34,562 nt of DNA from an uncultured Lachnospiraceae bacterium (lineage in GTDB: Bacteria; Bacillota; Clostridia; Lachnospirales; Lachnospiraceae). This document shows positions 1 through 34,562 of this stretch, piece after piece. The position numbers and the translations under genes are program-made. The stretch is from positions 1 through 34,562 of the forward strand of contig CAJOGB010000008.1 in assembly GCA_905233835.1 (NCBI GenBank). The letters are read 5' to 3'. The notes under the pieces were generated by a model, which saw only the letters and a program-made list of their open reading frames with translations, was not told the DNA's origin and did not search any database. Positions within the stretch are counted from its first letter, which is position 1. Every line of letters begins with the position of its first letter.

Positions 1-161
1 CGTTCCTTATAAATACAGCATCTAAACTGTGCATGGGGACCCTGAATCAATCTCTCGGGTATAAACTCTCTTTCTTCTTCCAATCGATCCTCAAAAGCAA
101 GGCGAGCAACTTCACGAAGGACTTCGTGTTTGATTTTAATCACACCTTCATCAGCGTACAT
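1..161 (-). CDS. N-terminus of [FeFe]-hydrogenase-like 4Fe-4S protein (partial, runs off window)
   Basis: Minus-strand frame open from ATG at 161 to window edge: MYADEGVIKIKHEVLREVARLAFEDRLEEEREFIPERLIQGPHAQFRCCIYKER; GGAG upstream. The start resembles monomeric [FeFe] hydrogenases of clostridia. Confidence 0.65.
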   Translation of the reverse strand, partial: MYADEGVIKIKHEVLREVARLAFEDRLEEEREFIPERLIQGPHAQFRCCIYKE

Positions 162-190
162 TCTTTTTCTCCGTTTCTATTTTATTTTAA

Positions 191-1873
191 TCAAATGTCA
201 CCCGCTTTTTTGATTTTAAGCTTCATTTGATACATCTTTTCATCCGCCATACGATACAAATGCTCGGCATCCTCATTCGGTGCCTCCGATTTTGAAACCA
301 TACCGTAAGCGGCTCCGATATCAAACTCCAAGTCTTTGGCTGACTCATGATTCAAACGGGAAAGTTTCACCAATGCATGTTCCAGTTTGTTCTTATCACC
401 CGTGGAAACCACCACGAACTCATCTCCGCCCATTCGAATCAAATAATCACCGTCATCGAAAGACTCCTTAAGATTGTTTGCAAAGGTCGTAAGGAGCAAA
501 TCCCCCTTACTGTGTCCGTAGGTGTCGTTAACGGTTTTCAAACCGTTTAAGTCCATATTGATAATGGTAAAGTTTTCGTTGGAACGATTTAACTCTTCAA
601 ACAACTCCTCGCAACGGGCACGGTTGTAAAGTCCCGTCAAAGGATCGTGAAAAGCCAAACGCATCAGATTTTTTTGACTTTCTTCTTCCACAATACGATT
701 GTATATGTAGAACAAATAGCTCATAGCCAAAAACAGTATAAATACCAGGGCCCCTAATGGCAATAGGGAATTTGACAGGTTTTGATCGTTCGCAAGGAAG
801 TATTTTTGTATGATAAAACGAATTAAATCTACCCCGCCTGTGGCAAAGAGTACGAAGAATCCAATATTTAAAACCTTATCGGATGCATTCATATCGCCAA
901 GGGGTTTCCAACCTGCGATAACGATAATCACTAGAGACATGGCCATAATCAAATGAAATACTCCAAGAGTCTTACAATAATGAGCAATGTTTGTATAATG
1001 AAGAATCGGAGCAACCACTGCATAGACAATACAAGCAATCAAACTGAATCGCAGCAGCATAATCTTCCATTTTTCACTGTCCCTCCGAAGGGAAAAGATC
1101 TGAACCAAAAGAGGAATGATTGCCAAAAACAGCGTCTCGTATTCAATCTTAGTATTTATCGCCAGATTCGTAGAAAAAATCTGCATGGTTTTCGTAGAGC
1201 AAAGAGACCAAAGACCGATCAAAAAAGAAAAGGCCCCCAACCAAACCACACTTGAGATACTGGAGCCCTGTATAATACCGGCCACAGACATTAATAAAAA
1301 GATGATTCCGCAAACAACCAAAAAGATCCTGATAAAGAATCTGAGCATATGTTGTCTTGCAAAGCAAGAAATCAGATACTGAGACGAAAAAATCTGCACC
1401 ATGGGAATGCTGGAGAAAGAATCGTCCTCACAGGAGGAAATCGTAATCTGAATCTGTTTGCCGCCTGCATGTTCAGGAAGTGCAATAAAATGATATCCGC
1501 TTCCCACCATCTTTCCCACATCATTGAGTTCTCTTCCGTAGGAATAAAACTTCTTTCCGTCCACAAACACATCCACGGTAGACAAATACACCAAAAGTGC
1601 AACGGAAGAACGTTTATCGATGTTTTCCGGAATCTGATTGATTAAAACAATAGAATCTCCGTCATTCATAATATGGGGAAACTTATACTGACTTAGCGTT
1701 ACATCTTCATGACGCTGCCCGTCCTGAATCACGGTCCAACCCTCATCAAAATCCGTTACATATGTCATTTCACGTCCAAAATAAAACACGCAAATAACAA
1801 ATACGATGGTAAGGATTACCAGTATTTCCACGGAAAGACGTATGAATCTGTGTGCTGCTTTTTCATTTTTCAT
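191..1873 (-). CDS. Membrane diguanylate cyclase: extracellular beta-sandwich-like region, multi-TM, GGDEF
   Basis: 560 aa; canonical RMGGDEF; N-terminal TM, ~150 aa outside domain, several TM helices, C-terminal GGDEF domain. Confidence 0.9.
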   Translation of the reverse strand: MKNEKAAHRFIRLSVEILVILTIVFVICVFYFGREMTYVTDFDEGWTVIQDGQRHEDVTLSQYKFPHIMNDGDSIVLINQIPENIDKRSSVALLVYLSTVDVFVDGKKFYSYGRELNDVGKMVGSGYHFIALPEHAGGKQIQITISSCEDDSFSSIPMVQIFSSQYLISCFARQHMLRFFIRIFLVVCGIIFLLMSVAGIIQGSSISSVVWLGAFSFLIGLWSLCSTKTMQIFSTNLAINTKIEYETLFLAIIPLLVQIFSLRRDSEKWKIMLLRFSLIACIVYAVVAPILHYTNIAHYCKTLGVFHLIMAMSLVIIVIAGWKPLGDMNASDKVLNIGFFVLFATGGVDLIRFIIQKYFLANDQNLSNSLLPLGALVFILFLAMSYLFYIYNRIVEEESQKNLMRLAFHDPLTGLYNRARCEELFEELNRSNENFTIINMDLNGLKTVNDTYGHSKGDLLLTTFANNLKESFDDGDYLIRMGGDEFVVVSTGDKNKLEHALVKLSRLNHESAKDLEFDIGAAYGMVSKSEAPNEDAEHLYRMADEKMYQMKLKIKKAGDI

Positions 1874-1874
1874 T

Positions 1875-3617
1875 TTAAACTCTGCGTCCTTTTTTGCTCA
1901 AACGTTTCATTTCATACATGCGCTCATCGGCTATGCGGAATACCTGCTCGCTCTTTGGCTCATAGATTTCCGAACTTCCCGCGATACCGTACGCGGCATC
2001 GATTTCCAATCCCGTTTCCTTTTTATACTTTTCGAGATTCTTAAAATAGATAGCCATCAACTCATTTTCCGTAGGAATGCTTTTTCCTTCGATAATGGTT
2101 AAGAACTCGTCTCCTCCCATTCGCATGGATTTTCCATACTCTGAAAAACTCTCAAGCAACACCTTTCCGAAGGATGAAATAAGAAGATCCCCGGCCGCAT
2201 GTCCTTTTTCATCGTTTAACTTCTTTAATCCGTTTAAATCAAAATCGATAAACAAGTAATTGGGCTGTTCTTTTTTATCCAATTCTTTAAAAATCTCTTC
2301 GCATTCCAAGCGATTAAAAAGTCCCGTAAGAGCATCCTTATATACCATGGAAGCTAACGCGTCCTGCTGAGATTTGGAAAGGACTTCGTCATACAAATGC
2401 ACAGCATAACTGACAAGAAGAGCGATCACAAATGCGATTAATGCCACCGGAGTCAGTATATTGGACATTCGAGGCATTCCTCTGCTGATATAGTTTCCGT
2501 TAATATATTCAAAGATTAACCAAAAGCCCGCCAAAGAAACACATGCCAAAGCATAATGATAAATCTTTTCACCCTTATTCATCTTATTGATGTCATTTAC
2601 TCCCACAAAAAGCATAACCGCACAATCAAATGCAGCTAAGATGTAAAACAATAATACGGTCTGCGGATAATGCACCATATTGGAATAATGCAAAGAACCG
2701 ATAATCAAATTGAAGACAATGTTGATAATCATGGTACTTCGAATAGTATTTTTTTGATCCTCAGTTAAATTCTCGCGAATCTTTATGTTATATCCCAAAA
2801 GCGGCAAGAAAGATAATTCCATAAGGAAAAATTCCATGGAAGAATTCGTAGCAACCGGCGTGCCCAAAAGAAGCATAATTTTATGCGAACACATACACCA
2901 CATACCAGCCATAAAAGAAAAGACGCCGATTAAAAACAATCGGAAATAATCATTGTTTAAATAGGTGTAGGCCAAACTTACAATGGTAATAATCAGTCCC
3001 AACACAACCAAAAAAACACTGGTAAAAATGCCAAAGACGTTTTCGTCTACAAAAGTGGAATAGGCAGTTTGTGTGGAGGTAAGTTCCAAATCCGGAACGG
3101 AAGAAATCGCATTCTTTTCCAAACTTTTAAAATGAATGGTAAGAAGATGATTTCCTCGATAATTCGGAATGGTCACAAAATAATATCCCATTCCCATGTA
3201 GGGATTTACTTTACCTTCCTCCGGCTTTACCTCATAAATAAGTTCATCATCAAAATACACTTCCATGGCACAAAGTCTGTCATAAACGCGCAATGTGGAG
3301 TCATGCAACATATTCTCTGAAAGCATACGTGACATGGTCAATTCTTCAATATTTGAGTCTAAATCTCTTGTAAATCGGAATTCGTTAATACTTGCATTGG
3401 TAAACAGCGTTTCGTCGATTTTGATGTCCCAGCCTTCCGTGATATCATACACGGTTCCCTGGCGATCCGCATTTTTAAAGATCAACCAAAAGGTAAACAG
3501 CAAAGACACAACCACCGCTGCTTCAACAACTGATAATAGAATTTTAGATAAGCTTCTTTTCTTCATTTTCCCCATACTACCCCAATGTTTCCCTTTGGAA
3601 AACATTATATCATTCAA
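1875..3617 (-). CDS. Membrane diguanylate cyclase, paralogue of the adjacent gene
   Basis: 580 aa; same architecture as 191..1873; canonical RMGGDEF; 1-bp intergenic gap. Confidence 0.9.
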   Translation of the reverse strand: MNDIMFSKGKHWGSMGKMKKRSLSKILLSVVEAAVVVSLLFTFWLIFKNADRQGTVYDITEGWDIKIDETLFTNASINEFRFTRDLDSNIEELTMSRMLSENMLHDSTLRVYDRLCAMEVYFDDELIYEVKPEEGKVNPYMGMGYYFVTIPNYRGNHLLTIHFKSLEKNAISSVPDLELTSTQTAYSTFVDENVFGIFTSVFLVVLGLIITIVSLAYTYLNNDYFRLFLIGVFSFMAGMWCMCSHKIMLLLGTPVATNSSMEFFLMELSFLPLLGYNIKIRENLTEDQKNTIRSTMIINIVFNLIIGSLHYSNMVHYPQTVLLFYILAAFDCAVMLFVGVNDINKMNKGEKIYHYALACVSLAGFWLIFEYINGNYISRGMPRMSNILTPVALIAFVIALLVSYAVHLYDEVLSKSQQDALASMVYKDALTGLFNRLECEEIFKELDKKEQPNYLFIDFDLNGLKKLNDEKGHAAGDLLISSFGKVLLESFSEYGKSMRMGGDEFLTIIEGKSIPTENELMAIYFKNLEKYKKETGLEIDAAYGIAGSSEIYEPKSEQVFRIADERMYEMKRLSKKGRRV

Positions 3618-3632
3618 GCCCTTAATAGAAAA

Positions 3633-4142
3633 CTACATATTCCCCTTTAAATAGGCTTCGATAATCTGTGCCGTCACTTCCGCAGCCCGATGTGCATGGA
3701 TGCGATCCATGGTCTCTTCAAAAACCTTGTTCTGACGATATTGGGAAAGCTCCTTTTTCATCGCCTTTTTCTCTTCTTCGGCACGCTTTTCCATACGTTT
3801 TTCTTGACGCACATGTTCCGCACGCACCTTTCGTTTAAAGGAAAGTTCCGTCAAATCTTCTTTCGATCCAAATACCTTCGGCCCGCTGTATCTTCGAACG
3901 TTATCGGAAGATGCCGGCGCTTCGTAAACCGGCTTTGCAGGCTCCGGATTCTCCATATGCTCCATCAAATAATCGTATGCGCCTTGGACATCATAGTACT
4001 GCCAAGTCACATCCTCGTTTGGATGCTCGTCCGGGTGATACTTTCGAACCAGTTTTTTATATGCACTTTTAATCTGATCTTTGGTGGCATCCTTCGGTAA
4101 TCCCAAGACCAAAAGTGCCTCAATTTTTGATGAAAAGCCCAA
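3633..4142 (-). CDS. J-domain protein (DnaJ-like, J domain only)
   Basis: LGLPKDATKDQIKSAYKKLVRKYHPDEHP with HPD motif; charged C-terminus, no zinc-finger domain. Confidence 0.85.
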   Translation of the reverse strand: MGFSSKIEALLVLGLPKDATKDQIKSAYKKLVRKYHPDEHPNEDVTWQYYDVQGAYDYLMEHMENPEPAKPVYEAPASSDNVRRYSGPKVFGSKEDLTELSFKRKVRAEHVRQEKRMEKRAEEEKKAMKKELSQYRQNKVFEETMDRIHAHRAAEVTAQIIEAYLKGNM

Positions 4143-4145
4143 GTT

Positions 4146-5348
4146 TTATTTCTCCCTAAAAAGCTCCAACACTTCCCCGATAAAGTACAAGGAACCGAAA
4201 ATCACTATCTTTTCCGGGAATTTTTTTGCACCGGAAATCGCTTCACTTATTTTATCATATTCACAGGCTTCCACTCCATAGGATTCAATGGTTTTTGCCA
4301 ATTCTTCCGCATTTAATGCCCGTTCGGAATCTACGGTAACGGTTAAAAAGCGAGTGGCAAAAGGAAGGATGGTCTGTATCATGGACGCATAGTCCTTATC
4401 CGCCAAAACTCCAAAAATAAAGGTAAACTTTTCATCCGGATAAAGGGTATCCAAACTCTTTTTTAATGCGTACACACCCTGGGGATTATGGGCACCGTCC
4501 AAAAGAATAAAAGGATTCTTTGAAATCACATCCATTCGTCCCGGCCATCTGGCTTTCTTCAGTCCGGAAATAATATCAAACTCCTCTTCCAAAAGTCGGA
4601 TCGCCGCCACCGCATTTTTCGCATTTTCAATTTGATACGGAGGAAACCGAAGCAATCGAAGTTCCTCTGTAGAAACCTCTTCCGCAAAAAAATAGGGTAC
4701 GTTTTTTTCTTCGCAGGTTTGGATGATGACATCCCGCGCTTCCACATCCATATCTCCGATTACGGTCTGGGTTCCTTCTCGAATAATTCCCGCTTTATTC
4801 TTTGCGATTTCGGCTAAAGAATTTCCCAAAACCGCCTCATGATCGAATCCGATATTTGTAATCACGGAAACGATGGGAACCTTCGATACCGCTCTGGTGG
4901 AATCATAGGTTCCTCCCAATCCCGTTTCCAAAACCACATAATCACATTCCTGCTCTTTGTAGTATAAAAGTGCCATACAAAGTGCAATATCAAACATGGT
5001 AGGCTCCACATTTTTTTCTTTGCAAAGCAAAAGTAGTCTCTCACCGATGCGAACCACATCTTCTCTGGGAATTCTGGAAAAAGTTCCCTCTTTTCCGATT
5101 CGAATACGCTCGCGGAAGGAAATCAAATGGGGAGATGTAAACAGTCCTACCTTCTTTTGCCCCGCCAAGACGGATGCCGTGTTCATGGCGGTGGATCCCT
5201 TTCCGTTGGTTCCTGCGATATGAATGATTTCAAACGCTTCTTCCGGATTTCCCAAATAGGATAAAAGTTCCTCGTAAATCTCAAATCCCGTCTTTTTCCC
5301 GAAGCGTCGCATGGATTCGATTTTTTTAACAATTTCTTCGTAAGTCAT
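4146..5348 (-). CDS. folC: Bifunctional folylpolyglutamate synthase/dihydrofolate synthase
   Basis: HIAGTNGKGSTA P-loop, GLFTSPHL, LLDGAHNPQG motifs; 400 aa. Confidence 0.93.
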   Translation of the reverse strand: MTYEEIVKKIESMRRFGKKTGFEIYEELLSYLGNPEEAFEIIHIAGTNGKGSTAMNTASVLAGQKKVGLFTSPHLISFRERIRIGKEGTFSRIPREDVVRIGERLLLLCKEKNVEPTMFDIALCMALLYYKEQECDYVVLETGLGGTYDSTRAVSKVPIVSVITNIGFDHEAVLGNSLAEIAKNKAGIIREGTQTVIGDMDVEARDVIIQTCEEKNVPYFFAEEVSTEELRLLRFPPYQIENAKNAVAAIRLLEEEFDIISGLKKARWPGRMDVISKNPFILLDGAHNPQGVYALKKSLDTLYPDEKFTFIFGVLADKDYASMIQTILPFATRFLTVTVDSERALNAEELAKTIESYGVEACEYDKISEAISGAKKFPEKIVIFGSLYFIGEVLELFREK

Positions 5349-5368
5349 TATTTCACCCTAATAGAAAA

Positions 5369-5401
5369 TACGGTATGAAATCTGCTTTATTTCATACCGT
5401 A
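5369..5401 (-). terminator. Intrinsic terminator after degV-family gene
   Basis: Inverted repeat TACGGTATGAAAT / ATTTCATACCGTA, followed on minus by TTTTCTATT. Confidence 0.7.
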
Positions 5402-5414
5402 AATCATACTCAAA

Positions 5415-6284
5415 TTAAACTACCATGATGATGCCGCCGTCATTGGCATACATACTGGAAACCCCGTTGGTATCCACCACGATAATATCTTTAAATGAAG
5501 CCTTCGATTCCACGATTTCTTTTAACATAGCCGCCGTATTCGGGCAATTGCAATGAGAAATCGCAAGCACACGCTCCTTTGTATTTTCCGTCACTTCCAT
5601 CATGCACTCCGCCATCTTTTCCAGGGCTTTTTTCATACCTCTGGCCTGTGCCAACTGCTGGATGCTTCCAATCTCGGTAGATCCCATAATCGGCTTAATG
5701 TTAAGCGTATTTGCAATCATGGATTTTAAATTGGAAAGACGACCGGCTTTTCGAAGGGTCTCCAAACTTTCCAACACAAAAAACGTATGCTGGCTTTCAA
5801 TGTACTTATCCGTCTCTTCAATCACTTCTTCGAAGCTTAAGCCCGCTTCTTCCAGTTCCGCGATTTTCTTTCCGATTAAGGTCTGACCAATGGATGCGGA
5901 TTTGGAATCAAACACATGAATCTGTACATCCTCTTCGTCTTCCTCAAACAGGTTCTTCGCCAAAACTGCACTGTTATAGGAACCGGACAATTGGGCGGAA
6001 AGCGTAATAATATAAACGCGATCTGCATCCTCCATCTCCGCCATATACGCAGACGGCGAAGGACAAGCGGATTTCGGAGCACCTTCGTACTCTTCCACAC
6101 GTCTTAAAAACTCCGCCTGATCAAAAGAGGCGTCGTCTAAAATAGACCAGTCACCGACTTCTAATGTAAGCGGCACATTGGCAAAGTGCGCGTTATTTTT
6201 CATTTCGTCAAACAGCTCACCGCAGCTGTCAATTACTATCTTATACATACCCATAATATTAAAGCATAATCCCTTGTTTTTCAA
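5415..6284 (-). CDS. DegV family (fatty-acid-binding) protein; probable start at internal Met near 6248
   Basis: MYKIVIDSCGEL, SAQLSGSYNSA, FDSKSASIGQTLIGKKIAEL typical of DegV. Confidence 0.85.
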   Translation of the reverse strand: MKNKGLCFNIMGMYKIVIDSCGELFDEMKNNAHFANVPLTLEVGDWSILDDASFDQAEFLRRVEEYEGAPKSACPSPSAYMAEMEDADRVYIITLSAQLSGSYNSAVLAKNLFEEDEEDVQIHVFDSKSASIGQTLIGKKIAELEEAGLSFEEVIEETDKYIESQHTFFVLESLETLRKAGRLSNLKSMIANTLNIKPIMGSTEIGSIQQLAQARGMKKALEKMAECMMEVTENTKERVLAISHCNCPNTAAMLKEIVESKASFKDIIVVDTNGVSSMYANDGGIIMVV

Positions 6285-6289
6285 ATAAA

Positions 6290-6781
6290 TTATAGGATTT
6301 CTTCAAAGGAAATTCCCTTTTCGTGAAGGAAATTCTGCACCCATTTTTCCCATGCATCGTTAATACTTTTATCCATGGTAAAAATCTTAAATGCACTGCC
6401 GGTGGTAAGGGTCAATTCCCCGTCTTTAAATCGCACCAGAAACGATAAATTCTCCACATCAAAGGGTTGAAGCGTACTTTCCGTCTCATCCAAAAAACCT
6501 TCCAATTCCTTAGACGGAAGCAAAAACATAAAGGTAAAACTCTCCGGTGTTTTTGTGCCCTTTATCATTTCAAGGCAAATGGGACGAAGCACTCCGTAGG
6601 TCACATATCCACGCTCATCAAGTTCCTCCTCCGAAAAAAATCCGGGCGCCGGAGATCCCGTTAAATGAAGGGATGCCTTTCCGGAAATCTTTACCTCGGA
6701 AAGCAAAAAGTTATCAAAGGTATCCTTCGTTAAAATATGCGCCATTACGTTTTTATTATCGAAAAGACGATACACCCGCAT
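6290..6781 (-). CDS. Conserved hypothetical protein (DUF5721-like)
   Basis: 163 aa ORF tightly packed between clpX-like and degV genes; family name from recollection only. Confidence 0.6.
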   Translation of the reverse strand: MRVYRLFDNKNVMAHILTKDTFDNFLLSEVKISGKASLHLTGSPAPGFFSEEELDERGYVTYGVLRPICLEMIKGTKTPESFTFMFLLPSKELEGFLDETESTLQPFDVENLSFLVRFKDGELTLTTGSAFKIFTMDKSINDAWEKWVQNFLHEKGISFEEIL

Positions 6782-8311
6782 TTAGTTCTCTGCCACCTTT
6801 TGTCTGTTTGCAATCACTCCGATTTCTCTTGGAATAATCTTCGGACCGCCTTTTTTCAAAATATAGTCTTCTGTAATAATTACCGTTCCGATGTTTTCAT
6901 CCTTCGGAATTTCATACATGATATCAAGCATAAACTCTTCGATAATGGAACGAAGGGCTCTGGCACCCAGTTCCTTTTCCTTTGCCAAAGAAGCAATGGC
7001 ACGAAGGGCACCCTCTTCAAATTCCAAGTTTACTTCATCATAACGAAGCAGTTTCTGATACTGTTTTAAAATCGCATTTTTCGGCTCGGTTAAAATACGA
7101 ACCAGCATATCCTCGGAAAGCGTCTCCAAAGAAAATACCACAGGAAGTCTTCCGATAAACTCCGGAATCATACCGAATTTACGTAAATCCTCTGCAGTTG
7201 TACGAGCGAGAATGTTTTCTTCGTTATCGTACTTATCCTTTAAGTCTGCCACGAATCCCATGGAAGAAGACTTATTTAAGCGCTCCTTAATGATATCCGA
7301 AAGTTCCGGAAATGCTCCGCCGCAAATGAACAAAATATTTTTGGTATCGATGGCAGCCATAGGAACCATCGCATTTTTAGATGATGCTCCCACAGGCACT
7401 TCCACTTCCGCACCTTCTAAGAGTTTTAACATTCCCTGCTGAACGGATTCACCGGAAACATCTCTTTGATGAGCGTTTTTCTTCTTTGCAAGCTTGTCAA
7501 TCTCATCAATGAAGATAATACCTTTTTCCGCACGCTCCACATCGTTGTCTGCTGCCGCTAAAAGCTTTGATACCACAGATTCGATATCATCACCGATGTA
7601 TCCCGCCTCCGTAAGAGACGTCGCATCCGTAATGGCAAGGGGCACATCAAGTAGTCTAGCAAGTGTCTTTACCATATAGGTTTTTCCGGAACCTGTAGGT
7701 CCGATCATAAGCATATTGGACTTTTCGATTTCCACACCGTCATCGTCGTCCAAAAGATTTTCAGACTGAATCACACGTTTATAGTGATTAAATACCGCTA
7801 CGGACATTACCTTTTTTGCATAGTCCTGTCCTACCACATGTTCATCCAACTTTGCTTTAATCTCATGTGGTGGCGGAATGTTTTTAATATCGATTACCGG
7901 CGGTTCTTTCTTTTCGTCTTTTTTCTTTTTCTTTTTGATCCGCTGAGAATTGGGAATTCCTCCAAATCCCGCCAAATCCGAAAGATTTAAAAACGAAATA
8001 TTTGGAATGTGATTTGTCACATTCTTTTCGTCGTCTTTTGTATCATCCTCGCCATCTGTCACATTCTCTGCGGGAGAAGATACTTTTCCTCCGAACAAAG
8101 AGTTTATGGAATCCATGCCGAATCCCATATTTGCTACACTGTCAAAAGTCTTTTGTAAACAATCTGGGCAAATATGAAGCCCCGGTGCTACCTGTACCAT
8201 CTTTCCGGCTGTAGACTCCGTTCTGTGGCATACGTAGCAGACGTTTTCATAATCGTCCTTTTTCTCATCCGAATCGTCCAAAGTGTAATTCTTTTCTTCA
8301 TCTAAAGCCAT
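6782..8311 (-). CDS. clpX: ClpX-like AAA+ ATPase with zinc-binding domain and extended linker
   Basis: CxxC...CPDC zinc domain, GPTGSGKT Walker A, IIFIDEID Walker B, GYIGDD pore loop, EFIGRLPVVFSL, GARALRSIIEEFM. Confidence 0.9.
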   Translation of the reverse strand: MALDEEKNYTLDDSDEKKDDYENVCYVCHRTESTAGKMVQVAPGLHICPDCLQKTFDSVANMGFGMDSINSLFGGKVSSPAENVTDGEDDTKDDEKNVTNHIPNISFLNLSDLAGFGGIPNSQRIKKKKKKDEKKEPPVIDIKNIPPPHEIKAKLDEHVVGQDYAKKVMSVAVFNHYKRVIQSENLLDDDDGVEIEKSNMLMIGPTGSGKTYMVKTLARLLDVPLAITDATSLTEAGYIGDDIESVVSKLLAAADNDVERAEKGIIFIDEIDKLAKKKNAHQRDVSGESVQQGMLKLLEGAEVEVPVGASSKNAMVPMAAIDTKNILFICGGAFPELSDIIKERLNKSSSMGFVADLKDKYDNEENILARTTAEDLRKFGMIPEFIGRLPVVFSLETLSEDMLVRILTEPKNAILKQYQKLLRYDEVNLEFEEGALRAIASLAKEKELGARALRSIIEEFMLDIMYEIPKDENIGTVIITEDYILKKGGPKIIPREIGVIANRQKVAEN

Positions 8312-8326
8312 GTAAACACCTGCTTT

Positions 8327-10975
8327 CTATAAATATTTTTCCTCGAATTCCCCTCTGGTTAACGGTTTGTCAAACAAATAGCCCTGTACCATATCCACCT
8401 TCATATCGGCGATGGCACTTTGCTGTGACTCCGATTCTACTCCCTCTACAACGACTTCCATATCAATGGAATCCGCCAGTGATGTAACGGTCTTTATAAA
8501 CGCATGAGAGAACTCATCCGATTCCATTCCGTCCACAAAACATTTATCAATCTTAATGATATCCACCGGAAGTGTTTTTAATCTTCCGAGAGATGAATAT
8601 CCGGTTCCGAAATCATCCAAGGCCAAATGAACTCCCAAGTCCCTTAAGCCCTCTAAAACCGTCTGCATTTTATCCCCGTCGCTGGCGGCCAATGACTCCG
8701 TTACTTCCAATGTAAGATTCTGTGCAAAAAGTCCGGTATGCGCCAACACTTCCCGCACGGTTTCTATAATATTTCCCTGCATCAACTGTACAACGGAAAG
8801 ATTTACGTTTACCGTATACTCCGGATGTCCGAAGTCATTCCAATACTTACAGCGCGAGCAAGCTTCCTCCAAGATATACTTTCCGATAGGAACAATCAGT
8901 CCCAAATACTCTGCCAACGGAATAAACTCATTTGGCATTACCAAGCCGAAGTCCTTGGAATTCCAACGAACCAGCGCCTCGGCTCCGCAGCATGGATGCT
9001 TTGGTTTTGTAGCATCCACTAACGGCTGAAAATATACCTCAAACTCTCCGAAGCCGTCATCGATGGCATTTCGCATGGCGCGTTCCATATCCAGTCTGTG
9101 GATGGTCTCATCCGAAGCATTCTTCGAATAGTATTCTATCTGGTTCTTTCCTTTTTGCTTTGCGGAATACATGGCGATGTCCGCACGTTTAAGCAAGGTC
9201 TCCACTTTAGTACCGTCCTTCGGGAAAGAGACCACTCCCATACATGCGGTACAATAATATTCGCTGGAACCTAAGTTCCAAAGCTCACCGAATCTTCTTT
9301 GCAATGTGGAAATCGTCTTTTCCACAAAGTCATGGGAATTCGCCGGTAATAGAATTGCAAACTCGTCACCGCCCAAACGATAACAGTTTCCCACACCTCT
9401 GGTAATTGTCTTTAATGCAACCGCGGTTTTCTGTAAGAATTCATCTCCCTCCGCATGGCCAAGTCCGTCGTTTACGTCCTTAAAGTCATCTAAGTCGATA
9501 TAGATAAAAGTTCCCTGTTCACCGGAGCGAACCGCATCACGAATATAATCCCGTAAATCTTCTTCAAAGCGAAGGCGATTGTAAAGGCCGGTAAGATAAT
9601 CCGTTACCGCGCGCTCTTCAATCTGCTTCTGATAGTTTTTCACTTCCGTTACATCGTAAATGGTGCTTAAGCGAACTTCTCTTCCATCCACCCAGTGAAT
9701 CTTTGAAAAGGATATGGTATACCACTTCTTTGTCTGTTCGGTACAAAACTCCTTAAATTCTTCTAAGGCTTCATCGCTTCCCGTAAGAATTACGTTTTCA
9801 AACTTCTGTCGATCTCTTAAATCCTCAAAAATAGTCTCATAGGTTTCGTTTGTAAATAAGATGTTCTGGCTCGCATGATCGCATACGCAAATACCACATC
9901 CCGCATTTTCCAAAATGGCATCCAAGGCCGCATAAGAACTCGCAAGGGAGTTCTTTGTGACTCTCTTTACAAGTATGGTCTGCAATACCATCTTAATATC
10001 ATTTAAAAGCTTCACATCATCAACAGACCACTTTTTTGGTGTTCCGCTAATGGTAAAACAAACATACATACCAAGCTTATCATTTACAAACAAAGGCAAA
10101 AACACACCTGCCGTAATATCGTAGCTTAAGAAATAAGATTTAAAGTTCTCCGGCAAAATCGCATCTGTGGAAATGGTATAAGGACGTCCCGTAAAAAACG
10201 GAATGCATTCTTTATCCACAGAGAAGAACTTACTCATCATATAATTTCCGTCCACACCGGCCCACTCGCAGATCATATCCACTGTGGTTTCATCCGGATT
10301 CAAACGGAGTAAATATGCATTGGTCAGTTCCATAAAAGAACCGATGTCTCCCAACACATCCTCGGTAATCTTTGCAAAGTCATTGTCCGATTCCATTCGT
10401 CTTAAAATGGAAGTCATCACTTCGTTTCGACGAAGCATACGCTTCATGTGATCTCCGGACAATTCTTTTTCTTCCAGCCGTGTCTCTAATTTATCCTCTC
10501 TGGAGCGAGTGGTAAAATACTGGCTCATTAAGATTTCCATTAAAGCAACGCTGTTTGTATAGTCGTTAAACGTGGTCATTCTGGCATTTTCAAATACCAC
10601 GTCTTCTTCCGCCAAAAGTTCTTTTGCAATGCAGGGAACCAGCATCACACCGATTAAGGAACCCTCGTCATCACGGATTGCCACTCCGCTTAAAAAGATA
10701 TAGGGCTCTTTTGTGTCAAAAGAAATAATGTTTTCAATACTGTTGTTCCCAAAGGATGCCACTAAGGTCTGCATCATCTCCTGGGTAATAAAGTTTCCGA
10801 AAAACTTCTTCGCTTCCTCACTGCCGGAGAAACGCGTAATCGAATGAAAACTCGTATCAAAGCAAGCGGCGTATACATGTGCACTCTCGCAATACGCATC
10901 CTGCATCTTCTGAAACGCATTGATATCAATATCCAATTGTACTTTGTCTGTGTCCCTAAGATTGGTCAATGACAT
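8327..10975 (-). CDS. GGDEF-EAL cyclic-di-GMP protein with N-terminal sensory (GAF/PAS-like) regions
   Basis: 882 aa; RLGGDEF, AEALVRW, DDFGTGYSSLGRLKTLPVDIIKID all canonical. Confidence 0.93.
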   Translation of the reverse strand: MSLTNLRDTDKVQLDIDINAFQKMQDAYCESAHVYAACFDTSFHSITRFSGSEEAKKFFGNFITQEMMQTLVASFGNNSIENIISFDTKEPYIFLSGVAIRDDEGSLIGVMLVPCIAKELLAEEDVVFENARMTTFNDYTNSVALMEILMSQYFTTRSREDKLETRLEEKELSGDHMKRMLRRNEVMTSILRRMESDNDFAKITEDVLGDIGSFMELTNAYLLRLNPDETTVDMICEWAGVDGNYMMSKFFSVDKECIPFFTGRPYTISTDAILPENFKSYFLSYDITAGVFLPLFVNDKLGMYVCFTISGTPKKWSVDDVKLLNDIKMVLQTILVKRVTKNSLASSYAALDAILENAGCGICVCDHASQNILFTNETYETIFEDLRDRQKFENVILTGSDEALEEFKEFCTEQTKKWYTISFSKIHWVDGREVRLSTIYDVTEVKNYQKQIEERAVTDYLTGLYNRLRFEEDLRDYIRDAVRSGEQGTFIYIDLDDFKDVNDGLGHAEGDEFLQKTAVALKTITRGVGNCYRLGGDEFAILLPANSHDFVEKTISTLQRRFGELWNLGSSEYYCTACMGVVSFPKDGTKVETLLKRADIAMYSAKQKGKNQIEYYSKNASDETIHRLDMERAMRNAIDDGFGEFEVYFQPLVDATKPKHPCCGAEALVRWNSKDFGLVMPNEFIPLAEYLGLIVPIGKYILEEACSRCKYWNDFGHPEYTVNVNLSVVQLMQGNIIETVREVLAHTGLFAQNLTLEVTESLAASDGDKMQTVLEGLRDLGVHLALDDFGTGYSSLGRLKTLPVDIIKIDKCFVDGMESDEFSHAFIKTVTSLADSIDMEVVVEGVESESQQSAIADMKVDMVQGYLFDKPLTRGEFEEKYL

Positions 10976-10995
10976 CTACAGTAGTTCCTCACAGT

Positions 10996-12490
10996 CTATT
11001 TTTTCTTAATGATATAAAGGCTTCGATATCCGCCAAAAGGAATCTCTTCCATCAGATATATGCTCCGGGTTCCTCTGATTTGCTGCTTCATCAAGCCCTT
11101 TTCGTTGGTCAGAATCATCCACACGCTTCCTCTTTTTGAAACAGAAAGAGAAGTCTTAATAAAGGATTTGATAAACTCGATGCGATGTTGTTTATCCTTT
11201 TGAAACAAATCCGGAAACTCGGTAATAATCTCATCAAATACCTCTTTATCCGTATACTCAAAATAATTCTTCCGCAAAAGTTCCGCGTCAACCCCTGCAA
11301 TTTCTATGGATTTTGTTCCTTCCACGATGGCATCATGATAGGTGTCCAACCCCACTGCTTTTCTGATAGGGGCTTTTTTTGCCCGCTCAATCAAAAGGGT
11401 TGCGCTACCGCAAAATGGGTCTAACACGTAAGCATCTTTTTTCAAATACGGATAACACATCTCCGTCATACAGGAAGCCTTCTGGGGCGCCATGGACGTA
11501 GATGTTTTGTTTGTCCGATATAAAAAGCGGTCGGATTTAAACTCCCGAAACCAAAGATACATACCAAAGGTTTCATCTTTTCTTTGTGCAAAAAGAACTT
11601 CGATCCGGTGCATTTGTAAGGCGCTCCGGATAGAGTTCCTCCAGAGTTTTTGAAAATGCATTTGCAACTTTATGCTTTTCTTCTTTGTCCTCTTTTTGAA
11701 GCATCACATTCACTCTAAAAAAGATGCATCCTTCTCCGGACAGATAGTTGGAAAGCATCTGCATAAGAAGAGAATTTTGAATCACTTCCCTACGATCTTC
11801 AAAGGTAAACAAAGAGTCTTTTTTTATCGGAACAATGAAGTATATTTTATCATAAATACGGCTGGAAAGTATAGGGGATATATTCTCACTCATCACTCGG
11901 ATTCCGAAGGGAGTTTTCCTGATATCCTCTGCATTTAAACCATTTCTGATAAGTTCCTTCATCAAGTATTTTTCATGCCCTTTTACCAGGGTGAGAAGAA
12001 GAGGAACCTTTTTGGATATTCCGTTAAATGTATGTATTTGATTTGCATCGGTTAAACAAAGCAACCTTCTTTGTTCTTCCGAGATATGCTTATTTTCTTC
12101 CTCCGTAAAGGAATGGGTTTGGATGTAGCGTTTACGTTCCTTTAAACCGGACATCATCTCATCGGAAAGTTCGACATGAAGATCCTCCAATGCCTTTAAA
12201 TACGATGCACGTACATAAAGCACCGGTTCTTTATCATAGGTTTCATATAAGATCTCTGCAATTTCTGCTTTTTGTTTTTCCTCCCAAGGAAGTATTCCGA
12301 ATAGTAACGCCGCATTTTTTCTGGTTTTTGCGTCCTCATCCGTGATGGCCGCATATAATTCTTTTTGTTGTAAACAAAGGTCTTTCGCAAAGCCCGCGTC
12401 CTCTTTCGCGCGCTTGCGATACCCGCTGATTCTTTCTCGAATTGTCTCTCCCATAAATTTTCCTTTGTGTAATATGTACAAAAACCGCAT
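10996..12490 (-). pseudogene. Class I SAM-dependent RNA methyltransferase (TRM11/RlmL-like), split by an apparent frameshift
   Basis: 305-aa ORF (11573..12490) and 223-aa ORF (10996..11667) overlap in different frames; the downstream part carries DPFCGSATLLIERA. The upstream reading is lost at ...LYPERLTNAP and resumes as IEVLFAQRKDETFGMYLWF. Confidence 0.75.
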
Positions 12491-12521
12491 GTCATTTTTG
12501 TCTATTTTGTCATTTTGCCGA

Positions 12522-12550
12522 TAGACTTAATGGACAAGTGGGAATATAAT
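12522..12550 (+). promoter_or_regulatory. Sigma-A-type promoter for candidate sRNA
   Basis: TAGACT (12522-12527), 17-nt spacer, TATAAT (12545-12550). Confidence 0.55.
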
Positions 12551-12556
12551 TGGAAA

Positions 12557-12649
12557 CGAATTAGAGATGTGAACCCCTCATATCTCATAAGTATTTCCCC
12601 TTTATATAACCCCCTTTAAAACAACCTACCGTTTAGGTTGTTTTTTTTT
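12557..12649 (+). ncRNA. Candidate C-rich small RNA
   Basis: Promoter upstream; 9-bp hairpin GAGATGTGA-ACCCC-TCATATCTC (12564-12586); TTTCCCCTTT (12594-12603); AACCCCCTTT (12608-12617); terminator hairpin AACAACCTA-CCGTT-TAGGTTGTT plus T9; no significant ORF. Confidence 0.55.
12620..12649 (+). terminator. Strong intrinsic terminator on plus strand
   Basis: AACAACCTA CCGTT TAGGTTGTT followed by a T9 tract. Confidence 0.85.
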
Positions 12650-12679
12650 GCGGTTTTTTCTAAGTCAATTGTTAATAAA

Positions 12680-12720
12680 AAAGGAAGGTGAATCCCTTTT
12701 TTACCGGATTCATCTTCCTT
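12680..12720 (-). terminator. Intrinsic terminator of ilvE
   Basis: AAGGAAG(g)TGAATCC ... GGATTCA(t)CTTCCTT inverted repeat with T-rich tract on minus strand. Confidence 0.8.
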
Positions 12721-12732
12721 AGTGCGTTAAAA

Positions 12733-13812
12733 CTATTCCACAGGGACAATCCAATTATATTTATCTTCGATTCTGCCCCACTGGATGCCGGTAAGTGTAT
12801 CATAGAGTTTCTGTGTAAGCTCGCCGGTTTTCATATCATTGATAACGACCACGTCGTCTTTATAGCGAAGTTCTCCTACCGGAGAGATAACCGCAGCCGT
12901 ACCGGTTCCGAATACCTCTTCGAGTCTTCCGTCATGACCCGCTTTCATCAAATCATCAACGGCTAACTTTGTCTCATTTACCTTGTAACCCCAGTCACGA
13001 AGCAAATGAATCATAGAATCTCTGGTTACACCCGGAAGCACGGTTCCTTCAATGGGAGCGGTATAGATTTCACCATCGATTTTGAACATGATGTTCATGG
13101 TGCCCACTTCCTCTACATACTTTCTTTCTTCACCGTCAAGCCAAAGAACCTGGGTATAGCCAAGCTTTTCAGCCTTTACCTGACCGAGAATAGAACCTGC
13201 GTAGTTTCCGCCACACTTTGTAAAGCCGGTTCCGCCCTTAACGGCACGTACCAACTCATCTTCCACTAAAATCTTTACCGGATCTAAGCCTGTCGGATAG
13301 TATGCTCCTACCGGGCAGCAAATGATGATAAATTTATAAGAAGAAGCCATATGTACACCAAGGGCTGCTTCTGTTGCAAACATATACGGGCGAATATAAA
13401 GCGACGTATCCTTTGCGTGCGGTACCCAGTCTTCTTCGCATTTCACGATAGCCTTTACCGCATCCACAAACATATCCACCGGGAACTCCGGCATGCAAAG
13501 ACGTGCGTTGGAATTGATCATACGCTTCGCATTCATTTCCGGTCTGAAAAGCTGAATCTTTCCTTCTGCGGTACGATATGCCTTTAAACCTTCGAATGTT
13601 TCCTGCGCATAGTGAAGTGTTACGCAAGCCGGATCCATTGGAATCGGTGCATTGGGCTCAATTCTGGCATCGTGCCATCCCTGATCTTTGTCCCAGTCCA
13701 TCACAAACATATAGTCTGTCATGTACTTTCCGAATCCGAGTTTTGATTCGTCCTGCGGCTTTTCTTTCAAAACGTCGCGTTTGATAAATTTGATTTCCAT
13801 GTTAGCCTCCAT
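12733..13812 (-). CDS. ilvE: Branched-chain amino acid aminotransferase
   Basis: HYAQETFEGLKAYR, FTKCGGNYAGSI, EEVGTMNIMF, GTAAVISPVG; 359 aa. Confidence 0.95.
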   Translation of the reverse strand: MEANMEIKFIKRDVLKEKPQDESKLGFGKYMTDYMFVMDWDKDQGWHDARIEPNAPIPMDPACVTLHYAQETFEGLKAYRTAEGKIQLFRPEMNAKRMINSNARLCMPEFPVDMFVDAVKAIVKCEEDWVPHAKDTSLYIRPYMFATEAALGVHMASSYKFIIICCPVGAYYPTGLDPVKILVEDELVRAVKGGTGFTKCGGNYAGSILGQVKAEKLGYTQVLWLDGEERKYVEEVGTMNIMFKIDGEIYTAPIEGTVLPGVTRDSMIHLLRDWGYKVNETKLAVDDLMKAGHDGRLEEVFGTGTAAVISPVGELRYKDDVVVINDMKTGELTQKLYDTLTGIQWGRIEDKYNWIVPVE

Positions 13813-13850
13813 TAAGTAATCTTATTTTCTTTTTTCCTTTTTTCTAAAAC

Positions 13851-13879
13851 ATTATCGACCTTTTCAGTTGCAGTGTCAA
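13851..13879 (-). promoter_or_regulatory. Predicted ilvE promoter
   Basis: Minus strand TTGACA (13874-13879), 17-nt spacer, GATAAT (13851-13856). Confidence 0.65.
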
Positions 13880-13896
13880 GATTTCTTCGCTATACT
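13868..13896 (+). promoter_or_regulatory. Predicted promoter of flavin reductase-like gene
   Basis: TTGCAG (13868-13873), 17-nt spacer, TATACT (13891-13896). Confidence 0.65.
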
Positions 13897-13933
13897 AAAG
13901 GCAGAGTTTTTATTCAAATAAGGAGAGTATTTT

Positions 13934-14437
13934 ATGCACACATTTCAACCATATCCGATTGATACCGTAGAAATAAATCCCTTTAAGTTAATTGGAAAAG
14001 ACTGGGGCGTTATTACCGCAGAAAAAGACGGAAAAGTAAATGCCATGACCGCTTCCTGGGGAGGCATGGGTGTTTTATGGAATAAGAACGTTATGAACAT
14101 CTACGTTCGCGAGTCTCGCTACACCAAAGAGTTTTTGGATGCCGGTGATTTATTCTCCGTTACCTTCTTTGATGAAAAGTATCGCAGTTCCTTAAAATAC
14201 TTAGGCGCTGTTTCCGGTAGAGACGAGGATAAAATCGCTAACGCTCGTTTAAATATTAACCACGACTTAAACGTTCCCTTTATCGATGAAGGAAACTTCG
14301 TCATCATCTGTAAAAAGTTATGCTCCGCTCCCATTCTTCCGGATAGCATTCCGGAGAAATACAAAGAGGAGTTTTATCCAAACGGCGACTACCACACCGT
14401 TTACTTAGGCGAGATCATCGACCTACTTGCTCGCTAA
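13934..14437 (+). CDS. Flavin reductase family (FMN-binding split barrel) protein
   Basis: VITAEKDGKVNAMTASWGGMGVLWNKNVMNIYVRESRYTKEFLD; AAGGAGAG SD upstream. Confidence 0.85.
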   Translation: MHTFQPYPIDTVEINPFKLIGKDWGVITAEKDGKVNAMTASWGGMGVLWNKNVMNIYVRESRYTKEFLDAGDLFSVTFFDEKYRSSLKYLGAVSGRDEDKIANARLNINHDLNVPFIDEGNFVIICKKLCSAPILPDSIPEKYKEEFYPNGDYHTVYLGEIIDLLAR

Positions 14438-14479
14438 GAGATAAGGGGTCTGACCCCATTAGAAAATTGTTACAAAAAT

Positions 14480-14515
14480 AAGAGACAGGAGCTTAAGCTC
14501 TTGTCTCTTTTTTCT
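14480..14515. terminator. Terminator between convergent genes
   Basis: AAGAGACAGGAGCTTAAGCTCTTGTCTCTTTTTT inverted repeat with T tract. Confidence 0.8.
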
Positions 14516-15833
14516 TTAGGAATAAATAATACAAAATCAATACCACAGAACTGATGGTCCAGGTAATGGGATATACCACGTAAGTCATGTAAATGGTATG
14601 CACGTACAGTGACGAAATCGTAAGGATTAAAACTCGCGCCACACACCAGCAGAACAAGAACACGTACATGGGCACCATAGGCTTTCCGATACCTCGAAGT
14701 ACCGCCGACATAAAGTGGGTAAAGGCACACATAAAGAAAAACAGTGTTACGATATGTGCCCGCTCTACGCCGTAGAAAATAACATCCGGATTGGTATCAA
14801 ACATCCGCACCAACGGTTCGGCAAAAACAAACAACAATACTCCCATAACCTCGGCAGTGGCTAAGGTACAAAAGGCTCCGAAGAAAACTCCCTTTTTCAT
14901 TCGATCCGTCTTTCCCGCACCTACGTTTTGGCTTACGAAGGTGGTGATGGCCATACAAAAGCTGGTTACCGGGATAAACATAAACCCTTCCACTTTTACA
15001 TAGGCTCCGATCCCCGCCATTGCCAGTTCTCCAAAAGAGTTGATATAAGACTGAATCACCACATTGGAAAAGGCCATGATGGAGTTTTGCAATCCGGAGG
15101 GCAAGCCGAAGTTTAGGATTCGTTTTGTCATCTTTGCGGTCATACCAAGTTTCTTAAACACAATCCGATAATCCGCTTCTACTTTCATAAGTCTTCGAAG
15201 GCAAAGCAGCGCACTGGAAAGCTGAGACATCACCGTGGCAAAAGCAGCCGCTCCCACTCCCATATGAAATCCCGCGATTAAAATCAAATCCAAAACCACG
15301 TTGATCAGGGACGAAAACATCAAATAATAAAGGGGATGTTTTGAATCTCCGGAAGCCTGCAAAATACCCATAAAAACGTTATACATTACAAACCCCAAAG
15401 ATCCCGCAAAATACACTCTAAAATACATAACCGACTGCTCGTATACCACATCCGGCGTACTCATCATCTTTAAAATCCAGGGTGTAAGCCCCACACCAAC
15501 AACCGTCATCAGTAAGGAAGAAATCAGCCCCAGCATCACGGTGGTATGTACGGCAATCTCCGTATTCTTCTTATCCTCCGCTCCGATGAATCGAGCAATC
15601 ACCACTCCGGCGCCCATGGAAATTCCGTTAAAGAAACCCACAAATAAGAAAATCAAGTTTCCCGCGGAACTAACGGCAGCAAGTGCATTGCTTCCTGCAA
15701 AGTTTCCCACGATTAAGGAATCCACAGCATTATACAATTGTTGAAATAGATTTCCTAAAAATAACGGAAAGGCAAACCCAATCAGTTTTTTCCGAATGGA
15801 ACCCTCCGTCATTAAATTCGCTTTAGCATTCAT
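14493..15833 (-). CDS. MATE family efflux transporter
   Basis: 446 aa, 12 TM-like; LFLGNLFQQLYNAVDSLIVGNFAGSNALAAVSSAGNLIF. Confidence 0.95.
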   Translation of the reverse strand: MNAKANLMTEGSIRKKLIGFAFPLFLGNLFQQLYNAVDSLIVGNFAGSNALAAVSSAGNLIFLFVGFFNGISMGAGVVIARFIGAEDKKNTEIAVHTTVMLGLISSLLMTVVGVGLTPWILKMMSTPDVVYEQSVMYFRVYFAGSLGFVMYNVFMGILQASGDSKHPLYYLMFSSLINVVLDLILIAGFHMGVGAAAFATVMSQLSSALLCLRRLMKVEADYRIVFKKLGMTAKMTKRILNFGLPSGLQNSIMAFSNVVIQSYINSFGELAMAGIGAYVKVEGFMFIPVTSFCMAITTFVSQNVGAGKTDRMKKGVFFGAFCTLATAEVMGVLLFVFAEPLVRMFDTNPDVIFYGVERAHIVTLFFFMCAFTHFMSAVLRGIGKPMVPMYVFLFCWCVARVLILTISSLYVHTIYMTYVVYPITWTISSVVLILYYLFLKKKETRA

Positions 15834-15885
15834 GAAATCATCATACCATAGAAAAGCGAAAAAAGTTACGGATAATCTTCTTATC

Positions 15886-15907
15886 TATCATAAAATTTGT
15901 TATGATA
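15886..15907. promoter_or_regulatory. Palindromic operator-like site in divergent MATE/YitT intergenic region
   Basis: TATCATAA-AATTTG-TTATGATA perfect 8-bp inverted repeat. Confidence 0.45.
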
Positions 15908-15938
15908 AATAAAGTAAAAACATACTTGGAGACGTAAA

Positions 15939-16796
15939 ATGAAAGGCATTTTTACAAAAAGAAATTTAAAAACCCTAGCCTGCGTAGTTGGTTCCTCTGC
16001 CCTTATGGCACTGGCCATGCATATATTTATGGGGGAATCCTTTCTCCTTCCTGCAGGTTTTATGGGGGTTTCCACCATTATTCATATGCTGGGATTACAG
16101 TCCGGAATCAATCTGCCCACCTATGTGATTTTAATGTGCATCAACTTTCCGGTGGCACTCTTCTGTGCGAAAAACATTTCAAAAAGATTCGTCTTTTTTT
16201 CACTGTTACAGATTGTACTGTTGTCCCTGTTTTTAAACTTAATTCCGTTATACCCGATTTTCGATCAGCCAATATTAAATGTGGTATTCGGCGGATGCGT
16301 CTACGGTTTTTCCACCGCCCTTGCGCTTCGCGGCGGAGCTTCCACAGGCGGTACCGACTTTATCGCACTTTATGTGTCCAATAAAACCGGAAAAGAAATC
16401 TGGATGGGTGTGTTCGCATTTAACTGTTTCTTACTTGCTTTATTCGGATTCTTGTTCGGATGGGAAAACGCGGGATACTCCATTATCTTCCAGTACATTT
16501 CCACCCATATGATTACCACCTTCCATAACCGTTATAAACGTGTGATGATGCAGATCTTTACAAAAACCCCATCTAAGGTGGTTGAGGATTATTTAAAACG
16601 CTTTACCCATGGAATTACGGTGTTGGAAGGAACCGGCGGATATACCGGAGAAAGCACCGCGATGCTCATATCCGTAACCAGCAGTTACGAGCTTCCGGAT
16701 GCCATAGAACTTATTCGAAAATCCGATCCAAACGCCATCATTAATGTAACAAAGACCAGCGAGTTCATCGGAAAATTTGATCAACCAAAGTTATAG
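15939..16796 (+). CDS. YitT family membrane protein
   Basis: 285 aa; GGASTGGTDFIA motif, multi-TM, C-terminal DUF2179-like domain. Confidence 0.92.
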   Translation: MKGIFTKRNLKTLACVVGSSALMALAMHIFMGESFLLPAGFMGVSTIIHMLGLQSGINLPTYVILMCINFPVALFCAKNISKRFVFFSLLQIVLLSLFLNLIPLYPIFDQPILNVVFGGCVYGFSTALALRGGASTGGTDFIALYVSNKTGKEIWMGVFAFNCFLLALFGFLFGWENAGYSIIFQYISTHMITTFHNRYKRVMMQIFTKTPSKVVEDYLKRFTHGITVLEGTGGYTGESTAMLISVTSSYELPDAIELIRKSDPNAIINVTKTSEFIGKFDQPKL

Positions 16797-16828
16797 GACT
16801 TGAGTCTCGCCTGCCGGCTCCCACCCGA

Positions 16829-16852
16829 TGTTGCATGCCAACATCTTTTTGG
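16829..16852 (+). terminator. Intrinsic terminator after YitT-family gene
   Basis: GATGTTG-CATGC-CAACATC then TTTTT. Confidence 0.7.
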
Positions 16853-16876
16853 ATTCAGTTCTCATATATATAAAAA

Positions 16877-16910
16877 AAAGAAATCCAGTCATTGACTGGA
16901 TTTCTTTTTT
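16877..16910. terminator. Bidirectional terminator 3' of tRNA-Leu
   Basis: AAAGAAATCCAGTCATTGACTGGATTTCTTTTTTT; A tract on the other side. Confidence 0.85.
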
Positions 16911-16913
16911 TCA

Positions 16914-16996
16914 TGCAGGTGGTGGGACTTGAACCCACACGATGTTGCCACCGTCAGATTTTGAGTCTGATGCGTCTGCCATTCCGCCACACCTGC
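16914..16996 (-). tRNA. tRNA-Leu (anticodon CAA)
   Basis: Minus strand GCAGGTGTGGCGGAATGGCAGACGC..CTCAAAA..long variable arm..GTGGGTTCAAGTCCCACCACCTGCA; no encoded CCA. Confidence 0.95.
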
Positions 16997-17108
16997 GTGT
17001 TGCTTTCTGCTATTCCGAACGAAGTTCGGTATCAGCATTCCGCCACACCTGCGTGTTGCTTTCTGCTATTCCGAACGAAGTTCGGTATCAGCATTCCGCC
17101 ACACCTGC
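16980..17108 (-). repeat. 56-bp tandem repeat (two full units plus a 17-bp partial) containing tRNA-Leu 5' end copies
   Basis: cattccgccacacctgc at 16980, 17036 and 17092, separated by identical 39-nt gtgttgctttctgctattccgaacgaagttcggtatcag. Confidence 0.97.
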
Positions 17109-17118
17109 AACGACATAG

Positions 17119-17147
17119 ATATTACCATAACAAAAAATAGATTTCAA
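17119..17147 (-). promoter_or_regulatory. Predicted tRNA-Leu promoter
   Basis: Minus strand TTGAAA (17142-17147), 17-nt spacer, TAATAT (17119-17124). Confidence 0.65.
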
Positions 17148-17156
17148 CCGATTTTT

Positions 17157-18440
17157 TTATTTTTTGGCAACATCATAGTTCATGTCTTTTAATACATCAA
17201 AGCAATCAAATGTCGAAAAATAATCCCTTGGCGTTTCCGCTCTTCGAATCAAATCAAAACTTCCGTCTTCATGCAACAAAACTTCAGCGGATTTTAACTT
17301 TCCGTTATAACTGTAACCCATGGAAAATCCGTGAGCTCCGGTATCATGAATAAAAAGTAAATCTCCGTTTTCAATCTTCGGAAGTTTTCGATCGATTGCA
17401 AACTTATCATTATTCTCGCAAAGGGAACCTACCACATCATAAGTATAATCCTGTGGCTCGTTTTCCTTTCCCAACACCGTAATATGATGGTACGCTCCGT
17501 ACATGGCAGGACGCATTAAATTCACTGCACATGCATCCACACCTACATATTCCTTATAGGTATGCTTTTCATTAATGGCACGGGTTACAAGTGCTCCGTA
17601 TGGGCCTGTCATAAAACGACCCATCTCCGTATAAATAGCTACATCCGAAAGCCCTGCAGGCACCAAAATCTCATCAAATGCCTTATGTACACCGTCTGCG
17701 ATGGCGTAAATATCGTTTGCCTTTTCCTCCGGGCGATAGGGAATACCCACACCACCGGATAGATTAATAAAGGAAAAGTCCACGCCGGTTTCCTTTTGGA
17801 TCTCAACCACCAGCTCAAACAGCGTACGAGCCAGCATTGGATAATAATCATTTGTTACCGTATTGCTAACCAAAAACGAATGAATTCCGAAGTGCTTTAC
17901 GCCTTTTTCCTTTAGTATCTTATATGCCTTAATAATCTGATCCTTAGTCATGCCGTATTTTGCATCTCCGGGATTATCCATAATTCCGTTGGAAATCTGA
18001 AATATTCCCCCCGGATTGTAACGACAGCTCATGGTATCCGGGAATGTGCCGATGGTATCTTTAAGCACTTTAATCTGAGTAATATCATCCAGATTAATGA
18101 TGGCTCCCAACTTAGCAGCATACGCAAACTCTTCCGGTGGCGTATCATTGGAAGAAAACATAATGCCCTCTCCTTTTACACCGATGGCGTCCGAAAGCAT
18201 AAGTTCCGTCATGGACGAGCAATCGCATCCGCAACCGTATTCATTTAAAATCTTGATTAAAAAGGGATTTGCATTTGCCTTTACCGCAAAATACTCTTTG
18301 AATCCTTTGTTCCAAGAAAAAGCATCATAAATCGCTTTTACATTGGCACGAAGTCCCGCTTCGTCATAGACATGAAACGGAGTGGGAATCTTTGACGCGA
18401 TTTCTTGTGCTTTTTCTTTTGTAAGAAATGCTTCTTTCAT
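17157..18440 (-). CDS. lysA: Diaminopimelate decarboxylase-type PLP enzyme
   Basis: PTPFHVYDEAGLR, FAVKANANPFLIKIL, GCGCDCSSMTEL, NLSGGVGIPYRPEE, GAHGFSMGYSYNG. Confidence 0.85.
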   Translation of the reverse strand: MKEAFLTKEKAQEIASKIPTPFHVYDEAGLRANVKAIYDAFSWNKGFKEYFAVKANANPFLIKILNEYGCGCDCSSMTELMLSDAIGVKGEGIMFSSNDTPPEEFAYAAKLGAIINLDDITQIKVLKDTIGTFPDTMSCRYNPGGIFQISNGIMDNPGDAKYGMTKDQIIKAYKILKEKGVKHFGIHSFLVSNTVTNDYYPMLARTLFELVVEIQKETGVDFSFINLSGGVGIPYRPEEKANDIYAIADGVHKAFDEILVPAGLSDVAIYTEMGRFMTGPYGALVTRAINEKHTYKEYVGVDACAVNLMRPAMYGAYHHITVLGKENEPQDYTYDVVGSLCENNDKFAIDRKLPKIENGDLLFIHDTGAHGFSMGYSYNGKLKSAEVLLHEDGSFDLIRRAETPRDYFSTFDCFDVLKDMNYDVAKK

Positions 18441-18492
18441 TGTTTTGTAACCTTTTTCTTTCCTTAAACCTATTGTAAAAAAATATAAAAAA

Positions 18493-18516
18493 AAAGCCTT
18501 GATATGTCAAGGCTTT
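18493..18516 (-). terminator. Terminator overlapping the alpha-amylase stop codon
   Basis: Minus strand AAAGCCTTGA-CATA-TCAAGGCTTT followed by a T tract; the TGA stop lies in the 5' arm. Confidence 0.85.
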
Positions 18517-19811
18517 AAGAACATTACACTGTTGGGTGGCATGGTTAGTCCACCGCCAAAATCCACGTTTTCACCGGTAAGTAAATCCGTGGCGCAACCG
18601 GCCTGAAAATCCGCATGAAAAGTATGCTCATATTCCGCTGCGTTTATGGCGCATAATACTCGCTCTCCCTCAAAGTTTCTCACAAAGATACAATGTTGGT
18701 TTTCCAACACCAAACTCTGAAAATCACCGTACTGCAGAGCCTTTTCATTTACATAGGCGTGTGCCATAGCAGACACCTTATCCGTAAGTTCATTCCACTG
18801 TGGCTCTTTTACTTCCACACGAAGTGTACGATCTCCATCCTTTGAATCACCCTTAATTCCCCACTCACTTCCATAATAAATCATGGGGATTCCCGGCATG
18901 GCAAACATAATGCCGTAGGCCAAAGGAATATGTTCATACCGATTTAAATTGGTGGCAATTCGTGTCACATCATGATTGTCCACAAAAGCCACAGGATGCC
19001 ATCCCCGATACAAACACCAGTCTTCTTTACCGAACTGTCGCATCAAGGAATGAACAATTTCAAATAAATTTAAAGAATTCAATGCGGAATATATTCCCTT
19101 AAAGCACTCATAATTCGTGGCGGAATGACACATCTCATCATTCATAATGGTCTTATAGTCGCCATGCAAAATCTCTCCCAACAAGAAGAAATCATCCTTC
19201 CACTGATCGCAATTCCACCGAAGTTCTTTTAAAAAGTTTCGATCCACCATATAGGCAACATCCAATCGAAGTCCGTCGATTCCAAATTCATCAATCCAAA
19301 ACTTCACACTGCCAAGCAGATATTCACGAATCTCAGGATTGGAAAGGTTTAATTTTACCAAATCATAATTTCCTTCCCAGCCTTCGTACCAAAGTCCGTC
19401 ATTATAGGAAGAATTACCGTTAAAATCAATATGAAACCAATCCTTATACTTGGAATTTTCACGGTTTTTTCTTACATCTTCAAATGCGAAAAAGCCGCGA
19501 CCCGCGTGATTAAACACTCCGTCCAAAATGATGCGGATGCCGTTTTCATGAAGGGCGTCGCAAACTTTTTTAAAATCCTCGTTGGTTCCCAGGCGAGTAT
19601 CGATTTTTCTGTAATCACGGGTATTATATCCGTGCGTATCGGATTCAAACAAAGGAGAAAAATAAACTGCGGTTACTCCCAATTTCTTTAAATGCAAAAT
19701 CCAGTCCATCACCTTTAAAATACGATGTTCCAACTTTCCGTCATTTTCATAGGGTGCTCCCGTCATCCCCAATGGATAAAACTGGTAAAACACACTTTCA
19801 TCTGCCCACAT
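18507..19811 (-). CDS. Alpha-amylase family (GH13) glycosidase
   Basis: GVTAVYFSPLFES, RIILDGVFNHAGRG, GLRLDVAYMVD, LLGEILHGDY, FVDNHDVTRI GH13 motifs. Confidence 0.92.
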   Translation of the reverse strand: MWADESVFYQFYPLGMTGAPYENDGKLEHRILKVMDWILHLKKLGVTAVYFSPLFESDTHGYNTRDYRKIDTRLGTNEDFKKVCDALHENGIRIILDGVFNHAGRGFFAFEDVRKNRENSKYKDWFHIDFNGNSSYNDGLWYEGWEGNYDLVKLNLSNPEIREYLLGSVKFWIDEFGIDGLRLDVAYMVDRNFLKELRWNCDQWKDDFFLLGEILHGDYKTIMNDEMCHSATNYECFKGIYSALNSLNLFEIVHSLMRQFGKEDWCLYRGWHPVAFVDNHDVTRIATNLNRYEHIPLAYGIMFAMPGIPMIYYGSEWGIKGDSKDGDRTLRVEVKEPQWNELTDKVSAMAHAYVNEKALQYGDFQSLVLENQHCIFVRNFEGERVLCAINAAEYEHTFHADFQAGCATDLLTGENVDFGGGLTMPPNSVMFLKP

Positions 19812-19822
19812 GTTTATATCTC

Positions 19823-22240
19823 CTAGTTCGTCATTTCCTGTGCTACTCTCACAGTCTCCTCATATAAATGCATCATCTCGTCATGGTTCTTTCGAATGAA
19901 ATCGAGGCTGTAATTCTTATTCTTTTCATTTTCCATCTGATGGCCGGCCGCTTCCACGCGACGTGCCAAATCAAATACCGCCAACGCACCGATATTCTTT
20001 GAGGAAGACTTTAGAGCATGAACGAATGTAGTATATTCTTCCCAGTTCTCGGTTTCGTAAGCACGTTTGATTTCATCCATTTTCTGGGTGGAAATATCTG
20101 CATACATCTTTACCAAATCAAGATAAAGTTTTTCGTTATTTCCAAAGAAGGACATTCCGTTTTCTTTGGAAATGTATGCGTTTTCATCTTCCGCAGAAGC
20201 CGAAGCAGTTGAAGAAACCTCCTCCTTTGGTTCGGATTTTTCTTCTTCAAAATCACTCTTCATTATAGGAACAAAGATCGCATCCCTTTTCTCCTGAAGG
20301 GTAACCTTTTCCTTCGGTAAATATTTAAGAAGCATTTCTTCCAGTTCTTCACCCTTAACCGGTTTTGCCAAATAGTCCACAAATCCGGCCGCCAAATACT
20401 GATCTTTCACGCCCGCGATAGCATTTGCGGTAAGCACAATAATCGGCGTATCTTTGCAAAGATTATCCGGCATTTCCTTAGACTGATGAAGCACTTCCAC
20501 ACCGTCGATTCCCGGCATCATATGATCCAAAAGAATGGCATCAAAGTGTTCCTCACGCATGCGATCTAAGGCCTGATAACCGTTATGTGCCAATACCACC
20601 TTCATCTGGGTGGACTTTAAGAGGCTGGTTACCACCTTTAGGTTCATTTCATTATCATCTACCGCTAAAATACGTACGTTCGGTGCGATAAACTTCTGGC
20701 TGTACTCTTCTTCCACACCACGGTGATCCTGGGCGTATTCGGAAACCGTTTCCTCGTCTAATACTTCCTGTCTTAAAAGCACCGTAAAAGTACTTCCCTT
20801 ATTAGGCTCGCTTTCCACGCGAATCTCACCACCCATCAAATCAACAAGATTCTTTGTAATGGTAAGACCAAGTCCCGTACCTTCGATATCGTGATTTTTA
20901 TTCTCACCCAAACGCTCAAAGGAAACGTAAATATTTTTCAGTTCATCCTCCGTCATTCCACGTCCGGTATCGGAGATTACAAACTGCAAAGTCACAAAAG
21001 GATTATCGGAAATAATGGTTCGCTCTCCGGTAATCTGTAAATTTACCTGACCGTAATCGGTGTACTTAACCGCATTATTTAAAATGTTGATTAGAATCTG
21101 TTTTACGCGGACTTCATCTCCCATCAAGCAATCCGGCAGATTCTCTTCAAAGTTGTACTTAAATACCAATCCACGCTCATCGCTTCGTACCTTAATCATG
21201 CTGGTGATTTCCTGCAAAATATCCGACAAATGATAGGGCTCGGAAACGATGGTCATCTTTCCGGATTCAATCTTTGAAAAGTCCAAAATATCATTAATAA
21301 TCTGAAGCAAAGTCTTTCCGGCATGAGAAATGTTTTGCGCATACTCAACCACCGTGGGATTCTCGCTCTCGCGAAGAATCATTTCATCCATACCTAAAAT
21401 CGTATTCATGGGCGTACGGATTTCATGAGACATGTTTGCCAAGAACTGACTCTTTGCCACAGAAGCTTCCTCGGCTGTTTTCTTTGCCTTCTCCGCTTCT
21501 TTTCGTGACCGATCCAGTTCCTCGTAGGTTTCCAACAACTTATAGTAATCCGGTGTTTCAAGTGCCAACAGCAATACGAAAATCGCTAACAAAGCAATAA
21601 AGAAAGAGAACACTCGAATATTTTGATATTTAATTTGGAACACCAATCCCGCCACCGTAAAGATAACGGCAACAATCAAATAGTAAAAGGTTCTTCGCGG
21701 ATAGGAATTATGATGGATCAAAAGCACAAAAGTTCCCATGGCAACCAAATACAACGGTATACCATATACGCTTAAGAAATGTAACGGGCCATGATACAAA
21801 TATCCCTTGTCGGTTACACCAAAGCAGATTGGATTGAAGAAGTTAATGAGTAATAAAACTCCCTCTACCACCAAAAGAATTTCATTAATTCTGGATAGCC
21901 AAATAAAACGTTTGTCGGAAACATAAGAATCTACGTATTTGGTATAGCCAAACGTAGCCACCGTCGTCGACATCGTACTTAAGATATTTAATGTAAGATT
22001 TAAAAGAACCGGCACTTTGTTTCCGTTGTACTCGCAAAAAGCAGCCAACACATCCAAAGAAGCGGCTAAAACCGTAAGAGTGGAAAAACGACGAAAAGCA
22101 ATAAGAGTTGGATTATCCTTCGGATATCGAACCCATAAGAAAACAATCATAATGATGCCGAAGCAAATAGACGCAACGGTATATTGCGAATTGAAATACG
22201 TGAAATTATAGTTCGCGCTAGTCATATTGTGCATTAACAT
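19823..22240 (-). CDS. Hybrid sensor histidine kinase (7TM-like, HisKA-HATPase, REC, HPt)
   Basis: LANMSHEIRTPMNTI H-box; GTGLGLTITKNLVDLMGG; ILAVDDNEMNLKVV and DAILLDHMMPGIDG REC; FVHALKSSSKNIGA HPt. Confidence 0.93.
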   Translation of the reverse strand: MLMHNMTSANYNFTYFNSQYTVASICFGIIMIVFLWVRYPKDNPTLIAFRRFSTLTVLAASLDVLAAFCEYNGNKVPVLLNLTLNILSTMSTTVATFGYTKYVDSYVSDKRFIWLSRINEILLVVEGVLLLINFFNPICFGVTDKGYLYHGPLHFLSVYGIPLYLVAMGTFVLLIHHNSYPRRTFYYLIVAVIFTVAGLVFQIKYQNIRVFSFFIALLAIFVLLLALETPDYYKLLETYEELDRSRKEAEKAKKTAEEASVAKSQFLANMSHEIRTPMNTILGMDEMILRESENPTVVEYAQNISHAGKTLLQIINDILDFSKIESGKMTIVSEPYHLSDILQEITSMIKVRSDERGLVFKYNFEENLPDCLMGDEVRVKQILINILNNAVKYTDYGQVNLQITGERTIISDNPFVTLQFVISDTGRGMTEDELKNIYVSFERLGENKNHDIEGTGLGLTITKNLVDLMGGEIRVESEPNKGSTFTVLLRQEVLDEETVSEYAQDHRGVEEEYSQKFIAPNVRILAVDDNEMNLKVVTSLLKSTQMKVVLAHNGYQALDRMREEHFDAILLDHMMPGIDGVEVLHQSKEMPDNLCKDTPIIVLTANAIAGVKDQYLAAGFVDYLAKPVKGEELEEMLLKYLPKEKVTLQEKRDAIFVPIMKSDFEEEKSEPKEEVSSTASASAEDENAYISKENGMSFFGNNEKLYLDLVKMYADISTQKMDEIKRAYETENWEEYTTFVHALKSSSKNIGALAVFDLARRVEAAGHQMENEKNKNYSLDFIRKNHDEMMHLYEETVRVAQEMTN

Positions 22241-22348
22241 ATATTACTTCCCCTATTGTAAAATTAGCGCATTTACAATCCCCTTTATTATAGATAATTT
22301 TCCTATAAAAGTAAATAATGTGATATAATGGCATCCGAGGAGAATCTT

Positions 22349-23191
22349 ATGAAAATAACCATTGAAACAGACAATAAACACGTATTAACCGAATACATCC
22401 AACCAACGGATCCCGAAGTAGTTTCTACATCTGCCACAGAGACGTCTGAAAGCACATCCTCTGCCACAGACACATCAAGTACTTCTGCCGCATCCGATCC
22501 TTTTGCGGTTCTTCTTACAACTGCCGCGAAGGAATTGGCCTCCGAGAAAGAGTCTTCCGACACATCATCTACCTCAGATATGACGCTGTCTCAAATTTTT
22601 CAAAAGGCATCCGAAACCTACGGCGTGGATGTAAACTTTTTAAAAGCTGTGGCTCGCGCGGAATCAAACTTTAATTCTAAGGCAACATCAAAATCCGGTG
22701 CCATGGGAATCATGCAGCTTATGCCTTCCACCGCGAAATCTCTCGGTGTAAACGATGCCTACGATCCTTATGAAAATATTATGGGCGGGGCAAAGATGCT
22801 CTCCGGATTATTGACAAAATATAACGGCGATCAATCCCTTGCCTTGGCGGCTTATAACGCAGGCAGCGGAAACGTGAAAAAATACGGTGGTATCCCGCCT
22901 TTTGCAGAGACTCAGAATTACGTTAAAAAGGTACTATCCTACTATTCCGAAGGGGTAACCATCCCGGCGGACAAAGACGTCTCCGTTTCCGGTCAAACAA
23001 ACTACACGGAGTTAGCTTCCACACTTACAACATCTCTTTCCGAGTTTGCAAATCACGAAAGCTACCTTATGTTTTTAAAGGAAATGGAAAACGAAATGAA
23101 AGCGGAAACATCCGATACTTCCACCGCTTACGAAAGCCTTTTAAGCGCGGCTTCCAGAGCCCTTACAACCACCATGAAAGAATACCAATAA
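22349..23191 (+). CDS. Lytic transglycosylase (SLT domain), no signal peptide visible
   Basis: VARAESNFNSKATSKSGAMGIMQLMPSTAKSLGV and ALAAYNAGSGNVKKYGG; GAGGAGA SD supports the ATG at 22349 rather than 22328. Confidence 0.88.
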   Translation: MKITIETDNKHVLTEYIQPTDPEVVSTSATETSESTSSATDTSSTSAASDPFAVLLTTAAKELASEKESSDTSSTSDMTLSQIFQKASETYGVDVNFLKAVARAESNFNSKATSKSGAMGIMQLMPSTAKSLGVNDAYDPYENIMGGAKMLSGLLTKYNGDQSLALAAYNAGSGNVKKYGGIPPFAETQNYVKKVLSYYSEGVTIPADKDVSVSGQTNYTELASTLTTSLSEFANHESYLMFLKEMENEMKAETSDTSTAYESLLSAASRALTTTMKEYQ

Positions 23192-23252
23192 ACCAAAAGG
23201 AGACGTGCTTTTACATCTCCTTTAATTATTAAAAAATTATTCGATTTTCCTC

Positions 23253-23281
23253 TTGACTTATAACCACCCATATAGTATATT
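23253..23281 (+). promoter_or_regulatory. Predicted tRNA-Thr promoter
   Basis: TTGACT (23253-23258), 17-nt spacer, TATATT (23276-23281). Confidence 0.65.
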
Positions 23282-23315
23282 CGTTTAGTCGGCGTTTTAA
23301 GAACGCATCAGACAA

Positions 23316-23388
23316 GCTGGCGTGGCACAGTCGGTAGCGCACCTCATTGGTAGTGAGGAGGTCACGGGTTCGATTCCCGTCGCTAGCT
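23316..23388 (+). tRNA. tRNA-Thr (anticodon GGT)
   Basis: GCTGGCG acceptor pairs with CGCTAGC; CCTCA-TTGGTAG-TGAGG anticodon arm; GGTTCGATTCC T loop; no encoded CCA. Confidence 0.95.
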
Positions 23389-23425
23389 TGCGAAAAGCTA
23401 CGAGAAACAACGTAGCACAATAAAG

Positions 23426-23467
23426 AAATGCTTCCTGCAAATTTATTTGCAAAGGAAGCATTTTTTT
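23426..23467 (+). terminator. Terminator downstream of tRNA-Thr
   Basis: AAATGCTTCC...GGAAGCATTT followed by a T tract. Confidence 0.85.
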
Positions 23468-23477
23468 GTTGGGCAAA

Positions 23478-23523
23478 GTCGTGGCGACAGCCACGACGAA
23501 GTAGAATTACGCAGTAATTCTAC
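23478..23523. repeat. Two adjacent perfect hairpins, the second covering the stop codon of the minus-strand gene
   Basis: GTCGTGGC-GACA-GCCACGAC (23478-23497) and GTAGAATTAC-GCA-GTAATTCTAC (23501-23523). Confidence 0.8.
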
Positions 23524-24536
23524 GAGTTGTTTTTTAAATCATCTCCCAAGTTTCTCAAATACTTAGAAATCACAACATCAACAGATACTTTTGCAGTGGT
23601 TACTCCGTTTAATTGTATTTCCTGGATTTCTTTCATAGCATTGCGTTCCATTTTTTGTGCTTCCTGTGCTGTCATAAGAATAGTTTGATTTTCCGTTTTT
23701 AATGTCTTAGTCCAATTTTTCTCTCGATCTACAACATCTTCAACGAGAACATCTTGGTTTTCTGTGTTATTTACAGATGATCCGGAATCAAACCCATTTG
23801 CCACAGCTAGAGCTGCCGCTGATGATGCCAATGTCTTCATTCCGGAATCCGCCTCTAAAGCAGCTTTCTGCGCTGCTTCTTCTTGCATTTCTTTCATTTC
23901 ACGCAACTTTTCTCTAAAAGCCTCAAGATAATTATCAACACCTTCCATCATCTTGTCCCACTCTTCGCTTGACATATCACGCCAATCTTTTTCCTCTTTT
24001 AATTCCTGTGCTGATAATTTATGAGATTCTTGGTAGTTCTTAAGTGCGTTACTGAAATTCACCTTATTATCATTTGAATCTTCCGCAGCATGCTCGGCAT
24101 TTTCTTCGACGGTTTCAATCTCTTCATCCTCGGCTTCCCTTACTTTACGTGTGTAATGATTATACTGTGCTATCGCCCTCATAATAGCCGCAAGATCAGT
24201 CGCCGAAAACATACCGGCAGCGTTTGATAATTCTCCAAAGTTATTTACATTAACCTTTAAATGTCCTCCGCTTGGAAGGCTAATACATAATACGTCGTTC
24301 GGTTTAGACATATCTCCCAAGCAAATGGAATTTGACTTATAATCGCAAACAAAAGTAACCCCGTTATACTCAATCAGGCCATCCTCTGCCATACCACCAT
24401 ATGGACATTTTTTCGATTCGCCTTCTAACACCTTCGAAAAAGACGCATATCTTTCGGTACTATTTGCTTTTTCAGGGTTTCTAACACATGTTGCCGCATC
24501 AATACGTAGTGAGCTTAAAACTGCAGTTGTACTCAT
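23520..24536 (-). CDS. Hypothetical protein (DUF6033-like); likely start MSTTAVL at 24536
   Basis: ORF track gives 23520..24629, but an AAGGGGG SD precedes the internal ATG and the upstream extension overlaps a terminator-like hairpin. Family name from recollection. Confidence 0.7.
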   Translation of the reverse strand: MSTTAVLSSLRIDAATCVRNPEKANSTERYASFSKVLEGESKKCPYGGMAEDGLIEYNGVTFVCDYKSNSICLGDMSKPNDVLCISLPSGGHLKVNVNNFGELSNAAGMFSATDLAAIMRAIAQYNHYTRKVREAEDEEIETVEENAEHAAEDSNDNKVNFSNALKNYQESHKLSAQELKEEKDWRDMSSEEWDKMMEGVDNYLEAFREKLREMKEMQEEAAQKAALEADSGMKTLASSAAALAVANGFDSGSSVNNTENQDVLVEDVVDREKNWTKTLKTENQTILMTAQEAQKMERNAMKEIQEIQLNGVTTAKVSVDVVISKYLRNLGDDLKNNS

Positions 24537-24557
24537 ATTTTTCTTTGCCCCCTTCAT

Positions 24558-24600
24558 AAAAAAAGCACTTATTCCAACGTCATTCCATTGAAATAAGTGC
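24558..24600 (-). terminator. Terminator/attenuator-like hairpin directly 5' of the DUF6033-like gene
   Basis: Minus strand GCACTTATTTCAA...TTGGAATAAGTGC then a T7 run, then ATGAAGGGGGC. Confidence 0.6.
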
Positions 24601-24692
24601 GATCCATTGCCAAAATATTTATTTTTCAAAGTTTATATCGGTATATAGAGCAAAAAACTTTATAAAGAGAATCAAAAAATACTCAAAAATAC

Positions 24693-24857
24693 TCAAGATT
24701 TCTTTTTGTATTTTTCATCCAAGAATCTTTTACAATCCCGCATTGTAACTTCACCTTTCTTCTCCAGCTCTATGTATTTTTTAAAATCTTCGGTAGGCTC
24801 TAATCCATCTACTTTGATTAACCCAATCGCATAATCCCATGCTTCTGAATTCGTCAT
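24693..24857 (-). CDS. Small VbhA-like antitoxin-family protein (54 aa), absent from the ORF track
   Basis: MTNSEAWDYAIGLIKVDGLEPTEDFKKYIELEKKGEVTMRDCKRFLDEKYKKKS; perfect GGAGGTGA SD upstream. Confidence 0.7.
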   Translation of the reverse strand: MTNSEAWDYAIGLIKVDGLEPTEDFKKYIELEKKGEVTMRDCKRFLDEKYKKKS

Positions 24858-25059
24858 AGCTTTCACCTCCATCGCAAGTAATTTTACAGTAATATTATAT
24901 CAAAATTTCCGTGCCAGCAAAACAAAAGAATCGCCTTTAACTCTATACTCAAGCATTTTCAGTAGAATCAATTCGTTTAGATAAGCATCGTTTTATTTCT
25001 CTCGTCAGTCAAAAAATGCCTTACTCCATCTGCCCACTTTAATAGTTGGCGTAAAGACT

Positions 25060-25485
25060 TTAACGTCTCTTTTTTGCCTGTTCATAAGCGTATTTATTGG
25101 CGTCAACTTCATACGGCTGTCCGAGGTAGATATTTGTAAAATAATCTTCGCCACCTTCTAATTTGCACTCACAGCACTTTCCGTTAACAATCTTATAACA
25201 AGTGCCATCGTACATAACAATGTATTGAAGGCTGCGATTGATTGCACTGCTAAATAGATCGGGGCAGAGATACTGAGAAGAATGTCTCAATTCATGAAAA
25301 AAGTAAAAAGCTTTTTCATAATCAGGCGCTTCTTTCAAATAATCTGCATTTATAAATACCGTTTTTGATTCAACATCAAAAGTACCGTTAGCGGATTCAT
25401 ATCCCGCTGGCATATTGAAGGATAACATCAAGTCCAAATTATTATCATCGCGGTATTGATTGAAATATCTTTCGTAGTCTAACAT
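25060..25485 (-). CDS. Small putative zinc metallopeptidase-like protein
   Basis: 141 aa with FFHELRHSSQY (HExxH) and a downstream YEVDANKYAYE glutamate. Confidence 0.6.
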   Translation of the reverse strand: MLDYERYFNQYRDDNNLDLMLSFNMPAGYESANGTFDVESKTVFINADYLKEAPDYEKAFYFFHELRHSSQYLCPDLFSSAINRSLQYIVMYDGTCYKIVNGKCCECKLEGGEDYFTNIYLGQPYEVDANKYAYEQAKKRR

Positions 25486-25512
25486 CTTTACATCCTTACA
25501 AATTCAAATTTA

Positions 25513-26082
25513 TCACTCTTTTATTATGTTTGGGAAGTTTTCCTTAAGGAAATATCGATACTCCGGATGATCTGTTGCCTCAGTATATTCCGCAGGAATA
25601 ATCTTTCCTATCCACGCCCTCATTTTTTTGGGCATATCTTCATAACGTACAACGGTAATCAGCCCCTGCGCTTCCGCCTCCATAATGGCTTCATATGCAT
25701 CCGGAACAAATTCAGCATCAGAAACCGGAACCGGTACACTGCTTGTAACTGCATCCGGTATCTGCAATTCAAATCCGGAATCTGTCACCTCATTTGTACT
25801 ATATATATATCCCGACACTCCTTTATATGTCTGCTCTAACATATTCGGATAGTATTCTTCTATTCGCAAAATTCCATCTTGGTTAAACCCATACGGTCCC
25901 CACTTTTGCCACCTGCCTTCATACTTAAATCCGGTATCTTTACAATACTTTTCAACCGCATTGCTTAAATAGACAAGTACATTTTCTCTCTTCTTTGAAA
26001 AATAAACCAATGGGATTTCATGATTTGAAACCCTTGGTTCTAACTCTTCAATCCCCTCAACGGATGACGCGTGGTAAAACAT
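25513..26082 (-). CDS. Hypothetical protein; possible ADP-ribosyltransferase-like fold
   Basis: 189 aa; MFYHASSVEGIEELEPRVSNHEIPLVYFSKKRENVLVYL resembles the N-terminal YHxS beta-strand of small ART-fold families. Confidence 0.5.
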   Translation of the reverse strand: MFYHASSVEGIEELEPRVSNHEIPLVYFSKKRENVLVYLSNAVEKYCKDTGFKYEGRWQKWGPYGFNQDGILRIEEYYPNMLEQTYKGVSGYIYSTNEVTDSGFELQIPDAVTSSVPVPVSDAEFVPDAYEAIMEAEAQGLITVVRYEDMPKKMRAWIGKIIPAEYTEATDHPEYRYFLKENFPNIIKE

Positions 26083-26149
26083 ATTCCCTCCATAAGTAGC
26101 ATTTTAATAAGTTCTATTTTTTATAACCCCATACGCAATAATAGCAAAA

Positions 26150-26175
26150 ATAGGATTCCTTTTAAAGGAATCCTT
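26150..26175 (-). terminator. Terminator after the RHH/BrnA-like gene
   Basis: Minus strand AAGGATTCC-TTTAAAA-GGAATCC then TATTTTTG. Confidence 0.75.
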
Positions 26176-26188
26176 CTAATCAATTGAC

Positions 26189-26404
26189 TTACGTCCAAGA
26201 CACTTTTAATTCTCTTTTGTTTTCAGCGCAATCGGATAAATACAGATTGATTAGTGTCTGATATGGTATCCCGGTTTGTTCCGCCATATCCTTAAAGTAA
26301 TCCACTGTTTCTACATTGATATTAATCGTAATCTGTTTTTTTAATTTCTTTGTATACGGATTCTTTCTTGGATTAGAATCCTTAATATCATATTTATCTT
26401 TCAT
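26189..26404 (-). CDS. BrnA/CopG-like (ribbon-helix-helix) antitoxin-family protein
   Basis: KKQITININVETVDYFKDMAEQTGIPYQTLINLYLSDCAENKR. Confidence 0.8.
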   Translation of the reverse strand: MKDKYDIKDSNPRKNPYTKKLKKQITININVETVDYFKDMAEQTGIPYQTLINLYLSDCAENKRELKVSWT

Positions 26405-26445
26405 AATTATATTCTCTCATCTTTCAATTATGTATTATTTTTTTG

Positions 26446-27051
26446 TTATGGATTCAAAAGAACCTTCTTTTGAATCTCTTTCCAGTCAAGTATTCGCTTA
26501 TAGTTTTTATTCGGAAACTCACAGTCTTTATTCCAAGGACGATCAAATACCAAAACCTTTAAATCCATAAAAGGTTCCAAATACGGAAATGCCACCGGTG
26601 AATCCTCCACCGCATAGTCGAAGTGCATTTTATAGAAGTCTTCTAGTTCCAAATTATGCTCATTGGTTCCGTAAAAAGAATCCCGATTATACTTATTTAA
26701 GCAGTATAGCTTTACTCTCTTTAAATCATGGTCATCCAACCACTGTCTGGAAGCTTCATAGGTAAAATACGGCCGACCGGTAATAATGGATACTTCATGG
26801 CCCCCATCCAGCCACTCATTGATTACCTCGGAACATCCCGGTGTTTTTTCATAAGAAAGCAAAACTTCAGGACGATGGCCCTCTTCCATCAAAAGCTGAT
26901 ACTGTTCATCCGTTAAATCAAAGGTCTTTTGCAGGTTAAAAAACTTTACCTCTTCATAGGGCACATCCTTTTCAAAAAGTCTCTTTGCAATCTCCGTAAA
27001 GGAGCGTGCCGTTTCACATAAACAATCATCAAAATCCACGTAAAAATTCAT
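26446..27051 (-). CDS. HAD-family 5'-nucleotidase-like hydrolase
   Basis: FYVDFDDCLCET motif I, SIITGRP motif II, DYAVEDSP. Confidence 0.8.
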   Translation of the reverse strand: MNFYVDFDDCLCETARSFTEIAKRLFEKDVPYEEVKFFNLQKTFDLTDEQYQLLMEEGHRPEVLLSYEKTPGCSEVINEWLDGGHEVSIITGRPYFTYEASRQWLDDHDLKRVKLYCLNKYNRDSFYGTNEHNLELEDFYKMHFDYAVEDSPVAFPYLEPFMDLKVLVFDRPWNKDCEFPNKNYKRILDWKEIQKKVLLNP

Positions 27052-27069
27052 ATAAGTCCCACCTAGTAT

Positions 27070-27450
27070 TTAAAATCCAAACAAGCCCTTGGGAATCAAA
27101 TCGGAAATCTTATCAAGTTCTCCCTGAATGGTCGTAGAAACGTCAGACAAACTGTCATGCAGTTCGGCAACGTACTCTTCCATGGTTTCCAAGGAATCAC
27201 TGATACTCTTAATGTTCTTCTGTAGTTCCTTAAAGAAATCGATTACAGGCGGCAAATAAATCATTAATGCGATAATAATTACAACCGCGATTACAACCCA
27301 AACAATAAGCTTCACCAAACGTATCTTTTCGTCACGGCGTTTTGCGCGAACCAACTCCATTAACATTTCATGATCCGTCATTTCTTCCACCGCCGGTTTT
27401 TTCTCAAATAAACTCAAAACCATATCCTCCCACTTATGCATCCAACGCAC
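27070..27450 (-). CDS. Single-TM protein with coiled-coil C-terminus
   Basis: IVWVVIAVVIIIALMIYL TM; heptad-like tail; overlaps the upstream gene by 17 bp. Confidence 0.7.
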   Translation of the reverse strand: MRWMHKWEDMVLSLFEKKPAVEEMTDHEMLMELVRAKRRDEKIRLVKLIVWVVIAVVIIIALMIYLPPVIDFFKELQKNIKSISDSLETMEEYVAELHDSLSDVSTTIQGELDKISDLIPKGLFGF

Positions 27451-28414
27451 TCTTTAAAAGTTCTTTATACTCCGAAACCACATCCTCCGGAGAAATCAGT
27501 TTCATATCATTTCCAAAGCTTAAAAGCCATCCGAAAAACTGTCCGCTGATGGCCACCGTCACACGGAATCTGATCCACTCCTCATCTTCTTTTCGCACCG
27601 GTATATCCGTTCCGAAGCGATCCAAAACAACACCGATTAAGTATTTCTTGGCAAGAATGGTTACGGTTTCTTCCCTACCGTAAAACATGCCAAATACCTT
27701 TTCCGCATAGGAAGACATATCAAGTTTTTGGAATTCTTCCAAACCAAGACGTTTTTCTTCCAATGAAGAAATTCGACGCATCTTATCTACACGATAGTTT
27801 TTCATGATACCGTCTTCTTCATCAAAAGCCAAAAGATAATAGTTTTCTTGGTCCCAAAGAAGTGACCAAGGGCTTACCACATAAGGCTTATCCTTTCTGG
27901 GTACTAACTCCTTATCTAAGTTCCACTGCAGGTATTCAAAGGATATTTGGTGATTCTCATTCATGGCCAAATGAATGGCATCCACGTTATAGTAGATGCT
28001 TTCATTCTGGGTCTTATTTCGACCGGCCACCACGATGGAACGTTGCAATTCCTTCGCCTCATACTTGGACACCAAACTTTCCAGTTTCCCGATTAACTCT
28101 CTGGATTTTTTCTCCGTAATAAATCGGGATGCGGACACGGAATCCACCAAAAGTTTTAACTCCGCGATTTCGAACTGTTTTTCCACCACCTTGTAGTAGA
28201 AGTTCTTTCCCACCTTTTCTTTTTCCACAAAGATGCCCAATTCTTCCAATGCCTGGATATCTCGATAGATACTTTTTCGGTCGGCGGAAATCTCGTTTTT
28301 TTCCAATAAATTTAAAATTTGGCTCATGGTAATACCATGAGCCTCATCTGTATTTTCCATGAGAATCTTCCCAAGGAAATATAATTTCATTTTTTGATTT
28401 TCTAATCTGGACAT
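27434..28414 (-). CDS. HTH-WYL domain transcriptional regulator
   Basis: SADRKSIYRDIQALEELGI (HTH_11); VVSPWSLLWDQENYYLLAFDEEDGIMKNYRVDKM WYL domain. Confidence 0.92.
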   Translation of the reverse strand: MSRLENQKMKLYFLGKILMENTDEAHGITMSQILNLLEKNEISADRKSIYRDIQALEELGIFVEKEKVGKNFYYKVVEKQFEIAELKLLVDSVSASRFITEKKSRELIGKLESLVSKYEAKELQRSIVVAGRNKTQNESIYYNVDAIHLAMNENHQISFEYLQWNLDKELVPRKDKPYVVSPWSLLWDQENYYLLAFDEEDGIMKNYRVDKMRRISSLEEKRLGLEEFQKLDMSSYAEKVFGMFYGREETVTILAKKYLIGVVLDRFGTDIPVRKEDEEWIRFRVTVAISGQFFGWLLSFGNDMKLISPEDVVSEYKELLKSALDA

Positions 28415-28418
28415 GCCC

Positions 28419-30713
28419 CTAAAAACCCTTATGATCCTTAATGTAAACCTTCTCGTACTCGTAAATCGGAATCGGCTGTGAGAAGAAATATCCCTGGAAG
28501 AATTCGCATCCGCAGTTTCTTAAGAATGTGTACTGCTCTTCCGTCTCGATACCTTCTGCGATAGAGCCCATATTCAAACGCTTTGACAACTCGATGACAA
28601 AGGAAAGAATCTCTTCACTCTTTTCCTTATCATGGGTCTCACGTAAAAATCCAAGATCCAACTTCAAAACATCTACCGGTATATTCTTTAATGTATTTAA
28701 AGAAGAATATCCGCTTCCGAAATCATCCATCTCAATAATGAAGCCGTACTCCTGCAAACGTCTTAAAAGATCGATACAGTTGTCCGTATCGACAATCATG
28801 GTCTCCGTGATTTCCAGACGTAAGTTTTTAGGTGATACTTCGTACTTCTCCACCAAATTCGTCAAGATATCACATACATCCGCTAAATAAATATCCTTCG
28901 GTGAAATGTTTACGGACAAATAATAATCCTCGTATCCCTTTTCTTTCCAATCCCGAAGAATCTGGCACGCACGTTCCCAAACATAACGGTCAAGATTTAA
29001 AATCATTCCGTTCTTTTCAAAGATTTCAATAAAGCGTCCCGGCAAAAGCAATCCTTCTGTGGGATGTGCCCAACGAACCAATACTTCCGCTCCGCTTGAA
29101 AAACCTTCGCTATTAATCTGAGGCTGCAAATACGGGATGAACTGTCCAAATTCGATGGCAGAGTTTAACTCGCTTGAAATGGACTGTTCCCACATCATGT
29201 CACGACGGGCAATCTCATCATAAAATGCGATGCGCTCCTCAAAGCTGTTCTTAATCTTTGAAATCGCAAATGCCGCACGGTCAAACATGATATCAATGGG
29301 TGTCTCGTCATTTTCCTGAATCTCATAAACACCCATATGAAGAATCACCATATAGGAAGTCTCATCCTCGGTGAACTTTAACTCGTTTAACATCTTGGAA
29401 ATCTTTCCTGCATGGAAATACTTCCGTTCAAGCATAATACCGAACTTATCTCCGGTAAGTCTTCCGTATACCGCATCTAAGGTCTCAAACTCGGCAAGCT
29501 GTTTTGCAACGCGAATCAAAAGTTCATCACCGCTTTTTCTTCCCAGAACTTCATTTACACCCTTAAAGTCGCGAATATCAACTACCAACAGATAATAACT
29601 CTTGTCCGGATTCTCACGAAGTCTGCGTTCAATCACTTCGTACAAACCTGTCCGGTTATACACGCCGGTCAAAGGATCGTGGAAGGCTAAGTAACGTTCT
29701 CTCTGATGTAATTCCACCTGCTTCGTGTAATTTAAAATCTTATAATAATTACCAATTTCATTCTCGCGACTCTTAATGGCCTGTGAGGTGATATGTAAAG
29801 AAATCTTTTCGCCGTCTACCATGCGAATATAGGTATCTTCCATAAAGTCATCATTGGAAACATACTCTCTTCCTTCGTTTAACCACTCTAAGAGTTTCAT
29901 CTCCACCACATGATAACTACCACGAGGAACACCGAGAAGCGTTTTAGCGGTATTGTTGGCAAAAATACAATTTCCGTCCACATCAAACAAAACGATTCCG
30001 TCCTTTACATCTGCAATGATGCTGGAAATCATGTTATACACCAAAATCCTCGGAACACGATTAATAGAGAAATAATAAATAAACAATCCTCCGCAAATAT
30101 AACCGAGCATGGAGTAATCCACCACAGCGTTCTTTACGATATATACGAGATTTATTCCGACGATTACGATTAAAACAAGGGCGATTAAAACATATTCCAC
30201 CCAATATACTTTGTCGGAATTTGCAATCTTTCGAAACAGTGCCAAAAGTGCGGTCACAAACATGACATAGCACAAGAATAAATGGAACTGGTAGTACTTC
30301 GTAAATGTGGAAACAAAAAACAATTCTCCGTTAACCGTAACGGAATCAACGGTGGAAATATATCCGCCGGAAATGTTTCCGAGAATCATTACGGAATCAA
30401 TGCCGATAGCACCCCGTAAAAAGTAATCCCACCAGGATTTATGCATAGGCTGGCGAGTATACTCGTAGCAAAAACGAAGTAAATAATAAAGCAAATAATC
30501 AATGGAAATATAATACAGACTGTAAAAGACTCTCGCCACGATGGGATACGCAAAGCCAACAATCATAAGCTGCGTAAATACGGTCCAGGTAGACATCAAC
30601 ATGAGCTTATTCACCGTCGCACCGATTTCTTTATCGCTTTTTCTGGCTCCGCCTGCACACATGACAAGAATGATCATAATGAATGCACAGGTTAAGGTAT
30701 ATGCTAATCTCAT
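28419..30713 (-). CDS. 7TM-PAS-GGDEF(degenerate)-EAL protein
   Basis: GRLTGDKFG in place of GGDEF; SGAEVLVRW and DDFGSGYSSLNTLKNIPVDVLKLD EAL motifs. Confidence 0.92.
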   Translation of the reverse strand: MRLAYTLTCAFIMIILVMCAGGARKSDKEIGATVNKLMLMSTWTVFTQLMIVGFAYPIVARVFYSLYYISIDYLLYYLLRFCYEYTRQPMHKSWWDYFLRGAIGIDSVMILGNISGGYISTVDSVTVNGELFFVSTFTKYYQFHLFLCYVMFVTALLALFRKIANSDKVYWVEYVLIALVLIVIVGINLVYIVKNAVVDYSMLGYICGGLFIYYFSINRVPRILVYNMISSIIADVKDGIVLFDVDGNCIFANNTAKTLLGVPRGSYHVVEMKLLEWLNEGREYVSNDDFMEDTYIRMVDGEKISLHITSQAIKSRENEIGNYYKILNYTKQVELHQRERYLAFHDPLTGVYNRTGLYEVIERRLRENPDKSYYLLVVDIRDFKGVNEVLGRKSGDELLIRVAKQLAEFETLDAVYGRLTGDKFGIMLERKYFHAGKISKMLNELKFTEDETSYMVILHMGVYEIQENDETPIDIMFDRAAFAISKIKNSFEERIAFYDEIARRDMMWEQSISSELNSAIEFGQFIPYLQPQINSEGFSSGAEVLVRWAHPTEGLLLPGRFIEIFEKNGMILNLDRYVWERACQILRDWKEKGYEDYYLSVNISPKDIYLADVCDILTNLVEKYEVSPKNLRLEITETMIVDTDNCIDLLRRLQEYGFIIEMDDFGSGYSSLNTLKNIPVDVLKLDLGFLRETHDKEKSEEILSFVIELSKRLNMGSIAEGIETEEQYTFLRNCGCEFFQGYFFSQPIPIYEYEKVYIKDHKGF

Positions 30714-30879
30714 AATTATAAGAGTCCTTCCATAATCAAATGTTTTATTATTTTACCACACTTCAAATGACAAAAAAAGAAGGTAATCCCACGAAACTGC
30801 GAAAGATTTCCTATGTTTTTTGAAAGAATAAGCGTATAATTATTGCAGATGTTTTATGAAATATCTGAGGAGAGGAAAA

Positions 30880-33834
30880 ATGAAAGATTACAAACGTTTC
30901 TTGGCACTTACGCTTTCGTGTGTGCTTTCTTTATCAATTGCTTATTTTTATCCCTTAAATGCATGCGCGGATAAATCCTACGACACTTCCGGACTGGAAA
31001 TCGGTCAAACCACCGTACTTTACAATTCCAGCATCGGTATGCCAACCTCCGAAGCAAATGCGGTAGTTCAAACCGGTGACGGATTTATTTGGATTGGAAG
31101 TTACAGCGGTCTGGTTCGATACGACGGAAATCAGTTCTATCGTTTCGACTCCACCACAGGTATTACTTCCGTTATTTCCATGTATGTGGATTCCAAAGAT
31201 CGTCTGTGGATCGGCACCAACGATAACGGTGTGGCGCTTTTTGAAAACGGCACCTTTACCTTTATTCAAGAATCCGACGGTCTCCCCTCTTCCACCGTAC
31301 ACTCCATCTCCGAAACCGATGATGGCCAAATTTTAGTCGGTACATCTTTAGGCCTTGTGAAAGTGGATTCCAAAATGCAACTTTCTTCATACGGTCACAA
31401 AGAATTAGACTCCGCCTATATTTATTCCATGAAACGCGGTCCAAAAAATGATGTCTACGGACTTACCTATAACGGTGATATCTTTACGATTTCAAATAAC
31501 GAGGTCACCTCATTTTATGCAAGCGGTGAATTGGAGTTTGACGGATATGCTTACTGCATTCATCCGGACCCGAACCAACCCGGATATGCCTATGTGGGAA
31601 CAAACGGAAATCACATTTATCACGGAGATATGCTTCACGGCTTTTCCGATATGACTACCTATGAAGTCACCGAGCAAAACAGTATAAATGCCCTTTATGT
31701 AAAAGGCAACACCCTTTGGATTGGATCCTTAGACGGCATCGGTTACATCGATTTATCCACCAATGACTACAAGAAGCTTCAGGATTCCAAAATGAACTAT
31801 TCCGTAGAAAACATTATGGAAGACTACGAAGGAAATCTCTGGTTTGCTTCTTCCAGAGAAGGTGTGTTAAAACTTACCACCAGCATTTTTACGGATATCA
31901 ACCGCCTCAATGACATGAAGGATACGGTTTGCAACACCACCTGTCTTCGAGGCGACAATCTTTATGTGGGAACGGACGACGGTCTTTTAGTCATGGATAA
32001 AGAATATGCCTTTATGGAAACTCCATTAACCAAGATGTTAGAAGGCATCCGAATACGAGCCATAAAAAAAGACTCCAATGGAAATCTTTGGATTTGTACC
32101 TACAGTGATTACGGTTTGGTTTGTCTACATCCGGATGACACCTTTGAATCCTACTCCACCGAAACCGGATTGTATTCCAATCGTGTACGTACGGTTTACG
32201 AACTTCAAAACGGTATCATCGCCGTTGCGTTAACCGGCGGCATCGACTTTATAAAAGACGATAAAATCTATTCTTCCTTTACGGGAGATAACGGCATTTC
32301 CAACATGGATGCCCTGACCATTTGTGAAGCAAACGATGCCAGCGAAGTATATCTCGGAACCGACGGCGACGGTCTTTATATCTTGCCTGCCAATGAAAAT
32401 CCCGATGATGTCATTCACTTTGACTTAGACGACGGACTTACCTCCAAAGTAATTTTGCAGATTAAATACGATAAGTTCCGTGACTACTATTGGATCATTA
32501 CATCCAATTCCATTGCGTATATGAAGGATCACGAAATCACCACCATTACGAACTTCCCCTACGCAAATAACTTTGATATCTTTTTTGATACGAATAATAA
32601 CGTTTGGGTGCTTTCCTCCAACGGTATCTACGTGGTAAACGCAGATGAACTTTTGGAGAACCCGAAGACCTTGGTCTATACCTTATACAATGCGGATTCC
32701 GGCATGCCCCATGTCACCACCGCCAACTCCAGAAATGATCTGGAGGAAAACGGAGATTTGTACATCGCCGGAACCACAGGTGTCACAAAGGTAAACATCT
32801 ACAACGAGATAAAAAACCAGGACGCTCACTTACAGATTCCGTTTATCGAAGTGGACGATGAAATCTACTACATTGATGACAGCGGCATCATTACGATTCC
32901 CGCTACCGCAAAGCGTGTCACCATCTACAGTTATGCTCTATCCTACAAACTTGATAATCCAAAGCTTGAGTACTATCTCGAAGGATTTGACGAAAACGCT
33001 TTTACCACCACCAAGCATGACTTAACGGAAGTAACCTACACGAACTTAAAAGGTGGAACCTATGTCTATCATTTAAAAACCGCGGCAAAGGATCCGAATG
33101 ACGAACAAGAAATCACCCTTACCATTAAAAAGCAAAAGGGACTCCACGAATATTTATGGTTCAACATCCTTTTAATGTTTTTCATCGCCGGAGTCATTTT
33201 CTTACTGATTCACCGACGATTTAAAAAGAAAGCAAAAATCTTGGAAGAAAAGAACAAGGAAACCAGAAACCTGGTAACCCAGATTACAAAAGCATTCGCA
33301 AAAACCATCGATATGAAGGACCGCTATACAAACGGTCACTCCTTCCGTGTTGCCCGCTATACCAAACTTTTGGCAAGAAAACTGGGCTACAGTGAAGATC
33401 AGGTGGAGGACATGTATAATATCGCGCTACTACACGATATTGGGAAGTTGTCCATTCCCGATGCCATCCTAAATAAGCCTGAAGGATTAAACGACGAAGA
33501 ATATGCGGTGATGAAATCCCATACCATTAAGGGCGAAGAAGTCTTAAAGGAAATCTCCATCGCACCGGATTTGGCCATCGGTGCCGGATACCACCACGAA
33601 CGCTTAGACGGTAAAGGATATCCTCACGGATACTCCGCCGAAGAGATTCCCATGGTGGCACAGATTATCGCCGTGGCAGATACCTTTGATGCCATGTATT
33701 CTACCAGGCCCTACCGAAAGCAACTTCCCATTCAAACCGTATTAGACGAACTGAAACGTGTTTCCGGAACCCAGGTAAATGCAGAAGTTGTAGAAAAACT
33801 AATTGAACTCGCAGACGAAGGCGTCATCAAATAA
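30880..33834 (+). CDS. Beta-propeller (Reg_prop)/Y_Y_Y sensor with TM and HD-GYP phosphodiesterase domain
   Basis: Repeated WIGS/WIGT propeller blades; EYYLEGFDE Y_Y_Y region; LLHDIGKLSIPD and HHERLDGKGYP; GAGGAGAGG SD favours start at 30880 over 30856. Confidence 0.93.
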   Translation: MKDYKRFLALTLSCVLSLSIAYFYPLNACADKSYDTSGLEIGQTTVLYNSSIGMPTSEANAVVQTGDGFIWIGSYSGLVRYDGNQFYRFDSTTGITSVISMYVDSKDRLWIGTNDNGVALFENGTFTFIQESDGLPSSTVHSISETDDGQILVGTSLGLVKVDSKMQLSSYGHKELDSAYIYSMKRGPKNDVYGLTYNGDIFTISNNEVTSFYASGELEFDGYAYCIHPDPNQPGYAYVGTNGNHIYHGDMLHGFSDMTTYEVTEQNSINALYVKGNTLWIGSLDGIGYIDLSTNDYKKLQDSKMNYSVENIMEDYEGNLWFASSREGVLKLTTSIFTDINRLNDMKDTVCNTTCLRGDNLYVGTDDGLLVMDKEYAFMETPLTKMLEGIRIRAIKKDSNGNLWICTYSDYGLVCLHPDDTFESYSTETGLYSNRVRTVYELQNGIIAVALTGGIDFIKDDKIYSSFTGDNGISNMDALTICEANDASEVYLGTDGDGLYILPANENPDDVIHFDLDDGLTSKVILQIKYDKFRDYYWIITSNSIAYMKDHEITTITNFPYANNFDIFFDTNNNVWVLSSNGIYVVNADELLENPKTLVYTLYNADSGMPHVTTANSRNDLEENGDLYIAGTTGVTKVNIYNEIKNQDAHLQIPFIEVDDEIYYIDDSGIITIPATAKRVTIYSYALSYKLDNPKLEYYLEGFDENAFTTTKHDLTEVTYTNLKGGTYVYHLKTAAKDPNDEQEITLTIKKQKGLHEYLWFNILLMFFIAGVIFLLIHRRFKKKAKILEEKNKETRNLVTQITKAFAKTIDMKDRYTNGHSFRVARYTKLLARKLGYSEDQVEDMYNIALLHDIGKLSIPDAILNKPEGLNDEEYAVMKSHTIKGEEVLKEISIAPDLAIGAGYHHERLDGKGYPHGYSAEEIPMVAQIIAVADTFDAMYSTRPYRKQLPIQTVLDELKRVSGTQVNAEVVEKLIELADEGVIK

Positions 33835-33837
33835 AAA

Positions 33838-33867
33838 GAAAGTGCCATCCATATTGGATGGCACTTT
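33838..33867. terminator. Bidirectional terminator between convergent genes
   Basis: AAAGTGCCATCC-ATATT-GGATGGCACTTT. Confidence 0.85.
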
Positions 33868-33879
33868 CCTTCATGCCGA

Positions 33880-34296
33880 TTATCGTTCATTGAAACGAAT
33901 TCTTATCATCACTTCCAAATCGGAAATAATCGTATCTTTAAACTTTCGTTCGTACACTTCTCTTTGATCCAAATAAATCACGGGTGTACCGTCCGGAAGT
34001 ATCTCGCATCGAATATCATCATAAGGACACATTCCGAAAACCGTAATCGCACGATCCGTGGTATCTTCATCTTTTCCGTATTCCAAAATCAACTCTTCCA
34101 GTTTTTCGATAATCAAAAACTTTACTTGAATCACAAGTCCCTCTAAACGGGAAAACTTTTCGGATTCTTTTCCGTCCATATCCCGAAGTCTGCTTAAAGC
34201 TTCATCAAAAATATCCTCGTCTAGATTTGTAATGAAGTCCACTCCATTATCGGTACATTGGAATACTTTTTTTAAAACACTGCGATCTGTCATCAA
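33880..34296 (-). CDS. Conserved hypothetical protein, cytosolic
   Basis: 138 aa; GGGAGGCG SD; start either TTG 34296 or ATG 34293. Confidence 0.7.
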   Translation of the reverse strand: MMTDRSVLKKVFQCTDNGVDFITNLDEDIFDEALSRLRDMDGKESEKFSRLEGLVIQVKFLIIEKLEELILEYGKDEDTTDRAITVFGMCPYDDIRCEILPDGTPVIYLDQREVYERKFKDTIISDLEVMIRIRFNER

Positions 34297-34562
34297 TTAA
34301 TTCACGCCTCCCTTATCATCTATTCTAATACTTCGCCCCTTCATTTACAACCGCGCATTTAATTTTATACAATTCTATTTTTGCAAGATTTGGCTACTTT
34401 TTCTTTGTCTTTGACGAGCATTACTTAGGAAGGCGAACTATAATGCAATTGTAAAACAAAGAGAAAGACTAACTATTAAAAGTCAACAAGAAAATGAAGA
34501 TTTTTGAATAAAACATCATGAGATGTTTTAGATAGCCTGGAGGCAGGCTTAAGCCTCAATCA

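Follow-up and report, generated by a model that had tools for sequence, protein, structure and literature searches.

The window, a 34,562-nucleotide stretch of DNA from an uncultured Lachnospiraceae bacterium, carries a standalone plus-strand unit between two minus-strand genes. The unit reads as a promoter (12522-12550) followed by a small RNA of about 93 nt (12557-12649, +), with the start placed from the -10 element and the end at the U run. On its upstream side lies a divergent gene (11573-12490, -) for the N-terminal part of a UPF0020/RMKL-like methyltransferase, recognized from its open reading frame and from a Pfam match (PF01170) to a relative's protein. The methylase frame is broken in the window into ORFs of 305 and 223 aa (the remainder occupies 10996-11667, and the frames meet at 11573-11667 on the minus strand), and relatives have one intact frame of 487-517 aa; the split means that the gene is broken or that the assembly is in error here. 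The next gene of the divergent operon encodes a GGDEF-EAL protein of c-di-GMP turnover (8327-10975, -; Pfam GGDEF 1.4e-41, EAL 9.3e-61), as is also supported by synteny. On the downstream side is the convergent branched-chain aminotransferase gene ilvE (12733-13812, -; Pfam PF01063). A strong hairpin followed by T-rich sequence lies 3' of ilvE (12680-12722, -), and we read it as the ilvE terminator. This putative terminator faces that of the small RNA, so the two units would be insulated from one another.

A first-pass annotation of this DNA had described a promoter of TAGACT, a 17-nt spacer and TATAAT, then a 9-bp hairpin with an ACCCC loop, two further C tracts and a U9 terminator, with minus-strand genes on both sides. 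A rereading of the sequence and of the ORFs recovered all of these in place. The 5' hairpin (12564-12586, +) pairs GAGATGTGA (12564-12572) with TCATATCTC (12578-12586) through nine base pairs, one of them G-U, and displays the first C tract in its loop (12573-12577). The linker that follows holds C tract 2, TTTCCCCTTT (12594-12603, +), which is UUUCCCCUUU in the RNA, and C tract 3, AACCCCCTTT (12608-12617, +), which is AACCCCCUUU in the RNA. The intrinsic terminator (12618-12649, +) consists of AAAACAACCUA, CCGUU and UAGGUUGUUUU with nine U residues. Its stem (12618-12628 with 12634-12644) has 11 pairs when the A-U ends are included, a terminator scan concurs, and the T9 run occupies 12641-12649. 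Folding gave -26.7 kcal/mol for the 101-nt strand against -10.6 ± 2.4 for shuffled sequences (z = -6.6), with none of 200 shuffles as good, and z = -5.8 for 12556-12650. The strand is thus far more stable than its shuffles.

Homologues of the RNA were found in roughly 25 Lachnospiraceae genomes (about 30 loci), most of them rumen MAGs, with the cultured isolates XBD2001 and C10 also represented. These loci share the promoter, the hairpin with its C loop, the C-rich linker and the terminator. Among 195 relatives searched at the DNA level, G003 has one near-identical copy and G004 two, and G055 and G089 have partial matches that cover the linker and terminator. In the last two genomes the stem sequence is wholly changed, yet a hairpin with a C-rich loop persists. 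We also scanned one genome per species, 85,462 species in all, with a linker pattern of TTTCCCCTTT, a gap of 0-18 and TATAACCCCC. This gave 32 stretches, of which about 25 have the full layout of promoter, hairpin, linker and terminator (two of these are cut by contig ends); all of them are from Lachnospiraceae, again mostly rumen MAGs plus XBD2001 and C10, and the other seven are chance. Matches set aside as chance, with no hairpin, promoter or terminator context, were L051, L061, L063, L064, L070, L074, L076 and G208/L042.

When 397 genomes of the family were scanned with a covariance model, 11 (from 9 of 334 genera) proved to be carriers, each with one copy. This is a lower bound, because the fast filters missed the same-genus carrier G003. 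The model added loci L085, L086 and L089 and a divergent relative, L091. With the refined model R2 the window RNA scores 66.9 bits, the window sequence having been part of the training set. By the family scan there is essentially one copy per genome. The two copies in G004 are likely from two co-binned strains, as the ilvE and methylase genes on either side are the same on both contigs. In RUG14892 the contigs with loci L049 and L067 (198 and 149, respectively) both stop within the sRNA or next to it. This may mean that the genome has the sequence in more than one copy, or that the contigs overlap at this point.

The strongest support beyond chance for an sRNA comes from comparative conservation and covariation. 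When 27 distinct sequences were aligned, 92.3% of helix cells were paired, and, of the 21 base pairs in the two helices (5' hairpin and terminator), 20 showed changes on both sides. Covariation was 0.629, compared with 0.226 in shuffled alignments and 0.144 or less in slid controls. This alignment was fitted to the structure model and so leans towards structure; the helices were also recovered when each sequence was folded singly. Compensatory changes affect 11 of 12 pairs of helix 1, with the C-rich loop retained in the relatives, and all nine pairs of helix 2, the terminator, change on both sides.

The linker behaves in the opposite way. Majority identity is 71% in the stems and 96% in the linker, the latter figure being inflated since most homologues were recruited by the exact linker pattern; some of the members that came from BLAST or the covariance model (L085, L086, L089) vary slightly there. 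From UUUCCCCUUU to UAUAACCCCC the linker is nearly invariant. Columns 68-76 of alignment A6, in C tract 2, are identical in all sequences. All three C tracts are predicted to be unpaired with probabilities of 0.85-1.0 (at least 0.98 for tract 2, and 0.85-1.0 for the nearly invariant tract 3). An AU-rich mini-hairpin lies between tracts 2 and 3 in most relatives and is absent in the window's genus. Variable stems, a constant linker and unpaired C tracts are what one would expect if the RNA works through its single-stranded C tracts.

The comparison thus finds the hairpin, its C-rich loop and the C segments kept in relatives, with covariation, and the RNA is almost certainly a genuine sRNA gene. 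The earlier reading of a standalone gene with its own promoter and terminator is backed by the homologues, the covariation and the predicted unpaired C segments. That the locus might instead hold a small protein gene, or a chance assembly of promoter-like and terminator-like sequences, hardly merits consideration. Short frames of 16-21 codons do occur in some copies, but they are not common to the clades, and the linkers of the window's genus and of the others differ by about 8 nt in length; covariation and conservation across genera exclude a chance assembly. We conclude that the window RNA is a real, conserved, previously uncatalogued sRNA of mostly rumen Lachnospiraceae.

The sRNA gene would be transcribed from its own sigma-A-type promoter, with the -35-like TAGACT at 12522-12527 (+), a 17-nt spacer and the -10 TATAAT at 12545-12550. 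Taken by itself this match is at chance level (three found in a scan, 4.4 expected). The promoter is credible because a matching layout aligns over 27 homologous loci, in which the -10 and an ATTG/ATAG-type -35 keep a constant register. Aligned on the -10, the 27 upstream regions read TGCACAA, then TTTTTGTnnATTTTGTC, then the ATTG/ATAG -35 and TATAAT or TATACT, and some rows deviate. By column conservation, the conserved upstream region in the window spans 12471-12521 (+), with GTACAA (TGCACAA in most relatives) followed by TTTTTGT / TTTTGTC repeats, and it also lies within the intergenic region shared with the divergent operon. Its conservation suggests a putative regulator site or UP element, and the TTTTGT repeats could activate the sRNA promoter. 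We set aside a Spo0A-box reading of the repeats, which are spaced at 9 bp and have imperfect half-sites.

At nearly every readable upstream side, the genes divergent to the sRNA are a UPF0020-type methylase and then GGDEF-EAL, or GGDEF-EAL directly; the available sequence of L067, L080 and L091 does not show the arrangement. Several neighbor names, and GGDEF-EAL outside the window, come from BLAST clustering and sequence reading and not from a Pfam scan of each gene. This constant position is what would speak for a cis-acting element, either an attenuator or leader or a device controlling the methylase/GGDEF-EAL operon. Such an element is nevertheless quite improbable. The gene 3' of the terminator varies by locus (ilvE, flavin reductase-like, tRNA synthetase, purD and others), and at many loci, as in the window, it lies on the opposite strand. 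The divergent RNA and operon share no transcript. The invariant part is the C-rich linker and not an antiterminator alternative. Control of the operon by base pairing was also considered and rejected, as no consistent complementarity to its start regions was found. The position of ilvE is not conserved in other genera, so there is no functional tie between this gene and the sRNA.

A scan of the window and relatives at Rfam gathering thresholds returned no family except tRNA, and neither RsaE/RoxS nor LhrC was among the matches up to E 10. The first-pass annotation had cited RsaE/RoxS and the csRNAs as sRNAs that use exposed C-rich motifs; the RNA matches neither of these Rfam families. In our Rfam and literature searches we found no described trans-acting sRNA family, and no C-rich sRNA, in Lachnospiraceae.

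There are likenesses of layout to three families. First, the csRNAs of the Streptococcus CiaRH regulon have two stem-loops with an unpaired region complementary to Shine-Dalgarno (SD) sequences between them, and a promoter with a direct repeat (PMC3091779). By folds and unpaired probabilities the window sRNA likewise has two stem-loops and an unpaired SD-complementary linker. Its structural resemblance to the csRNA model (RF02379) is weak, at 22.6 bits (E 0.71) against a gathering threshold of 57 bits; the taxon differs, and the CiaR box TTTAAG-N5-TTTAAG is absent from 12460-12550, where the conserved motif is instead TTTTTGTnnATTTTGTC. Second, LhrC1-5 of Listeria monocytogenes, with a proven SD-pairing function and a promoter controlled by LisRK from the region upstream of -53, have a layout very like that of the window sRNA (PMC4132741). 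However, Listeria has five copies, compared with essentially one per genome here, and LhrC binds Hfq, whereas hfq was not detected in the carriers. Third, RsaE/RoxS of Staphylococcus and Bacillus pair through several C-rich regions with G-rich mRNA 5' regions (PMC5419742). The window sRNA also has C tracts, predicted to be exposed, and no target was conserved among the carriers tested; taxon and genomic context differ, and there is no Rfam match to E 10. Judged from its promoter and terminator, the RNA would be an independent transcript with exposed conserved C motifs, as is characteristic of C-rich SD-targeting sRNAs. It is a new family of this known Firmicute kind, outside the RoxS/RsaE, LhrC and csRNA families.

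The best explanation, to which we give a probability of roughly 0.7, is a trans-acting sRNA with its own promoter whose C tracts pair with SD sequences independently of Hfq and repress selected mRNAs; pairing of the C tracts with SD sequences, as their mode of action, is about as probable. The RNA of about 93 nt would present a C-rich loop on its 5' hairpin and UUUCCCCUUU and AACCCCCUUU in its single-stranded linker, ahead of the terminator. The anti-SD of 16S rRNA is CCUCC. The linker resembles it with the U replaced by C, and should therefore favor SDs with runs of G. On selected mRNAs, the C tracts would then pair with G-run SD regions (AAAGGGG / AAGGGGGUU) and so keep ribosomes from binding. 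No member of the Hfq family was detected in 12 carriers, and control genomes did give matches, so any pairing in these carriers would be Hfq-independent.

Candidate targets are present in the window's own genome. A 17-nt perfect complement of sRNA positions 12587-12603 covers the SD and start of a 188-codon His/Ser-rich ORF (BLAST E 0.002), and a 14-nt complement of 12606-12619 covers the SD of a phosphofructokinase-like gene. SD-like sites outnumbered a reversed-pattern control, an excess that we put down to the usual SD bias and do not take as evidence. None of the candidates held up as a conserved target. For the 17-nt target (contig 117 of the window's genome), G723 alone has a homologue, and its SD is an ordinary one. 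The match over the phosphofructokinase SD is weaker in XBD2001 and relatives and absent in G003 and G004, and the one over the SD of a sugar-ABC binding protein is limited to the window's genome and G003. Eight related carriers yielded no convincing recurrent orthologous target; among their antisense matches the only recurrent one was a weak AAAAGG before a GH94-like gene in two species.

The earlier proposal of a trans-acting SD-targeting regulator with three C-rich seeds is thus upheld as far as the seeds, which are conserved and predicted unpaired, and falls short on targets, no tested candidate being conserved across carriers. The same result would fit a real conserved sRNA with C tracts that work in another way, as a sponge for G-rich RNA, as a decoy for a protein (such as a cold-shock or KH protein), or by pairing outside the SD at mRNA 5' ends, as RoxS does on yflS. 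We regard this as unlikely, since the C tracts are placed in a loop and single strands exactly as in SD-pairing RNAs, and antisense matches over SD and start regions are present in the genome itself.

The refined model also picked up weaker C-rich, terminator-bearing candidates: L223 in the window's genome, L221 (C10), L222 (G723), L213 (G022), L220 (G003) and L214 (G001). These suggest, from sequence features, that there may be several C-rich RNAs per genome. L223 (contig 47, 3259-3355, +) is a second sRNA-like unit with a TATATT box, a hairpin loop containing ACCCUCCC, then UACUCUCCCCUUUUU and a terminator. L220 (contig 77, 7179-7295, -) and L214 (contig 360, 3586-3702, +) have a 27-codon frame with an SD-like site, then UAUAACCCC...UAUAACCCCCCUUUU and a terminator, and a convergent trpA-like gene lies downstream; each is possibly a dual-function or 3'-UTR C-rich RNA. 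The version in L091 (G623) and L213 is divergent, with ACCC as its loop, the segments UAUAACCCC and UAUACUCCCC and a strong terminator, and suggests a wider C-rich superfamily. It is tempting to speculate, and we hold it only as a tentative idea, that the window RNA belongs to a wider Hfq-independent C-rich set in Lachnospiraceae, of which it is the best conserved, and that its fixed site opposite GGDEF-EAL reflects a common regulator, which would link c-di-GMP turnover to control, at the SD, of genes such as those for sugar catabolism.

The sRNA family is a solid and useful finding, if unsurprising in principle. It has covariation-grade support, a defined structure and cultured hosts in XBD2001 and C10, and its covariance model is suitable for deposition as a new Rfam family. 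Because its hosts apparently lack Hfq, this sRNA is well placed for testing whether gut and rumen clostridia regulate genes by SD pairing without Hfq.
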